Positions 1 to 64,000 of a stretch of DNA of 64,000 nt are shown one piece after another (position 1 is the first letter of the stretch; each line of letters opens with the position of its first letter). The position numbers were made by a program, and so were the translations under genes. The notes beneath the pieces are model-generated. The model worked only from the letters and a program-made list of their open reading frames with translations. It was not told the origin of the DNA and did no database searches. Origin of the DNA: Vampirovibrio chlorellavorus (lineage in GTDB: Bacteria; Cyanobacteriota; Vampirovibrionia; Vampirovibrionales; Vampirovibrionaceae); the NCBI RefSeq assembly GCF_003149375.1, contig NZ_QFWH01000003.1, positions 248,001 through 312,000 on the forward strand, given 5' to 3'.

Positions 1-557
1 CTGAGTTGATGCGTCATTTTCAGGCGTTTCAAACCCGTTTGCAAGCGCATATTATCGAGGAGGAGCGGGGCATTTTTCCTCTGGCCCAATCTTGCCTGTT
101 GCCGGAGGAGCAGGCGTTGGCCCTGCGGCGCTATCGGGAAATTCTGTCTGAGGCGGAACAGGGCGCTGCGCTGGGGCTATCCCGACCCACGCCTGACTTT
201 CGGATCATTGAGACAGACCTGTCTGGGGCCGTTGACAAACCACTGAGCTATGAGACCTTGTACGAACGGGAACACGCCAGTGTGCAGCATATTCGCCTGC
301 AGGCGGGCATGAAACAGGCCTTGCACTGGGTGGGGCCCCATCAGTGCCTGTTCCTGCTGTCCGGCTCGGTTACCCTGGAAACCCGGCAGGCACAGATTCC
401 ATTGTCTCCCGGGCAATGCGTAACGCTGGATTCGCAGCTCTATTTTGCTTTGCAGGCCCACAAGGACGCTCATCTGCTGAATTTCAGGGTCTGGCCGCAT
501 CCGCATTACATTAAGGCCAACAGCCTGAGTCAGGCTTCTACTGCCCGAAACGCATGA
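1..557 (+). CDS. Hemerythrin-like (HHE) / cupin protein, 5'-truncated by window edge
   Basis: The reading frame is open to the left edge, so the true N-terminus lies outside the window. The visible start contains HIIEEERGIFPLA, typical of the last helix of a hemerythrin HHE domain, whose His/Glu residues bind a di-iron centre. From about residue 65 the protein is beta-rich, and HWVGPHQCLFLLSGSVTLETR followed by a PGQC turn looks like a small cupin barrel. Such fusions may act in sensing or detoxifying oxygen or NO, but no substrate can be assigned. It is followed 27 bases later by an unknown gene on the same strand. The hemerythrin call rests on a partial domain; the cupin call is moderately supported. 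Confidence 0.6.
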   Translation, partial: ELMRHFQAFQTRLQAHIIEEERGIFPLAQSCLLPEEQALALRRYREILSEAEQGAALGLSRPTPDFRIIETDLSGAVDKPLSYETLYEREHASVQHIRLQAGMKQALHWVGPHQCLFLLSGSVTLETRQAQIPLSPGQCVTLDSQLYFALQAHKDAHLLNFRVWPHPHYIKANSLSQASTARNA

Positions 558-584
558 TATTTTGAAGCGCCTGTAGAAAAAGGG

Positions 585-1040
585 ATGCCCGATTGGGGGA
601 CTTGGGCTATGATCGATCCAGTCAATGGGAATTCTGGAATGGATAGTGTAGTTGATCTGGCCAAGTCACGACAGGCCCGAAACGAAAAAAACGAACACGT
701 GCGTGAGGCCTCTCAGGATTTGCTGGCCCTCCTGGATCATCACCGGCGGCACCTGCCGGAGGAGTTTATGGCCTTTTTGCTGGCCATGGCCATTTCGGAT
801 CAGGCCATTCAACTGAGCGAGGCCCAAGGCGATCGGCAGACCGGGCAGGATTTTCTGGAAGAGGTGTTTTCCACGGCCCGCCAGTTATTTGAGGGGTATT
901 ACCCTACGCAGACCCGGCCCATACCGGCGCGCCTTCAGCATCCCCCCCGCACGGACAAGGCGGCCTCCCGCGTGGTTGCCTTCCTGCCGGAACACCCGGA
1001 ATCCCCGCTTGAACCCAGTCGGACTTTATCAGACGATTAA
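585..1040 (+). CDS. Hypothetical protein (about 150 aa)
   Basis: I do not recognise this protein. It is mostly alpha-helical in character, with LLALLDHHRRHLPEEFMAFLLAMAISDQAIQ in the middle, and it has a Pro/Arg/Glu-rich tail that looks disordered. No signal peptide or membrane segment is visible. The start is uncertain. ATG at 585 has a purine run directly against it, while ATG at 609 is preceded by GGGGA about eight bases upstream, and ATG at 639 is also possible. Coding is supported by the length of the frame, codon use like its neighbours, and tight placement between two same-strand genes. It could belong with the upstream hemerythrin/cupin gene. Confidence 0.6.
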   Translation: MPDWGTWAMIDPVNGNSGMDSVVDLAKSRQARNEKNEHVREASQDLLALLDHHRRHLPEEFMAFLLAMAISDQAIQLSEAQGDRQTGQDFLEEVFSTARQLFEGYYPTQTRPIPARLQHPPRTDKAASRVVAFLPEHPESPLEPSRTLSDD

Positions 1041-1078
1041 ACAGTTCATTCAAAACGTTTAGGAGAGGGGAACCGTTT

Positions 1079-1555
1079 ATGACCGCCACAGCGCCCATTC
1101 CTTCCGGGTTTCACAGTGTTACGCCGCATCTGGTGGTGTATGACGCGGTGGCCGCCCTGGACTTTTATGAGCGGGCCTTTGGGGCGACCGTCACCCATCG
1201 GCTGACTGGCCCCGATGGCAGAATTATTTACGCGGCCTTCAATATTGGCGATTCCGTGATTATGCTGGGGGAGGAGTGCCGGGACTATGGGGTTTTCTCC
1301 CCCACCGCGCTGGGCAATTCGCCTGTACTCATCCATTTGTATGTGCCCAACGCCGATGAGGCTTTTGAAAAAGCCGTTTTGGCCGGGGCTACGATTGAAA
1401 TGCCCGTTCAGGAGATGTTTTGGGGCGACCGTTACGGCAAGGTGACTGATCCTTTCGGGCATCGCTGGGCCATTGCCTCTGTGGTGCGTTCACTCAGTCC
1501 TTCCGAAATGCAGGCCGCTGCCGATGCGGCCATGGCTTGTGAGGTCAAGGCTTAA
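1079..1555 (+). CDS. VOC-family protein (glyoxalase/bleomycin-resistance fold, PhnB-like)
   Basis: The 158-residue protein has the hallmarks of the vicinal oxygen chelate superfamily. PHLVVYDAVAALDFYERAFGA forms the first beta-alpha-beta unit, and the C-terminal half ends in WGDRYGKVTDPFGHRWAIA, the usual DPFGHxW motif. These modules bind a divalent metal or act as antibiotic-binding or isomerase/dioxygenase folds. The PhnB-like subgroup has no firmly established reaction, so no substrate is proposed. ATG at 1079 is chosen because an AGGAGAGGGG ribosome-binding site lies just upstream (about 1061-1070). It is the last plus-strand gene before a convergent minus-strand pair. Confidence 0.85.
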   Translation: MTATAPIPSGFHSVTPHLVVYDAVAALDFYERAFGATVTHRLTGPDGRIIYAAFNIGDSVIMLGEECRDYGVFSPTALGNSPVLIHLYVPNADEAFEKAVLAGATIEMPVQEMFWGDRYGKVTDPFGHRWAIASVVRSLSPSEMQAAADAAMACEVKA

Positions 1556-1595
1556 ACGTTGGCGGGCGTTTCAGAGAGAGCGACTGATCCTGATT

Positions 1596-1802
1596 TCAGG
1601 TTCGGCTTTGTAGCAGTTCTTCCTGGGGCAGGACGGGCGGATTTTCCACCAGAATGGTCCAGCCACACTGCTGGCAATGGTATTCCACCACCGGGATCTC
1701 CGCTTCCAGCAGCACTCGGGTGGTGGCCGGGTCGTAGGTTCGCTTCTCCAGCACCTTGAACTTGAGTTTGTCGTTGCTGCAATCGGGGCAAATTTTGAAC
1801 AT
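1596..1802 (-). CDS. Small zinc-ribbon protein (68 aa)
   Basis: A 68-residue protein begins with MFKICPDC and carries a second pair, CQQC, near residue 45. That gives two CxxC knuckles 30-40 residues apart, as in a zinc ribbon. Between them are beta-strand-like segments such as LKFKVLEKRTYD and VLLEAEIPVVEYHC. The C-terminal tail is polar. The ATG is preceded on the minus strand by GAGGG about seven bases upstream. It lies about 130 bases downstream of the DUF115 gene on the same strand and may be co-transcribed. Function is unknown; small zinc ribbons often bind nucleic acid or protein. A similar stand-alone protein occurs at 46453-46632. Confidence 0.7.
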   Translation of the reverse strand: MFKICPDCSNDKLKFKVLEKRTYDPATTRVLLEAEIPVVEYHCQQCGWTILVENPPVLPQEELLQSRT

Positions 1803-1932
1803 CGGGCTACCCTCAGGTTGGTTGAGTAAGCCAGATTCTATTATCCGCCCTCTTTTCCAAGGTTACTATGCACCGATCTGGCTAAAACAGGGGGTCGCTT
1901 TTGGGAATTGGCTGGGCCAGGCCGGAATGGGG

Positions 1933-3792
1933 TCAGGACAGGACGGATTCCGGCTGAGCGGCTTTTTGCCCATCGCTTTGTAGCAGCGCCAGCACTCGGG
2001 TTTCCGACTGGATGACCCAGGGGAGGATATCATCGTGCAGCAATTTCCGGTTTTGCTTGTAGCCTTCCCGCATGCCATCCCGGTTTTTCTGGATTTCTTC
2101 GGGCGTTTCCGCCGCCGGGTTGTAGCGCTGGCGGGTATCGATCATGTCCAGCACCAGAAAGTGGCTAATCAGGTAGTGGTTGGCGATAAAGCGGTTCAGT
2201 TGCGGGTTGTTGGGAGTGTCCACGCCTTCCACTATCAATTGATCCAGCAGGGCCACGCACTCGTACAATTCGGATTTCAGCTTGCGCAGCTTGGTTTGTA
2301 GTTTCTCCAGCGTTTTCTTGCGGTACCCCTCGGGGAAGGTGAGCTGTTTGCTCAGCCAGTCCGGGGTGCGGAAGTCTTGCCACTCCCCTACAAAGGTCTC
2401 CATGGCCCGCAGTTCGTAGCCGTTGATTTTGGCCCCCCCCAGCGAAGCGTTGTACAGCGTTTGGGGCCGGGCTTTCTGCTGGTTGGCGGTGGCCGTTTTC
2501 TCAAAAAAGCGGATGAAGCCCTTGAAGGAGGCCAGCGTTTGCAGGGTTTCTCCGTTTTGTCCTTCCACGGTGGCCATTTGGGAGGGGCCGGTAAACAGGT
2601 TTTCCCGTTTTTTCAGGGTCATTACCCCTTTGCCGTTGGTCTCCAGCTTTTCCCCCCCGGCGTACACCTGATCGTTGGGGAAGGCCAAATCCTGCCCGAT
2701 GAGGACCACCGGGTCGCAGTCCATGAGCATGGCCGTTTGCAGGGCGATGTGAGAGACGGTACCGCAGCCATCCAGCAAGCGATAGTTCTGAATGCGGGGC
2801 TCCTGTTTGGAGAGCCAGTCGGCAAAGGGCCGATCGCTGAGCAGGGTGTAGCGCACCTTGGCTGCAACGTCTTGCTCGTAACAAACGGGCTGGGTAAAGT
2901 TGCTCAGCAAAAAGGTGATGTTTTTCAGGTAGCTTTCTGGCAGCCCGTGCAACTGCTCTTTCATGCCCCGGGAATCCAGAAAGGTGGCGAAATCCGGGGT
3001 AATACCGTACTTGTACAGGTGATGCAGGGCGCCTCCCACGGCCACCAGCACCGCTTGATTTTCCAGCTGCTTGATGGCGGGCAGAGCGGCATCCAGCGAG
3101 GGGCCCCGGCTGATGACCAGAGCCGGTTTGCCTTTGCCCTTGCCCTGCAAGTGGGTCATATCAAAGCAATCGGCCACATGGGGCAGGTTTTCAAAAAACT
3201 GTTTAATCCACTGGTTGTGGAAGTAGCGGGCCGTGCGGTAGTCCCGCTTGCGATCGTCGATCAGGTTGGCCAGCTTGCCCATGAGTTCGCCCATTTGACC
3301 CTGCAGAAGCAGGGCGTAGGCCCCGCTGGAGAGAAAGTCGATGGGTTCAAAGCACACCAGCAGGGGGGTGATGATATCCATCAGGGTGGGAAGATCGCAC
3401 ACCAGACGCACCCGGCGCTGACCGAAGTAATCGGAGAGATCCACGTTTTCCAGCACAAACTTGAGCAGGGGCAGGTGTGGCTCATAGACCACAATGGGCC
3501 CGGGGGAACGCTTGCAGGTCTCTTCCAGCAAATAGCCCAATCCCAACCCCAGAATAAGATGGGTGCGATCCAGGGCCGGGCGGCAGTTGGTTTTGACCTC
3601 TTGCTGGGCTTCCAGCTTGGCCCCTTTGGGAGAATGCAAGGGCAGGCCATTGAACACAACCCCGATATCCCCTTCCGTGGTTTCGTAGGGGGCCAGATCG
3701 TCCGGGGCGGTGACGTTCTTCAGCTTCTTGAGCAGGGCTTCGTGGTGGGGGTGATGCTTGAGGAGGGCCTGGGTGTTTTTCTTCCAGAACAT
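1933..3792 (-). CDS. DUF115 / motility-associated factor (Maf)-like glycosyltransferase family protein
   Basis: This 619-residue protein matches the DUF115 (6-hydroxymethylpterin pyrophosphokinase MptE-like / Maf) family. An N-terminal Rossmann-like part contains HLILGLGLGYLLEE and the central core has KPALVISRGPSLDAALPAIKQL, the glycine-containing motif typical of the family. It continues through VAVGGALHHLYKYGITPDFATFLDS and ends in a helical region. In flagellated bacteria Maf proteins transfer pseudaminic or legionaminic acid to flagellin; other DUF115 members act elsewhere in glycan metabolism. No flagellin or nonulosonate gene lies in this window, so the acceptor cannot be inferred. The start is supported by AAAGGA about nine bases upstream. 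It is transcribed away from the aromatic operon. Confidence 0.8.
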   Translation of the reverse strand: MFWKKNTQALLKHHPHHEALLKKLKNVTAPDDLAPYETTEGDIGVVFNGLPLHSPKGAKLEAQQEVKTNCRPALDRTHLILGLGLGYLLEETCKRSPGPIVVYEPHLPLLKFVLENVDLSDYFGQRRVRLVCDLPTLMDIITPLLVCFEPIDFLSSGAYALLLQGQMGELMGKLANLIDDRKRDYRTARYFHNQWIKQFFENLPHVADCFDMTHLQGKGKGKPALVISRGPSLDAALPAIKQLENQAVLVAVGGALHHLYKYGITPDFATFLDSRGMKEQLHGLPESYLKNITFLLSNFTQPVCYEQDVAAKVRYTLLSDRPFADWLSKQEPRIQNYRLLDGCGTVSHIALQTAMLMDCDPVVLIGQDLAFPNDQVYAGGEKLETNGKGVMTLKKRENLFTGPSQMATVEGQNGETLQTLASFKGFIRFFEKTATANQQKARPQTLYNASLGGAKINGYELRAMETFVGEWQDFRTPDWLSKQLTFPEGYRKKTLEKLQTKLRKLKSELYECVALLDQLIVEGVDTPNNPQLNRFIANHYLISHFLVLDMIDTRQRYNPAAETPEEIQKNRDGMREGYKQNRKLLHDDILPWVIQSETRVLALLQSDGQKAAQPESVLS

Positions 3793-3994
3793 GCGAGAAC
3801 GTCCTTTCCCTGATTGCCTGAGGCTTTGCCTTTATTGTGGTCGATCGGGGCGGGAATCTCCTCCTGTGGGTGGAGGAGTTGTGGGACGGCAGCTTTTGGG
3901 GAGGAGGGGAGGGGCGGTGATTTTCTGGAGGCGTGTGGGTTTTTGGGCTGGTTTTTTTAATGTAACAAAATAATGGGTGAGGATATCAAAAGCC
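3793..3994. other. Intergenic stretch between divergent DUF115 gene and aro leader
   Basis: About 200 bases, G-rich on the plus strand in the left half and T-rich further right. It should hold the minus-strand DUF115 promoter, but I see no convincing -35/-10 pair. The plus-strand aro promoter begins at its right end. Confidence 0.5.
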
Positions 3995-4025
3995 TTGACA
4001 AACTGACCCCATATTAAGCTAAACT
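3995..4025 (+). promoter_or_regulatory. Predicted sigma-70 promoter of the aro attenuator/operon
   Basis: A perfect TTGACA (-35) at 3995-4000 is followed after 19 bases by TAAACT (4020-4025), a four-of-six match to the -10 box. The spacer is slightly long. A start site about seven bases downstream would fall near 4032, only a few bases before the leader-peptide ATG at 4035, so the leader mRNA may be almost leaderless. The -10 assignment is the weaker half of the call. Confidence 0.55.
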
Positions 4026-4034
4026 GTACTCACT

Positions 4035-4109
4035 ATGAAAAACACACGTTGGCAAAATAGCTTTTATTTCTTTTATTTTTACGGCTTCCCCGTGGGAGTC
4101 GTTTGTTGA
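4035..4109 (+). CDS. Phe/Tyr-rich leader peptide of the aro operon attenuator (24 aa)
   Basis: A 24-codon open frame starts ATG at 4035 and stops TGA at 4107-4109. It begins MKNTRWQNS and then reads FYFFYFYGF, so eight of nine consecutive codons specify Phe or Tyr. It ends PVGVVC. This is the composition expected of an attenuation leader that senses charged tRNA-Phe and tRNA-Tyr, comparable in style to PheL of enteric bacteria. It lies between the TTGACA promoter and an intrinsic terminator ahead of the DAHP synthase gene. No clear Shine-Dalgarno precedes the ATG, and translation may be leaderless. Stalling at codons 4062-4088 would leave the downstream antiterminator arm (4094-4109) largely free. 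A ribosome reaching the stop codon would mask it. Confidence 0.85.
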   Translation: MKNTRWQNSFYFFYFYGFPVGVVC

Positions 4110-4153
4110 CGTGTAACCGCAAAAGCAAGTTTACCGATTGACAAACAGCTCCC
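4094..4153 (+). promoter_or_regulatory. Antiterminator hairpin of the aro attenuator
   Basis: The arm GGGAGTCGTTTGT (4094-4106) pairs with ACAAACAGCTCCC (4141-4153): 12 of 13 positions pair, counting one G-U, with a single C-A mismatch. A few more pairs extend inward (4107-4109 with 4138-4140). The right arm contains CAGCTCCC, the left half of the following terminator, so the two structures exclude each other. The left arm overlaps the 3' end and stop codon of the leader peptide, which couples the switch to translation. Confidence 0.8.
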
Positions 4154-4178
4154 GAACTTTCGGGGGCTGTTTTTGTTT
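4146..4178 (+). terminator. Intrinsic terminator (attenuator) upstream of aroF
   Basis: CAGCTCCCGA (4146-4155) pairs with TCGGGGGCTG (4160-4169) as a ten-base-pair stem with one G-U and a four-base loop. TTTTTGTTT follows directly. The terminator lies inside the 5' region of the operon, about 45 bases before the aroF ATG, and overlaps the antiterminator, so it is read as conditional rather than as a simple end of transcription. Confidence 0.88.
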
Positions 4179-4223
4179 ACAGGCATCACCAGGCAATTAT
4201 CAGTTAAAGGAGCAATCATCACC

Positions 4224-5051
4224 ATGAGTCTGACTCACCATCACCAACCGGCCCGTAATATTCTGGTTGCTGGCCCCTGCGCCGCCGAAACCCGGGAGCA
4301 AATCATGTTCTCTCTGGAGCGGGCCCAGCAGCACGGTGTGAATTACGTTCGGGTGAGCCTGTGGAAGCCCCGCACCAAGCCCGGCTTCGATGGCCTGAAG
4401 GAAGAAGGTATTGAATTACTGGCCGAAGCCGCCCAAATGGGCTTGAATCCCGGCACAGAAATTCTGGTGCCCTCCCAGGCCCAGGCGGTCATGGACGGGG
4501 TGTTGCCTTCTCTGAAGGACAATGGGGAACTGCTACTGTGGATTGGGGCCCGCAACCAGAACCACTACGTGCAACAGGAAATCGCCCGGGTGGCCGCTCA
4601 GGATAGCCGGGTCAAGCTGATGCTGAAGAACCAGCCCTGGCACTCGGAATCTCACTGGGAAGGCATCGTGGATCATGCCCTGGAAGGCGGCATGAAGCTG
4701 GAAAACCTCATTCTGTGTCACCGTGGCTTCACCCCGGACGTGCATCATCCCAACCCCAGTGGCCTGCGCAACGTGGCCGATTCTGAAATGGCCATGCGCA
4801 TTCGGGAAAAAACCGGGCTACCTATGTTGCTGGATATCTCTCACGTGGCGGGCGCTGTGGACAAGCTGGAAGAAGTGGCCATGGACACCGTGGAATACGA
4901 CTACGACGGGATGGTCATTGAAGTGCATCCCACCCCCCGCTTTGCCTGGACGGATGCCAGCCAGCAAATCACCTGGGAAGAGTTAACCGCCCTGATGGGC
5001 AAGCTGGATGCCGCCCGTGCCGCCTTGCGGAAGGAAGCCCTGCCCGCATGA
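4224..5051 (+). CDS. aroF: 3-deoxy-7-phosphoheptulonate (DAHP) synthase, type I-beta
   Basis: DAHP synthase condenses phosphoenolpyruvate and erythrose 4-phosphate, the first step of the shikimate pathway. The 275-residue protein shows the KDO8PS/DAHPS barrel motifs: ILVAGPCAAET near the N-terminus, VRVSLWKPRTKPGFDGL (substrate-binding KPR), GTEILVPSQ, WIGARN, LMLKNQP, LILCHRGF and DISHVAGAVD, plus EVHPTP near the end. It is short and has neither an N-terminal ferredoxin-like regulatory domain nor a fused chorismate mutase. Feedback control inside the enzyme is therefore not evident, and the upstream attenuator may carry that role. ATG at 4224 is chosen because AAAGGAG lies 11 bases upstream; longer frames would begin inside the terminator. 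Its stop overlaps the next start (ATGA). Confidence 0.92.
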   Translation: MSLTHHHQPARNILVAGPCAAETREQIMFSLERAQQHGVNYVRVSLWKPRTKPGFDGLKEEGIELLAEAAQMGLNPGTEILVPSQAQAVMDGVLPSLKDNGELLLWIGARNQNHYVQQEIARVAAQDSRVKLMLKNQPWHSESHWEGIVDHALEGGMKLENLILCHRGFTPDVHHPNPSGLRNVADSEMAMRIREKTGLPMLLDISHVAGAVDKLEEVAMDTVEYDYDGMVIEVHPTPRFAWTDASQQITWEELTALMGKLDAARAALRKEALPA

Positions 5052-6958
5052 CTGCCTCAGCCACCCATCGAGCCCTGCGATTGAGCCCCTTGCCCCTGCC
5101 GGTTCAAACGTCGGTGACTGTGCCGGGCTCCAAGAGCTACACCATTCGGGCCCTCATTCTGGCTGCCTTGGTGGATCGGCCCGAGGGTCAGCCGGTGCGG
5201 GTGTGGAATGTCCTGCGCAGCGATGACGGGCAGGCCATTCTGGATTGCCTGAACACGCTGGGCATTCGCACTGAGTGGGGGGCGCAGGACGGACAGTCGT
5301 ATGTGGATGTGTTTGGGCAGGTTCGGCACATCGCCGATGCCGATTACACCCTGCATGCCAATTTATCGGCGGCCACCCTGCGCTTTTTGCTGGCTGTATC
5401 GGCGGTCATCCCCGGACGGCAAACCTTGTTGGGGCACGAGGGCCTGAATCGTCGCCCGGTTCGGGATTTGGTGGATGCCTTGCGGGCCTTGGGGGTGTCC
5501 ATCGACTATCTGGATCAGGAAGGCTATCCGCCGGTGCGGGTCAATTCCAGCCGACTGCAAGCCAGTGAGTTGACGGTCTCTGGCAGTACCAGCAGTCAAT
5601 ATATTTCAGCCCTGCTGATGATTGCCCCCTTTATTGAGCCTGCGTTGGAAGCCAGTGGCCGGTCGGTGGTCATTCGCTTGCCGGAAGCCCCGGTGTCCAA
5701 GCCTTATCTGGATATGACCCTGGCTATCATGCGGGCCTTTGGGGTCGAGGCCACCCATGCCGCGGACTATCAAATGTTTACGGTACCCGCCGGGCAAGCC
5801 TACACCGCTTTGTCTTACGCGGTGGAGCCCGATGCTTCCAGTGCCGCTTACTTTGCGGCCATTGCCACCCTGACCGGGTCAACCATCACCCTGAACAACC
5901 TGCCCATGACTTCGGTACAGGCCGATATGCGCTTTCTCCAGATTCTGGAGCGTATGGGCACAGGCATTCAGGCGGTAGATGGGGATTTGGTTATTGAAGG
6001 CCACGGGGTGAAGCCCTTGTCCTTGGTAAATATGTGCGATTGCCCCGATCAGGCCCAGGCGCTGGCGGTACTGGTCGCTTTCGCCGAGGGCGTCACCCGC
6101 ATTGAAGGGCTGCAATCCCTGCGGGTGAAGGAAACCGACCGCATTGCCGCCGTGGAAACGGAATTGAAAAAAATGGGCATTCGGGTGGAAGCTGAGGCCG
6201 ACGCCCTGGTCATTCACGGGGGGCAACCGCAGGCCGCTCGCATCGCCACGTATGGGGATCATCGTATGGGTATGGCCTTTGCCGTGGCCGGGGCCGTGCT
6301 GGCGGGTCTGGAGATTGAAGACCCTGCGGTGGTTAATAAAACCTACCCCGGCTTTTGGCAGGATTTAAGCGCCTTGGGTCTGGGCGTCTCCGAATCAGTG
6401 TTACCCGGTTGCTCGGAAACGTTGGATGATGCGGTTAGTCCCCAAAAGATCGTGCTGATTGGCTTTATGGGCGCTGGTAAAAGTTCGGTGGCCCGCAGTT
6501 TAGCCCAGCGTTGTAAGCGCCAAGCGGTGGATATGGATGCCTTGATTGTGCGGCAGTCCGGTCGGCAAAGTGTCACCGAAATTTTTGATACGGACGGGGA
6601 AGCGCATTTTCGGGCCTTGGAAGCGCAAGTGGCTCAGGGCTTGGCCTCGACGCCTGAGCTGATTATAGCCACTGGCGGCGGCGTGCCTGCCAATCGGGAG
6701 GCCATGTCCACACTGACCGCTGAGGCTGTGGTGGTTTGGTTGCGGGTTTCGTGGGACACTGTGTGGGCCCGCCTGCAACATGATGCGGATCGTCCCCTGT
6801 TGCGGAATTTGGAGCAGGCTCGGGCTTTGTTTCATCAACGCCAGTCGGTGTACCAGCAAACCGCTCATCTTCAGGTGGATACGGACGGCAAAACCCCGTC
6901 AGCGGTGGCCGATGAAATCGCCTGTCGCCTCAATCTCCGTCAATACAGTCCGGTGTAG
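5048..6958 (+). CDS. Bifunctional EPSP synthase / shikimate kinase fusion (AroA-AroK)
   Basis: Residues 1-450 are EPSP synthase: PGSKSYTIRALILAAL at about 27, LSAATLRFLLA near 105, SGSTSSQYISALLM, LRVKETDRI near 360, and GDHRMGMAFAVAG near 400. From about residue 466, KIVLIGFMGAGKSSVAR supplies a Walker A motif of shikimate kinase. It is followed by DMDALI, LEAQVAQ, ATGGGVP and RPLLRN, the usual shikimate-binding and lid residues. The fused protein thus covers shikimate to EPSP. In the pathway the kinase step precedes the EPSP synthase step, the reverse of the domain order. Its ATG overlaps the aroF stop by four bases. Both halves keep the expected catalytic motifs, so both are probably active. 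Confidence 0.95.
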   Translation: MTASATHRALRLSPLPLPVQTSVTVPGSKSYTIRALILAALVDRPEGQPVRVWNVLRSDDGQAILDCLNTLGIRTEWGAQDGQSYVDVFGQVRHIADADYTLHANLSAATLRFLLAVSAVIPGRQTLLGHEGLNRRPVRDLVDALRALGVSIDYLDQEGYPPVRVNSSRLQASELTVSGSTSSQYISALLMIAPFIEPALEASGRSVVIRLPEAPVSKPYLDMTLAIMRAFGVEATHAADYQMFTVPAGQAYTALSYAVEPDASSAAYFAAIATLTGSTITLNNLPMTSVQADMRFLQILERMGTGIQAVDGDLVIEGHGVKPLSLVNMCDCPDQAQALAVLVAFAEGVTRIEGLQSLRVKETDRIAAVETELKKMGIRVEAEADALVIHGGQPQAARIATYGDHRMGMAFAVAGAVLAGLEIEDPAVVNKTYPGFWQDLSALGLGVSESVLPGCSETLDDAVSPQKIVLIGFMGAGKSSVARSLAQRCKRQAVDMDALIVRQSGRQSVTEIFDTDGEAHFRALEAQVAQGLASTPELIIATGGGVPANREAMSTLTAEAVVVWLRVSWDTVWARLQHDADRPLLRNLEQARALFHQRQSVYQQTAHLQVDTDGKTPSAVADEIACRLNLRQYSPV

Positions 6959-6970
6959 AAAGTTCAAGTT

Positions 6971-8059
6971 ATGACCGCAGGAAGTTCTTTGGGCCAGTTG
7001 TTTCGTATTAGCACCTTCGGGGAGTCCCACGGGGGCGGGGTCGGTGTGGTCATTGACGGCTGCCCGCCCGGTTTACCCATCACCCTGGAGGAAATCCAGA
7101 AAGAGCTGGATCGCCGTCGGCCGGGGCAAAGCAGCATTACCACTCCCCGCAACGAGCAGGATCAGATTCACCTGTTCTCAGGCATTCTGGACGGAGTGAC
7201 CACCGGCACGCCCATCATGCTGATGGCTTTCAATAAAGATCAGAAGTCCGATGACTATAACAACCTGAAAGCAGTGTTCCGGCCCGGTCATGCCGATTAT
7301 ACCTTTCAACAAAAATACGGCACCCGGGACTGGCGTGGTGGAGGGCGTTCCTCGGCTCGGGAGACCATTGGTCGGGTGGCCGCCGGGGCCATTGCCAAGA
7401 AATTCCTGAAGCAAACCCTGGGGCTGGAATGCCTGTGCTACGTGGAACAAGTCGGCCCCATCCGCACGGAGATGGACCCTGAGGCGGTGACGGCGGAGCT
7501 GGTGGACTCCACCATCGTGCGCTGCCCGGATGCGGACAAAGCGAAGGAGATGATTGCTCTGATTGAATCCGTGCGGGATGAGGGTGACTCCGTGGGAGGC
7601 ATTCTCAAAGGGCTGATTCGCCATGTGCCGGTGGGCCTGGGCGAGCCGGTTTTTGATAAATTACACGCCGATTTGGGTAAGGCCATGCTCAGCATTAACG
7701 CGGTGAAAGGCTTTGAAATCGGCTCCGGCTTTGCCGGGGTGACCCTGCGAGGCAGTCAGCACAACGATGAATTTTACACCGATGACAGCGGCCGGGTGCG
7801 CACTCGCACCAATCGGGCCGGTGGGGTGTTGGGTGGTCTTTCCAACGGGGAAACCATTCACTTTCGGGTGGCGGTCAAGCCCACTTCCACCATTCGCAAG
7901 GCCCAACGCACTGTGGATCAGGCCCATCAGGAAATCACCCTGGAGGCCACCGGACGGCACGATCCTTGTGTGCTACCCCGGGCGGTGCCCATTGTGGAAT
8001 CCATGGCCGCCTTGGTCATGATGGATCACTATCTGCGGCACAAGGCCCAGAACGGTTAA
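6971..8059 (+). CDS. aroC: Chorismate synthase
   Basis: Chorismate synthase converts EPSP to chorismate with reduced FMN. The 362-residue protein opens with [27 protein letters not shown], the family's first signature. It has [22 protein letters not shown] (second signature) and [20 protein letters not shown] near the C-terminus (third signature). Length is normal for the family. It starts 12 bases after the AroA-AroK stop. The site upstream of the ATG is weak, so translational coupling is likely. No partner flavin reductase is seen nearby. Confidence 0.96.
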
Positions 8060-8096
8060 GGCCCCCTGCAAGCTTTGGAGGAATCAATCAAAGATA

Positions 8097-8420
8097 ATGA
8101 TGACCATGACAGACGAGCAAAACACCGAAACCCAAAATACGGAAGCCCACTGTTCTGAGCTGCAAGCCTTGCGGGATCAAATCGATCGGCTGGATGAGCA
8201 GCTCTTGCAAGCCCTGGCTCAGCGGGCCCAGCTGGTGGATGAAGTGGGCCGCTACAAAAAGGCCCGAGGGCTGGAGCCGTTGGATATGAAGCGCTGGCAA
8301 CAGGTGCTGCAAGCCAAGAAAGCCCGAGCCCAGCAGTTGGGGCTTTGCCCGGAATTTGTGGACGCCCTGTACCATTTGATTCATGATTACAGTCTGCATT
8401 TAGAAAGCAAAAGCGAATAG
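8097..8420 (+). CDS. Chorismate mutase, AroQ type
   Basis: A 107-residue helical protein contains LQALRDQIDRLDEQLLQALAQRAQLVDEVGRYKKARG, the first long helix of AroQ chorismate mutases with the conserved Arg and Lys residues, followed by a second helix ending in YHLIHDY. It would convert chorismate to prephenate, feeding the next gene. A stand-alone mutase is unusual beside a separate prephenate dehydratase, since the two are often fused as PheA. A GGAGG (8077-8081) lies 15 bases before the first ATG, which is long. ATG at 8097, 8100 and 8106 are all possible. Confidence 0.88.
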   Translation: MMTMTDEQNTETQNTEAHCSELQALRDQIDRLDEQLLQALAQRAQLVDEVGRYKKARGLEPLDMKRWQQVLQAKKARAQQLGLCPEFVDALYHLIHDYSLHLESKSE

Positions 8421-8423
8421 GCG

Positions 8424-9092
8424 ATGATGGACCTGCAAAATTCTACGCAAGATTCACAGCAAGATACGAATCACACCCCGCGCTCTGATATCTTGGCCGC
8501 TTTGGCCCAAAAGCCGGTCATTTTCGGCATTCAGGGCGGAGAGGGCAGCTTTAACGAGGAGGCCATTCAGGCCTATCTCAGTCACCAGTTTACCCCCACC
8601 GAGGCCATTGAATACCTCTTTACTTCCGATCGGGTCATGGAAGCGGTGGTCAGCGGGAAAATCGATCGGGGGCAGTGCGCCATCTACAATTCCGTGGGGG
8701 GCTATGTGGAAGAGACCACCGAGGCCCTGGAAAAATATCCGGTGGAGATTATTCAGGAATTTGAAATTAAAATTGCCCATGCCCTTATGATTCGACCGGA
8801 TCAGGATTTTGCCAAAATCGACACGGTGATGTGCCATCCGCAGGTTTTGGCCCAGTGTCAGGGCAATTTGCAAAAAAAGTACCCACACCTCAAGCAAACT
8901 TCCGGCGAGGGAGAATGGGTGGATAACGCCAAAACCGCCGAAGCGCTGGCCACCCGTCGCTTGCCGGACAACACCGCTGTCATGGGTAGCAAAGTGTTGG
9001 CCAAAATTTACGGCCTGAAAGTGATTGAAGACAACTTGCAGGATGCCGAAGAGAACTACACCCGCTTTATTCACGTGGTGGCCAGGGCTTAG
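8424..9092 (+). CDS. pheA: Prephenate dehydratase, catalytic domain only (no ACT domain)
   Basis: Prephenate dehydratase decarboxylates and dehydrates prephenate to phenylpyruvate, committing flux to Phe. The 222-residue protein has FGIQGGEGSFNEEAIQAYL, HALMIRP, CHPQVLAQCQGNL, TAEAL, and DNLQDAEENYTRFIHV, which includes the catalytic Thr in the TRF motif. It stops directly after the catalytic domain, so the C-terminal ACT domain that gives Phe feedback inhibition in most homologues is absent. The usual PIENS motif reads AIYNS at about residue 86, a notable change. The gene follows the mutase by three bases and closes the operon. Regulation by attenuation rather than by an ACT domain is a consistent inference. 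A specificity other than prephenate cannot be excluded. Confidence 0.82.
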   Translation: MMDLQNSTQDSQQDTNHTPRSDILAALAQKPVIFGIQGGEGSFNEEAIQAYLSHQFTPTEAIEYLFTSDRVMEAVVSGKIDRGQCAIYNSVGGYVEETTEALEKYPVEIIQEFEIKIAHALMIRPDQDFAKIDTVMCHPQVLAQCQGNLQKKYPHLKQTSGEGEWVDNAKTAEALATRRLPDNTAVMGSKVLAKIYGLKVIEDNLQDAEENYTRFIHVVARA

Positions 9093-9215
9093 TAGGCGCA
9101 AGTTTATCCCTCTCCCGGTGAAGTGGTGTTGGCGAAAGCCCTCTATGAAATTTGTCCTACTTCTTCGGCTGGGCTTGGGCTACGCTGACTACAAACGCCA
9201 CGCTCGTGGAAAATT

Positions 9216-9247
9216 TCTGTGGTGTTAAAATCTCTGTGGTGTTGAAG
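9216..9247 (+). repeat. Short direct repeat upstream of moeB/thiF-like gene
   Basis: TCTGTGGTGTTAAAA (9216-9230) and TCTGTGGTGTTGAAG (9233-9247) match at 13 of 15 positions with a 17-base period, just before the ribosome-binding site. This may be a regulator site or a local duplication. Confidence 0.45.
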
Positions 9248-9264
9248 TGGCAGGAGGGATCGGC

Positions 9265-10404
9265 ATGACGTTTGAGAGAGCATCGCTCACCCCGGAAGAG
9301 CAGGCGCACTACAGTCGACACCTGAAGCTGAAGGGCTTTGGTCTGGAAAAGCAACTGCGCCTGAAAAAGGCCAAAGTCTTGCTGGTGGGCGCCGGTGGAT
9401 TGGGTTGTCCGGCGGGCCTGTATCTGGCCGCGGCTGGGGTGGGAACCCTTGGGGTGGTCGATTTTGACCGGGTGGAGCGTAGTAATTTACAGCGTCAAAT
9501 TGCCCACCGGGTGGAGAATATTGGTCAGTCCAAGGTGGAAAGTTTGATCGCCGCCATGCGGGCTATCAACCCGAATGTGACTTATCAGCCGCATGCGGTG
9601 GCCGTGGATGAGACCAATGTGATGGCCTTGATTGCGGGTTACGATCTGGTGCTGGATGGATCGGACAATTTTGCTACCCGCTTTTTAGTGGCCGATGCTT
9701 GCTATCTGGCCAGAATTCCCCTGCTGCAAGGGGCGGTTTTTGAGTATGGAGCCCAGTTGGCCCTGTTTGATTCAGGGCAGACCGCCTGTTATCGCTGCGT
9801 GTTTGAGGAGCCACCCCAATCAAACGTCTTGGCCCCCTGCGCGGAAGTGGGCGTGCTGGGCGTGGTGCCGGGCACGGTGGGGGTGATGATGGCCACGGAA
9901 GCCATTAAGTATTTAACCGGGCTGGGGGATTCTATTCAAGGGAAATTACTGATTTACAAAGCCCTGAGCCAAAGCCTGAAAACGCTCCAGTTGGTCAAAA
10001 ACCCGGAATGCCCTCTGTGCGGAGAGCATCCCAGTATTTGGGCGCCCCAAGCGATGGCGGTAACTTGTGCGGCGTCGGAGGAATTGATGGCAGAGGACTT
10101 AAAAGCCTTTGAGCTATCGCCCGAAGCGTTTCAATCCAGGCTGGCCCAAGGCTGGCCGCTGGTGGACGTGCGTGAGGCGGAGGAGTTTGCCGCCGGGCAT
10201 TTGCCGCAGGCGGAGAATATGCCCTTGTCAGGATGGGATGACCAGATCTGGCAGGCCCGGTTTGAACTGGATGAGCCTGTCTTGCTGTACTGCCAAAAAG
10301 GGGTGCGCAGTTTAAAAGCCCTGCAACAACTCCGATCGCTGGGGTATCAGCAGGTTTACAGTCTGACCGGTGGGCTTTCCGGGTGGAACGGCCCGCTGGT
10401 TTGA
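9265..10404 (+). CDS. moeB: ThiF/MoeB/HesA-family adenylyltransferase with C-terminal rhodanese domain
   Basis: An E1-like enzyme that adenylates the C-terminal Gly-Gly of a ubiquitin-like sulfur carrier (ThiS or MoaD). Residues 1-255 hold the ATP-binding LLVGAGGLGCPAGLYLAAAGVG, the DFDRVERSNLQRQ motif, and two zinc-binding pairs, CYRC at about 175 and CPLC at about 250. A rhodanese domain follows, with DVREAEEF and the active-site loop CQKGVR (Cys about 343), so one protein could both activate the carrier and supply persulfide sulfur. ATG at 9265 is preferred because AGGAGGG sits seven bases upstream. No MoaD gene is in the window, whereas ThiS is encoded 4.3 kb away in the convergent thi operon, so a thiamin role is plausible. 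Confidence 0.88.
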   Translation: MTFERASLTPEEQAHYSRHLKLKGFGLEKQLRLKKAKVLLVGAGGLGCPAGLYLAAAGVGTLGVVDFDRVERSNLQRQIAHRVENIGQSKVESLIAAMRAINPNVTYQPHAVAVDETNVMALIAGYDLVLDGSDNFATRFLVADACYLARIPLLQGAVFEYGAQLALFDSGQTACYRCVFEEPPQSNVLAPCAEVGVLGVVPGTVGVMMATEAIKYLTGLGDSIQGKLLIYKALSQSLKTLQLVKNPECPLCGEHPSIWAPQAMAVTCAASEELMAEDLKAFELSPEAFQSRLAQGWPLVDVREAEEFAAGHLPQAENMPLSGWDDQIWQARFELDEPVLLYCQKGVRSLKALQQLRSLGYQQVYSLTGGLSGWNGPLV

Positions 10405-10424
10405 CCCGCCTGACAACGGGTTTT
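10404..10424 (+). terminator. Weak intrinsic terminator after the ThiF/MoeB gene
   Basis: ACCCG (10404-10408) and CGGGT (10417-10421) form a short stem, and the run TTTT (10421-10424) follows. The stem is short, so this is tentative. Confidence 0.4.
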
Positions 10425-10656
10425 AAAATTGCCCGAAAGATTTGAGATCCAGCACGGTGCGTTCCCGCTGGGGCTTGCTTTGGCAGATAAAGGTGTCCAT
10501 GATGGGCTGTTGCAAAGCATTCCGGGCCCGCTTTAGCTCGGCTTCAATCAGTTGCCAACTGTCGTTTTGGACAGCCTCGGCTTCTCCCTCGGTGTTTGGT
10601 GCGTAAAGATCAGGTGGCGACATGCTCATGGGCCAGTGGGTCCAAATCAATGACAA
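10423..10656 (-). CDS. Possible small hypothetical protein (up to 77 aa)
   Basis: A minus-strand frame whose C-terminal two thirds is charged and helical (DSWQLIEAELKRARNALQQPIMDTF) and ends RTVLDLKSFGQF. I do not recognise it. The longest form starts at TTG 10656; ATG at 10629 or 10623 are more ordinary starts, but none has a clear Shine-Dalgarno. It sits between the GC-rich ThiF-like gene and the AT-rich insert, so it could be a genuine small gene or a remnant. Confidence 0.35.
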   Translation of the reverse strand: MSLIWTHWPMSMSPPDLYAPNTEGEAEAVQNDSWQLIEAELKRARNALQQPIMDTFICQSKPQRERTVLDLKSFGQF

Positions 10657-10755
10657 TCAATCCAAAATTGAATCAGGTGTTATCAAAACACAAAATTCAA
10701 TCAACGAAAATATATTTGCGACATTAAAATATAAAGTTGTTACTGCGTAATATGT

Positions 10756-12207
10756 TTAAGCTGGAACTTCTTCCAATGACCTGATTTTTGCGAGGCTCTT
10801 TCTATATTCAGCCGCTTCCGCTAATAAGGTGAACTGAATTTGGGCAGGGTTGACCGTGGGAGATGATGCTCCCATTTCTTCAACGGCTTTTGCAATCGAC
10901 TCAATTGAGACTCTAAAGAATTCTTTTCTTCCGTTCACCTGATTGACACGATGAAAATTAAACCGTTTGTGCAGTTGATTTTCCAGTTCCGGGGCATTTT
11001 CACAATAAATCATTGCATGTATGTCGAAGGGAAATGGGACTGAGGCATCCCCGAGTTCATTAACCCTATCTTTCGGCTCAAGACGACGCGTCATGCCTAT
11101 TTTATAGACATCTTCACCAAATGAGCCAACGTTAGAAATAATGTATACGTGACCGGATTTTGTGATTTGCGCTCGTGAAAGCGCTCTTTCTTTACGCAGT
11201 TCTGCCTCTGTCAAAGCATTTTCTAGTTGCTGAATTTTCGCTTCAAGCTTAGCTTTCTGGTTATCACTTGCTTCGGCCATTTCCTGACGAGCTATAGTTA
11301 AGGCCCGGTTGTATTTTGCCTCCTCGTCCTCTGTTTTTTTGAGTTCCGCTTCAATTTCTTTTCGAGTCCGCTCTTCTTCTCGCATTTGCTCTTTAATTAA
11401 TCGTTGTTCTTCTCTTTCAGCCTGTTTCTTTTCCTGGTATTCAAAAATCAGTAATAGCTCTTGGACTTTCAAATCAAGATATTGCTCATCAATGGAACAA
11501 GAAACGGCTTGCCCTAGTTTATTAATTTTTTTGAAAGAAGCTTTGACTCTGTTTTCCATGGTAGTGACGTTGTTATATTTGACTTTTGAGGTAGCAGCAT
11601 CACACTCGCCGTTGAACGCTCTTAACATGAGTTGCAGTTTCTCAGTTTCCATCTTTTTTCCAGCGGCTCTGCTTCCTTTAACAGTCCATTCTTGACTACA
11701 AGTTGCAGCTGTATTGCTTAGAATCAATTTCTTTTGCTTTTCTCTGATTGTTGCCAGTGCGGATTCGTATTGGCTGAGTTCTTCAAAGTTATATTTTGTC
11801 TCGTAAAAGCCAAAATCTTCCAAGTAGGATTTTTCTTCAAGCAAACGAACTTGTTTGTTCAGTTCTGCTTTGAGCCATTCAAGCTCTTGAATTTCTTTCT
11901 CAATTCGACTTTTTTCAGCCTGTGCTTGTAATTTTTTATCTTCAATTTCAGTATTTAAAGTGGTTATTTGTTGTTGTGTTTGAGTCACGTCATTTTTTAG
12001 ATCGTTAAGATAAGTTTCTGTAGAGGTGAGTTTTTCGTACTTTTGTAAATTTTGATTCGCTGACTCAAAAGCGTTTTGGGTATCAATGTGTTGCTTTTCA
12101 AGATCTTGAAGTTTATTGAGGAGAACTTTTTTCTGCTTGTTCAAGGCAAAAACAATAATAATCAGCAAAAAAGCGACTAAAATTAGGGTGATATATATTG
12201 TATTCAT
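10756..12207 (-). CDS. DUF4041 coiled-coil protein with C-terminal T5orf172 (GIY-YIG-like) domain
   Basis: The 483-residue protein starts with one membrane segment (TLILVAFLLIIIVFALN) and then a long coiled coil rich in Gln, Glu and Lys. The middle section (EDFGFYETKYNFEELSQY through NVTTMENRVKASFKKINKLG) resembles DUF4041. A second highly charged coiled coil (KEQMREEERTRKEIEAELKK) precedes a C-terminal T5orf172/MUG113-type domain: GHVYIISNVGSFGEDVYKIGM, then LENQLHKRFNFHRVN and GRKEFFRV. That domain is a GIY-YIG nuclease relative. The gene is visibly AT-rich against its neighbours, suggesting lateral transfer. DUF4041-T5orf172 proteins are common in prophages and accessory islands, but their function is not established. 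Confidence 0.8.
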   Translation of the reverse strand: MNTIYITLILVAFLLIIIVFALNKQKKVLLNKLQDLEKQHIDTQNAFESANQNLQKYEKLTSTETYLNDLKNDVTQTQQQITTLNTEIEDKKLQAQAEKSRIEKEIQELEWLKAELNKQVRLLEEKSYLEDFGFYETKYNFEELSQYESALATIREKQKKLILSNTAATCSQEWTVKGSRAAGKKMETEKLQLMLRAFNGECDAATSKVKYNNVTTMENRVKASFKKINKLGQAVSCSIDEQYLDLKVQELLLIFEYQEKKQAEREEQRLIKEQMREEERTRKEIEAELKKTEDEEAKYNRALTIARQEMAEASDNQKAKLEAKIQQLENALTEAELRKERALSRAQITKSGHVYIISNVGSFGEDVYKIGMTRRLEPKDRVNELGDASVPFPFDIHAMIYCENAPELENQLHKRFNFHRVNQVNGRKEFFRVSIESIAKAVEEMGASSPTVNPAQIQFTLLAEAAEYRKSLAKIRSLEEVPA

Positions 12208-12281
12208 TGGGACCTCGGCAATTTTAAAAGCTATATTATGTTGAGTCTGTTAATTTTGCTATTATTTTGCCGAAGTTGAGT

Positions 12282-13856
12282 TTAATAGTTACAAACTGTT
12301 TTCTTTTTCTGCTCGAACAAGGCCAGCCACTGGCCTACCCGCTGAGGGAGATCCTCGGCTTGGGTAACATCCCGCACCACGGCGATGCTGTCCACACCCG
12401 TGGCCAAAACCTCCGGGGCGTTGTCCAGAAAAATCCCGGCGATGGCCACCAGCGGATAATTCGGCAGGCTGCGTCGCCACCGGGCCAAGGCTTCCAGACC
12501 TTGGGGCTGAAAGTACATGGTTTTGGTGGTGGTGTTGAAAATGGGGCCCACGGCCATATAAGAGGGTCGAACGGCCAGCGCGCGGGCCACTTCCCGGTAG
12601 CAGTGGGTACTGACCCCCAAGCGCAAATCGGCAGTCTGAATGGCTGCCAAATCGGCGGTGGCCAAGTCCTCCTGCCCCAAATGCACCCCGTAGGCGTTGT
12701 GCTTGAGGGCCAGTTGCCAGTAATCGTTGATGAACAGGCGGCAATTCATCTGGCGGGCATAAGCGCTGGCCTGGGCGATTTCCCGCTCCAGCGCCTCTCC
12801 TTGCAGATCCTTGATACGCAACTGCACCGTGGAAACCCCTAGGGGCAGCAATTTTTCCAGCCACTCCGCCCGGTTGACGATGGGATAAAATCCCAATGGC
12901 TGTTCGCCACAATCGCGAAACTGAGGGCGATGCTGCCCGGCTTCGGCGCTGTCGGTGATCCAGGGCAGATCGTCCTGCGTTTCCGGCCATCCCAAATGCG
13001 CCAAGGGGCCTTGCCCGTGACCGACCTTGGGGGCCAGTCGTAAGCCCTGATTGACGTAGGCCTTGGCGATGACAATGGCGTCCAGTTCCTGATACCCCAA
13101 CCCTAAGCAGGCGGTAATGGCCGCGGACAAGGTGCAGCCGGTGCCGTGGGTTTGCTCGGTCTCTATGCGGCTAGAGGTCAGCCAGGCGTGCTGAGTGCCA
13201 TTGGTCCAATAATCCTGGGCGAAATCGCCGTCGAAGTGCCCGCCCTTGATCAGTACGGATCGTACCCCCAATTGCAGGATTTTTCGGGCGGCGCTTTCCA
13301 TAGCCTCGGTGCTGGTGATGGTTTGCTCGGCCAGAATTTCCGCCTCCGGCAGGTTGGGCGTCAGCAGATGCACCCAGGGCAGTAACTGGCTTTTCAGAGC
13401 CTGTAAAGCATCGGCTTGCCGGAGGTCGTGCCCACTGGTGGAGACCATGACCGGATCGCAGACGATCAGGGTGTTTAACGCTTTCAGGGTATTGGCAATG
13501 ATGCCAATGCCTTGGGCGTCGCCCAACATACCCAGTTTCAGGGCCACCGGCGGTAGATCGATACGTAAGGCCTCCAGTTGCCCTTGCAGCATGCTGGGGG
13601 TGGGCAACTCAATGGCGTTAACCGCTTGGGTGTTTTGTGCGGTCAGGGCGGTGATCACGGAACAGCCATGGGTGCCCAGGGCGTTCATGGTCTTGAGATC
13701 GGCTTGTATGCCTGCCCCGCCACCGGAATCGGAACCGGCAATGGTCCACACGATGGGTTTGGCGGCCGTTGAGGCACTGGCGGAACCAGAAGAGGAGGTG
13801 GATGAATATGAAGATGAAGCGGGGGAAGGAGAGAAAGAAGATGCGGGTTGGTTCAT
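12282..13856 (-). CDS. thiDE: Bifunctional HMP-P kinase / thiamine-phosphate synthase fusion (ThiD-ThiE)
   Basis: After a Ser/Pro/Ala-rich N-terminal tail, residues of about 30-300 form Thi[41 protein letters not shown] and [12 protein letters not shown]. They phosphorylate HMP and HMP-P. From about residue 320 the C-terminal half is ThiE, coupling HMP-PP with thiazole phosphate: [50 protein letters not shown] and [11 protein letters not shown]. The start at 13856 is chosen because it gives an ATGA overlap with thiG; an upstream extension has no support. It is the last gene of the minus-strand thi operon. Confidence 0.93.
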
Positions 13857-14680
13857 ACGGATTGTCCTGCTTTCTGAGAAGTTTGATGCCAAAAGGGGGT
13901 ACCTAAAACCGGGGTGCTGGGCTGGGCCATGTCTCGCTGGGGCATGGGGCCTGCCAGATAGGCCAAACGACCGGCCTCCACCGCTTGGGCGAAGGCCTGG
14001 GCCATTTGGGGCGGATGTTCGGCCAGGGCGATGGCTGAATTGAGCAAAACCCCGTCAAAGCCGATTTCCATGACCTGAGAGGCATGGGAGGGCAGCCCAA
14101 TGCCAGCGTCGGCGATGAGTTGCACCTGCGGCAGGCGGGCTCTCAGGAGTTTGAGCGCATAGAGATTCATGGGGCCCTTACCCGTGCCGATGGGGGCGGC
14201 CCAGGGCATCAGGATGCGGCAACCGGCGTCCACCAGTTTTTGGGCCACCATAAAGTCTTCCGTCATGTAGGGAAAGACCTCAAAGCCCTCTTTAATCAGC
14301 GCTTTGGCCGCCTCCACCAGCCCAAAGGGATCGGGTTGCAGGGTAAAGTCATCGCCAATCACTTCCAGTTTGATCCAGGGGGTGTTGAAAATTTCCCGGG
14401 CCATGTGGGCGGTGGTAATGGCTTCCTTGGCGTTGCGGCATCCGGCGGTGTTGGGCAAAACTTTCAGGTGTTTGTCTTTCAGCAGCTCCCAAAAGGATTC
14501 CCCTCCCTTGCTTCCGGGGGATTGTCGGCGCAGGGACACGGTGACCACCTCGGTGCCAGAAGCGTCGATGGACTCCAGCATAATGGCGGGTGACGGATAC
14601 AGGGCGGTCCCCACCAGCAGGCGGCTATTGACTGTTTCCCCGCCCAGGTGCCAGGCTGTGCTTTCCGATAATTGACTCAT
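13853..14680 (-). CDS. thiG: Thiazole synthase
   Basis: ThiG builds the thiazole phosphate ring from deoxyxylulose 5-phosphate, dehydroglycine and ThiS thiocarboxylate. The 275-residue barrel contains [38 protein letters not shown] and WIKLEVIGD, whose lysine forms the imine with the sugar phosphate. It then has [24 protein letters not shown] and [12 protein letters not shown]. It lies directly after thiS and overlaps the thiDE start by four bases. Together with thiO it implies the oxygen-dependent glycine-oxidase route to dehydroglycine. Confidence 0.95.
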
Positions 14681-14682
14681 GT

Positions 14683-14886
14683 TTAACCGCCCTGCATGGG
14701 GGACAGCACTTCCACGGATTGGGCGGGCCGCAGGGCGAGCGTTGCGTACTGGTGCTTGGGCACGAAGTCGCCATCCACGGCCACGGCGATGGCTTTGGGC
14801 TCGTAGCCCAGTTGGTTCAGCAGATCTTGAACGCTGGTGGCTTCCGGCACTTGGTGGGGTTCACCATTTACAAGTAGTTGCATCAT
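14683..14886 (-). CDS. thiS: Sulfur carrier protein ThiS
   Basis: A 67-residue ubiquitin-fold protein: [26 protein letters not shown] at the start, [16 protein letters not shown] in the middle, and SPMQGG at the C-terminus. The terminal Gly-Gly is adenylated and thiocarboxylated to donate sulfur to ThiG. Two ATGs in a row (14886 and 14883) are equally possible. It is separated from thiG by two bases and from thiO by about 100 bases of minus-strand sequence in which I see no gene. Confidence 0.92.
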
Positions 14887-14986
14887 TGGGATCGTACCTT
14901 TTCCTCGAATGCTATGGGGTTTTGAAGGTTATTGGGGTATTGAACGCTATGGTGTGTGGTTTCAGAATCTCATCCGCCCAATGGCT

Positions 14987-17982
<2,996 letters not shown>

Positions 17983-18154
17983 TTAATAACCCCTTGAATA
18001 GAACTTGAATAAAATGGAAGGCACGCAAACAGATCCGGCCAGTGGACGCTGATAAACAGCAGCGGGCATATGCCAAAAGATGCTACTCACCACTATGTCG
18101 TTACTCACTTTAAGCGTGGATGGCTTTGGCTGCCAGCTATAAAGATGAAACATT

Positions 18155-18250
18155 CTACTTCCCTCCGCTGGCATTACCCAGATCAGGTTAAGCGGGTTTC
18201 ATCGAATTAGCGATGATCTCAGTCGGCCCGAAAGCCAACACCCCGATAGA
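18155..18250 (-). promoter_or_regulatory. TPP riboswitch (THI element)
   Basis: Read on the minus strand, the segment runs GGGGTG, then GGCCGACTGAGATCATCG, ATGAAACCC, ACCTGATCTGGGTAATGCC, and AGCGGAGGGAAG. These are the conserved P1/P3 sequence and the two ligand-binding blocks (CUGAGA and ACCUGAUCUGG...UAAUGCCAGCG) of the thiamin pyrophosphate riboswitch. It lies about 200 bases before thiC. I see no obvious intrinsic terminator between it and the thiC start, so the expression platform may act on translation initiation or in another way. Confidence 0.95.
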
Positions 18251-18557
18251 TGATATGAATTGTCGGTTCGCAAATTTAACTTGCGATTAAGGTCATCATA
18301 CGAGAACTTGCATGACTTGGCAAATGGTATCCTGCGATTGAGCTGCTGGCCTGCCGTTCCCTAACGGTCGGTAAGCCTGGTAGCCGTTTTGAGAAAATTT
18401 TACAGGCGACTGTAGGTGATTGCTTCATAGCGGCATCGGTTGCTGATTCGACGATGGCCGCTTGCTTTACTCCGCTTTACCCGAGGGCCGGGGCTGGCAT
18501 ACAATGAGAGTCAGCTTAATGCACATTATCAACCGAATTTGATTGGATTTCCTCCAC
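18251..18557. other. Intergenic region between divergent thiC leader and proB
   Basis: About 300 bases with promoters for both directions. A structured stretch at about 18348-18385 contains CCGTTCCCTAACGG nested between GGCC and GCC. A plausible plus-strand promoter for proB is TTTACC (18476-18481), an 18-base spacer and TACAAT (18500-18505). No protein-coding frame is evident. Confidence 0.45.
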
Positions 18558-19754
18558 ATGTCTGCTACTCCCTATCAACAATTGCGTCAGGCCAAACGCG
18601 TGGTCATTAAGCTGGGCACGCAGGTGGTCATTGAGCTGGGAGCGGATCAACAGGGCCGCTTTGCCGCCCAGCGTCTGGCTGGGTTGACTGCACAGTGTGC
18701 CCAGCTGCTTGCCGAGGGCAAGGAGGTCATTCTGGTTTCCTCCGGGGCGGTGGGCCTGGGGCGGATGGTCTTAAAGCTCTCTGGCAGCCTGACCCTGAAC
18801 GAAAAGCAAGCCTGTGCCGCCGTGGGGCAAAGCCTGCTGATGGACGCCTATCGGGCCTTATTCGCTGAATCCGGCTTAACCCCGGCGCAAGTGCTGCTAA
18901 CCGCCATGGATTTCGCCGATCGCAAGCATTATCTTAATTTGCAGCAAACGCTGGAAACCCTGCTCAAGCTGAAGGCCATTCCCATCATCAATGAGAACGA
19001 CACCACCTCCACCATGGAGTTACAGGAAGAGAGCTATACCAAGGGCTTTGGGGATAATGATATGCTGTCGGCGCTGGTGGCCAGTAAGCTGGACGCCGAT
19101 TTGCTGGTGATTCTGACCAACGTGGACGGCATTTACACGGACAATCCGCTGACCAACCCCAAGGCCCAGCGCATTGCCCTGATTGAAAATTTTCAGGACG
19201 ATATGCAGCGCATTGACGCTTCCGGGCAGTCCCTGCTGGGGCGGGGGGGCATGTCCTCCAAGCTGGAAGCAGCCCGTATGGCCTCCCTCAGTGGGGTGCA
19301 TACCTTCATTACCTCAGGCCTGCAAGCCGGGCCGCTCAGTCCTTTGCTGGATTCGCAAGCGCCGGAGAATGGCACGCTGGTGTTACCGCAGGCCAATCTC
19401 AGTGGCAAAAAGCGCTGGATTGGGATGGCTTCTGGTTATCACGGGGCCATTGTGGTCAATGCGGGAGCCCGTAAGGCTTTGGTTGAAAAGCAGGCCAGCC
19501 TGTTGCCGGTGGGCATTGTGGCTGTGGCAGGGGATTTCCTGGCCCAGCAGGTGGTGCGCATTCAGGATGAGGCCGGGGCAGAGCTGGGCCGAGGGCTCAC
19601 GCATTTTTCCTCCGATGAGATTGAGCGCATTAAGGGCTTGCCCAGTGATCAAATTGCCATACGGCTTGGGTTTGATGCCATGGGAAAGGCCTGTGAGCAC
19701 GAAGAAGTGATTCACCGGGACAATCTGGTTATTTTTGAAGAATATGGCGTTTAA
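18558..19754 (+). CDS. proB: Glutamate 5-kinase with C-terminal PUA domain
   Basis: ProB phosphorylates glutamate to glutamyl 5-phosphate, the first step of proline synthesis. The 398-residue protein begins with an amino-acid kinase domain (RVVIKLGTQVV, VILVSSGAVGLG, INENDTTSTMEL, FGDNDMLSALVAS and LVILTNVDGIYT). A region from about residue 275 looks like a PUA domain (VNAGARKALVEKQASLLPVGIVAVAGDF). ATG at 18558 is preferred; a TTG 15 bases upstream is unlikely. No strong Shine-Dalgarno is visible. It is followed after 12 bases by proA. Confidence 0.95.
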   Translation: MSATPYQQLRQAKRVVIKLGTQVVIELGADQQGRFAAQRLAGLTAQCAQLLAEGKEVILVSSGAVGLGRMVLKLSGSLTLNEKQACAAVGQSLLMDAYRALFAESGLTPAQVLLTAMDFADRKHYLNLQQTLETLLKLKAIPIINENDTTSTMELQEESYTKGFGDNDMLSALVASKLDADLLVILTNVDGIYTDNPLTNPKAQRIALIENFQDDMQRIDASGQSLLGRGGMSSKLEAARMASLSGVHTFITSGLQAGPLSPLLDSQAPENGTLVLPQANLSGKKRWIGMASGYHGAIVVNAGARKALVEKQASLLPVGIVAVAGDFLAQQVVRIQDEAGAELGRGLTHFSSDEIERIKGLPSDQIAIRLGFDAMGKACEHEEVIHRDNLVIFEEYGV

Positions 19755-19766
19755 GGAGCGACTGGC

Positions 19767-21071
19767 ATGGTCACCCAATCGATGAACCCCCTGGAAGAGT
19801 CTCTGAAGCAGAGCAAGGATGCTTTTCTGGCCATGTCCACCCTGCCCACGGCCCAAAAAAATGAGGCCTTGGCCCAGTTTGCGGCCATTATTGAAGCCAA
19901 CGTCGATTTTTTGCTGACGGAAAACCGCAAAGATATCGGCCAAGCCGAGCAGGACGGCCTGACCCCCAGCCTGTACCAGCGTCTGAAGCTGGATGCCGGG
20001 AAAATCAAGCAGTTGGCCCAAGGACTTCGGGATTTGATCCAGTTGCCCGATCCGGCGGGACAGGTCTTAAGTCAGACTGTGCTGGATGAGGGCTTGGTGC
20101 TGGAGAAGCTGACCGTCCCTTTGGGGGTGATCGGCATTATTTTTGAGTCTCGCCCGGACGTCATCCCCCAGATTTTGTCCCTGATATTAAAAAGCGGGAA
20201 CGCCGTGGTGTTGAAAGGCGGGCGGGAAGCCAGCCGCTCCAACGCCGCTTTTATGCAACTGGTGGATCAGTTGAACGCCCGCTGTCCCTTTTTGCCCGCC
20301 CACTGGGCCACCCTGCTGGATAGCCGGGAAGCCGTGCAGGAAATGCTGAATTATCCGCAGTACGTGGATTTGGTCATTCCCCGGGGTTCCAATCAGTTGG
20401 TGCAATCCATTATGGCCGCCACCAAAATTCCGGTGCTGGGCCACGCCGATGGGGTTTGTCATTTGTATGTACATGCCAGCGCCAATATCGAGCAGGCTGT
20501 CGCTTTGGCCATTGATGCCAAAACCCAGTACCCGGCGGCCTGTAACGCTCTGGAGACCTTGCTGGTGGATGCGGCCATTGCCCAGCAATTCCTGCCGCAA
20601 TTTGCCCAAGCAGCCAAACAGGCGGGCATTGCTTTGAAGGGCTGTTCTGCCACACAGGCCATTTTGCCTAAGATTGAGCCTGCCACCGAGGCCGACTGGC
20701 GGGCTGAGTACGGGGATTTAACCCTGGCCGTTAAAGTGGTGCCTACTCTGGAAGCGGCCATGGCCCATATCAACCAGTACGGCTCGCACCATACGGATGC
20801 CATCGTGGCTCAAGATAGTGATGTGTTGGAGCGCTTTTTGAACGGCATCGACTCCGCCTGTGTGTTTGCCAATGCCTCCACCCGCTTTGCCGATGGTTTT
20901 CGCTTTGGCTTGGGGGCCGAAATTGGCATTAGCACGGCCAAAACCCATGCCCGTGGCCCGGTGGGTCTGGAAGGGCTGGTGATTTATAAGTACAAACTGC
21001 GCGGCCAAGGACAGATTGTGGCCGATTATGTAGGCGAAGCGGCCAAACCCTTCCTGCATCGCCCGTTGTAA
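19767..21071 (+). CDS. proA: Glutamate-5-semialdehyde dehydrogenase (gamma-glutamyl phosphate reductase)
   Basis: ProA reduces glutamyl 5-phosphate with NADPH to the semialdehyde that cyclises toward proline. The 434-residue protein has LGVIGIIFESRPDVIPQI, GNAVVLKGGREASRSN, DLVIPRGSNQLVQSI, VLGHADGVCHLYV and AKTQYPAACNALETLLV with the catalytic Cys. The C-terminal part reads SRFADGFRFGLGAEIGIST-like (here TRFADGFRFGLGAEIGIST). AAGGAG lies seven bases before the ATG. It forms an operon with proB. Confidence 0.96.
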   Translation: MVTQSMNPLEESLKQSKDAFLAMSTLPTAQKNEALAQFAAIIEANVDFLLTENRKDIGQAEQDGLTPSLYQRLKLDAGKIKQLAQGLRDLIQLPDPAGQVLSQTVLDEGLVLEKLTVPLGVIGIIFESRPDVIPQILSLILKSGNAVVLKGGREASRSNAAFMQLVDQLNARCPFLPAHWATLLDSREAVQEMLNYPQYVDLVIPRGSNQLVQSIMAATKIPVLGHADGVCHLYVHASANIEQAVALAIDAKTQYPAACNALETLLVDAAIAQQFLPQFAQAAKQAGIALKGCSATQAILPKIEPATEADWRAEYGDLTLAVKVVPTLEAAMAHINQYGSHHTDAIVAQDSDVLERFLNGIDSACVFANASTRFADGFRFGLGAEIGISTAKTHARGPVGLEGLVIYKYKLRGQGQIVADYVGEAAKPFLHRPL

Positions 21072-21121
21072 AATGCCCGCTGTTAGAAATAAAGAATGAT
21101 TTTGAGAACAAGCGAAATCAA

Positions 21122-21153
21122 AAAAGGGCTCCGTCCAACGACAGAGCCCTTTT
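21122..21153. terminator. Bidirectional intrinsic terminator between proA and the convergent regulator gene
   Basis: AAAAGGGCTC (21122-21131) and GAGCCCTTTT (21144-21153) form a perfect ten-base stem, with an inner GTC/GAC pairing across the loop. The T-tract on one strand and the A-tract on the other make it suitable for both converging transcripts. Confidence 0.85.
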
Positions 21154-21176
21154 AGAATTTTGAGTGGAGAGTTTCT

Positions 21177-22478
21177 CTAGTTGTGCGTCACCGGGGCTTT
21201 TCCGGCCCGGTAGGTTTTCACCGTATCCGGGTTGATGGAGACCCAGGTGAAGGCTTTGCCCGGTTCCTCTTCCCGGATTTCGGGAATGCGGGTCACATAA
21301 GTGCCGCCGTAGCGTCCCCGAGAGAAGCTGACCATTTTTTCCTTGGCCAGATTTTGCAGGGCCTTGCGAATGGTGTTGCTGCTGACGTCCAGATCCTTGG
21401 ACAAAACGCCCATGGCCGGGAGCTTGTCGCCCACTTTGTAGGTGGTGCGGATGAGCGTTTTGAGGTGCTGTTCCACTTTTTCGTAGTTGTAGAAGCTGAC
21501 CTCTTCCGCAGGGACGAAAATGCTGGTATCGATGGGGGCCAGCTTGGCGGCGTCCGGCTTACGTACCACGTAGGTGCCGTAGCGTCCCCGTTTGGAACGT
21601 AGAATGCCTTGCTCGGCCAGGCGACGCATGGCGTCGTGCACGGTTTTGATGCTAACCTTGAAGAGATCCGACAACTCCAGGTGAGAGGGCAGTTTGTCGT
21701 TGACTTCAAATTTATCGGCAATCAGCGTTTTCAAGTCCCGTTCCAGTTGATCGATGAGGGTTTCGGATTCGATGGCGCAGCGATTTTCGGCTTCAATTTC
21801 CGGAATAACCCGCAGGGCCCAGTTGGCTTTATTGCCTCGGTTGCCCAGACTTTTCAGGGTGCCAATGCCGGAGAGGAATTCCAGGGCCAGCCGGGTGGTG
21901 TTGGGGGCTGACTGGATGGTTTTGGCGATTTCCCGGGCGGACGGCAGGGTTTGCCCAGGCTGGTAGCCGTTTTCCACGATGAAATGCTTGATGGCCACCA
22001 CGGCCTGATCGCGCTTGGAGGTTTGCTTGCGCATGCGCTGGCCGGATTTATCGGCATTGCGCACCAAAGTGCCAATGCGTTGCTTGGATTCCACGTGCCC
22101 TTCGTCTTCTATGTAGCGAATGGCGTTTTGCACTGTGCCCACGCTGACGCCGAGGTAATTGGCGATTTCCGCCTTTTTGGGCAACAGGTGATTTTCGGTA
22201 ATGGTGTTGGCCTGCAAAGAGGAGACGATCCAGTTTTTCAACCAGTCGGCGATCAAGGTGTCCTTGGTGGCGCCGGGGGCCTGAAAATCAGGAATCTCGC
22301 GGGGAAGCTGGCTGACTTCGATACGCACCAGGGTAGCCTTGCTGACGTTTTCCAGCTCGGTGTAGCTCATGGCTTCATCCAGTCCCATGCCCAGTGCGTT
22401 TTCCGGCGATTCCGGGTTGACGTCTACAGCCCCGGGGTGATTGGTGACAGGGTGAATGCTGGTGTTAGATACGACCAT
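21177..22478 (-). CDS. Transcriptional regulator with four tandem GntR-type winged-helix domains
   Basis: The 433-residue protein contains four successive GntR-like winged helices and no recognisable effector domain. Domain 1 spans about 73-141 (LLPKKAEIANYLGVSVGTVQNAIRY). Domain 2 spans 156-224 (TLPSAREIAKTIQSAPNTTRLAL). Domain 3 spans 243-306 (KLPSHLELSDLFKVSIKTVHDAM). Domain 4 spans 334-397 (KLPAMGVLSKDLDVSSNTIRKAL). Domains 3 and 4 are closest, both ending in a wing with RGRYG and TYV. Ordinary GntR regulators have one such domain plus a ligand-binding one. It is monocistronic and convergent with proBA. GGGAGG precedes the ATG by about 12 bases. Targets are unknown. Confidence 0.85.
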   Translation of the reverse strand: MVVSNTSIHPVTNHPGAVDVNPESPENALGMGLDEAMSYTELENVSKATLVRIEVSQLPREIPDFQAPGATKDTLIADWLKNWIVSSLQANTITENHLLPKKAEIANYLGVSVGTVQNAIRYIEDEGHVESKQRIGTLVRNADKSGQRMRKQTSKRDQAVVAIKHFIVENGYQPGQTLPSAREIAKTIQSAPNTTRLALEFLSGIGTLKSLGNRGNKANWALRVIPEIEAENRCAIESETLIDQLERDLKTLIADKFEVNDKLPSHLELSDLFKVSIKTVHDAMRRLAEQGILRSKRGRYGTYVVRKPDAAKLAPIDTSIFVPAEEVSFYNYEKVEQHLKTLIRTTYKVGDKLPAMGVLSKDLDVSSNTIRKALQNLAKEKMVSFSRGRYGGTYVTRIPEIREEEPGKAFTWVSINPDTVKTYRAGKAPVTHN

Positions 22479-22991
22479 AAGTATCTGTGTCCTCCCCTAA
22501 TGGTGTCAAAACTTTTAATTGATGAAGCCAAAATTGTCCCTGTGAAAGTGTCCACTATGTCCCAAGTTCAATTCTTTTTTATATTAAAACAGCGAGATTT
22601 GGTTTGTTGCTAGAGAATATGGTTTCTCTTGCGAAGCGGGTTGTAGCAGTGACTTTGATTCGTGAACCCAGAATCAGATCCGTATGTAAACCCAATGGTC
22701 AAAACCATCCTTAGTGTCTTCAAACCGTATAGAAAGAGATGAATTGAGCCGTCGAAGGTGGAACTCTTAAACAATTAAACAGAACGTTAGTGTAATTAAA
22801 ACCATTTCGGCTTGCAAGCACTTTATGCTAAAAAAACAAAGTCTGCCCAAAAACGGTGTGGCGAAACTATTTTTAACCATAAAAGCATCAAAAAAACATC
22901 AGACCACAGAGTGTTTTTTCAGGGACAAGATGCACCCTTCTGCCGGACACAAAACGTGCTGGCAGAGCCTTGCCTGATGGCTGGGGAATGG
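22479..22991. other. AT-rich intergenic region upstream of the four-winged-helix gene
   Basis: About 510 bases between two minus-strand genes. The part next to the regulator start holds three TGTCC boxes on the plus strand (22535, 22549, 22558), possible operator half-sites. The remainder is AT-rich with A-tracts; ACAGAGTGTTTTTT near 22905-22920 could end a transcript, but no clean hairpin is seen. No convincing gene. Confidence 0.4.
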
Positions 22992-23420
22992 TTACTCGCC
23001 TCGGTACTCCGCAAAGTTATTGCGGGTTTCCACCACCCGAAGCCGAGCCAGTGCCGCCGGGGCCGGGATGTGCGGGGCCAGCTCCTGCCAGAAAGCCCAC
23101 ACGATGTTTTCCGCGGTGGGGATGAGGCCCTGCATGAAGTCCACATCCAGATTCAGGTTTTTATGATCCACCCGATCCAGAATGACCCGTTTCACAATCT
23201 GATCCAGTTCATAAATATCCACCACCATGCCCAGTCGAGGATCGGGTTGGCCCTTGACGGTCACTTCCAGCTCGTAGTTGTGCCCATGCCCGTTGGGGTT
23301 GTTGCACTGACGGAAAAAACGGGCGTTGTCCTCATCGCTCCAGGTGGGGTTATAAAGCCGGTGGCTTGCCGGGAACTCGTACTTGCGGGTTAAAAACATC
23401 CAGTTGGGTTTTGAACTCAT
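22992..23420 (-). CDS. 6-pyruvoyl-tetrahydropterin synthase / QueD family protein (catalytic Cys present)
   Basis: A 142-residue PTPS-fold protein. Zinc ligands are His20 (in EFPASH) and His45/His47 in GHGHNYELEV. The catalytic Cys39 is present in QCNNPNGHGHNY, a spacing like that of eukaryotic PTPS. LGMVVDIYELDQIV, DHKNLNLD, PTAENIVWAFW and VVETRNNFAEY follow the family pattern. It acts on 7,8-dihydroneopterin triphosphate to give carboxy- or pyruvoyl-tetrahydropterin, an early queuosine or pterin step. Its ATG overlaps the upstream paralogue's stop by four bases. folE2, whose product makes the substrate, heads the cluster. Other queuosine genes are not in the window. Confidence 0.88.
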   Translation of the reverse strand: MSSKPNWMFLTRKYEFPASHRLYNPTWSDEDNARFFRQCNNPNGHGHNYELEVTVKGQPDPRLGMVVDIYELDQIVKRVILDRVDHKNLNLDVDFMQGLIPTAENIVWAFWQELAPHIPAPAALARLRVVETRNNFAEYRGE

Positions 23421-23863
23421 GGCAATTGGTCCGTTCCGCCGTAATACTCAACGAATAAGTCATCGCTTTCCAGCACCTTCAGGCCGGTCAGGGTAAAGCC
23501 CAGGGCGCTGATCCTGGGAGACAGGCGACTCCAGAGCAGCTGGGACATATTTTCCAGTGTGGTCAGTCGGTTCTGGAAAAAGTCCACCTGCAGATTCAGG
23601 TTTTTAAAGTCCAGAGGCTCTACCACTTCTTCCTGCAGGATGATTTTCAGGTCTTTCAGGTTCATGACCATGCCCGTTTCCGCCTGAACCGGCCCCTGCA
23701 CGCTGACTTCAATCTCGTAGTTGTGCCCGTGGCCCAGCGGGTTGCTGCTGGGGCCAAAGCGTTGCAGATTTTCGGCATCCGACAACTCCGGCAGCCTTAA
23801 AAAATGGGCCGCCGAGAATTTGGCCTTGCGGATGACAGTGACGGTGTTGGGTGTGGCGTTCAT
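23417..23863 (-). CDS. PTPS/QueD paralogue lacking the catalytic cysteine
   Basis: This 148-residue protein has the same fold as its downstream neighbour: His20 in FSAAHFL and His45/His47 in GHGHNYEIEV. The position of the catalytic Cys39 is Ser39 (FGPSSNPLGHGH). Zinc ligands and the substrate-binding C-terminal segment (LKVLESDDLFVEYY) remain, so it probably still binds a pterin or acts differently, as PTPS-III proteins with a replaced Cys do. ATG at 23863 is preferred over 23890. A TATAAT lies six bases before it on the minus strand, so an internal, nearly leaderless transcript is possible. It sits 50 bases after folE2 and overlaps the Cys-containing copy. Confidence 0.82.
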   Translation of the reverse strand: MNATPNTVTVIRKAKFSAAHFLRLPELSDAENLQRFGPSSNPLGHGHNYEIEVSVQGPVQAETGMVMNLKDLKIILQEEVVEPLDFKNLNLQVDFFQNRLTTLENMSQLLWSRLSPRISALGFTLTGLKVLESDDLFVEYYGGTDQLP

Positions 23864-23913
23864 GACAGGATTATACCCTTTACCGGGCACGATACGGAGT
23901 TTTGGAGGGGCTG

Positions 23914-24774
23914 TTAGTAGCTTTCCTGAAAGAAGTTTTCGGCATGGGTGGCCCAGGCGTTGTGGGCATGAATGCTTTCCAGGGCTTCCACGGACAGGTT
24001 AAAGCCGTTCACCCCTTTGTAATCCCGCAGGAACAGGGTGCATTCCCGAATGACGTCTTCCACGAACTTGGGGTTGTCGTAGGCTTTTTCGGTGATGAAC
24101 TTCTCATCCACCCGCTTGATCAGCGGATATACCGGGCAAGAGGAGGCCGCTTCAAAACCGGCCACCACATCTTCGATCCAGACGACCCGATGCTCGGTGG
24201 TGGTATCGATGATGATATCGGCCCGGATTTCAGCCCGCTGGTTGTGGGCGCCGTAATCGGAAATGGCTTTGCTGCAAGGGCACAGGGTGGCGCAGGGCAC
24301 CATCACCGAGAGAATCAGGCGGTATTGATCCTGCTCGTCCAGACTGCCCTTCAGGATGCACTCGTAAGCCATGGGGGCGCTCATGGCGCTGACCGGGGCC
24401 GGTTTATCAATAAAGTAGCGGAATTTCAGCTCAATAAAGGCGGAAGGGGCTTCCAGCCGTTGCTTGGCCTCCACCAGAAACTCTTTCAAGTCCAGGCTAA
24501 AGGTGCGATTCTGGCTCCACTCGTTCAGCTGAATAACAAAGCGGGACATGTGGGTCCCCTTGAATTCCGCTGGCAGGCCTACGCTCATGGTGGCCACGGT
24601 TTGCACGTGCTGGGTCTGGCCGTTTTTTTGCAGTACCTGCATGGGGATTTCAACGTTTTTAACGCCGACCTGGTTCAGGGTCACCCCACGCTGATCGGCG
24701 AGTCCTTGCACGTCCAGCAATGTGGTGCTTTTCGGGTCACTGGTGTTGGATTGGCTCATTGTGGTGGTTTCCAT
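23914..24774 (-). CDS. folE2: GTP cyclohydrolase FolE2 (type IB)
   Basis: FolE2 opens GTP to 7,8-dihydroneopterin triphosphate, entry point of folate, queuosine and pterin synthesis. The 286-residue protein has NVEIPMQV, VATMSVGLPAEFKGTHMSRF, FRYFIDKPAPVS, SVMVPCATLCPCSKAISDYGAHNQRAEI (metal-binding and catalytic Cys region) and an extended C-terminal part with YDNPKFVEDVIREC. The type IB enzyme does not depend on zinc as type IA does. The start is 24774 or the internal ATG at 24759. It heads a minus-strand cluster with two PTPS paralogues, so its product probably feeds them. Confidence 0.95.
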   Translation of the reverse strand: METTTMSQSNTSDPKSTTLLDVQGLADQRGVTLNQVGVKNVEIPMQVLQKNGQTQHVQTVATMSVGLPAEFKGTHMSRFVIQLNEWSQNRTFSLDLKEFLVEAKQRLEAPSAFIELKFRYFIDKPAPVSAMSAPMAYECILKGSLDEQDQYRLILSVMVPCATLCPCSKAISDYGAHNQRAEIRADIIIDTTTEHRVVWIEDVVAGFEAASSCPVYPLIKRVDEKFITEKAYDNPKFVEDVIRECTLFLRDYKGVNGFNLSVEALESIHAHNAWATHAENFFQESY

Positions 24775-25085
24775 CGCTTGCAGGGTAAGGGCAATATTGG
24801 GGAGGTCACTGAGTGGCGGTTTCTAAAATTCATACGCTTATAAGGCAAATAAGGAATATCCGGGTGCGCCTTGGTGAGATTATTGCCTGAGTTGGAATTT
24901 AAATGAAGAGTTTGAATTTTAACACGATTGGTAAGCATCTGCTGTTATTTTTTCAGGGGTTTTTTAAGCATTCTACCGATCGGTATATTTATAATACCTT
25001 ACTTTTCAAGGATTTAAAACCATGGTCCTCTCAGCGGGCCAACCTGCCCGGATTTGGCTGATCTGTGGGGCGCTTTTGGGGCATA
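24775..25085. other. Intergenic region between divergent folE2 and a small plus-strand gene
   Basis: About 310 bases, AT-rich in the middle. The perfect palindrome TACCGATCGGTA (24975-24986) is followed five bases later by TATAAT (24991-24996). The palindrome lies where a -35/-10 spacer would be, suggesting a repressor site over a plus-strand promoter. No clear -35 is present. Confidence 0.5.
24975..24986 (+). promoter_or_regulatory. Candidate operator palindrome TACCGATCGGTA next to a TATAAT box
   Basis: A perfect 12-base palindrome immediately upstream of a TATAAT hexamer. The position fits repression of a plus-strand transcript reading into the gene at 25086. The binding protein is unknown. 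Confidence 0.4.
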
Positions 25086-25460
25086 ATGATCACCATGAAC
25101 GCTGAGAGACACCCTGAACCCACAACCGCCTATCAGGCCATGGTAGCCTGTCTTGCCAGTTCTCCCGATGTTTATGTGCAGCTGAATGCCCTGCGGGATT
25201 GGGTAAACGCGCATTATCCAGACTTTGAGCTTTATCTGGAAGATGTCTGGAACGAGCGAACTGACGGGGAGACCCACTTTGAGTACATTTTGCGTTCCCG
25301 CCACACCTTCAACGAAACCGAACTGCTGGGGTACGACATTTATAAAAACCACCGGGACGCCAAAGGGGTGTGGCATCTGGATGAGTACGTGTCCAGCGTG
25401 CGACTGATTCAGGACCCGCAAGGTTTATTGGACTTTATTGCGGCCAACAGGCGCACTTAA
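25086..25460 (+). CDS. Hypothetical protein (124 aa)
   Basis: An unrecognised soluble protein with alternating helical and strand-like segments: YVQLNALRDWVNAHYPDFELYLEDVW, FEYILRSRHTFNETELLGYDIY and WHLDEYVSSVRLIQDPQGLLDFIAANRR. There is no signal peptide. The start at 25086 has GGGG five bases upstream; ATG 25095 and a GTG-type start at 25065 are alternatives. It lies alone downstream of a palindrome-containing promoter region. The composition (acidic, Trp/Tyr-containing) and GC content match the neighbouring genes, supporting a real gene. Confidence 0.65.
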   Translation: MITMNAERHPEPTTAYQAMVACLASSPDVYVQLNALRDWVNAHYPDFELYLEDVWNERTDGETHFEYILRSRHTFNETELLGYDIYKNHRDAKGVWHLDEYVSSVRLIQDPQGLLDFIAANRRT

Positions 25461-25820
25461 CAGGAAAGTGGACAGATTGAGAGTGCTGTGGTGGGTAAGG
25501 TGCAGCCGTCTGTCTGGCCCGGGCCTTTTGTAAAGTCACTAAACTCATTTGGGTCGGTCATTGCAGGATTGACCTCTGGAAACCGCTTCAGGAATGCGCT
25601 ATGCTATCCATAAGGAAGTAACAGAGCCATTTTGCCATGACTGCTTTAAAAGCCATCAATCTCCGTTCCTGACAAGCGTTAGACGCGGGCGCAGTGGATA
25701 ACCCGTATCAGGGCTTGTTTTTTAACACTGCTGCTATGCCATCTCGCCAAGAGTGCTTCTGACGTTGGCCTTGCTTCCCTAGCCACAGACTTTTTTAGCA
25801 ATGAACAAGGACGACTTGTC
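25461..25820. other. Intergenic region upstream of the PHP phosphatase gene with terminator-like hairpin
   Basis: About 360 bases. The notable element is at 25672-25723: ACAAGC (25672-25677) pairs with GCTTGT (25713-25718), an inner CGGG/CCCG pairing adds four pairs, and TTTTTT follows. A short frame MTALKAINLRS (25638-25672) ends at the hairpin base but has no regulatory codon bias. This could be a small RNA or a conditional terminator in the leader of the next gene. Nothing else is evident. Confidence 0.4.
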
Positions 25821-26672
25821 ATGATTGATCTGCATATGCATACCATTTTTTCGGATGGTTCGGTGCGCCCGGAGGATCTGGTGCAATTGGCCGTGGACAA
25901 CCAATTGGAGGCCATCGCTATTACCGATCACGATACCACCGAGTCCCTGACCCATGCCCAAAAGGCCGCCGAGGGCCTGCCGCTGGAAATTATTCCCGGC
26001 ATTGAGGTGAATACGGTGTGGAAAGAGAAAGAAGTCCACATCCTGGGTTACTACATCGATCCCGAGGACAACGCGCTGCAAGCGGTCATTGAGAATCACC
26101 GTAATTCCCGGGTAGTGCAGATTCAGGAGATGGCCCACCGACTCAAGGCCAAGGCCCGCCTGAACATCTCCTACGAGGATATCGTGAAGGAAGCCAGTGA
26201 CATTGGCACCATTGGGCGTCCGCATGTGGCCAAGGCCATCATCGCCAAGGGCGGCGCCGCCAATATCTCTCAGGCTTTTAACAAGTTCCTGAACCCCCGT
26301 TGTGAGACATACGTGCGTCGGCAAACCGTTTCGCCGCACGAGGCGGTGGAAGCCATCCATGAAAGCGGGGGGATCGCGGTGGTGGCTCATCCCGGGGACA
26401 TGGAAATGATTGAAACGCTGGCCGAAGACCTGATGAATTACGGTCTGCGGGGCCTGGAGGCCTATCACCGTAGTCACTCTCCCGCCCTGATTGAGTTTCA
26501 CTGCTCCCTGGCTGAAAAGCTGGGTCTGATTGTGACCGGCGGTACTGATTTTCACGGCACCGTGGATCTCTACAAAAAATCGCTGGAGCGCTTGCACATG
26601 CCCCCGGCCGTTTACCGGGAACTGCACGCCGAGCGGAAACGCCGCCAGCTCTCAGCCTTCAAAGCCTCCTAA
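25821..26672 (+). CDS. PHP-domain phosphoesterase (RNase AM / TrpH / YciV family)
   Basis: The 283-residue protein carries the PHP metal-binding motifs: MIDLHMHTIFSDGSV, AITDHDT, GIEVN, HILGYY, GRPHVAKA, GGIAVVAHPGD and GTDFHG. These residues bind a multinuclear metal centre. Characterised members of this subgroup hydrolyse 3',5'-nucleoside bisphosphates or trim RNA 5' ends (Rnm/TrpH). The length agrees with that subgroup rather than with histidinol phosphatase or polymerase PHP domains. Its start matches the usual MIDLHxHT N-terminus. It is transcribed alone toward a convergent glycosyltransferase. Confidence 0.9.
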   Translation: MIDLHMHTIFSDGSVRPEDLVQLAVDNQLEAIAITDHDTTESLTHAQKAAEGLPLEIIPGIEVNTVWKEKEVHILGYYIDPEDNALQAVIENHRNSRVVQIQEMAHRLKAKARLNISYEDIVKEASDIGTIGRPHVAKAIIAKGGAANISQAFNKFLNPRCETYVRRQTVSPHEAVEAIHESGGIAVVAHPGDMEMIETLAEDLMNYGLRGLEAYHRSHSPALIEFHCSLAEKLGLIVTGGTDFHGTVDLYKKSLERLHMPPAVYRELHAERKRRQLSAFKAS

Positions 26673-26834
26673 AACCCTGCGTCAGGCCTTGTGTTGGGCT
26701 GCTTCTTATGCTGCCTTCTTTTGCGATTTCTTCTGGAAGGGGCTTTCATTGAGGCCCGCTGCTGAGAGCAGAGCGTTTGAGTCTCCTTTCCGAAATCCTC
26801 GCTTGGCTCTGAAATCATCACCTGACGTGCTATT

Positions 26835-26864
26835 TGTCATTCCCGCGAAGGCGGGAATCCAGTG
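26835..26864. repeat. REP-like palindromic repeat (ATTCCCGC-GAAG-GCGGGAAT)
   Basis: ATTCCCGC (26839-26846), a GAAG loop and GCGGGAAT (26851-26858) make a perfect eight-base inverted repeat flanked by TGTC and CCAGTG. The sequence resembles a dispersed intergenic palindrome common in many bacterial genomes. It lies between convergent genes. Only one copy is seen in this window. Confidence 0.6.
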
Positions 26865-26912
26865 ATAATGCTTGAAGCAGCCGAAAAAAACGCCTTCCTG
26901 GCAATCCTGTAT

Positions 26913-28784
26913 TTACTGGCCCTGCGGGGTACCGGGTAGTTGCCTGGGCGTCTCTGGCGGCAGGATTTTGAACACATGGATGGACCCTTTGGGGGTCTGG
27001 TACAGGTGGACAAAGCGCCTGGGGTACTGGGTCATCAACTGTTGGGCCACCCAGTTCACCGGGGCCAGCAAGGTGCGGAACTGCATGTGGGGCTCCGCCA
27101 CCAGGTAATTGACCTTGTAGTGATCCAGGCTTTTCATCAGCAAGGGAATGGAATCGTCGGTAAACTTGCCGTTTTTCCGTCGCATACTGGCATAAAAGGT
27201 GTAAAACGTGGGCCGTTCGGTATTCAGGTAAAACACCACGTCAGACGCCACCGACAAACGGGCATCCCGGGGCAGGTTCTCCCGAATCCATTTGAAGGAC
27301 GCCTTATACTCATCCCATAGCCAGCGGTATTTCCCGGATTCCACCCAGTGCTGGGATCGGGAGGTGACGATGGTTCGGTACGATCCCCCCACATTCCACA
27401 GGGCGACAGTACACGCCAGCAGGGTAAAGGCGGTGGCCAGCACCACTTTCCTCCGGGGCGTGGCCAGGGGACGACCCAGTTCTGGCAAAACAGCCATGAA
27501 GGGCTTGAAAAAGTACAACCAGATGATGGGCAAAACCGGCGACAGGAAGCGGGCCATCTGATCGTCATAATTCCAGAAGGTAATGATTAAAATGTAGAAA
27601 AACAGGTACAGGCCGGGCAGGGTGAAGGGTTTGGCGCTGAATTTTCCATTGGCCCAGCTTTTCCTGAGGGTGCTGATGCCTTGCAGCAGGAAATAGCCAA
27701 AAACCACATAGGCCATGAGCATGGCCATCAGGCTGAACCACTCCACCAGATCCTGATTGGCTTTTAGCTTGGGGTAGATCTTGAAAAAGTTGGGTATCAG
27801 GGGGAACATGACTTCCTGGAGTTTCAGGATCAAGGTCAGCAAGGAAACACCCAGTCCGTTGAGGTAGTTGGCGGTGGTCAGGTTGTGGAAAAACTCAAGG
27901 CCATAGTTGCTGTAAGCGTTGATCAGCGGATAGTTCAGATCGTTGACCGGCGGGGTGTTGAACTTGACCCACAGCACCCAGGGCAAAACACCGGTTAACA
28001 GACAGCCCAGACCATAAATCAGGGCGTTTCGCCATTGCCGGTTCAGCACCAGCCACACCCCGATGCCCGCTATCATGGCCAGACCCAGCACCCGGGTTAA
28101 AAAACACAGGGAGGAGAGGGTCACCAGCAAGAAAAGGTCTTTCTTCTGGAGGGTTTGAGCGCTTTGGGTAATGCGGTGGAAGTACCACAGAATGAGCAGG
28201 GTGAAGAACAGGTAGGGGGCTTCCGACATGACCATGCTGAAAAAGTAGATAAAGTAGAAGTTGGTGGGGATGATGACGGCTAGCGTCAGTACCAGCCACC
28301 CCGGCATTTTCTGGCAGTCTTTCAGCCAGATAAACATCAGCCAGCAGGCGGCGATGGCGAAGGCAATGGTTATGTAAAGCAGGGCTGGCAGGTTCTCCGG
28401 GTAGTGGGGGTTGAAAAGCCACACCACCGAGAGAATGATCGGGTAAATGAAGGGGTATTTGATTTGCCCCGGCTCCCCGATGACGTGCAACAGTTTGAAT
28501 CCCTTGCCCAGGGCCAGGGATTTGCCCACGGTGGCGTACACGCCATCATCGTGGGTAAAGCCCATGTTTTCAGTATCAATACACTGGATATACAGGTAGG
28601 TGATCAGTGCCAGCACCAGGACGCCCAGCGCCGTGTACAGGGGATTCACGTTCTTCCAGGTGGAAAAGGCCTTGCACAGCCGAGACCCTATTGACCCCGG
28701 CGGCTGAGTGGACAACGCTGCCACAGCGTGTGAGGGGGTTAGGGGCTCTGATTCTGGAGAAGAAGGAAGGGGCGGCTGAGACAT
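26913..28784 (-). CDS. Multi-spanning membrane glycosyltransferase, GT39/ArnT-like
   Basis: A 623-residue protein has a soluble Ser/Pro-rich N-terminal tail, a first membrane segment (YTALGVLVLALITYLYIQ) and the motif GFTHDDGVYATVGKSLALGKGF. That motif matches the first extracytoplasmic loop with the acidic pair found in GT39/ArnT-type lipid-linked sugar transferases. Roughly ten hydrophobic segments follow, then a C-terminal soluble domain (VVFYLNTERPTFYTFYASM). Such enzymes move a sugar from a polyprenyl phosphate to a protein or lipid in the periplasm. ATG at 28784 is preferred; AGGTG lies eight bases upstream, and longer frames would run across the next small gene. Confidence 0.78.
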   Translation of the reverse strand: MSQPPLPSSPESEPLTPSHAVAALSTQPPGSIGSRLCKAFSTWKNVNPLYTALGVLVLALITYLYIQCIDTENMGFTHDDGVYATVGKSLALGKGFKLLHVIGEPGQIKYPFIYPIILSVVWLFNPHYPENLPALLYITIAFAIAACWLMFIWLKDCQKMPGWLVLTLAVIIPTNFYFIYFFSMVMSEAPYLFFTLLILWYFHRITQSAQTLQKKDLFLLVTLSSLCFLTRVLGLAMIAGIGVWLVLNRQWRNALIYGLGCLLTGVLPWVLWVKFNTPPVNDLNYPLINAYSNYGLEFFHNLTTANYLNGLGVSLLTLILKLQEVMFPLIPNFFKIYPKLKANQDLVEWFSLMAMLMAYVVFGYFLLQGISTLRKSWANGKFSAKPFTLPGLYLFFYILIITFWNYDDQMARFLSPVLPIIWLYFFKPFMAVLPELGRPLATPRRKVVLATAFTLLACTVALWNVGGSYRTIVTSRSQHWVESGKYRWLWDEYKASFKWIRENLPRDARLSVASDVVFYLNTERPTFYTFYASMRRKNGKFTDDSIPLLMKSLDHYKVNYLVAEPHMQFRTLLAPVNWVAQQLMTQYPRRFVHLYQTPKGSIHVFKILPPETPRQLPGTPQGQ

Positions 28785-28872
28785 GCAAACAACACCTGTG
28801 GGGTTATACGCAAAAACACCGGAGAAGTCCCGGCGTTTTTGCAAATCGTGACTGGAGCGGTGATAGAGCCTT

Positions 28873-29058
28873 TTAGCCCAGACCCACCCGGCGTTTTTCC
28901 GGATCGGGAATGGTTTGATCAATGGCGTTGAACACCTGTGAAAAAACATGGCCAATCTGCTCCGGGGAAACGTGTTTTCCGCCTTCTCCCTTTAAATAGC
29001 TGGCCACAATGTCTTTGGCGGCAAATAGTTTCTGCTCTTTGCTCACACGATCTTCCAT
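28873..29058 (-). CDS. Small conserved-looking protein (61 aa), possibly MucR-N-terminal-like
   Basis: The 61-residue protein begins MEDRVSKEQKLFAAKDIVASYLKGEGGK and continues with HVSPEQIGHVFSQVFNAIDQTI. The pattern of an IVASYL helix, a VSPEQI turn and a second helix resembles the N-terminal part of MucR-type small proteins, but the zinc finger is absent. The call is structural only. ATG at 29058 is preceded by a GAGAG-rich ribosome-binding region; longer frames overlap tRNA-Ser and are rejected. It lies about 90 bases downstream of the tRNA and just upstream of the membrane glycosyltransferase on the same strand. Confidence 0.55.
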   Translation of the reverse strand: MEDRVSKEQKLFAAKDIVASYLKGEGGKHVSPEQIGHVFSQVFNAIDQTIPDPEKRRVGLG

Positions 29059-29155
29059 AGTTTCTCGCTCTCTTCTCTCTCTCAATGACCTTGAGTATGA
29101 CGACTCCGGAATGCCAACCACAAGGGGCACTTGGGTGTGACTGGATCGCTGGAAA

Positions 29156-29235
29156 CGGAAGGGACAGGATTCGAACCTGCAACCCTTGCGGGCAACCGCT
29201 TTCAAGGCGGCGTCCTCACCACCCGGACCCCTTCC
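29156..29235 (-). tRNA. tRNA-Ser(UGA)
   Basis: On the minus strand the gene begins GGAAGGG and ends CCCTTCC plus discriminator G. The anticodon stem GCCGC/GCGGT encloses loop CTTGAAA, giving anticodon UGA. GGTTCGAATCC forms the T arm. A variable arm with CCCGCAAGGG makes it class II, as expected for serine, though slightly short. CCA is not encoded. Confidence 0.92.
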
Positions 29236-29257
29236 ATCATCCAGCGTCCGAGCTTTT

Positions 29258-29286
29258 ATTGTCATACAGTTTTGGCAGGCGGTCAA
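29258..29286 (-). promoter_or_regulatory. Predicted promoter of tRNA-Ser
   Basis: On the minus strand, TTGACC (29286-29281) and GACAAT (29263-29258) are separated by 17 bases. Initiation about 15 bases upstream of the tRNA 5' end would follow. Confidence 0.5.
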
Positions 29287-29499
29287 TTGCAGATCTGTGA
29301 CCGCCGCCTGCTGGGGACAGGCCGGTGTGCTGTTCGCTACCGGGCGACTGCATGGCGGGCTAGTTCATTCGGCAATATGCCATTAGTAAGCTGGTTAGTT
29401 TACATCTGTTCCGGAAAAGTCACATAATGCCCGCAGGCTCAGCGGTTATTGGGACAGTCCGGATGGGCCTGATTCGCATTCAAGTGAAAGGGGTGTATT

Positions 29500-30819
29500 G
29501 TGAAACAGATTTCAGTCTTGGGACTTGGGTATATCGGCTTGCCTACGGCCAGTATTTTGGCGGCCAACGGGTTTCAGGTTCACGGCATTGATCCGGTGCA
29601 GCGGGTGGTGGACATCGTTAACCAGGGTGGCGTTCACATTGAGGAACCCGGCTTGAAAACGTTGGTGCAGGCGGCGGTCCGTTCTGGAAATCTCAAGGCT
29701 TACACCCAGTCACAAGTGGCGGATGTTTATATTTTGGCCGTACCCACCCCCATTACGGAGGACAAACAGGCCGATCTGGCCTACGTGGGGTCGGCGGCCC
29801 GTTCCATTGTGCCCCTGCTCAAACGCGGGGATCTGGTCATTCTGGAGTCCACCTCTCCGCCCGGCACCACCCGGGATTTTCTGTGCGCCATTCTGGCCGA
29901 GTCCGGGCTGGCGCTGGGCACCGAGCTGTTTGTGGCCCACTGCCCGGAGCGTGTCCTTCCCGGCAAGATTATCAAGGAACTGATCCAGAACACCCGCATT
30001 ATTGGCGGAATTAACACCCAGTCCGCGGAGTTGGCCCGGCAGATTTACGCCAGCTTTGTGGAAGGGGACATTCACCTGACCGATGCCACCACGGCGGAGA
30101 TGGTGAAGATTATGGAAAACACCTTCCGGGATGTGAATATTGCCCTGGCCAACGAGTTGGCGGCCATGGCCCCCAGTCTCAACATCAACGCCTGGGAGGT
30201 CATTCGTTTTGCTAACCTGCACCCTCGGGTGAATTTACACACCCCGGGGCCGGGGGTGGGCGGACATTGTATTTCGGTCGATCCCTGGTTTTTGGTGGAG
30301 AAATTTCCGCAGGCTGCCCGCATCATTCATCAGGCCCGCATCATCAATGACGGTATGCCCGAATATACCTACCAGCTGTTGCTGGATACCATTCAGCACA
30401 TTCCCAATCCCAAGGTGACTTTGTTGGGGTTGACCTATAAGGCGGATGTGGATGATGTGCGGGAGGCTCCTTCATTAAAGATTGCGGAGATGATCCGGAA
30501 AAATCCGCAGATTGAACTGACCATTTATGATCCGCATGTGAAACAAGCCGATTATGAACTGTGCGGTTTGGAGAGTGCCTTTAAACAGTCTGACTGTATT
30601 TTGCTGGCCGTGGATCATGCCGAGTTCCGCTATATTAATCCTCGGCAGGTGGGCACGCTGGTTCGTCATCATAATATTATTGATACCCGGAATGCCTTGA
30701 ATCAAAAAGACTGGGAAGAGGCCGGGTTTCAGTATCGCTTGCTGGGCAGGGATGGGGCGGCATTGACGCTCAGAGATCCCTTGGCCAGTCTGGAGGCCCG
30801 GTTTTTGGCTGTGCATTAG
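29500..30819 (+). CDS. wecC: UDP-N-acetyl-D-mannosamine dehydrogenase-like nucleotide-sugar dehydrogenase
   Basis: The 439-residue protein oxidises a UDP-sugar at C6 with two NAD+ to the uronic acid. An N-terminal Rossmann motif (ISVLGLGYIGLPTASILAANG) is followed by AVPTPI, ESTSPPGTT, CPERVLPG, and the central helix TTAEMVKIMENTFRDVNIALANE. The active-site Cys is in GPGVGGHCISVDPWFL (about residue 257), and the C-terminal domain starts LLGLTYKADVDDVREAPSL. The ESTSPPGTT and CISVDPWF motifs favour the WecC branch over UDP-glucose dehydrogenase. It starts with GTG, with AAAGGGG upstream. It opens the polysaccharide locus and likely supplies an acidic sugar precursor. Confidence 0.92.
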   Translation: MKQISVLGLGYIGLPTASILAANGFQVHGIDPVQRVVDIVNQGGVHIEEPGLKTLVQAAVRSGNLKAYTQSQVADVYILAVPTPITEDKQADLAYVGSAARSIVPLLKRGDLVILESTSPPGTTRDFLCAILAESGLALGTELFVAHCPERVLPGKIIKELIQNTRIIGGINTQSAELARQIYASFVEGDIHLTDATTAEMVKIMENTFRDVNIALANELAAMAPSLNINAWEVIRFANLHPRVNLHTPGPGVGGHCISVDPWFLVEKFPQAARIIHQARIINDGMPEYTYQLLLDTIQHIPNPKVTLLGLTYKADVDDVREAPSLKIAEMIRKNPQIELTIYDPHVKQADYELCGLESAFKQSDCILLAVDHAEFRYINPRQVGTLVRHHNIIDTRNALNQKDWEEAGFQYRLLGRDGAALTLRDPLASLEARFLAVH

Positions 30820-31109
30820 GACAGGCATTTTTCAATCGAATCAAGCGTATTTCATAGGCTGATCCTCAGGCGTCATCTTGGTGGGTGGCGCCTGATGGGT
30901 GTTGTGGGGAAACACGTCTATGCGGGAACGGCTCAGGTGGATAATTGATTTAAATTGTTAATTAAACAGTCGGCTAGAGATTTTGCCTGTGTGGGGGGCG
31001 TTGAAAGCCTGAATCACTAGTAGTGTGTGTAATTGAGTTGAGCTTCATTTAAACGGTTAATGTTGGGGTTCTCACAACACAACAGACAGGATGAGGGGTG
31101 GGCTTACCA
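30820..31109 (+). other. Intergenic region between wecC and the polysaccharide export gene
   Basis: About 290 bases. TCAGGCG (30866-30872) and CGCCTGA (30889-30895) form a perfect seven-base hairpin stem without a T-tract, possibly a processing or pause site. The right half is AT-rich (GATTTAAATTGTTAATTAAACAG) and likely carries the promoter of the export operon, though no consensus pair stands out. Confidence 0.4.
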
Positions 31110-32360
31110 ATGTTGAAAGATTGTTTGAAAAATAGTTTGGATCGCTCCAGAACGTATCGGCAAATGAGCGCCGCGGCGCTGGCAACGTTATTGGCCTTTT
31201 CCTATACAGCCTACTGTCAGGAGAGCCAGCTACCCGGGTCAACGGCATCCTCGACGGGGGCCGCCACGGAGCGGAAACTCATTTCCATCGGGGAGCCCTC
31301 TTTTCAACAGGTCTCCAATACCCAGATCAACGCCAAAATCGTGGCCAACTTTACCGGACGTAAATATCGTCTGGGGCCCAACGATGTCCTGACCGTGGCC
31401 GTGTATGACGCGCCGGAGTTTTCTCAGGAGAATTTGCTGGTGCAGCCGGATGGCAATATTACCATTGCCCCCTTTGGGGCCATGGATGTGGCGGGCCTGA
31501 CCATAGACGAGTTGCAGCATGAAATTTCCGATCGCTTGAAGTACTACCTGAACCAGCCCAAGGTCACGGTCAAGCTGGAGCGCACCAAGCCCTTTCAGGT
31601 GTATGTCACCGGCGGGGTCTTGCGGCCGGGGGCCTACGAAATGGTGACCGATGTTTCCCGCATTCAGATGGTCAACAATCTGGGCTTTCCCGGGGTGTTG
31701 ATGGAGCGCAAATTGCCGCTGCTTTCCAATGTGCTGGTGGCCGCTGGCGGCTTGCGGTACGACGCTGACTTTGAACATGTCAAGGTGCGAAACCGTTTTG
31801 ACGGCTCCTCCTTTGAAATTAACCTGCTGGATCTGATTCAGAATGGCAACACCGAGCAGGATCTGTTTCTGGTGGCCGGGGACTCGGTGGAAGTACCCGC
31901 ATTGCCCACTCCCTACGCGGTGAATGACAAGCACTATCAATCCATGCTGGGGGCTTCCTTTTTCCAGAAAGACATTCCGGTGAAAGTGGTGGGTTATGTC
32001 AACAAGCCGGGTGTTTACCTGCTGGATGGGGCCCAGTCCGCCAACTTGAATTCGGCCATTGGGCAGGCGGGTGGCTACCTGGCCACGGAGGCTTCCTACG
32101 CTCCGACCAAGGTCTACGTCAGTCGGATGGATAAAAATGGGCATCTGACCACCACTACCGTGGATCCCCGGCACGAGGACATGAGCCTGCGACCCAATGA
32201 TGTGGTGTATGTGCCCAACAAAATTACCCCTCGGGTGGGCAAGGCCTTCGATTATGTCGCCCGTATCGTGATGCCCATCGCCTCGATGGCCGCTGGGGCC
32301 AATAACTGGGCGCTGTTGTTTGATCCGCGGCGCTTCAATGTGAATGTAAATACCCGTTAA
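31110..32360 (+). CDS. Outer-membrane polysaccharide export protein, Wza/OtnA-like (poly-export + SLBB)
   Basis: The 416-residue protein has a hydrophobic N-terminal segment (AAALATLLAFSYTAYC) that serves as signal peptide, possibly with a lipid-modified Cys, although the lipobox is imperfect. YRLGPNDVLTVAVYDAPEFSQENLLVQPDGNITIAPFGAMDV begins the poly-export domain. SLBB-type folds follow (QVYVTGGVLRPGAYEM and VKVVGYVNKPGVYLLDG...AIGQAGGYL). It would form the outer-membrane channel for a capsule or exopolysaccharide. ATG at 31110 is preferred over GTG 31098. It is followed at once by the Wzz-type fusion, its expected inner-membrane partner. Confidence 0.92.
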   Translation: MLKDCLKNSLDRSRTYRQMSAAALATLLAFSYTAYCQESQLPGSTASSTGAATERKLISIGEPSFQQVSNTQINAKIVANFTGRKYRLGPNDVLTVAVYDAPEFSQENLLVQPDGNITIAPFGAMDVAGLTIDELQHEISDRLKYYLNQPKVTVKLERTKPFQVYVTGGVLRPGAYEMVTDVSRIQMVNNLGFPGVLMERKLPLLSNVLVAAGGLRYDADFEHVKVRNRFDGSSFEINLLDLIQNGNTEQDLFLVAGDSVEVPALPTPYAVNDKHYQSMLGASFFQKDIPVKVVGYVNKPGVYLLDGAQSANLNSAIGQAGGYLATEASYAPTKVYVSRMDKNGHLTTTTVDPRHEDMSLRPNDVVYVPNKITPRVGKAFDYVARIVMPIASMAAGANNWALLFDPRRFNVNVNTR

Positions 32361-32412
32361 TTCAGGGTGAATCACCAAGTTTGTAGGGATGAGACAGAGG
32401 GACGTGAAACGC

Positions 32413-35370
32413 ATGAAAATCGAGGAATTTCAGCAGAGCCGGTTTACCCGGAACCTGATTCGGGATCGTTGGCTGATTGGGGTATCGGTCGGGGTCATGA
32501 CCATCTTTTCAGGGCTGTATGTGCTGACCATTTACAAACCGGCGTACGAATCGGAAGCCAAGGTGTGGATTAAAGATACCTCCACCCGCAGTTACCTTTC
32601 GGAGTCCGGAAATCAGCCCGGTTACCTGAGTCCGCTGACCCAGGCGGGCAATCCGTTGATGACTCAGGCCGAGATTTTAAAATCCAGGGAAATGGCCGCT
32701 TACCTCTCCGAGTTCGTGGCCCGTTATCAATCCCGTTCACAGTGGGCCAAGACCCTGAATGGACAACCCAATACCTGGGAATTGATTGAGGTGAAGACCG
32801 AACCCAATACCGATGTGTTGCAGGTGGCTCTGAAGTGGAATAACCCGCAGCTGGCCAGTGATATGTTGCGGGCGGTTCTGAGAAAACTGGATGAGACCAA
32901 TCTGGTTATCAACCGCCAGATTTATACCCATAAACGACAGTATGTGGATCAGCAGCTCAAGGGCATCGAGAAAAATCTGCTGGCTGTGCGAGAGCGCATC
33001 AAACAGTTTCAGGCTGGTAACATGGCCGTGGATATTGACGCCCAGACGCAGGAACTGGTTCGCCTGAAGTCCCAGTTGACCGCGCAGTTGGCTTCGGTTC
33101 AGGCGGCTCGACGGAACAGCATGGGTAACGCTTCCGCCCTTCAGCGCCATTTGGCCATGAATCCCGGTCAGGCCTTGCGGGCTGTGGCTCTGGGTTCCGG
33201 GAATGAAAATCTGGTAAAAATGCGAACCGATCTGGCCCTGTTGAAGCAGCAGTACGCCAGGGACGGCGTCAAGCTGGCGCCGACCAACCCTGGCATGCAG
33301 GCGGTTCGTGCCCAAATTCAGGCGCTGGAATCCCAGGTGCGCCGTGAGATTCAGCAGACCACCGGGAGAACGTCGGTGAGTGGCCCTCTGATTTTTGACT
33401 CGGTACGTAGCCAGTTGGTGCAGGATTTGGCCGCTTCCAGCGCCCGTTCGGTGGGGTTGAATTCTGAGGCGGCCAGCCTGGCCTCGGCCATTCAGCAGGT
33501 GGATGCCGCCCTTCGGGAAGTGCCCCGGAATCGCTACGTGTTGTCCGGGCTGAAAGAAGAAGAGAAAGCCCTGGCTTTGGCCTACGATGAGCTGCGTAAA
33601 ATGCAGATTGAAACCCGGATCAAAGAGGCGGAAACTCCCAGTAACGTTTTCGTGGTGGATGCCCCCAGTGTCCCCTTGAAGCAGTCATTCCCCACGGGCG
33701 CCCATCTGGTGGTGCTGTCCATGCTGATGGGATTGGGCGTAGGCATGGGATTGTCCGTACTTAAAACCAGAGTGGCGGATCGGTGCGAGGGGGCGGAGGC
33801 GGTAGCCGCAGTGACTCAGGGCAAAATACTCGGGGTCGTTCCCTGGCTGGAAGATCCGCCGGAACAGCGCACCGCCCTGGAGCCGTCCATGTTTAGCCTG
33901 AATGATATGGCCTGCAAACATATTATCGGTAACTTGCGGATTCAGGCGACGGAGCGGAGAGCCAACGTCATCCTGTTCACCTCTTCGGCGCTTGAGAAGC
34001 CTCTGGTTGGTGGGGCTTATCACCTGGCTCAGTGCATGAGCCGCCTGGGGCAAAAAGTTGCTTTCATTGATGCTGATTGTCGTCCTTCGGGTCTTTCCGG
34101 ATTTTTGGAAAATACTGCCGAACTTCAGGATCTCAGCGACTTGATTCTGGCGGCGGACTTGAAGTTGCGCAGCGATCAGGCTGTTTCCCCGGATGAAATC
34201 CTGCGGAGTCTGCGGCAGGATGTCAATGGAATCTACCTGGCCCTGACGCGTCGTCCGATGCAGAACCCCTACGATTATTTCGCCAGTCGGGGGTTTGGTC
34301 ATGTTCTGCAGGTGTTGAAACGGGAATTTGACTGGGTCTTTGTGGATACGCCCGCAGGCGCTATTAACCCCGAGTTTATGGCCATTGCCCATATCTCGGA
34401 TGGGGTGGTGCTGTTCGTGGATCGACAGGCGACCTTCAAGGGCCTTCAGTCCATTCGCGACAAGATCCGCGCTGCCGGTGTGCCCCTGTTGGGCTCTATT
34501 GTCCGTGAGGAGAACCGTCAACTGGAGTTTCAGCAATCGGTCTACGAGGACTGGCAGAATCCCAAAGGGGGCGGTGGCCTGACCGTTCCCCTGGGCGGAT
34601 CTCCCCGTACCAATCCCCGCCGTGTTGAAGTGATGGGAGCCTACGTGGATGCCTTGACCATGTCTGAAACTGTGGAGCGCATTGCGGAAAGCATTGATCA
34701 GGGGCAGTCCATACAGCATGTGGTGGTGAATGTGGCTAAACTGGTGGCCATGCGTCACGACAAAAAATTGCGGGAAATGGTCAACGGCTGTGACTTGATT
34801 AATGCCGACGGGGCCGGTGTGGTTCTGGGCGCCAGACTGCTGGGCATCAATATCCCCGAGCGGGTGACCGGAATTGATTTGATGGAAAACCTGATGGCAG
34901 TGGCCAGCCAGAAGCGCTATCGCGTTTATTTCCTGGGGGCCGCCCAGCCGGTGGTGGAGGATGTGGTGGCTCATTACCAGCAGCAATATCCGGACCTGGA
35001 GATTTGCGGCTATGGCAATGGGTACTTCAGCAAAGAGGAAGAGGCTCAGGTGGCTCGTAGAATTCGTCAGGCAAAGCCCGATATTCTGCTGGTGGCCATG
35101 AGTACTCCCAAAAAGGAAGCCTTCATTACTGAGTACAAAAAGGACATGAACGTGCCCTTTATCATGGGGGTGGGCGGCAGTTTCGACGTGGTTGCGGGCA
35201 AAGTGAAACGTGCCCCAGACTGGATGCAGCAGTATGGCCTGGAATGGTTCTACCGGTTGATTCAGGAGCCACGCCGCATGTGGAAACGCTATTTGTTCAC
35301 CAACGCGGAGTTTGGGTTGATGTTGGCAGGCAAGGCCGTTTCCCGGCAGTGGGCAGTGGTTCATGAGTAG
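32413..35370 (+). CDS. Triple fusion: Wzz-type copolymerase, degenerate BY-kinase domain and WecG/TagA GT26 glycosyltransferase
   Basis: The 985-residue protein combines three usually separate modules. Residues 1-450 are a Wzz/GumC-type co-polymerase with membrane segments near 19-40 and 431-450 and a coiled-coil periplasmic part. About 510-720 is a CpsD/CapB-like tyrosine-kinase fold with Walker A' (VAFIDADCRPSG) and a B-like FDWVFVDTP. The P-loop (GEGKST in active kinases) reads LEKPLVGG, lacking the catalytic Lys and Ser/Thr, and no Tyr-rich tail is present. From about 738 the rest is a WecG/TagA/CpsF GT26 domain: VVVNVAKLVAM, LINADGAGVVLGARLLG, RVTGIDLMENLM, FLGA, MSTPKKE and MGVGGSFDVVAGKVKRAP. 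ATG 32413 is preferred over 32389. It overlaps the next gene by eight bases. Confidence 0.88.
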   Translation: MKIEEFQQSRFTRNLIRDRWLIGVSVGVMTIFSGLYVLTIYKPAYESEAKVWIKDTSTRSYLSESGNQPGYLSPLTQAGNPLMTQAEILKSREMAAYLSEFVARYQSRSQWAKTLNGQPNTWELIEVKTEPNTDVLQVALKWNNPQLASDMLRAVLRKLDETNLVINRQIYTHKRQYVDQQLKGIEKNLLAVRERIKQFQAGNMAVDIDAQTQELVRLKSQLTAQLASVQAARRNSMGNASALQRHLAMNPGQALRAVALGSGNENLVKMRTDLALLKQQYARDGVKLAPTNPGMQAVRAQIQALESQVRREIQQTTGRTSVSGPLIFDSVRSQLVQDLAASSARSVGLNSEAASLASAIQQVDAALREVPRNRYVLSGLKEEEKALALAYDELRKMQIETRIKEAETPSNVFVVDAPSVPLKQSFPTGAHLVVLSMLMGLGVGMGLSVLKTRVADRCEGAEAVAAVTQGKILGVVPWLEDPPEQRTALEPSMFSLNDMACKHIIGNLRIQATERRANVILFTSSALEKPLVGGAYHLAQCMSRLGQKVAFIDADCRPSGLSGFLENTAELQDLSDLILAADLKLRSDQAVSPDEILRSLRQDVNGIYLALTRRPMQNPYDYFASRGFGHVLQVLKREFDWVFVDTPAGAINPEFMAIAHISDGVVLFVDRQATFKGLQSIRDKIRAAGVPLLGSIVREENRQLEFQQSVYEDWQNPKGGGGLTVPLGGSPRTNPRRVEVMGAYVDALTMSETVERIAESIDQGQSIQHVVVNVAKLVAMRHDKKLREMVNGCDLINADGAGVVLGARLLGINIPERVTGIDLMENLMAVASQKRYRVYFLGAAQPVVEDVVAHYQQQYPDLEICGYGNGYFSKEEEAQVARRIRQAKPDILLVAMSTPKKEAFITEYKKDMNVPFIMGVGGSFDVVAGKVKRAPDWMQQYGLEWFYRLIQEPRRMWKRYLFTNAEFGLMLAGKAVSRQWAVVHE

Positions 35371-36754
35371 TCGCTTGCTGACCATGACAGATTCCCTGCA
35401 GGCCCGGAGATGGGTATGGCTTTTCGTACTCGTCTCCGCCCTGATCGGGGCCTTGAGTCTGATCGTCCCCGTGTACTGGATTGCTCTGGCCTTTCTGGCT
35501 CTGGGGGGCTTGATTTATCTACTCCTCAATCCCGAAAAGACATTTTTTCTAGCCATTTTTACCATTCCTTTCACGGAGCGGATTCGGGTTTTACCCATCA
35601 GCTTCTCAATCAACGAGGTGATCATTCTTTTTGCGGTGGGTAGTTGTCTGTTAAACGCCTTACTCACCGTCCCCAGGGTATCCCTGCGCACGTCACTGGA
35701 TGGATGGATTCTGGTGCTGACCCTCCTGTTTTTTGGATGCGGATTTTTCTCCATGAGTCATACCGGCATGCTGGGCTTCTTTAAAATTGTGGAAGCCTTT
35801 GCCATGTTTTATATCGGCATTTACCTTTTGCGCACCCGGCAGATTACCCGAGCGGACGTGCTTAGGGTCATTCTGGCGACCGCCCTGTTTCAGGCGGCCA
35901 TCGGGATGTTTCAGTCAGTGACCGGTATCGGCTCCGACTTTCGATCCGCTCGTGGGTATCTGGGATATTTGGGTTTGGGCTCCAACATGGTGTGGCATGG
36001 CAAGGGCACCACTTGGCACTTTAACACGCTGGGCAATTTTCTGGTGGTCAGTCTGCTGGCTTTTGTGCCTGTGTTCTTTCGGCATATTAAACGCAAGAAA
36101 CGCGCCATCCTTTGGGCGGCTATTATTTTGTTGGGCATTATTACCACTTACTCCAGAGGGACTCTGCTGGGGCTGATTGCCGGGTTGATTTTTTATCTGG
36201 CCGTCAGTCAGCCAAACTGGAAGCGTTCACTGTTGATGGTTGGCGCTTTCCTGTTGCTGGTTATCTTTCCGCTGGTTTCCTCCTTGTCCAACTCTGCTTA
36301 CATGGAAACCGTCAGTTACAGCGAACGTTTGACAATTTGGCAAGTGCCCTGGGCGGCCATCACCGCCAGTAGTAAAGCCTTTTGGTTTGGCTCGGGGCTG
36401 AATTCCTACTCTCTGGCAGCCTGGCCTTATATTCCGGCCTTTGTGCCTCTGTCACAGTATCACAACTGGTTTGCCCATAATTTTTATCTTTTAACGGTCA
36501 TGGAATCTGGATTCATTGGGGCGGCCATTCTGTTCAGTTTTTTGTTGTTTCTCTGGCTGAACGCCTGGGCTCAGTATCGGGCTTCCAATGGAGGGCACAA
36601 GACTTACGCCATTTTGATCAGTTCGGCAATGGTGGGTGTGTTTTTTGTCAGTATTTTTGACCATACCTTTGCCTCACCCCATTACAAAGTATTCGTTTTT
36701 GTTTTGCTGAGTTTGTTATATGTCAAAGATGTTCCAGTCAGGCACCGTGTCTGA
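35363..36754 (+). CDS. O-antigen ligase/polymerase-family membrane protein (Wzy/WaaL-like)
   Basis: This 463-residue polytopic protein has about ten to twelve hydrophobic segments (LFVLVSALIGALSLIVPVYWIALAFLALGGL and others). The large periplasmic loop typical of the O-antigen ligase/polymerase family contains SERLTIWQVPWAAITASSKAFWFGSGLNSY followed by HNWFAHNFYLLTVMESGFIG, where His and Arg residues are often essential. ITTYSRGTLLGLIAGL before the loop also fits. It either polymerises repeat units or ligates the finished glycan; the two cannot be told apart from sequence alone. It overlaps both neighbours, consistent with translational coupling. Confidence 0.85.
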   Translation: MSSRLLTMTDSLQARRWVWLFVLVSALIGALSLIVPVYWIALAFLALGGLIYLLLNPEKTFFLAIFTIPFTERIRVLPISFSINEVIILFAVGSCLLNALLTVPRVSLRTSLDGWILVLTLLFFGCGFFSMSHTGMLGFFKIVEAFAMFYIGIYLLRTRQITRADVLRVILATALFQAAIGMFQSVTGIGSDFRSARGYLGYLGLGSNMVWHGKGTTWHFNTLGNFLVVSLLAFVPVFFRHIKRKKRAILWAAIILLGIITTYSRGTLLGLIAGLIFYLAVSQPNWKRSLLMVGAFLLLVIFPLVSSLSNSAYMETVSYSERLTIWQVPWAAITASSKAFWFGSGLNSYSLAAWPYIPAFVPLSQYHNWFAHNFYLLTVMESGFIGAAILFSFLLFLWLNAWAQYRASNGGHKTYAILISSAMVGVFFVSIFDHTFASPHYKVFVFVLLSLLYVKDVPVRHRV

Positions 36755-38027
36755 TTCAGCACCCTTGTCCGGTCGTTTGATCCGCAACCTGGGGCTCACC
36801 TTCTTTGAGGCCGTGATCACCCGGGGGCTGAATTTTTTTCTGATTCTGCTGCTGACACGCACTTTAGGGCCTTCCGATTACGGGAAATACGCGTTTATTT
36901 TTGTGGCGGTCTCCGTGTTGAGCGCCCTGTTCGATTTTGGAATGGAGAATACGGCGGTTCGTTTTTCGGCTCGGGATAAGACGCGGATGGACTCTGTGTT
37001 TGGGCTCTATCTCACGCTGAAATTGGGGATTTTGTGTGTGGTTATTGTAACCCTGATACTGGCTCAGCAGTGCCTGTTTTTCGCATTGAACAAATCGGAG
37101 TTGATGGTGTACCTGCCATTCCTGATTGTGGGTTTGGTGGGTGAGTCGCTGTTTTTTATAAACGATACTTACTGTCAGGCCAATCAATGGTTTCAGCTGC
37201 GGGCGACTTTAAATATCATTCGTTTCTCGGTTTCCTGCTTCTTCATCGGAATGCTCTTCTTTTATAATGCGCTGTCTCTACAGTGGGTACTTTATGTTTA
37301 CTGCATTCCCTTTTTGTTTTCATTGCTGTTTTTAGGGCAGTACATAAAATTTATCAGTGCCTTTTGGAAAAGTGATTTACCCAAGGGCTTAATCACCGAG
37401 ATGGCCGGCTACCAGAAATGGATGCTGGTCTATTCGGTGGCCAATAATCTGTTGAGTCGTCTTGATTTTGTGATGCTGGGTCTATGGGTGAGTTACGCGC
37501 AGTTGGGAATTTATAACGCCGCGGTTCAGCTTTGTACCATTATCGCCTTTTTACCGCTGGTGCTGGGGAAAGTGCTGTTACCCACCCTGTCTGATCTGGA
37601 TGAGGGTCAGGTATTCCATATCTCTGAAAAAATTATTCCCTGCACACTCATTCTGGTTTTTGCCGCCCTGATGCTTATTCCCGTCAGCCCAATTGCTATC
37701 CCATTTTTGTTTGGCAAGCAGTACCAGTTATCTGTGGGTATTTTTCAGATTTTGGTACTGGCCTACGCGGCCAGTTTAATGAGTATGCCCTTTGAGCAGG
37801 CCTTGTATTCTTTGGGAAAGCCTGATGTTTTGTGTAGGTCTCGCTATTGGCAATTGGCGGTTATTGTTTTGTTTAACATCGCCTTGATTCCTTTTTGGGG
37901 TGTTTATGGCGCGGCGGTCAGCAATCTGATCGGTCGTCTGCTTTATCTTTTACAGACTCGCCTGCATTACTTGCGGCAGCAGGCCGCCTGTGACAAAACA
38001 GAGCCGCAATGGGTCGTGGGGTCTTAG
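36720..38027 (+). CDS. Polysaccharide flippase, Wzx-like (MATE/MVF superfamily)
   Basis: The 435-residue protein opens LGLTFFEAVITRGLNFFLILLLTRTLGPSDYGKYAFIFVAVSVLSALFDFGMENTAVRF, the classic N-terminal signature of polysaccharide biosynthesis flippases. Around twelve to fourteen membrane segments follow. It would turn the undecaprenyl-linked repeat unit across the inner membrane. It overlaps the ligase/polymerase gene by 35 bases; ATG 36729 is an alternative start. Together with Wza, Wzz and Wzy-like proteins it defines a Wzx/Wzy-dependent pathway. Confidence 0.9.
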   Translation: MSKMFQSGTVSDSAPLSGRLIRNLGLTFFEAVITRGLNFFLILLLTRTLGPSDYGKYAFIFVAVSVLSALFDFGMENTAVRFSARDKTRMDSVFGLYLTLKLGILCVVIVTLILAQQCLFFALNKSELMVYLPFLIVGLVGESLFFINDTYCQANQWFQLRATLNIIRFSVSCFFIGMLFFYNALSLQWVLYVYCIPFLFSLLFLGQYIKFISAFWKSDLPKGLITEMAGYQKWMLVYSVANNLLSRLDFVMLGLWVSYAQLGIYNAAVQLCTIIAFLPLVLGKVLLPTLSDLDEGQVFHISEKIIPCTLILVFAALMLIPVSPIAIPFLFGKQYQLSVGIFQILVLAYAASLMSMPFEQALYSLGKPDVLCRSRYWQLAVIVLFNIALIPFWGVYGAAVSNLIGRLLYLLQTRLHYLRQQAACDKTEPQWVVGS

Positions 38028-38030
38028 TGT

Positions 38031-39221
38031 ATGGCAAAACAGGCGATTCGGGTCATGCAGTTGATTTCCTCTCTGGAACTGGGAGGCGCTGAAAAATTGT
38101 TGTTGGACCTACTGGATGAAAAATCCGGGAATTTGCCCGTGGCATTTACGGTCGTGGTGATGAATCAGGCGGTGAATCCTGAACTGAAAGCACGATTGAT
38201 GCGACTGAACTGTGAGGTTTATTTTCTGGATCGCCCTGAAGGGCATCTGCACTGGAAGTACCTTCAGGCCTTGCTGAGAATTGTTTTCGAGCAGGATGTC
38301 GATATCATTCACAGCCATAATTCAGGGAGCAAATGGTGGGCGATTCTGTGTAAGTTCTGCAAGCCTTCACTCAAGCTGATTTTTACGGTGCATGACACCG
38401 CGCCCATTCGACAGAATGTGTTCCTGACCTTTTTGCAGCGTCTTTTTGTGGATCGGCATATCGCCATTTCCAGGTCGGTTGAACGTCTGTGCCGGGCAGA
38501 AGGTTTTGTTCCTGTAAGCCAGATTTACAATGGGATTGACGTATCAAGGTACCGGAATGCACGGCGAAATTCACTGCGGGAGCGGGTAAAGGCAACGCCT
38601 TTTCACAGCGTACCTCTGCGGATTGTACAGATTGGTCGTTTGTACTATCCCAAGAAGGGGCAGGATATTTTGATTCAGGCTATTGCGCAGTGCAAACAAC
38701 AGGGTATGTCTGTTCAGGCCACATTGATGGGTGGGGTTTATTCCTACAGTGAGAATTCGTATCAAGCGCTAAAAAAAATGGTGGCGGACTTCCACCTGCA
38801 GGATGAGATTGATTTTGTGGTGAATCAAACTCATGTCAGTTCAGTCCTGAACGAGGCTGATTTGTTTGTTTTGCCTTCGCGCTATGAGGGCTTGGGCTTG
38901 GTGGTGCTGGAAGCCATGGCTGCGGGTGTTCCTGTGATTGTCAGTAATATTGATGGCCCGGCGGAGCTGGTTTGCCATGGACAAAACGGTCTTGTCTTTC
39001 AGAGTGGCGATGTGGACTCGTTGGTTCTGGCCATCTCCCACGTGTATGTGCATCCCGAAAACGCTGATTTTCTGGCCAAAAACGCCCTCGATTTTGTCAA
39101 AAATTTCGATATCGCCGTCATGAGGCAGCAGTATTGCGATTTGTATCAGCAAACCCTGTTCAATGATAAGTCACCCATTGGTTCTGTGTTAGAGGAGGTC
39201 TCTCATGGCGCCGTTTTTTGA
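38031..39221 (+). CDS. Glycosyltransferase, GT4 family
   Basis: A 396-residue GT-B enzyme. The N-terminal domain begins VMQLISSLELGGAEKLLLDLL, the usual GGAE motif, and contains DIIHSHNSGSKWWAI. The C-terminal donor-binding domain begins VQIGRLYYPKKGQDILIQAI and includes DLFVLPSRYEGLGLVVLEAMAAGVPVI with the E-x7-E catalytic/donor motif. It ends in GPAELVCHGQNGLVF. It transfers an activated sugar onto a lipid-linked intermediate in the cytoplasm; donor and linkage are unknown. It overlaps the next gene by 17 bases. Confidence 0.9.
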   Translation: MAKQAIRVMQLISSLELGGAEKLLLDLLDEKSGNLPVAFTVVVMNQAVNPELKARLMRLNCEVYFLDRPEGHLHWKYLQALLRIVFEQDVDIIHSHNSGSKWWAILCKFCKPSLKLIFTVHDTAPIRQNVFLTFLQRLFVDRHIAISRSVERLCRAEGFVPVSQIYNGIDVSRYRNARRNSLRERVKATPFHSVPLRIVQIGRLYYPKKGQDILIQAIAQCKQQGMSVQATLMGGVYSYSENSYQALKKMVADFHLQDEIDFVVNQTHVSSVLNEADLFVLPSRYEGLGLVVLEAMAAGVPVIVSNIDGPAELVCHGQNGLVFQSGDVDSLVLAISHVYVHPENADFLAKNALDFVKNFDIAVMRQQYCDLYQQTLFNDKSPIGSVLEEVSHGAVF

Positions 39222-40521
39222 GCTGCAGGGATGGGTGAAAAAAGTGTATCGGCAGGGTCCTATTTTTTCAGAATACCTGCGACGCCTTGAGCGTTCGGCA
39301 CATTATGGACCCGAGCGATTGCGTCGATTGCAGAACATGCAACTGAAAAAGATTATTCACCATTGCTACTTCAATGTGCCTTACTACCGGGATTTGTTTC
39401 GCGCACTGAAACTGACTCCCCAGTCCTTTCAAACGGTGGATGATTTGCAAAAGATACCTTTGATGGACAAGAATACGGTGATCGAGAATTACGAGAAACT
39501 GGTGGCCTGGAAACGGAAGAACATACTCTGTCGTGTGGGCAGTACCAGCGGAAGTACCGGGAGTCCCACCGCTTTTTTTCGGGATTATGAATCCATTAAC
39601 TTTGAAAACGCCTCGGTATGGCGTCACTGGCGCCAGGCGGGAGATTTTGGGAAAAAGCGGGTGACCTTGCGCGGAGAAACCATTGTTCCAGCCGGGCAGG
39701 CGTCTCCGCCATTCTGGAAGTATAATTCCGCCAATCGGGAACTGCTGATGTCCGGATACCATTTATCGCTGGATAACGCACCGTCCTATATTGATGCGCT
39801 GATGACATTCAAGCCAAAAGTTTTATACTGTTACCCCTCAACGGCTTATTTGTTAGCCAAATTCTTTAAACATTCTGGCCAGCAATATTGTTTTGATTCT
39901 ATTTTTACTTCCTCGGAGTCTCTGGAGCCAGATATTCGGACTTTCATTGAAGATACTTTTGATTCCCGAATTTATGACTGGTATGGCCAGGCGGAGCGTG
40001 TTGCGGCTATTGCGCAATGCCCGGCCGGGCAATACCACATTCAGGAAGACTACTCAATTGTGGAGTTAATCAATACATCTTGTGGGGATGAACTGGTAGG
40101 AACGCATTTGTACAATTTTGTCATGCCGCTTTTGCGATATCGAACCAATGATTATGTGACCTCATTGTCAGATAATTGTAGTTGTGGCTCGGCTTTTCGT
40201 ATGGTGGCTAAAATTCTGGGACGGAACTACGGGTATATTTTAACGCCGGAGGGGTATCGTATTTCTATCACGAATCATATTCCACGCGGGGTCGATAATC
40301 TTCTGGAAACCCAGTTTTGTCAGGAGAAGCAGGGAGAGTTGATTATCAATGTTCTGACCAACGGCAAGTTTTCAGAACAGGATCGCAAGCGTTTGGTGCA
40401 AAATACGCTGGCCCATACCTCTCCCAGCATGCGCGTCATCGTGAAGGAGGTTGATGGCATTCCCAGAGGGCCCAACGGCAAGTTTATCAACATTATCAAC
40501 AAATTGGAGGCAATGAACTAG
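39205..40521 (+). CDS. CapK/PaaK-like adenylate-forming enzyme, copy 1
   Basis: A 438-residue protein of the phenylacetate-CoA ligase (PaaK)/CapK family. The P-loop-like STSGSTGSP (about residues 113-121), then IFTSSESLEPDIR, YDWYGQAERVAAIAQC and PLLRYRTNDYV, are the adenylation motifs. DGIPRGPNGKFINIINKL ends the protein with the C-terminal Lys region. CapK proteins sit in capsule clusters and are thought to activate an acyl or amino-acyl group that decorates the polysaccharide; the substrate here is unknown. GGAGG lies seven bases before the ATG. It is followed without a gap by a paralogue. Confidence 0.85.
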   Translation: MAPFFELQGWVKKVYRQGPIFSEYLRRLERSAHYGPERLRRLQNMQLKKIIHHCYFNVPYYRDLFRALKLTPQSFQTVDDLQKIPLMDKNTVIENYEKLVAWKRKNILCRVGSTSGSTGSPTAFFRDYESINFENASVWRHWRQAGDFGKKRVTLRGETIVPAGQASPPFWKYNSANRELLMSGYHLSLDNAPSYIDALMTFKPKVLYCYPSTAYLLAKFFKHSGQQYCFDSIFTSSESLEPDIRTFIEDTFDSRIYDWYGQAERVAAIAQCPAGQYHIQEDYSIVELINTSCGDELVGTHLYNFVMPLLRYRTNDYVTSLSDNCSCGSAFRMVAKILGRNYGYILTPEGYRISITNHIPRGVDNLLETQFCQEKQGELIINVLTNGKFSEQDRKRLVQNTLAHTSPSMRVIVKEVDGIPRGPNGKFINIINKLEAMN

Positions 40522-41859
40522 ATGAAAGCATCTTTTAAAGTTCAATGCTGGCTGAAGCGATTGTATCGCCGGGGGTTTCGGTTTCAAAAGTATTTGCAGA
40601 TGCTCAGGCATAGCCAGTTTCATACACCGGAGCAGTTGCGGCAGTATCAGAATCAAGCGCTCCATAAAATGGTGAGTCACTGCTACAAGAATGTGCCGTT
40701 TTATCAGGACTTGTTTCGCTCACTCAGGATGCTGCCTGGTGATATTAAAACGCCCGCGGATCTGAGGAAGTTGCCTTTTCTGGACAAGAAGACCGTGCAG
40801 GAAAATTACGATAAACTGATTTCAAAAAAGCACTATAATTTTTTGTGCAATATGGGGACCACCAGCGGAAGCACCGGCATGCCCGGCAGGTTTATTCGTG
40901 ATTATGACGCCATTAATTTCGAGCATGCCATCGTGTGGCGACACTGGCAGAATAGTGGCGATTTTGGAAAGCGGCGTATTTCCCTGCGGGGTGAAATCAT
41001 TGTTCCCGCGGCCCAGACCCATCCTCCATTTTGGCATTACAATTCAGCCAATCAGGAACTTCAGATGTCGAGTTATCATCTGTCTCGCGATAATAGCGTG
41101 CATTACATTGACAAGATTCTGGAGTTTCAGCCCCGGGTTTTATACTGTGGGCCCTCCATGGGATACGTGCTGGCCAAGTTCTTCAAATACCATCAGGTGG
41201 ACTATCGCTTTGACGCCATTTTTACTTCTTCAGAATCGTTGGAAGCGGATGTTCGCGCTTACATTGAAACCGTTTTTCAGAGCCCGATTATTGACTGGTA
41301 TGGCCAGGCTGAGCGGGTGGTGGCCATTGGCGAGAACAGGGTCTGTCGTTGCTACCATATACAGGAAGATTACTCGATTGTTGAGTTTCTTTCTACCTCG
41401 GAGCAGAATCGCTATGAGCTGGTCGGGACGCAGCTTCATAATTATGTAATGCCCCTGTTGCGTTATCGTACATTTGATTATGTTGACTCCCGATCCGGGC
41501 TGATTCCCGATGTCGCCTGTCAATGCGGCTCTCACTTCAGAACCGTTGAGCGCATTTTGGGTCGTTCGTACGGTTACCTGTTGACGCCTGAGGGATACCA
41601 CATCGCGATTACCGCTCATATTCCCGTTGGGGTTGACAATGTGATCGAGGCCCAGTTTTATCAGGAAAAAATTGGTGAAGTGACTTTGAAAGTATTGACC
41701 AACGGGCGTTTTACCGAGATGGATCGGGAGCGACTGGTTTCTAATACGTTAAAGCATACCTCTCCATTTATGAAGGTGAATGTAGTTGAAGTGGATGACA
41801 TACCACGAGGCCCAAACGGCAAGTTTATCAACATTATCAACAAGATGTCCTTGAATTGA
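40522..41859 (+). CDS. CapK/PaaK-like adenylate-forming enzyme, copy 2 (tandem paralogue)
   Basis: The 445-residue protein is colinear with its upstream neighbour: TTSGSTGMPGRFIRDYDAINFEHAIVWRHW, FTSSESLEADVRAYIE, DWYGQAERVVAIGE, PLLRYRTFDYVDSR and DDIPRGPNGKFINIINKM. Both share the N-terminal helical segment ending CYKNVPFYQDLFRSL/CYFNVPYYRDLFRAL. They diverge around residues 290-330, where copy 2 has a longer loop, so different acyl substrates are possible. ATG directly follows the stop of copy 1, with GGAGG 12 bases upstream. A retained tandem duplication inside one operon suggests both are functional. Confidence 0.85.
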   Translation: MKASFKVQCWLKRLYRRGFRFQKYLQMLRHSQFHTPEQLRQYQNQALHKMVSHCYKNVPFYQDLFRSLRMLPGDIKTPADLRKLPFLDKKTVQENYDKLISKKHYNFLCNMGTTSGSTGMPGRFIRDYDAINFEHAIVWRHWQNSGDFGKRRISLRGEIIVPAAQTHPPFWHYNSANQELQMSSYHLSRDNSVHYIDKILEFQPRVLYCGPSMGYVLAKFFKYHQVDYRFDAIFTSSESLEADVRAYIETVFQSPIIDWYGQAERVVAIGENRVCRCYHIQEDYSIVEFLSTSEQNRYELVGTQLHNYVMPLLRYRTFDYVDSRSGLIPDVACQCGSHFRTVERILGRSYGYLLTPEGYHIAITAHIPVGVDNVIEAQFYQEKIGEVTLKVLTNGRFTEMDRERLVSNTLKHTSPFMKVNVVEVDDIPRGPNGKFINIINKMSLN

Positions 41860-41871
41860 AAGTGGTGAATT

Positions 41872-42960
41872 ATGTCTCAGAGGGTCTGTTTAGTGAATCC
41901 TGAAGTGCTGATGATTGGTACCCATCCCGACTCCCGAGGGGGTATTTCTTCCGTGATTCGTATGTACGAGACCGGGGGATTATTTGATCGGGTTCTGTAT
42001 TTGGCCTCTTACCGGGATGGCTCTGCCTGGAAGAAGATCTTGGTTTACTGTGTTTTTCTGGCTCGATTCTTCAAGGTGTTATTGACAATGCCTTCCATTC
42101 AGGTAGTTCATGTTCATACGGCCTCCTACTTTAGTTTTTTGCGGAAGTCTATTGTGGTTTTATTGTCGGCGCTGTTTGGCAAAAAGGTCATTTTACACGT
42201 CCACGGCGCGGAGTTTATTCTCTTTTATCAGAACGGTTCGCGCCTTTTGAAATTTTATATTCGGTCCGTGTTGAGTAAGTGTCACTGTTTACTGGCTTTA
42301 TCTTATCAGTGGCAAAGGGACCTAAAGCGGATTTCTCCGACTGCTGATATTCGGGTGGTTTATAACCCCACCATTGTTCGATCGCCGAGCCAGGAGGACA
42401 GGGCGTCAGACGCTCGTTCTCCGGTCAGGTTTCTTTTTATGGGACGCATTGGAAGGCGTAAAGGCGTTTACGACATACTGGACGCATTGCAGTATATTCA
42501 AGCCAGAAATTTTGAGATCCACATGTATGGTGATGGCGACCTGGCCACTGTGGAGGCGTTGATTCAAAAGAACCGCTTACAGCGGCAAGTCAAGCTGTAT
42601 GGCTGGATCGATGGTGAGGCCAAGGATGCGGCCTTCCGGCAGGCCGATGTTCTGTTACTGCCCTCTTACAACGAGGGGCTGCCCATTTCCGTTCTGGAAG
42701 CCCTGTCGTATGGATTGCCTGTTCTGTCCACCTGTGTCGGTGGTATTTCAGAAGCTGTGGAACAGGGGGTAAACGGTTTACTGATTGAACCGGGTCAGTG
42801 CAAAGTGTTGGCTGAGCATATCGAGCGCTTGAGCGCTTCGGCCACCATTCGTAAGCGGATGGGACACTCCGGCTACCAGCTGGCCAAATCCCGCTTTGAT
42901 CTTCCCATTATTATTGAGCAATTAGAGGCTTTATACCGTGAGTTTACTAAGTTTGAATGA
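41872..42960 (+). CDS. Glycosyltransferase, GT4 family
   Basis: A 362-residue GT-B protein. The N-terminal domain starts CLVNPEVLMIGTHPDSRGGISSVIRMYE and includes VVHVHTASYFSFLRKS and VILHVHGAEF. The C-terminal domain has FLFMGRIGRRKGVYDILDAL, IHMYGDGDL, DVLLLPSYNEGLPISVLEALSYGLPVL with the E-x7-E motif, and GGISEAVEQGVNGLL. It would add a sugar to the growing repeat unit. It lies 12 bases after the CapK pair, and its end overlaps the next gene by 23 bases. Confidence 0.9.
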   Translation: MSQRVCLVNPEVLMIGTHPDSRGGISSVIRMYETGGLFDRVLYLASYRDGSAWKKILVYCVFLARFFKVLLTMPSIQVVHVHTASYFSFLRKSIVVLLSALFGKKVILHVHGAEFILFYQNGSRLLKFYIRSVLSKCHCLLALSYQWQRDLKRISPTADIRVVYNPTIVRSPSQEDRASDARSPVRFLFMGRIGRRKGVYDILDALQYIQARNFEIHMYGDGDLATVEALIQKNRLQRQVKLYGWIDGEAKDAAFRQADVLLLPSYNEGLPISVLEALSYGLPVLSTCVGGISEAVEQGVNGLLIEPGQCKVLAEHIERLSASATIRKRMGHSGYQLAKSRFDLPIIIEQLEALYREFTKFE

Positions 42961-44206
42961 GTCGGTGGAAACACCCTTGGAGACACTACCGGAGGCCCTG
43001 GTTTCTTTTGAGGTTACCGATTCTCCGTTTTCAAAGTTTAATCTGTTGCCCCGGGTAAAATTGGTTTTGAAATACGTTCAATCGTATAACTATGAGGGGT
43101 ATGATTTATTTGACGGCTTGAATAGCCCGTTTTTGAAATCCACGGTGTTCTATCGCAGTCGTTATTTTCGGCTTGCCCTGATTCAGTTTTGCAAGCAGTC
43201 TCCCGTCAACCTGCGACCCTTATTAGGCGTTGCCAGAGGGTTTAACCCCAAAGGGGGCGCTCTTTTTTTGATGGGACTGATTCAACTGTTCGAAGCCTAT
43301 GGTGAGGAAACTTACAGCAATGAGGCCTACATTCTCTTTCAGCGTTTAAGGCATCAGGTTCAGACACGCTTGATTGGGAATGCCTGGGGGTATAATTTTG
43401 ATTGGCAGGCCCGGGCTTTTTTTGTCCCGGAGGGAACGCCGAATCTGGTGACATCGGTTTTTGTCGGACGGGCTATGCTGGCCTATTATCGGTGCTTTCA
43501 CGATCCGCAAGCCCTGGAACTGGCATTGGGAGTCACTGATTTTATATTGAGCGAAATGATATGCCATGAGGATGCCCACCTGCTTTGCTTTCGCTACATC
43601 CCGGCCAAAGATACGCAGGTTCATAACGCCAACTTGCTGGCCGCATCTTATCTGGCAGAGACTTTGTCCTTTTTCTCTGGCAACAGAGCGTTAATGATTC
43701 GCCAAAAAATACTGAAGGCGGTTCGCTTTTCGGTCGCTGATATTCATCCGGAGGGTTCCTGGCCTTATGGCACCCTTTCGTTTCATCGTTGGGTGGATAA
43801 TTTTCACACCGGTTTCAACATCGAAAGTCTGCAAACGATTCAGGACTGCCTACAACTGGATGACTTCACGGCAGTGCTTGATTCGGTGATTGCCTATTAT
43901 CTGGATCATTTGTTTGATGACGCCGGTTTGCCCAAATATTACAGCAATCACCTGTATCCTGTGGACGTGCATGTTCTGGCTGAATCGATTATTATTCTGC
44001 GGCTTCTGCGGGAATGCGGGTATCCGGGTAAACCCGTCCGAAGACTGCTGATTGAGAAAAGTCTTATTGATCTTCTGGTTCAGTTTCAGGACGAAGCGGG
44101 CTATTTTTACTATCAAAAGTTGTCTCGTGGCTGGAATAAAATTCCATACATCCGCTGGGGGCAAGCCTGGATGTTCTATGCCCTGTCCGGGTGCCTGAGA
44201 CCATGA
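42938..44206 (+). CDS. Putative alpha/alpha-toroid protein of the polysaccharide cluster
   Basis: A 422-residue soluble protein built of repeated helical pairs with conserved aromatic residues: NPKGGALFLMGLIQLFEAY, NAWGYNFDWQARAFFVPEGTPNLVTSVFVGRAML, VHNANLLAASYLAETL, EGSWPYGTLSFHRWVDNFHTGFNIESL, and YFYYQKLSRGWNKIPYIRWGQAWMFYALS. This resembles six-hairpin toroids of glycan lyases, epimerases and unsaturated glucuronyl hydrolases. It has no signal peptide, so a cytoplasmic role in polysaccharide tailoring is more likely than degradation. The GTG start overlaps the GT4 gene. The exact activity is unknown. Confidence 0.65.
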   Translation: MSLLSLNESVETPLETLPEALVSFEVTDSPFSKFNLLPRVKLVLKYVQSYNYEGYDLFDGLNSPFLKSTVFYRSRYFRLALIQFCKQSPVNLRPLLGVARGFNPKGGALFLMGLIQLFEAYGEETYSNEAYILFQRLRHQVQTRLIGNAWGYNFDWQARAFFVPEGTPNLVTSVFVGRAMLAYYRCFHDPQALELALGVTDFILSEMICHEDAHLLCFRYIPAKDTQVHNANLLAASYLAETLSFFSGNRALMIRQKILKAVRFSVADIHPEGSWPYGTLSFHRWVDNFHTGFNIESLQTIQDCLQLDDFTAVLDSVIAYYLDHLFDDAGLPKYYSNHLYPVDVHVLAESIIILRLLRECGYPGKPVRRLLIEKSLIDLLVQFQDEAGYFYYQKLSRGWNKIPYIRWGQAWMFYALSGCLRP

Positions 44207-44209
44207 GGC

Positions 44210-44950
44210 TCAGGCTGTATCTTTTGCGAACAGGACAACGGGCACTGTTTTCAGCAGGAGTTTAAAATCCAGCCACAGGCTCCACTTGCGGATGTACTCA
44301 CAATCCAGTTCGACCACCTGATCAAATTCTTTAATGCTTGAACGTCCATTGACCTGCCATAACCCGGTTAGACCCGGTAGTGTGGCGAACCGGAAGTAAT
44401 GCCAGTGCTTATAATGCTGAAGTTCCGTTTTAATGGGTGGCCTTGGTCCAACCAGACTCATATCACCCTTTAAAACGTTCAATAGCTGGGGCAGTTCATC
44501 AATGCTGAATTTGCGGAGCCATTTTCCAACTCGGGTGACTCTGGGATCATGCTGCATTTTGAACATGCCGTTGCTGATTTCATTGCTGTCTAATAGCTGG
44601 TACAGAAGTTTTTCTGCATTTATATGCATGCTTCTGAATTTGTAAATTTCAAATTCTTTTCCGTTCACGCCGACCCGTTTTTGCTTGTATATGACTGGAC
44701 CTTGTGATTCCATGCGGATGATAAGCCCCACCAGCAGCAAGAGGGGAAGAATCATCAACAACCCCAAGCCGCTGCCGAGATAGTCGATACCTCGTTTGAT
44801 GAACCACTGACAGGGCTTGAGATCATAAACATTGTAATTGATGGCGATAGAAAGTGGATCTTCGTAGGTCCTGTGAAAGTCTGATGTGCTTGTCTTTCGC
44901 GCTTCTTCCGCGATGTTTTTGAAAGGTACCCGTAAAGTCTCGGTGGACAT
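44210..44950 (-). CDS. Initiating sugar-phosphate (phosphoglycosyl) transferase, WcaJ/PssA-like
   Basis: A 246-residue monotopic phosphoglycosyl transferase. One hydrophobic re-entrant helix (RGIDYLGSGLGLLMILPLLLLVGLIIRMESQGPVIYKQKRVG) is followed by FEIYKFRSMHINAE with the catalytic acidic region. WLRKFSIDELPQLLNVLKGDMSLVGPRPP and LPGLTGLWQVNGRS are the family signatures. It attaches sugar-1-phosphate to undecaprenyl phosphate, the first committed step of the repeat unit. It lacks the CoA-like N-terminal membrane region of long PCPTs. It is on the opposite strand, tail to tail with the cluster. AAGGAG precedes the ATG by eight bases. Confidence 0.93.
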   Translation of the reverse strand: MSTETLRVPFKNIAEEARKTSTSDFHRTYEDPLSIAINYNVYDLKPCQWFIKRGIDYLGSGLGLLMILPLLLLVGLIIRMESQGPVIYKQKRVGVNGKEFEIYKFRSMHINAEKLLYQLLDSNEISNGMFKMQHDPRVTRVGKWLRKFSIDELPQLLNVLKGDMSLVGPRPPIKTELQHYKHWHYFRFATLPGLTGLWQVNGRSSIKEFDQVVELDCEYIRKWSLWLDFKLLLKTVPVVLFAKDTA

Positions 44951-45582
44951 TATCAGAACTCCTTAACAGCAGTCATCCAAAACGAATTGAGCAACGGATC
45001 GGTTGCTTGAGGCAATAGGCACTTTGTGGCAATTGCTAATTTATTCTTTATCGCTGCAATACAGTGGGCAGTGTAAACACTACCTTTTTGAATTGGTCTC
45101 AGGTTATTTTAAAAATTGAGTGCCGGATATTCTCTGTTCGTTTATGTAACTTTAGACAGATGTCTATCGATTATTCCATCTTGTTTCGATCACGCTTCGA
45201 CTACGTTTCGATCAGTTTCGAACAATGGTAGATCTGTAGTCCACCTGCGGAATGGTTGAGCTATGCAGGATTGAGTTGTGAATTATAAAGACTCGCTTCA
45301 AGATCCATTCCCGAATGGATGTTCGTTTTGACTTTGATTTTTATCCTTTTGAGTAGACGTTTTTCGTTTAGTGAGCATTTCAAAAAGTCTCCTGAATCAA
45401 AATAGGTCAGTTTAGTGCTGAGGTTTCAGGTGGGCTTGTCAAAAAAAATAAAAATTTATACTATAAGAAGAAAATAGAGTCCAAGTTTTTGATTTCTGAG
45501 TAGTTCTTGAGTGTTTAAGGTGTGAAGCTCTTCGTTTCATTGCTTATGTACGACAGGTGAGCCAAACATAGGAAGTGAATAT
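44951..45582. other. Long AT-rich intergenic region with phased TTTCGA repeats and a plus-strand promoter
   Basis: About 630 bases between divergent genes, with no convincing coding frame. It contains four TTTCGA-type boxes at 45184-45225 and a likely promoter for the next gene: TTGTCA (45436-45441) with TATACT (45457-45462) or the overlapping TACTAT at 17-base spacing. The rest is AT-rich with no clear terminators. Confidence 0.55.
45184..45225 (+). repeat. Four phased TTTCGA(T/A)CA-type boxes
   Basis: Boxes begin at 45184, 45195, 45206 and 45216 (TTTCGATCACG, CTTCGACTACG, TTTCGATCAG, TTTCGAACAA), a period of 11, 11 and 10 bases. One-turn spacing of direct repeats is typical of PhoB/OmpR-type response-regulator sites. 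They lie upstream of both the sugar-transferase gene (minus) and the exported-protein gene (plus). Confidence 0.55.
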
Positions 45583-45981
45583 ATGTTTTTGTTGTTTTGC
45601 CGTCATCGGTTTTTGGCAGTAGTTTGCCTTGTTTTTACCGCTTCTCAAATCAGCCTGGTTCTCCCGGGCCCTGTTTATGCCGATACCAGTTGGACTGAAC
45701 TCCTCAAGCCTCTGGTAAAGGATGTCATTGTTCCGGGGGCCAGTGCAGGCATGAAAAAATTGCTGGAGAAGAAGATGAAAGTCAAGCTGGATAACAGCTC
45801 CGGGTTTTCAACCAGCTCCGGGTCCGACAGTGTTATGACAATGCCTGAGGAGCCATCCGTATCGGATGGGGGCGGGCTGATTTCAATGCCTGAAGAGCCG
45901 ACCTATAGCGCTTCCTGGGACAAGGATTCGAATGGCGGAGGGGCCTTGTCCACCCCTCCACCGCCAGTAGAAACCCCTTAG
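45583..45981 (+). CDS. Small exported protein with duplicated MPEEP motif (132 aa)
   Basis: An N-terminal signal peptide (FLAVVCLVFTASQISLVLPGPVYA, likely cut before DTSW) precedes a short helical segment (LLKPLVKDVIVPGASAGMKKLLEKKMKVKLD). A disordered Ser/Gly/Pro tail contains two copies of MPEEP (TMPEEPSVSDGGG and SMPEEPTYSAS) and ends PPPPVETP. No domain is recognised. AGGAAG lies seven bases before the ATG, and a plausible promoter lies about 115 bases upstream. It may be periplasmic or surface-associated and functionally tied to the polysaccharide locus, but that is only positional. Confidence 0.7.
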   Translation: MFLLFCRHRFLAVVCLVFTASQISLVLPGPVYADTSWTELLKPLVKDVIVPGASAGMKKLLEKKMKVKLDNSSGFSTSSGSDSVMTMPEEPSVSDGGGLISMPEEPTYSASWDKDSNGGGALSTPPPPVETP

Positions 45982-46181
45982 CAATATTGCCTGCTTGGTG
46001 TTATGCCGGGTTTTACCTTGCGCTAGGGTTGCAGTCTCCCTTGTGCTGGTGGATCTATAAACCTCAGCTGTATAATGCGCCATGATCTTGATTTTCAGGA
46101 ATGCAGGGTTTTGGAATTCAGGGTTCGAGTCCGGGACTCGGACTTTGAGGCCAGGAAGGAAGGCGTTTGAGGCGGCTTTTT

Positions 46182-46330
46182 CTCAGAGACTATTCGAAAA
46201 GCTTCCATTCTGGGCGTCTACTGCCTTCGTGTGCTGCTCAGCTTCGTTACTTATCAGTATAAGCGCCTTGCTTGCGCTGCTCCGGCCTTGTAGCCTTACC
46301 GGACTAATTACTTTTCGGATAGTCTCTCAG
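46182..46330. mobile_element. MITE-like element, 149 bp with 20-bp terminal inverted repeats
   Basis: CTCAGAGACTATTCGAAAAG at 46182-46201 matches the reverse complement of 46311-46330 at 18 of 20 positions. The interior (about 110 bases) has no coding capacity of note. CTCAGAG also occurs in direct orientation at both ends, which could reflect target duplication. No transposase is nearby; the element would be mobilised in trans or be a relic. The region could also act as a long RNA hairpin. Confidence 0.6.
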
Positions 46331-46452
46331 AGCAGTCTTATAGGAGTGTCTTTCTTGTGAAACATTGCTCTACTGGGTAATATATGTTGGATTGCTTTTC
46401 GCCAATATTAGGTGTGGTTGTTGTGGTTTGTTCTATCTGAAAGTGGGTAGTA

Positions 46453-46632
46453 ATGCCAGATTCCAAGTGTTCTTGCTGTCATAGCAGCTCTGTGGTCAAC
46501 AAGGCTGTCGAACTAAGGCAAATTAATACGGTTACCATGGTGCTGGCCAGTTCCATGCACCATACGGAGCGAGAATGTTTGCATTGCGGGCATATTGAAA
46601 TTTTGGAGTCTCACAGCCTGACCGCCGTTTAA
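46453..46632 (+). CDS. Small zinc-ribbon protein (59 aa)
   Basis: A 59-codon frame, ATG 46453 to TAA 46630-46632, begins MPDSKCSCCHSSSVVNKAVELRQ and later has REC-LHCG-HIEILESHSL. The two CxxC pairs (CSCC and CLHC) are about 35 residues apart, as in a minimal zinc ribbon. The Shine-Dalgarno is weak (GTGGG upstream). The organisation recalls the 68-residue ribbon at 1596-1802. No neighbour suggests a specific role; it stands between a MITE-like element and the TPS exoprotein gene. Confidence 0.6.
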   Translation: MPDSKCSCCHSSSVVNKAVELRQINTVTMVLASSMHHTERECLHCGHIEILESHSLTAV

Positions 46633-47119
46633 GCCTGTTTTTATTCTTGTCATGATTTGGGTTGAGTATTCGTCTATGGCGGGCTGCCAAAACTGTTTGC
46701 CAAAAAAGTCTGATTTTCGCAGATTTTGAGGTGCCTGAACGAATGGCGGTAAGGCCAGACTTATACAGTGGCTGTGGTTTGACAGGGGTCAATGTGATTT
46801 AAAGTCACGTTCTTGTTTGTGTGCGTTGTGTTTCTGACTGGACTCTTTCCATCGTTTATTTTACCGTTTTGCCGACGCTTTCCGATGGGTGCGCTTGCGG
46901 CTGTCGATTGAATTCGCTTTGGAATAATTTTTGGTGGGGCTCCCTCTAGAAAATGTTTGTAACTATTTGAGCAAAGCGAGTGAAGGATAGATGCTGAGTA
47001 ATCCTATCATAAGCAGTTCCACAGTTTGTTTGAGCGGAGCGCAGTTTTACAAGCGAGTTGTGGAGGCAGCTTTGTCTGATTTTTTGTTTACTTGGGTTTA
47101 CCAGATGCTTAACGCCAGT
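46633..47119. other. Intergenic region downstream of the small zinc-ribbon gene
   Basis: About 490 bases without a convincing coding frame; short frames on both strands lack start signals and family features. It contains GAGCAAAGCGAG and GAGCGGAGCGCAG, similar short purine-rich words about 70 bases apart, of unknown meaning. Confidence 0.4.
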
Positions 47120-47150
47120 CAATAGCCGCCCCGGAACGAGGCGGCTATTG
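47120..47150. terminator. Perfect 11-bp hairpin downstream of the TPS exoprotein gene
   Basis: CAATAGCCGCC (47120-47130) pairs with GGCGGCTATTG (47140-47150) around a nine-base loop. It lies 23 bases past the minus-strand stop codon. There is no T-tract on either side, so it may protect the 3' end or stop transcription in a factor-assisted way. Confidence 0.55.
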
Positions 47151-47173
47151 ATGCTGATTGACCGTATTGGTTA

Positions 47174-50050
47174 TTACGGGATGTCAATGCTGCCGTTGAA
47201 GCTGGTTGTGGCAGGAAATGTATTGGTATTGAACCGTGGACCGTCCGCTTCATTTGGGCTGAAGAAGGCGTTTCCGTTCGCCGTGATCAGCCCATTGTTG
47301 CTGAAGGTACCGGTTGCGTGCCGACCAATGATGGTGCCACCCAGGGCCAGCGAAGGATTCTGGGCCCCTTGCTGACCATTGCGATAGGTTAATGAGTCTG
47401 ATTGAATGCGTCCATTATTGGTCAGATTGCGATTGGCCAGCAGGTAGATTTTGGCCCCGATCTGGGCTCCGTTGAGGAATTTTGGCCAGTCAATGGGTGG
47501 GTTTTGCCGCAGTGGTGGGTGAATGTCGAAAAAGATTTCATTACTCTGGATTTTTCCAGTGTTGGCATTCACGATATCCCGACCCGCTTTGAATATGGAA
47601 CTGCCCGAGTGCGAGAAGTCATATTTGGGGCCACTGGTGTTGAACGCCGACAATAACGCCTTGTTGGGACCGATGGTAATGAAATCGTTATTGTTGGTGA
47701 TGTCCTGGGTTGCGGCCAGATGGATACTGCCACCGGTTCGCAAGCCGCGGGTCATGGTGATTTGATTGTTGGTGATACTGCCATTGGCCAGCCAGCTGAT
47801 ATGACCGCCGCCCAGCGAGAATGTCAAATCGTGGAAGCCCTCTCCCACCAGGTGAACACCGGGTGTCCACAGCGTGTTGTTCTGGATGTTGCCATTGTTT
47901 AGGATGGTATGTGTATTCAGGGTGAAAAAGAGTGGATTGGTGTTGGAATTGGTCAGGTTATTGTTAAGCGCCAGTCCACTGGCCTGACTGGCCAGTATCA
48001 GGTTACTGGCGCCTTCAGCGTTAGCCAGGGCGGCGCCGTTGCCACCACTGCTGCCGCCCGGGTTGCTGACGGTACGAATGGCACTGTCATTCAACCGATC
48101 GGTGAGGTTGGTGAACAGGGTGCCCGTCCCGTTGTTCTGTGTGAGCAGCAGCCCATTTTCAGCGTGCCGCACGTATTCATTACGCCGGGTGGTCAGCAGG
48201 TTCACGTTATTGCCGGTTGTGGCGCTTCCCGCAGTGGCCGGGGTCGATCCGGTCTGGACGGTGCTGACGTTATTCAACACGGTTGTTTCTCTGAATGACG
48301 CACTACCACTGTTGCCGAGTCCACCGGCCCGCGTGGATACATTGCTGAAGCCACCGGGATTCACTGTCAGCACAGCCCCGGCTGCCCCACCGTTCCCACC
48401 TGCTCCGGCGTTGGCTGTGGCATTGGCGATGGGGTTGCCAGTGGTGCTAAGGGCTTTGCTGTCGGCCCAGGCGTTGCCGCCTCGTCCGCCTTGTCCACCA
48501 TTGGCGCTGATCGATCCGGTTCCGGTGGGATTGTTATTGCCGCTGAAGACAACCAGTCCCCCCCGGCCCCCTTGTCCACCGGCGCCCCCGTTGGAGGTGG
48601 CGTTGGCGGTGGGTGTTCCCCCGACGGATGATTCAATGTCGAAGCTGTTGGCGTGTCCGCCGCCGCCGCCAACCCCGCCATTGGCCTGAATCGTCCCGGT
48701 ATGGCTACTGCTGTTACTACTGAAGGCGATCAGGCCACCGGTGCCGCCTGTCCCTGCCACACCGTTGACAGTGGCATTTGCGTTCACCCCACTGCCTGTC
48801 GTGACATTGACTGTATTGGCAATGGCCCCGTTTCCGCCGTTGGCCTGCAAGTTACCCGTGTTGGTGATGGTATTCAAGGCCGTCAGGATAATGCTGCCGC
48901 CATTGCCGCCATTTCCTCCGTTTCCGTTGGCGTTAAAAACACCATCCACCGAATTGCCGCCATTGGCTTGAAGGGTGGCGTTGTTAATCACGTTACGTGC
49001 TGCCGACAGGATGATGGTTCCCCCATTTTTACCGAAGGCGCCATTGGCGAAAATACTGCCGCGTTGTGCGACGTCGCCTTCATTGTTGGCAACGGTCTGG
49101 CTGATGCGGCTGTTGATGGTGCTTTTTTCGCTGGCTGAAAATACGGGGCTGGCGTTAATATCACTGGCCACCGATAGGCTTTGTCCGCTGGCCACCAGTC
49201 TTACCGTCCCGCCCCGGAAATCGGCACTGTCTGGGGTGTTAAACAGGATGTTGGGCATGCTGGTATCGCCCCTTCCGGTACCTGCCGTGGGTGCCGTGGG
49301 TACCGGGTTGTTTGCCAGTTGCGGATTGTTTGCCATCACTGTGGCGTCTCCGTTATCTCCCTTGAGATCGGTACCGGCCAGGCCATTGGCCCGAATGATG
49401 GCCTGGGTGTTGACAGCACCGCCTTCAATGTTGATTACGTTGGTGTCAAATGTGCCCGCCACTTTTCCAGAGGTATCGATGATCGATCCGGCTTGCAAAT
49501 CCACCACCCCGGGGCTGTTAATATTCACCGCGCCCCCATTCCCCCCAAAGCCTTGTGCTGTGATTTGGGCGTTGCTTCCCAATGTTAATGCGCCGACATT
49601 GAATTGAATCAATCCACCGTTGGCCCCATTGGCAAAAATGCTACCGTTCTGGAACAGGTAGTTGGAATCTACGACCACGCTACCCCCGTTGCCGGTGTAT
49701 AACGTGCCGTTTCGGACGGCACTGACATCAATATTGCCATCCAGCCGGACGACGTTACTGCGGAAATACAGGTTGCCTCCATTGCCGGTGGGCACTCCGT
49801 TGCTGTTGCTTTCAAGCCCTCTTACCAGATTGCCGCTACCCAGGCGCAAACTGCCGTTGTTGTTTTGAAAGGTGGTTCGGGAGCCGGGTGTGTTGAAATA
49901 GGTTCCTGCCTGGATCTCCTGCCCGTTATTGATGGAGTTGACGTCTCCGGGCGCACCGTAGGCGATGGGCACAGAGAGGGCTGTGAGTCCTGCCAGTATA
50001 GTCCGGGTGACCCATTGCAATCGGGGCACGCTGTTTTGTGCTGCGGTCAT
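47174..50050 (-). CDS. Large Gly/Asn-rich beta-helix exoprotein (TpsA-like, two-partner secretion)
   Basis: The 958-residue protein starts with a signal peptide (ILAGLTALSVPIAYG, cut before APGDV), then a filamentous-haemagglutinin-like region rich in short beta strands and Asn/Gly turns. Residues of roughly 370-565 hold several repeats of about 60 residues of the form GxGGxGGxIxF...TGxIxANGGxGG...ANATxN, glycine-rich like PGRS modules. Typical TpsA motifs NPNL and NPNGI are not seen, so secretion by the neighbouring TpsB is inferred from divergent adjacency. It is probably a surface adhesin or fibre. No toxin or C-terminal anchor is visible. Confidence 0.75.
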   Translation of the reverse strand: MTAAQNSVPRLQWVTRTILAGLTALSVPIAYGAPGDVNSINNGQEIQAGTYFNTPGSRTTFQNNNGSLRLGSGNLVRGLESNSNGVPTGNGGNLYFRSNVVRLDGNIDVSAVRNGTLYTGNGGSVVVDSNYLFQNGSIFANGANGGLIQFNVGALTLGSNAQITAQGFGGNGGAVNINSPGVVDLQAGSIIDTSGKVAGTFDTNVINIEGGAVNTQAIIRANGLAGTDLKGDNGDATVMANNPQLANNPVPTAPTAGTGRGDTSMPNILFNTPDSADFRGGTVRLVASGQSLSVASDINASPVFSASEKSTINSRISQTVANNEGDVAQRGSIFANGAFGKNGGTIILSAARNVINNATLQANGGNSVDGVFNANGNGGNGGNGGSIILTALNTITNTGNLQANGGNGAIANTVNVTTGSGVNANATVNGVAGTGGTGGLIAFSSNSSSHTGTIQANGGVGGGGGHANSFDIESSVGGTPTANATSNGGAGGQGGRGGLVVFSGNNNPTGTGSISANGGQGGRGGNAWADSKALSTTGNPIANATANAGAGGNGGAAGAVLTVNPGGFSNVSTRAGGLGNSGSASFRETTVLNNVSTVQTGSTPATAGSATTGNNVNLLTTRRNEYVRHAENGLLLTQNNGTGTLFTNLTDRLNDSAIRTVSNPGGSSGGNGAALANAEGASNLILASQASGLALNNNLTNSNTNPLFFTLNTHTILNNGNIQNNTLWTPGVHLVGEGFHDLTFSLGGGHISWLANGSITNNQITMTRGLRTGGSIHLAATQDITNNNDFITIGPNKALLSAFNTSGPKYDFSHSGSSIFKAGRDIVNANTGKIQSNEIFFDIHPPLRQNPPIDWPKFLNGAQIGAKIYLLANRNLTNNGRIQSDSLTYRNGQQGAQNPSLALGGTIIGRHATGTFSNNGLITANGNAFFSPNEADGPRFNTNTFPATTSFNGSIDIP

Positions 50051-50474
50051 GGCGCATTTCCTTTCGTACTGTTCATGGTCTGACTGAAGGTGATTAACGG
50101 AATTATGTGAGAGCCTGAAGAATGGAACAGGATTTTGGTGCGTTAGAGTGGATTGAACCCATTGATTTTGAAGAGACGAATTGGTGAATTCTCTCTTCTG
50201 ATTTCGTGATTGGTCACAGCCCTCATTGGACTAGACTGTGTCAAAAAAAAATCAGGAAGACTATTGGCATTGTGATTAATGTCTTGATGGTTAATGCGAA
50301 AGCTCTGCCCATTAACCTGAACGGGTATTTATTTTCAGGGAGAATGGCTTTATAACTGTAGTCAATCTTTTTTTCAGGTTGTCAGTTCGGGGATAAGGCA
50401 TTCACTTGCGGCTGAGACAAGTGAATCGCAGTTCGGGTGTTTTCATGCACTTTTGGCAGGATGGGGCTATTTTT
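50051..50474. other. Divergent promoter region between tpsA-like and tpsB-like genes
   Basis: About 350-420 bases depending on the tpsB start. It contains A/T tracts (TCAAAAAAAAATCAGG near 50238) and a TATAAC (50352-50357) that could be a -10 for tpsB, without a clear -35. TTAATGTC and TTAATGCG around 50277-50303 form a loose direct repeat. No gene seen. Confidence 0.4.
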
Positions 50475-52340
50475 GTGAGAGTCAGTTTGATACGAGCGCA
50501 AAAAGTTTTCTGTTGGATTTTTGCGATTATTTTTAGCACTTTTTTCGGCGCGACATCCGCCCAGACGCCCGATGGCGTAACACGTTTGCAACCTGATTTG
50601 AATTCTGGCCTACTGACCCCACTGGGGCCCAGAACACAGATTACGCCATCCAAACAGGATTTTTCTGCTTCACCCGCCGTCCCCTCATCATCGACCTCTT
50701 CGGGGGAAACTTCCCCGGACGTGCAGGTGCAGGAAGAAGTTCAGATGGAACCATCCGCGGCACCCACGGTTCCGGATCTGTCCGCCTCCCGGTTATGGAT
50801 TCGTAAAATTCGTGTGGAAGGAGCCTCATTTCTCCATCAGCAGGCGCTGCAGCCGTTGACGCAGCCGTACGAGGGGCAGTTTCAGACCCTCCATTCCCTG
50901 AGTCCACTGTTGGTGAAAATTACCAACTATTACCGGGAAAAGGGCTATCTAACCACGGAAGCCTACCTGCCGCCTCAGGAAATTCGGGAAGGTGAGTTGA
51001 TTGTAAAAGTTCAGGAGGGCGTGATTGGCAGCGTCAGTCTGGAGGGTGGACGCTTCTATAGCGCGCGGGTGATCAATCGCTACTTGAGCCAGAAGCCCGG
51101 TTCACTGCTAAATATGAAGCTGCTGGAGCAGGACTTGAAGGCCATCAACCGCTTTGAGGATGGCCTTAAGGTCAAGGCCTTTTTATCTCCCGGCCAGGAG
51201 CCCGGACAGACCAACATCAAGTTAAGGGTGGCGGAGCGTCAGCCGTGGCAAATCAGCCCTACGATGGATAATCAGGGGCGTTATTTTATCGGCTTGTACC
51301 GGGCGGGGCTGGAGGTTCGGAATAACAGCCTGTTCAAGCAGAGTGATCGCCTGTATGCCCGCTATCTGGGGGCGGAGGGCATGCAAGTGGCGATGGCCTC
51401 CTACAGTATTCCCTTGAATCGCTTTGGGACCGAACTTTCCGGCAATTGGGCCTCCAGCCATGTGGATGTGAAATTGCCGGTGGAGAATGCCCCTTCCATT
51501 ACGGGCCGCTCTTACAACGCGGGGATTCTGCTCAGTCAACCTTTGGGAAAAAATCGAAACTGGCAGGTTGACGCGGGTTTGAATTGGCAACGAACGGATA
51601 ATTTTTTTGAGGGGGAGCAGACGAATCGGACGGATGTGCATTCGTTTCAGCTGGGCTTGAATTTTGATCGCTATGATCGGTGGGGACGAACGTTTAACCG
51701 GGTACAAAACACAGTTGCCTTCAAGGGCGCTGGCTCCCGGGACAGTTTCTGGAAGGTGGAAAACTATTTTTATCGTGTGCTGGCCCTACCCAAAAATAAT
51801 CTCCTGATTTTAAAGTCCTATGGCCAGTGGACACCGGACGCCCTGCCAGCCATTCAGCAGTTCCAGCTGGGTGGGTATAGCAGTGTTCGCGGGTTTACGG
51901 AAGGGGCCCTCATCGGGGATCGTGGCTACAACCTGGGGGCTGAATATCGCTTTCCCATTCCCGGTCTGGGGCGGATCAGTCCCTGGATGGGGCAGCGTGT
52001 GCAGGGCTCTCTTTTTTACGATTTCGGACAGGTGTGGCAGGATAGCAGTAATCCTGCCTACAATCGACGAACGGCCACCCTCGCCAAGAATACCCTGTTG
52101 CAAGGCGTCGGGTTTGGCGTCAGGGCTCAGTTGAGTCGCTATTTGCAAGGCTTTGTGGATGTGGGCTTTGGTTTGGGCAACCGCAAGGACATTGAGCCGG
52201 AGGGACGCCAGCCCACGGCCCGTGTCCACCTGGGGATTCGTTCCGATTTTTTGCCCACCGATTACAAGATGCGCAACACCGGTATCCAGTTTTATAATCC
52301 ACCCCGACTGGCCAAACAGGTCAGTCCGCTTGTGCATTAA
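50475..52340 (+). CDS. TpsB outer-membrane transporter (ShlB/FhaC/HecB family)
   Basis: From a GTG at 50475 (GGATGGGG about eight bases upstream) the protein starts with a normal signal peptide (VFCWIFAIIFSTFFGATSAQ); starts at 50445 and 50406 would bury it. A Pro/Ser-rich linker follows. Then come two POTRA domains (LWIRKIRVEGASFLHQQALQPLTQPY... and GSVSLEGGRFYSARVINRYLSQKPG...) and a C-terminal 16-stranded barrel. The barrel has the conserved SVRGFTEGALIGDRGYNLGAEYRFPIP motif, which in FhaC marks the loop-6 tip. It would pump an unfolded exoprotein, most likely the divergently encoded Gly/Asn-rich protein, across the outer membrane. Confidence 0.9.
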   Translation: MRVSLIRAQKVFCWIFAIIFSTFFGATSAQTPDGVTRLQPDLNSGLLTPLGPRTQITPSKQDFSASPAVPSSSTSSGETSPDVQVQEEVQMEPSAAPTVPDLSASRLWIRKIRVEGASFLHQQALQPLTQPYEGQFQTLHSLSPLLVKITNYYREKGYLTTEAYLPPQEIREGELIVKVQEGVIGSVSLEGGRFYSARVINRYLSQKPGSLLNMKLLEQDLKAINRFEDGLKVKAFLSPGQEPGQTNIKLRVAERQPWQISPTMDNQGRYFIGLYRAGLEVRNNSLFKQSDRLYARYLGAEGMQVAMASYSIPLNRFGTELSGNWASSHVDVKLPVENAPSITGRSYNAGILLSQPLGKNRNWQVDAGLNWQRTDNFFEGEQTNRTDVHSFQLGLNFDRYDRWGRTFNRVQNTVAFKGAGSRDSFWKVENYFYRVLALPKNNLLILKSYGQWTPDALPAIQQFQLGGYSSVRGFTEGALIGDRGYNLGAEYRFPIPGLGRISPWMGQRVQGSLFYDFGQVWQDSSNPAYNRRTATLAKNTLLQGVGFGVRAQLSRYLQGFVDVGFGLGNRKDIEPEGRQPTARVHLGIRSDFLPTDYKMRNTGIQFYNPPRLAKQVSPLVH

Positions 52341-52373
52341 GCCCTTACAGCCGCTTCAGGAAGGAGACGTCCC

Positions 52374-55094
52374 ATGATTCAGACCGCGTTGAAATCGGTA
52401 TACTCCTTTAAATCCGGGCATCGGGAGATGAAGGACTTGTTGGGAAGCAAAGGGGCCAATCTGGCAGAGATGGTTCAGTTGGGCTTGCCGATTCCGCCCG
52501 GTTTTATTCTGACTACGGCGGTCTGCAATCAGTACCTCTCCAGGGAGCAGCATTTGTCGGAGCGCTTGATGGCCGAGGTGAACGAGGCGCTTAATCTGGT
52601 GGAGCATGAACTGGGGCAAGTCTATGGGGACCCGGAAAAGCCCTTGCTGTTGTCTGTCCGTTCCGGGGCAAAAATTTCCATGCCCGGTATGATGGAAACC
52701 GTGCTGAACCTTGGGTTGAACGAGGAAACCCTGGGTGGACTGATTCGTCAGTCTGGCAACGAATGGTTTGCCTATGATACCTACCGCCGTTTCGTGCAGA
52801 TGTTTGGCAGTGTGGTCATGGGTGTGCCCAAAGCGTACTTTGATGATTTGCTGACTCACCAGAAACTGCGCTGGGGGATTGCGGAAGACTCTCGACTCAG
52901 CGTGATCATGATGCGTCAATTGGTCAATGCTTACAAGGAAGTGATTCTGGATCGCACCGGGCAAACGTTTCCCGATTCGCCGCAGAAGCAGTTGCGATTG
53001 GCCATTGAGGCGGTGTTTCGTTCCTGGCAAACGCCCCGTGCCATCGCCTACCGGAATCATCAAAAAATCGATCACGCTTTGGGGACCGCCGCCATCGTGC
53101 AGGCCATGGTGTTTGGCAATCTGGGAGCCGATTCGGTTACCGGCGTGGCCTTTACGCGAAATCCTGCCAATGGGGACAAGGAGTTGTACGGGGAGTATCT
53201 GGTGAACGCCCAGGGGGAAGACGTGGTGGCCGGGTTGCGAACCCCTGAAAAGTTATCCGCCCTGGCCGTGGAAATGCCCCGGATTTATCAGGAATTATCA
53301 GAGGTCGCTTACCGTCTGGAGCAACATTACCGGGAGGTGCAGGATATGGAGTTCACGGTGGAACGTGGGCGGCTGTACGTTTTGCAAACCCGAACGGGTA
53401 AGCGGACTGTGCAGGCAGCGGTTAAAATCGCCGTGGATATGGTGGAGGAGGGCCTCTTAACCCGGGAGGAGGCCTTGCTTCGAATTGACGCCAATCAGTT
53501 AAGCCAGCTATATGTCCCGGCCTTTAATCCGGCGGAAAAGGCCAAGGCCCGGCGTGCCGGGCGTTTGTTGGCCGTCGGGCTGAACGCTTCCCCGGGGGCG
53601 GCTACCGGCAAGCTGGTTTTCGATCCGGATGAGGCCATGCAATGGTCGGAGCGGGGTGAGGCGGTGATTTTATGCCGGGTGGAAACCTGCCCGGATGATA
53701 TTCATGGCATCCTGGCCGCCCGGGGAATTTTAACCGCGCGGGGCGGTAATACCAGTCATGCCTCCGTGGTGGCCAGAGGCTTGGGAAAGCCCTGTGTGGC
53801 GGGTTGTGAGGCCTGTCAGGTGGATCTGGGCGCCGAGACCTTGACGGTGCAGGGACGAACTTTTTCCAAGGGGGTGGTGATTTCCATTGATGGCAGCACG
53901 GGCGAGGTATACGAGGGGGCGCTGGACGCTGAAACTCCCACGAGTCACAACGCGGCACTGGATGCGCTGCTATGCTGGGCCGATGAACTGCGTCGGCTGG
54001 AGGTGAGGGCCAATGCCGATACACCGGCGGATACGCTGAAGGCACTAGAGATGGGTGCCCAGGGTATCGGTCTTTGCCGGACCGAGCATATGTTTATGGG
54101 AGTAGATCGTTTGCCAGTGGTTCGGCAGTTGATTCTGGCCCAATCATCCCGGGAGCGGCGGCAGGCGTTGGCCCTGCTATTGCCCATGCAGCGAGCGGAT
54201 TTTAAAACCCTGCTGGAAATCATGTCCGGCAAGCCGGTCACCATCAGGCTACTGGACCCGCCCCTCCATGAGTTTTTGCCGAATCGGGAAGAAGTGCAGG
54301 CGGAGATGCTGGCCTTGAAGCAGGCGGACCCCTACCAGATCGCGTATCAGGAGAAGCGAAGATTGTTAGGCAAGATTGATGAGTTGCGGGAAGTGAACCC
54401 CATGATGGGGTTTCGGGGGTGTCGTCTGGGGCTGGTTTACCCTGAAATTTACGAGATGCAGGTGCGGGCTATTTTTGAGGCGGCCTGCCAGGTGGTGGCG
54501 CAAGGCGGGCTCGTGCGCCTGGAAATTATGATTCCGCTGGTGGGCTTTGCCACCGAACTGAAGCAGATACAGCAACAGCTGGACGCCGTGGCCCAGCGGG
54601 TCATGGGTGAGCATCAGTGCGGGGTGGACTATTGGTTTGGCACCATGATTGAAGTGCCTCGGGCTGCGCTGGTGGCTGATGAACTGGCCCAGTACGCCCG
54701 GTTTTTCAGTTTTGGCACCAACGATTTGACCCAGTTGACACTGGGCTTCAGCCGGGATGACTCCGAGGGGCGCTTTTTGACCCGCTATCTGGAAAAAAAT
54801 ATTCTTGAGCATAACCCTTTTGAAACTCTGGATATTGAAGGGGTGGGGCGCTTAATGATGCTGGCCCGGGATCAGGGCAGACAGGCCCGACCGGATTTGA
54901 AACTGGGCCTCTGTGGGGAACACGGCGGCGAGGCGCAAAGTGTTCAATTCGCCCACCGGATTCGGCTGGACTATGTGAGTTGCTCTGCGTTGCGCATCCC
55001 GGTGGCCAGGGTGGCTGCCGCCCAGGCGGTTATACTGGGTGTTGCCGAGGATGTCGGCTTCGATTCCAGACCCTTTCCCCGACTTGGTACCTGA
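52374..55094 (+). CDS. ppdK: Pyruvate, phosphate dikinase
   Basis: The 906-residue enzyme interconverts pyruvate, ATP and Pi with PEP, AMP and PPi. It has the N-terminal ATP-grasp region (GSKGANLAEMVQLGLPIPPGFILTT, SVRSGAKISMPGMMETVLNLGLN), the phospho-His domain motif GGNTSHASVVARGLGKPCVAG, and the C-terminal PEP barrel (EHMFM, LLDPPLHEFLP, NPMMGFRGCRLG, GTNDLTQLTLGFSRDD and LGLCGEHGG with the catalytic Cys). Length is normal. GGAAGGAG lies eight bases upstream of the ATG. It probably supplies PEP for gluconeogenesis or aromatic synthesis, or runs glycolysis with PPi. Confidence 0.96.
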   Translation: MIQTALKSVYSFKSGHREMKDLLGSKGANLAEMVQLGLPIPPGFILTTAVCNQYLSREQHLSERLMAEVNEALNLVEHELGQVYGDPEKPLLLSVRSGAKISMPGMMETVLNLGLNEETLGGLIRQSGNEWFAYDTYRRFVQMFGSVVMGVPKAYFDDLLTHQKLRWGIAEDSRLSVIMMRQLVNAYKEVILDRTGQTFPDSPQKQLRLAIEAVFRSWQTPRAIAYRNHQKIDHALGTAAIVQAMVFGNLGADSVTGVAFTRNPANGDKELYGEYLVNAQGEDVVAGLRTPEKLSALAVEMPRIYQELSEVAYRLEQHYREVQDMEFTVERGRLYVLQTRTGKRTVQAAVKIAVDMVEEGLLTREEALLRIDANQLSQLYVPAFNPAEKAKARRAGRLLAVGLNASPGAATGKLVFDPDEAMQWSERGEAVILCRVETCPDDIHGILAARGILTARGGNTSHASVVARGLGKPCVAGCEACQVDLGAETLTVQGRTFSKGVVISIDGSTGEVYEGALDAETPTSHNAALDALLCWADELRRLEVRANADTPADTLKALEMGAQGIGLCRTEHMFMGVDRLPVVRQLILAQSSRERRQALALLLPMQRADFKTLLEIMSGKPVTIRLLDPPLHEFLPNREEVQAEMLALKQADPYQIAYQEKRRLLGKIDELREVNPMMGFRGCRLGLVYPEIYEMQVRAIFEAACQVVAQGGLVRLEIMIPLVGFATELKQIQQQLDAVAQRVMGEHQCGVDYWFGTMIEVPRAALVADELAQYARFFSFGTNDLTQLTLGFSRDDSEGRFLTRYLEKNILEHNPFETLDIEGVGRLMMLARDQGRQARPDLKLGLCGEHGGEAQSVQFAHRIRLDYVSCSALRIPVARVAAAQAVILGVAEDVGFDSRPFPRLGT

Positions 55095-55251
55095 GAGTAG
55101 CCAGTGGTGTTATTGCTTTATTAGACCGGTATGGCTCCGGTTTTACACTGCTGGTTAATGGTGACTGCTCCCTGATTCCGGGTATGATTAACCCCACTTG
55201 AACATCCAACGGTGGCGGTTTAAAGCCCTCTGTCACCCGAGATGTTTCAGG

Positions 55252-55272
55252 CACGGCCCTGCCGTGTTTTTA
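55252..55272 (+). terminator. Intrinsic terminator after ppdK
   Basis: CACGGC (55252-55257), loop CCT and GCCGTG (55261-55266) followed by TTTTTATT. A compact strong stem with T-tract, about 160 bases past the ppdK stop. Confidence 0.75.
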
Positions 55273-55412
55273 TTCGCCCCTGAACATTTTCAAGACAACA
55301 CGTTTACAAGGACGCTTTCACCACAACAACCGCCCGGTGCAACTTAATATGCACCGGGAGCAATTTCTGATCCACCCCAGGCCAATGACCTACCCTGCGG
55401 GTGGTTTTTTCT
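55273..55412 (+). ncRNA. Candidate small RNA or leader with internal hairpin and terminator
   Basis: Between two terminators lies a hairpin CCCGGTGCA (55333-55341)/TGCACCGGG (55350-55358), nine perfect pairs. A terminator-like CCTACCC/GGGTGG (55389-55404) follows, with TTTTTT at 55405-55410. This could be an independent small RNA or a conditional leader of the thioesterase gene about 150 bases downstream. No promoter consensus was identified. Confidence 0.35.
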
Positions 55413-55562
55413 TATTGCGGGGGCATCATCCCTCAGAGATGCCCGGACTGGCATTTTTACCAGGCCGTCTTTGCGGGTTCTTCCGGGGGGCTTCCCCTCT
55501 TGTCCAGATGGCTTTGTTTTCGCTATGGTGTTCGGTGTCGTCCCGAGAAGAAAGAGGGCCTT

Positions 55563-55970
55563 ATGCTGACTGGTGATTTGGAGCAGCGGATTCTGGAGCG
55601 GATTCGTCAGATTCCTGCGTTTGAGAAGTTTGGTTTACGCATTACGGATTTATCCCCCGGCGTGTGCGAGGCGGAAATGCCCCGGGACCCGGAGTTTGAT
55701 GGCATTTTTGAGTCTTTTCACGGGGGATTGCTGATGACTGTGGCGGATACCATCGCCTGCTTTGCCATTATGACCCAAACGGGCCCGCAGGAGCGCATGG
55801 CCACCACCGATATGAGCATTCGTTTTCTGGCCCCTTGCCTGACCGATGTGCGGGCCGTGGCCCGGGTCATCAAGCTGGGAAAGAGCCTGTGTCCGGTACA
55901 GGTGGATTTATACGACATGAACCAGCGGCTGGTGGCCGTAGCCCAGGTGTGCTACATGCGTTTGGGGTAA
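55563..55970 (+). CDS. Hotdog-fold thioesterase, PaaI/YdiI-like
   Basis: The 135-residue protein follows the hotdog acyl-CoA thioesterase pattern: IPAFEKFGLRITDLSPGVCEAEMP, then ESFHGGLLMTVADTIACFAIM with the conserved HGG turn and following acidic residue, then TTDMSIRFLAPC, and a final strand VAVAQVCYMRL. It would hydrolyse an acyl-CoA, possibly an aromatic or medium-chain one, in the cytosol; the substrate is unknown. ATG at 55563 is chosen because AGAGGG lies five bases upstream; the longer frame upstream shows no family similarity and overlaps a putative terminator. Confidence 0.85.
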   Translation: MLTGDLEQRILERIRQIPAFEKFGLRITDLSPGVCEAEMPRDPEFDGIFESFHGGLLMTVADTIACFAIMTQTGPQERMATTDMSIRFLAPCLTDVRAVARVIKLGKSLCPVQVDLYDMNQRLVAVAQVCYMRLG

Positions 55971-55993
55971 AATAATGGGAACTAGAGTGGGTT

Positions 55994-56028
55994 CGTTCTT
56001 AATCGTTCTTAATATTTTCGGTCTTAAA
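55994..56028 (+). repeat. Short tandem direct repeat CGTTCTTAAT upstream of a membrane-protein gene
   Basis: CGTTCTTAAT occurs twice in exact tandem (55994-56003, 56004-56013), with a third variant CGGTCTTAAA at 56019-56028. The ten-base phasing suggests a regulator site ahead of the gene at 56083. Confidence 0.4.
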
Positions 56029-56082
56029 TCCACTTGACGGGTTTTAACAGATTTAACAAACCCCGAACAGAGTCCCTGCTGC

Positions 56083-57114
56083 ATGTTAAACACCCCTAAT
56101 TGGCCTGACGGACGGGGGCGAGTTCCATACTCTCCCTTTACCTCCATACCAACGGCATCTCCCACGCTGACGCCGCCGCTGGCACAACCCGCCGGAGGTT
56201 CTTACGGGTCGGGAGGCGCTGGGGAGGACCGATTTCGTTCCAGGGCCCTGAGTTTCCAGAGGGGGCCGCAGTCGTTGCACGGAGAAGATCCTCTCACGCC
56301 CTTGGGGGCAATAGCCCAGCCAAACAAAGCCCGGCAGGCTCGAAACTCCGGGAAGCCTGATGGCAGTGCCGGGAATGCGGCCCAACCCTCAGCGGAGCCC
56401 AAAGTCAATGGCTCCAAACTGATTGGCGCTTTTAAAATCACTTCCGCGCTGGTGGTGACCGGGGCGGTGAATGCCTTTTTCTTTGGGGTGCCCATTTATA
56501 TCTCCTCGGGGATTGCCGCTGCCGTGGCCGGGGCTCAGGCCCTTGCCGCTCTCAAAATTCACAAGGAAGATACCCCGTTTACCCAAAAATTAATGGGCTT
56601 TACCCGCAAGCTCATGGGCCGGGAGACGGATTTGACACCGGCTGGCAAGGAGTGGTCCATGGTCCCGGTGTGGGCTGGCATTTGCGGCGCTTTTGGGCTG
56701 TCTGAGGCTTTTTTGAATCACATGTTCAAGGAGTCCACCGGTTATCAGAAAAAGACGTTTGAGGACCGCAAAAAAAGTATTCTGAACGAGATTGAGCGCA
56801 GTCGTTTCGGCCTGAAGAAGGTTGTGTTGGGGCAACAGCTGAAAGGCATGTCCCTTGTGGAGTCCTGCAGACGGGGACTGAGCAGTAAGTTTAGCCAGTG
56901 GGCCACACAAGAGGGGGCCACGGGTCTGCTCGTCAATCGCCTGAAACAGTTCCTGGGACGGTTCAATCGAGGTGGTGCGGCTCGGCCCAATTATCCGCTG
57001 ATTTACCTGTGGTCGCTGGGCATGGCCAGCTTTGCCGGAGCCGCCCAGACCGTTGTGGCGGCCCTCATGCAGCAAAAGATCGATCGGGCCAACGGGATGG
57101 CGAAATCCAAATAG
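56083..57114 (+). CDS. Hypothetical membrane protein with disordered N-terminus (343 aa)
   Basis: I do not recognise this protein. Residues 1-110 are Pro/Ser/Gly-rich and look disordered. Two or three membrane segments follow (ITSALVVTGAVNAFFFGVPIYISSGIAAAVAGAQALAAL; MVPVWAGICGAFGLSEAFLNHMF; YLWSLGMASFAGAAQTVVAALM) separated by a basic helical region (FEDRKKSILNEIERSRFGLKKVVLGQQ). There is no signal peptide. A similar architecture (disordered N-terminus then membrane segments) is shown by the protein at 59324-60172, so the two may belong to a lineage-specific class. CTTGAC and tandem TTAAT repeats lie upstream. Confidence 0.65.
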   Translation: MLNTPNWPDGRGRVPYSPFTSIPTASPTLTPPLAQPAGGSYGSGGAGEDRFRSRALSFQRGPQSLHGEDPLTPLGAIAQPNKARQARNSGKPDGSAGNAAQPSAEPKVNGSKLIGAFKITSALVVTGAVNAFFFGVPIYISSGIAAAVAGAQALAALKIHKEDTPFTQKLMGFTRKLMGRETDLTPAGKEWSMVPVWAGICGAFGLSEAFLNHMFKESTGYQKKTFEDRKKSILNEIERSRFGLKKVVLGQQLKGMSLVESCRRGLSSKFSQWATQEGATGLLVNRLKQFLGRFNRGGAARPNYPLIYLWSLGMASFAGAAQTVVAALMQQKIDRANGMAKSK

Positions 57115-57120
57115 CCGTTT

Positions 57121-57456
57121 TTAATACTCGTGGAGTTTCAGGGTGTTCTGGATGGCGATTTTATCCTCCAAGGCAGCGTTGGTTTCTTCTCTGGAACCAT
57201 AGTGATCGGCGGTGCTGTCATCGGCCGGGTGTTTGCTGCCAATGGCCGGACCCCTGCCGCCACCGGCCAGATCCCCTCCGGTGGGCCCACCCATGCGCTT
57301 GCCCCCCAGGTTTATGTCATACCCTTCTCGGCTGACCGATTCATCCAGTTCCAGGCTGGAATGCCCCTCACTGGGGGATGATTCCGGACGGTTTATTGTT
57401 GCCTTGTGCGCTTTGCTGGCCCCTGTTGTTTTCCGGGGTTTGTTTTTTTGAGTCAT
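57121..57456 (-). CDS. Small hydrophilic, probably disordered protein (111 aa)
   Basis: The protein starts MTQKNKPRKTTGASKAHKAT, a strongly basic segment. It then turns acidic and Gly-rich (LELDESVSREGYDINLGGKRMGGPTGGDLAGGGRGPA) and ends with EETNAALEDKIAIQNTLKLHEY. No signal peptide, Cys or membrane segment is present. ATG at 57456 is chosen because GAGGGAG lies about nine bases upstream on the minus strand; the longer frame start at 57486 has no such support. It is convergent with the preceding membrane-protein gene, six bases apart. Function is unknown. Confidence 0.55.
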   Translation of the reverse strand: MTQKNKPRKTTGASKAHKATINRPESSPSEGHSSLELDESVSREGYDINLGGKRMGGPTGGDLAGGGRGPAIGSKHPADDSTADHYGSREETNAALEDKIAIQNTLKLHEY

Positions 57457-57727
57457 GGTCAGGCGCTCCCTCTCAATCCTCTGCAACAGTCGATTCTGTC
57501 ATGATATTTTGAAGTGGATTTTACCGACTGGCTATTCCCATATCGGCTAGTGTCAAGCGACTGATTCCTGAGAACGGCTTGAGGAATCGTCATCGGGTCC
57601 CCCGACAGGCCCTCTGGTCAGCGGAGGGCTTGTGCTAGAGTATTGCAAGGCGTATTTCCCGAGAGGCCTTTTTCCGGGATGCTTTTACTGGCGCTTCCCG
57701 GGCAAGCACGGATGGAGCAGGGCTTTT

Positions 57728-58591
57728 ATGAACCATTCATACAGTTTTCGTAAAACAGGTGTGTGGGTCGTTTGTCTGCTTTTGTTGACGCAGACACTGA
57801 CCAGGAACCCGGCCTGGGCGGAGCCTCCGGCTGTTACGGCCAGCGATTCCCTGCGCACCGCCTCCTATGACGCGCTCCCGGTCAAGCCCTATGTGTGGAG
57901 TAACAGCCAGAAGCTGGCGCTGGCGGAAACGCTCAGCAACTGGGCTGTGGAAACGCTAAAGCGGGAGAACGCCCGGGTGGGGGTACTGGCTCGGCAAGGG
58001 TCGGTGTTTACCCGTTTGTTTGATCCCACCGGTATGACGCATTCGGGCTTTGTCTTTCAGGAGCCTGAAACCGGTGAGTGGATTATCTACAGCTTATATT
58101 CTGACCCGGTCAATAACCGAAAGACGGCCTTGTTGTGGCGGCAAAGCATCAAGGATTTTTTCTACGGGCAGAGAAACGATCGCAAGGAAGCATTGCTGCT
58201 GCTGCCATCCGACGATTTGCAAGAACGATTGTTGCAGCGCTTGCGGGCCAAGCCGTTTCAGTCCCTGCTGCCCCTTCAGCATCATTACAATCTGGTGGCC
58301 CCTCTGGAATCGGTATTGAGTTTTAATTGCACCAAATGGGTGGTGCTGAATCTGTTTGCCGCCCGTGAAAATTCGGAGGATGTGCCTGCTCTCATCGGGC
58401 GCATGCGTCAGGAGTACACGGTTAAGCCCTTGCGTCCCCGCTTTTTGGTGCGACTGGTGTTAAAACGAAAACCGGATGTGAACTGGGAGGAACTGAATCC
58501 CCCCGGTACGGTGAAAACAGTGACGGTGGAAAGCCTGTACAACACCCCATTGTTTGAAAAGCGATTTCTATTCAGCGATTCGCAGGATTAG
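57728..58591 (+). CDS. Secreted protein, DUF2145-like
   Basis: A signal peptide (TGVWVVCLLLLTQTLTRNPAWA, cut before EPPAV) precedes a 260-residue exported domain. GVLARQGSVFTRLFDPTGMTHSGFVFQEPETGEWIIYSLYS, LWRQSIKDFF, HHYNLVAPLESVLSFNCTKWVVLNLFAA follow the DUF2145 layout: an early conserved H-S/A-GF and a late N-C-x-x-W-V. That arrangement could be a cysteine-hydrolase fold like NlpC/P60, but this is inference. ATG at 57728 is chosen because GGAGCAGGGC lies just upstream; longer frames lack a signal sequence start. Confidence 0.6.
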   Translation: MNHSYSFRKTGVWVVCLLLLTQTLTRNPAWAEPPAVTASDSLRTASYDALPVKPYVWSNSQKLALAETLSNWAVETLKRENARVGVLARQGSVFTRLFDPTGMTHSGFVFQEPETGEWIIYSLYSDPVNNRKTALLWRQSIKDFFYGQRNDRKEALLLLPSDDLQERLLQRLRAKPFQSLLPLQHHYNLVAPLESVLSFNCTKWVVLNLFAARENSEDVPALIGRMRQEYTVKPLRPRFLVRLVLKRKPDVNWEELNPPGTVKTVTVESLYNTPLFEKRFLFSDSQD

Positions 58592-58686
58592 CCGGTCATC
58601 CCGGATGCGACTCATTCGGGACGCCGCCCGTGGCCTTGCAGGTCACGGGCCTGAGGGGCATGGGTTGATCGGGGGGGAACGGGTGG

Positions 58687-58974
58687 CTATTGGCTGGTGG
58701 GTTTTTTCTCGGGGGGCTCATTCCCTCGGAACAGGGCCCAGAAATCGGTGGTTAGAATTCGCCAAAATTCTTGAACCCACTGCTGAACCTGCTGTTTGAG
58801 AGACGCCATGATCCCGCTGGGTGGATCGGCCTTTGCGGGTTCCGTGCGGGGCTCCGCGCCCTGATGCGAACCGTTTGGGGACGGCAAGGGATCGGTCTTG
58901 GGCTGCGGGATTTTTTTTGCGCAGCAACTGCCCTTGAAGTGGATGGCAGTGGGTGGGCTGGAAAGGGTCAGCAT
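58687..58974 (-). CDS. Doubtful small protein (up to 95 aa)
   Basis: A minus-strand frame with a Pro/Ser-rich first half and a plausible C-terminal amphipathic helix (SLKQQVQQWVQEFWRILTTDFWALFRGNE). No ribosome-binding site precedes ATG 58974; ATG 58809 would give a 40-residue protein consisting only of the helical part. It lies downstream of two co-oriented small or membrane genes and might be the last gene of that transcript. Low confidence. Confidence 0.35.
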   Translation of the reverse strand: MLTLSSPPTAIHFKGSCCAKKIPQPKTDPLPSPNGSHQGAEPRTEPAKADPPSGIMASLKQQVQQWVQEFWRILTTDFWALFRGNEPPEKKPTSQ

Positions 58975-59106
58975 GGTTTTCTGGCTCGGGAGAGGGGCTT
59001 GTTTTGATGGCGACTGTTTGATGACAAAGTTTGATGGCGACAGGGGGAAGAGGAAGTGCGCCGACGCCGTTGGGACACAACGGAGCCGACGCAGGTGGAA
59101 TTATTC

Positions 59107-59118
59107 CCCAACCGGGGT
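59107..59118. terminator. Short GC hairpin after the 54-residue gene
   Basis: CCCC AACC GGGG forms a four-base-pair stem eight bases past the minus-strand stop, followed on that strand by AATAATT. Weak by itself. Confidence 0.35.
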
Positions 59119-59125
59119 TTGGTCA

Positions 59126-59290
59126 CTAACGGCAGCAGCTAGCGCCGAACTGGGGGCCTTTTTTTTCGAAGGTATCCGCTTGCAGGGCGTTCAGCAATTT
59201 GGCTTGCTGTTGCTCTTTTTGTTGTTGTTGGGCCACTTTCTTTTGTTGCAGGGCCAACAAGGGGTTGTTGCCTTTGAATTGGACGTTCAT
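59126..59290 (-). CDS. Small Gln-rich protein with C-terminal CCR and perfect Shine-Dalgarno (54 aa)
   Basis: The 54-codon frame begins MNVQFKGNNPLLALQQKKVAQ, continues as a Gln/Lys-rich helix (QQQQKEQQQAKLLNALQAD) and ends FEKKGPQFGASCCR. It is preceded on the minus strand by AAAGGAGGTG with eight bases before the ATG, among the best ribosome-binding sites in the window, which supports real and strong translation. It lies 33 bases downstream of the membrane-protein gene on the same strand and is likely co-transcribed. That protein also ends in a Cys cluster. The C-terminal CC could bind metal, be modified or form a disulfide. No family is recognised. Confidence 0.65.
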   Translation of the reverse strand: MNVQFKGNNPLLALQQKKVAQQQQKEQQQAKLLNALQADTFEKKGPQFGASCCR

Positions 59291-59323
59291 TGTATGTTCA
59301 CCTCCTTTTATTGGGATAACCCG

Positions 59324-60172
59324 TTATGTTGTTCCGGATTTGCGTTGCGTTTGTTGCTGATGCCCCTGCCACAGACCGCCAACCATCTCACCGATTTCAC
59401 TCATGCAGATGATGCTGGGGCTACAGCCCCGGGGACAGGTTTGCAGCAGCGCCCCCGTTCCCAGCACCTCGGTCAGGTTTTTCTTGAGGGTATGGGCTTT
59501 GTGTTGCAGCCAGGGGAAGTTTTTCAGGGGCAGTTTTTCAACGGGCAAGTTGCGCAATTGGCGGTGGGCCAGCAGTGAGGCCAAAACGCCCAGCCCGCCC
59601 ACGGATAGAGACACTCCAAGGCGGGAGACCGATTCCGGCAGATTGCAGTATTCCTTTAAATCTTTCACAAAAAATTTTTGGGCCCACTGGTTGGTCTGAA
59701 CCGCAGTGGCCACCAGTGGAGCCACCACCAGCAGGGTCAGGCCGGAGGCTTTATTAAAACGGAGGGCCATGGGGGTGATCACCGCCGCCGATTCGAGGCC
59801 GGTGAGCCAAGCGGGCGGCTTCCATTGAAAGGCCTGGTTGAGTTGCCCGACCGTGGCTACCCCCAAGCCGACTCGAGCCCAGCTTTTCCAGTCGGGAGAG
59901 AACAGGAATTTGCCTGCGCTGGCGCTAGCGGCCTTACCGGGGAAATGGTGGGTGGCCAGGCCCAGTGCGAATAGCAGGCCAGCCCAGGCCAGCTTGGCCC
60001 CTTGAACAGGGTGTTTTGTCTCGCTCGGCAGGAGTCTGGGAGCGGGCTGGGTGGGAAGGGTTGCCTGGTTCCGCCCTGAAAGATCAGTCATTACCGGAAT
60101 AAAAGACCGACTGGCTGGCGTGGTCTTTATCCACGGGCTGGTGAGCTGCGGCGGGGTAGACAGGGTAGACAT
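59324..60172 (-). CDS. Hypothetical membrane protein with C-terminal Cys cluster (282 aa)
   Basis: I do not recognise this protein. It has a Ser/Thr/Pro-rich N-terminal 60 residues, then hydrophobic segments (LAWAGLLFALGLATHH; GLTLLVVAPLVATAV; RLGVSLSVGGLGVLASLLA) and a basic amphipathic region (LKNFPWLQHKAHTLKKNLTEVLG). The C-terminus carries TCPRGCSPSIICMSEIGEMVGG, three cysteines within about ten residues. The layout resembles the protein at 56083-57114. It is followed by the 54-residue Gln-rich protein. A membrane-anchored metal-binding or redox role is conceivable but unproven. Confidence 0.65.
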   Translation of the reverse strand: MSTLSTPPQLTSPWIKTTPASRSFIPVMTDLSGRNQATLPTQPAPRLLPSETKHPVQGAKLAWAGLLFALGLATHHFPGKAASASAGKFLFSPDWKSWARVGLGVATVGQLNQAFQWKPPAWLTGLESAAVITPMALRFNKASGLTLLVVAPLVATAVQTNQWAQKFFVKDLKEYCNLPESVSRLGVSLSVGGLGVLASLLAHRQLRNLPVEKLPLKNFPWLQHKAHTLKKNLTEVLGTGALLQTCPRGCSPSIICMSEIGEMVGGLWQGHQQQTQRKSGTT

Positions 60173-60431
60173 AAGCGCACCTGTATTAGGGACCTCAAAC
60201 AGGAGACAGGCACACCTTACCGCAAATATCCCAAGAATATAAGCACTGGCATGTGAGCAGTTGTTTGAATGTGAGCTTTCTCAAGTTGAAACTTTTGCCT
60301 GTTATGGCGAGTACAAGGATTAAGTCATGGTTTCCGGGGGGTCAAGGATGACTTTCTTGACCAAATCGTAAAATGGGTCAAAATTATATCAGTGGCTCCT
60401 CACCCGCTCTCAATAAAAAAAGGCGCACGCG
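60173..60431. other. Divergent promoter region between the Cys-cluster membrane protein and tetR
   Basis: About 260 bases. Besides the GGTCAAG inverted repeat (listed separately), AATTATATC at about 60382-60390 may include a -10 for the efflux operon. The left part has no gene. Confidence 0.45.
60340..60381 (+). promoter_or_regulatory. Candidate TetR operator: GGTCAAG inverted repeat plus third half-site
   Basis: GGTCAAG (60340-60346) and CTTGACC (60356-60362) form a perfect inverted repeat with a nine-base centre. A third half-site GGTCAA follows at 60376-60381. It lies 50-90 bases before the tetR start, the expected position for autoregulation of a TetR-efflux operon. Confidence 0.55.
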
Positions 60432-61046
60432 ATGGGACGAAAAAAAATTCAGCAAAACCGCTCTGCGCTGATTTTAGAAGCGGCCTCGGAACTGTTTGCC
60501 CGCTTTGGCTATCAAAAAACCACGCTAGAGGACATTGCCCTGAGGGCCGGCATTGGCAAAGGCAGTGTTTACCTTGAATTTGAGAGTAAAGAGGCTATTT
60601 TGTTCGCCCTGATACTGGACAATAAGCAGGTTGAGCTTGAGGGCATGCGCCAGGTGGTTTGCCGGACGGATAAATCGGCCTTGACGCTGCTGAAAATTAT
60701 GCTGGTGCAAAATGTGGGGGAAGTTTTTGACTCGGTTTGCCGGAATCAGCGCAGTCCCGAGGAGATGGCCGCCAGTCGGGAGCGGGTCAGGCTGTTGTTG
60801 GCCCCTTTTTTTCAGGCCCGGTTGGGCCTGGTGGAAAGTTTACTGCAACGGGCCCAGGCCCAGGGGGAGATGAACCCGGCCCTGGAGGCCTCCCACTGCG
60901 CCCAGTTGGTGTTATTGGCGTTACGAGGGGTATTGCCCCCTTACGAGGCTTCGGCTACCCGGGTCAAGTTGCAGCATCAGGCCGCTGAATTGCTGGAGTT
61001 GCTGTTTAGCGGATTACGTTTTCACGTCACAGGAGTCTCTCTATGA
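60432..61046 (+). CDS. TetR-family transcriptional repressor
   Basis: The 204-residue protein starts with a TetR helix-turn-helix: RSALILEAASELFARFGYQKTTLEDIALRAGIGKGSVYLEFESKEAILFAL. The remaining residues form a variable helical ligand domain (VRLLLAPFFQARLGLVESLLQRAQAQ). Its stop overlaps the start of the membrane-fusion gene (ATGA), so it likely represses its own efflux operon and is released by a pump substrate. The inverted repeat GGTCAAG-N9-CTTGACC upstream is the best operator candidate. Confidence 0.92.
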   Translation: MGRKKIQQNRSALILEAASELFARFGYQKTTLEDIALRAGIGKGSVYLEFESKEAILFALILDNKQVELEGMRQVVCRTDKSALTLLKIMLVQNVGEVFDSVCRNQRSPEEMAASRERVRLLLAPFFQARLGLVESLLQRAQAQGEMNPALEASHCAQLVLLALRGVLPPYEASATRVKLQHQAAELLELLFSGLRFHVTGVSL

Positions 61047-62401
61047 GTTCGTTGAGTGCTAGCCCTCCCGGCGGTCGCCTGAAAATGCCTCGGTTGTGGG
61101 GCGCTTTGGTCTTGGTGGCCCTGTTGCTGGGCGTCTTTGTCTGGACGCGGCAGCAGGAGCAGCCTGCGGGTGGAAAAAAAGGCATGGGTAATCTGAAAAA
61201 CGTCCCGGCTCCGGTGACTCTGGCCCCGGTCACGTTGCAAACCATGCCGGTTCAGATCCAGACCATTGGCACCGTGGAGCCTGTTTCCACGGTGACCCTC
61301 AAACCCCAGATCGAAGGCCGCCTGATCGGCATTCACTTCCAGGAGGGGGCCTTTGTGGAGCAGGGTCAGTTGCTCTTTAGTATCGATACCCAGCCCATTC
61401 AGGCCTCACTGGCTCAGGCTCAGGCCACGGTCAGCAAGGATCAGTCTCTGGTGGCGCAAGCGCAGGCCAATCTGGTTCGGGATCAAAGTGCCGTTAAACA
61501 GGCTCAGGCCAATATTGAAAGGGATGCCGCCCAGCTGGAGTACGCGGTGGCCCAGGAAAAGCGTTTCGCCTCTCTGCTCAAGGATGACTTTATCAGTCAG
61601 GATCAATATGAACAGGCGGTGACCTCCCGACGGGCGGCTGAAGCCACATTGCTTGCCGATCGCTCCGCGCTGGAAAACGCCCGGGCCATTGTGACAGCGG
61701 ATCGTTCCAGTATTGAAAGCGCCCTGGCCAATGTGCGAGCCGATCAGGCCGTGGTGGAAAGCAACCGCATCAAGCTGGCCTACGGTACCATTCGGGCTCC
61801 CTTTTCCGGTCGAACCGGCAGTCTGAAAATCCACGTGGGCGATACAGTCAAGGCCGGGGATACCGAGTTGGTGCGACTGGATCGCATGAACCCCATCAAT
61901 GTCGGCTTTTCCGTGCCGGAGCAGAGTCTGAAATCCCTGCGAGCTTCAGGCAAGGCCCGTCGCTTCCCGGTGGGAGTGGAGACCCGGGAAACCCCGCCCA
62001 CCCGCTTGACCGGGCTGGTGGATTTTCTGGACAACACCGTGGACACCAATACCGGCACCATTCGTATGAAAGCCAGTTTTGCCAATGAAAGCCGCAAACT
62101 GTGGCCGGGTCAGTACGTGGATGTGGTTCTGAAACTGGCCCAGCAAGCCAATGCGGTGGTCATTCCCCTGCTGGCGTTGCAAAGTGGCCAGCAGGGCGAT
62201 TATGTCTACGTGGCCCGGGCCGGGCTGGCCAAACTGCGGCCCGTGGTGGTGGATCGTATTGTGGGCAATCAGGTGGTCATTCGCAGTGGCTTGTCCGCTG
62301 GGGAGCAGGTGGTAACCGATGGACAGTTTCAGCTTTCCGACGGCTCCAGACTGCAGGTGAAAGCCGGTACCCCTGAAACCAGGCCGGTGGCCGGTCAGTA
62401 A
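61043..62401 (+). CDS. RND efflux periplasmic adaptor (membrane fusion protein, MdtA/AcrA-like)
   Basis: The 452-residue protein has one N-terminal membrane anchor (LWGALVLVALLLGVFVWT). It is followed by the lipoyl half-motif TVTLKPQIEGRLIGIHFQEGAFVEQGQLLFSID and a long coiled-coil hairpin with Gln/Ala repeats (ASLAQAQATVSKDQSLVAQAQANL). The second lipoyl half and beta-barrel part then follow (IRAPFSGRTGSLKIHVGDTVKAGDTELVRLD), and the end reads VRSGLSAGEQVVTDGQFQLSDGSRL-like. It bridges the inner-membrane pump and an outer-membrane channel. It overlaps tetR by four bases and is followed by the RND gene. Confidence 0.93.
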   Translation: MSSLSASPPGGRLKMPRLWGALVLVALLLGVFVWTRQQEQPAGGKKGMGNLKNVPAPVTLAPVTLQTMPVQIQTIGTVEPVSTVTLKPQIEGRLIGIHFQEGAFVEQGQLLFSIDTQPIQASLAQAQATVSKDQSLVAQAQANLVRDQSAVKQAQANIERDAAQLEYAVAQEKRFASLLKDDFISQDQYEQAVTSRRAAEATLLADRSALENARAIVTADRSSIESALANVRADQAVVESNRIKLAYGTIRAPFSGRTGSLKIHVGDTVKAGDTELVRLDRMNPINVGFSVPEQSLKSLRASGKARRFPVGVETRETPPTRLTGLVDFLDNTVDTNTGTIRMKASFANESRKLWPGQYVDVVLKLAQQANAVVIPLLALQSGQQGDYVYVARAGLAKLRPVVVDRIVGNQVVIRSGLSAGEQVVTDGQFQLSDGSRLQVKAGTPETRPVAGQ

Positions 62402-62428
62402 AAATCGAAGGTATGAAAGTCTGATGAC

Positions 62429-64000
62429 GTGAACAATTTCACCAAATTATTTATTGACAGACCGATTATGACCACCCTGGTCATGCTGGGGATCCTGCTG
62501 TTCGGGATTCTGGCTTACCGTCAGTTGCCGGTCAGTGATCTGCCCAACGTGGACTTTCCCACCATTCAGGTTAGTGCCAGCCTGCCAGGGGCCAACCCGG
62601 ACACCATGGCCGCCTCCGTGGCCACCCCGCTGGAGCAGCAGTTTTCCACCATTGCCGGTCTGGATTCCATGAACTCCACCAGCAGTCTGGGTTCCACCTC
62701 CATTACCCTGCAATTTAATTTAAGCCGAAACATTGACGCTGCCGCGCAGGACGTGCAGGCGGCCATTTCCGCCGCTTTGCGAAAACTGCCCAACGACATG
62801 CCCTCACCGCCCTCCCTGCGAAAGGTCAACCCGGCGGACTCGCCCATTATCTATCTGGCTCTGACTTCGCCTATCTTGCCCTTGTCCGAAGTGGATGAGT
62901 ATGCCCAAAAAGTGGTGGCCCAGCGGATTTCCATGATCAATGGCGTGGCGCAGGTGTCCGTGTTCGGCTCGCAAAAGTACGCCGTGCGGGTGCAAGTCGA
63001 TCCCAAGGCGCTGGCCAGCCGAAATCTGGGGATCGATGAAGTGGCCACCGCCATTCAAAAGGGCAACGTGAATTTGCCCACAGGGGTTCTGTACGGAGAC
63101 TACAGGAACTATACGGTCAAAGCCAGCGGCCAGCTGATGAAGGCCAGTGATTACCGACCCCTGATCGTGGCTTACCGTAACGGCTCCCCCGTGTACCTGA
63201 GCGAACTGGGCCGGGTGCTGGACAGCGTGGAAAACAACAAAACCGCCAGCTGGTTCAATGGCACCCGGGGCATTGTGCTGGCGGTGCAACGGCAGCCGGG
63301 CACCAATACCATCGGGGTGATTGACAAGGTCAAGGAGCTGTTTCCCAGCTTTCAGGCCATCATTCCGCCCTCCGTCAAGCTGGAGGTGGTTTTTGATCGC
63401 TCCCAGACCATTCGTAAATCGGTGGAGGATGTGCAGTTGACGCTGGTGATCACCATTGTGCTGGTTATTGCCGTCATCTTCCTATTTCTACGCAATATTT
63501 TCGCCACCCTGATTGCCAGTCTGGCCTTGCCCATGTCCATTGTGGGGACGTTTGCGGCCATGTCCCTGCTCAATTTCAACCTGGATAACCTGTCCCTGAT
63601 GGCCTTGACCCTGGCGGTGGGTTTTGTGGTGGATGATGCCATCGTGGTGCTGGAGAATATCATCCGGCACATGGAAATGGGCAAAGGGCCTCTGGAGGCG
63701 TCGGTGATTGGCTCCCGGGAAATTGCCTTTACCGTCTTGTCGATGACCGTTTCCCTGGTGGCCGTGTTTATTCCCATTTTGTTTATGGGCGGCGTGGTGG
63801 GCCGATTGTTCAATGAGTTCGCCATGACCATGGCCGTCTCCATTCTCATTTCGGGCTTCATTTCCCTGTCCCTGACCCCCATGTTGTGCAGCCGCCTGCT
63901 GCGCGCGCAGAACATTCATGTTGAGCAGAAAAACGGGCTGCTGGTGGCTTTTGAGGCCGGGTTTAATTCTCTGTACGAGATCTATCACGACACGCTGAAA
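62429..64000 (+). CDS. RND inner-membrane efflux transporter (HAE1/MdtB-like), 3'-truncated by window edge
   Basis: A GTG at 62429 opens a frame that runs to the window end, giving 524 residues of a protein usually over 1000 long. It starts NNFTKLFIDRPIMTTLVMLGILLFGILAYRQLPVSDLPNVDFPTIQV, the RND N-terminus, and has the porter domain (LPGANPDTMAASVATPLE; MINGVAQVSVFGSQKYAVRVQVDP). TM4 is AVGFVVDDAIVVLENI, whose Asp pair relays protons. FMGGVVGRLFNEFAMTMAVSILISGFISLSLTPMLCSRLL follows. The domain set fits HAE1-type multidrug exporters such as MdtB/MdtC. An outer-membrane channel gene may lie beyond the edge. Confidence 0.93.
   Translation, partial: MNNFTKLFIDRPIMTTLVMLGILLFGILAYRQLPVSDLPNVDFPTIQVSASLPGANPDTMAASVATPLEQQFSTIAGLDSMNSTSSLGSTSITLQFNLSRNIDAAAQDVQAAISAALRKLPNDMPSPPSLRKVNPADSPIIYLALTSPILPLSEVDEYAQKVVAQRISMINGVAQVSVFGSQKYAVRVQVDPKALASRNLGIDEVATAIQKGNVNLPTGVLYGDYRNYTVKASGQLMKASDYRPLIVAYRNGSPVYLSELGRVLDSVENNKTASWFNGTRGIVLAVQRQPGTNTIGVIDKVKELFPSFQAIIPPSVKLEVVFDRSQTIRKSVEDVQLTLVITIVLVIAVIFLFLRNIFATLIASLALPMSIVGTFAAMSLLNFNLDNLSLMALTLAVGFVVDDAIVVLENIIRHMEMGKGPLEASVIGSREIAFTVLSMTVSLVAVFIPILFMGGVVGRLFNEFAMTMAVSILISGFISLSLTPMLCSRLLRAQNIHVEQKNGLLVAFEAGFNSLYEIYHDTLK

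Follow-up and report, generated by a model that had tools for sequence, protein, structure and literature searches.

A predicted Phe/Tyr attenuator before the aroF operon of Vampirovibrio, and aromatic leaders at DAHP synthases without a feedback domain in Cyanobacteriota

A five-gene aromatic operon of Vampirovibrio chlorellavorus is very probably governed by a ribosome-mediated transcription attenuator of the classical type, sensing the charging of Phe and Tyr tRNAs, as judged from the sequence of a 64,000-nucleotide stretch of its genome (the window). A small leader ORF with a run of Phe and Tyr codons overlaps a set of alternative RNA helices, and both stand directly before the operon (Table 1). 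The sequence features of a trp/phe-type attenuator are present: a run of codons for the end products, a terminator, an antiterminator that excludes it, a protector, and conservation. The leader stop lies inside the 5' arm of the antiterminator, where a ribosome at the stop can reach it. The classical ribosome-mediated attenuation proposed in a preliminary description of this locus is thus supported, as a prediction, by the leader, the alternative helices and their conservation in the genus. In the wider phylum, it is rather likely that DAHP synthase is placed either under an N-terminal feedback domain or under aromatic attenuators, and not under both. In this scheme, the attenuators would occur in at least three unrelated domain-less lineages, isozymes would owe their specialisation to Phe/Tyr or Trp leaders, and a tandem unit of two attenuators would have moved with aroF between non-photosynthetic and photosynthetic lineages. 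The organism of the window is a predatory relative of the cyanobacteria, of the Melainabacteria group.

Table 1. Coordinates of the putative attenuator and of the operon behind it (window positions).
Feature	Position	Strand	Remarks
-35-like TTGACA	3995-4000	+	from sequence; invariant among the four genus members
-10-like TAAACT	4020-4025	+	19-nt spacer from -35; 9 nt 5' of the leader ATG
Leader peptide ORF MKNTRWQNSFYFFYFYGFPVGVVC	4035-4109	+	24 codons plus TGA, without a Shine-Dalgarno sequence
Segment 1 (outer protector arm)	4044-4055	+	pairs with 4103-4114, 12 bp
Regulatory codons FYFFYFYGF	4062-4088	+	from sequence; aromatic identity also in G001 (YFSFFYYW)
Inner protector arm	4081-4089	+	pairs with 4094-4102, 9 bp
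Segment 2 (antiterminator 5' arm)	4094-4111	+	contains the leader stop TGA, 4107-4109
Segment 3 (antiterminator 3' arm)	4136-4153	+	overlaps the terminator 5' arm
Intrinsic terminator	4143-4172	+	4143-4155/4160-4172, 13 bp, loop of 4, then TTGTTTA
aroF, type I-beta DAHP synthase	4224-5051	+	profile match; core domain only, divergent
aroA-aroK fusion (EPSP synthase plus shikimate kinase)	5048-6958	+	
aroC, chorismate synthase	6971-8059	+	
Chorismate mutase type II	8097-8420	+	
Prephenate dehydratase	8424-9092	+	no ACT match

The leader run comprises eight Phe/Tyr codons in nine, which was matched by none of 3000 dinucleotide shuffles of positions 3801-4223. The other small ORFs of the 64-kb window all have fewer than six Phe/Tyr in nine codons, and a search of the organism's own genome with the Phe/Tyr-run pattern gave no second leader of this kind. 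The 24-codon leader with eight aromatic codons in nine of the preliminary description was recovered as claimed. The attenuation model does not account for a Trp codon at 4050-4052, nor for the Gly within the aromatic run.

Of the promoter proposed earlier, the TTGACA stands and is kept in the genus, but the best -10 element lies behind a spacer of 19 nt, which counts against the model, and the TTGACA/TAAACT pair is not listed by a strict promoter scan because this spacer is long. TTGACA, a TAnnnT element and the 9-nt gap to the ATG are conserved in each of the four Vampirovibrio genomes whose locus is readable, and a Shine-Dalgarno sequence upstream of the leader is absent from all four. Since this spacing is kept and no Shine-Dalgarno sequence is present, the leader transcript is probably almost leaderless, with a start a few bases 5' of the ATG. 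The near-leaderless start claimed before thus agrees with the spacing and the lack of a Shine-Dalgarno sequence, the start site itself being a prediction. According to PMC4046766, which cites Morbach 2000, the ilvBNC leader peptide of C. glutamicum is made without a ribosome binding site.

The RNA from 4020 to 4185 folds with z = -4.0, and none of 200 shuffles is equally stable. The core of the antiterminator (4094-4106/4141-4153) pairs at 12 of 13 positions, including one G-U, with the single mismatch described earlier; over the full length of segments 2 and 3, it extends to 15 of 18 pairs. The antiterminator beats shuffled sequences (p = 0/200) and takes in the whole 13-base 5' arm of the terminator. 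The terminator had been described as an overlapping, T-tailed ten-bp hairpin ahead of aroF; its place, overlap and tail are confirmed, but its length is 13 bp. The 1:2 protector hairpin, made of the outer and inner arms, is a feature that had gone unnamed.

When the stretch of a stalled ribosome is masked (4030-4092), the antiterminator is the fold of RNA up to 4156, at -24.7 kcal/mol. When that of a ribosome at the stop is masked (4094-4121), the antiterminator is impossible and full-length RNA forms the terminator. Two equilibrium results count against the model. Firstly, in full-length RNA the terminator is favoured even under the stalled-ribosome mask, and the switch must therefore be kinetic, like the textbook cases. 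Secondly, ribosome-free RNA up to 4156 favours the antiterminator, so that termination on untranslated RNA depends on the 1:2 hairpin forming first. As modelled here, attenuation would thus need the usual kinetic order of folding.

The leader, the overlapping helices, their conservation and the gene content are seen in the sequence; the promoter, leader translation, ribosome stalling, termination and a response to amino acids are inferred from them. Transcription would begin a few bases 5' of the leader ATG. When tRNA-Phe and tRNA-Tyr are charged, the ribosome would reach the TGA and cover segment 2, segment 3 would pair with segment 4, and RNA polymerase would stop near 4173-4179. A lack of charging of either tRNA would make the ribosome stall within the regulatory codons and block segment 1; segment 2 would then be available to segment 3, forming the antiterminator, with read-through into the five genes. 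If there is no translation, the 1:2 hairpin could form, favouring termination.

The operon contains aroF, aroA-aroK, aroC, chorismate mutase and prephenate dehydratase, all as listed in the preliminary description, and the same five genes follow the leader in all four Vampirovibrio genomes. They cover the route from the first shikimate step through chorismate to phenylpyruvate, which fits the Phe/Tyr codons of the leader. Their spacing ranges from overlap to 37 nt, and no terminator-like site is found on the + strand at the gene junctions. The sole terminator-like match on that strand, at 8502-8517, is inside the dehydratase gene, and the counts of such matches are at chance level. The absence of an ACT domain from the dehydratase and of a regulatory domain from the DAHP synthase, both claimed earlier, is upheld by the profile searches.

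Conservation within the genus was followed in the window genome, G004, G003 and G001; no match to aroF was obtained from a fifth Vampirovibrio genome, the 76% complete G002. In G004, aroF is 95% identical to that of the window and the leader peptide is identical. The leader peptide is MNTRPQQSFYFFYFYGFRQGDVC in G003 and MNTRTQQYFSFFYYWLPRESFVDV in G001, the most divergent of the four. Indels in G001 shift the frame, which results in a different peptide tail, a moved stop and other codons in the run. The run is still aromatic, and GGGAGTCGTTTGTTGACGTGTAA in segment 2 is unaltered despite the frame shift. This matches what would be expected if the ribosome reads aromatic identity and RNA pairing reads segment 2. 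Across the four genomes, 15, 15, 11 and 14 of the 18 antiterminator pairs and 13, 13, 12 and 11 of the 13 terminator pairs can form, and three of 12 pairs of the outer protector are lost in G001. The helices are mostly invariant in the genus, and the resulting covariation is thin, which counts against the model. Loss of the aromatic run or of the alternative hairpins in close relatives had been named beforehand as evidence against attenuation; both are kept in four of four genomes.

The frame shift also bears on the possibility of a peptide that acts in trans or as a membrane micropeptide. The leader peptide is hydrophobic, and a trans role is reported for the attenuator peptide peTrpL (PMC7298713). 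However, the tail of the G001 peptide is wholly different whereas RNA segment 2 is unchanged, and other leaders in the class share the aromatic run only, making a peptide function scarcely credible. Alternatively, the small ORF may serve translational coupling or reinitiation, and the hairpin may merely be where the RNA is processed, or a partial terminator of fixed strength that sets basal expression. Small ORFs upstream of genes are nothing unusual, and reinitiation has been suggested as a role of leader ORFs, although at short distances (PMC4833913); here the leader stop is 114 nt from the start of aroF, which has an AAAGGAG of its own. A fixed terminator would also leave the aromatic run, the antiterminator and the retention of run identity with different codons unexplained. 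Coupling or reinitiation is thus very unlikely, and attenuation is the preferred reading of the leader and hairpins.

The aroF gene of the window is itself unusual, with 131 bits against an I-beta cut-off of 335 and about 30% identity to the ordinary aroF of other genera. The ordinary aroF of the sister genera is absent from all five Vampirovibrio genomes searched, including the 76% complete G002. As the Vampirovibrio aroF is divergent and the ordinary one is missing from the genus, either another gene took the earlier one's place behind the attenuator, or an incoming aroF brought its own attenuator along. No close relative was found in the search for the origin of the divergent gene; distant loci with a relative of aroA-aroK are without such an aroF, and a PDB search returned general I-beta enzymes only. 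One locus from a MAG labelled Parcubacteria (L003, 4001-8453) carries a relative of the aroA-aroK fusion and an aroC 67% identical to that of the window, and may reflect misbinning or transfer.

A Trp leader, MLSTETQPTQLQQWWWSQPLTGLSGWIDYP, followed by a T-tailed hairpin, is found before trpE in the same genome as the window (L167 669-761, G000:C1). WWW leaders precede trpE in all four Vampirovibrio genomes (relatives L186-L188), in peptides that are otherwise different. The leader before trpE thus indicates that the organism uses the attenuation mechanism elsewhere too. In the same genome, no leader was found before the single tyrA or before the second chorismate-binding gene.

From the class as a whole, 95 distinct DAHP synthase loci were divided with an N-terminal domain profile into 57 without and 38 with the domain. 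The domain aligns with residues 1-70 of the DAHP synthase of Thermotoga maritima (1rzm), an enzyme under feedback control through its N-terminal domain. With a fixed rule (six or more F/Y/W within 10 residues in a small ORF upstream), a leader was found at 41/57 domain-less and 1/38 domain-bearing loci (Fisher p ~1e-12, a descriptive value, as related sequences are not independent). Inspection by eye gave leaders at 51 of the 57 domain-less loci, two of them Trp leaders (L066, L113), and at none of the 38 domain-bearing ones. The leaderless domain-less loci are L069, L071, L078 (directly behind trpA), L086, L091 and L105. The domain-bearing locus that matched the rule, L075, was rejected as an aromatic leader, its ORF being non-ATG and without a terminator, and is regarded as a chance match.

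The same division is seen within single genomes. In the six genomes for which both kinds of copy were fetched (G007, G010, G014, G084, G094 and G132), leaders occur at the domain-less copies only; G007 has one domain-less copy without a leader. G010 has three DAHP synthases: one with a Trp leader and trpE behind it (L183), one with a Phe/Tyr leader and tyrA behind it (L184), and one with the feedback domain (L074). Leaders at domain-less and none at domain-bearing DAHP synthases bear out the earlier suggestion that missing enzyme feedback domains go with transcriptional control. Among 80 aromatic leaders from the other families of this class, a terminator follows in 71; 62 of these have an antiterminator at p <= 0.05 against shuffles, and in 70 there is overlap with the terminator arm. 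The counts are approximate, as a few leaders are overlapping alternative frames. In the tree of the enzymes, leader-bearing domain-less types appear in three separate places: the main clade, a small clade of f8, and the Vampirovibrio genus with its very long branch.

In family f4 and in the photosynthetic families, domain-less aroF often has two successive leaders, each with a terminator. The first leader ends in EVHLG or VVHRG and the second in RGSPG or RSSSG. All 18 domain-less copies found in photosynthetic genomes (L137-L154) have at least one leader, mostly in tandem, with the motifs ...YFYFWFRxVHRG and then ...WFYGFYFWPRxSSG, each usually with terminator and antiterminator. None of the 12 domain-bearing loci from the search that gave these copies has a leader, four of these 12 belonging to family f6 of the class. 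Over 35 first units, pairing between the antiterminator arms amounts to 92.7%, compared with at most 50% when slid by 1-3 bases, the informative positions being the outer six since the search motif fixed part of each arm. Two-sided changes are seen in these arms, for example A-T to G-C and C-G to T-A. The photosynthetic copies nest among the f4 copies, which, as a reading of the tree, suggests transfer of the gene together with the tandem unit. In plasmids of named cyanobacteria, a search for the tandem unit found only 40 matching bases, in one Nostoc plasmid.

The Rfam model Phe_leader (RF01859) aligns along its full length (positions 1-125 of 125) with each of the four Vampirovibrio loci, at 26.8-34.1 bits (30.5 for the window); the gathering cut-off of 55 is not reached by any of them, and the loci are therefore not formal members of the family. 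This search also bears on a different sensor. A T-box, a small-molecule riboswitch or an RNA-binding antiterminator protein could drive the terminator, with the ORF incidental, as an intrinsic terminator and a competing helix are common to all such classes, and GGTGGACCGCAGA in the first-unit attenuators of relatives looks like T-box sequence. However, nothing matches a T-box or riboswitch at gathering score at the attenuator locus or in 13 related loci, and a permissive search of the attenuator stretch gives Phe_leader as the best match. The part conserved outside the helices is an open-frame aromatic run with its stop inside segment 2. A T-box, riboswitch or protein sensor is thus extremely unlikely, and a ribosome on the leader remains the favoured sensor. 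The T-box-like GGTGGACCGCAGA lies ahead of the first terminator in the first leader-terminator units of L019, L038 and L090, and the T-box model has no match at gathering score in the loci tested. At the same score, Rfam has no family for the tandem units (13 related loci).

The mechanism is known. The leader of enterobacterial pheA likewise encodes a Phe-rich peptide and has four-segment alternative pairing and a T-tailed terminator. It precedes pheA alone, whereas that of the window would control aroF to prephenate dehydratase, has a mixed Phe/Tyr run and probably a near-leaderless start, and is from another phylum. Attenuators were reportedly predicted also in Thermotogales and Bacteroidetes/Chlorobi by Vitreschak in 2004. 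An aromatic leader (Phe-Tyr-Phe) before a DAHP synthase gene is described for aroF of C. glutamicum, in Actinobacteria, although with just three aromatic codons and no tandem units (PMC4046766). The predicted attenuators of the Merino database include some before aroA-I-beta and tyrA/pheA clusters, with examples before aromatic supraoperons of Bacteroides thetaiotaomicron and Thermus thermophilus (PMC1173090, Table 7). These are defined by terminator and antiterminator only; in the extracts of that paper, the sensing element is not identified and cyanobacteria are not mentioned. A 2010 survey, which itself added a case in Bacilli, knew of leader-peptide systems until then from Proteobacteria and Actinobacteria only (PMC2965389), and a 2016 survey found "no reliable data" on an attenuation mechanism in cyanobacteria (PMC4833913). 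Phylum-wide use, the tandem units and the mutual exclusion of domain and attenuator appear to be undescribed in the open-access literature searched.

This wider setting in the phylum is of more interest than the element of the window itself. The split between feedback domain and attenuator offers a clear example from nature of how one type of control takes the place of another at the same enzyme step. Leaders accompanied by covarying antiterminators in the tandem first units make attenuation directly testable in the phylum, photosynthetic genera included. A further RNA element in the window is a TPP riboswitch at 18142-18255 on the - strand (76 bits).
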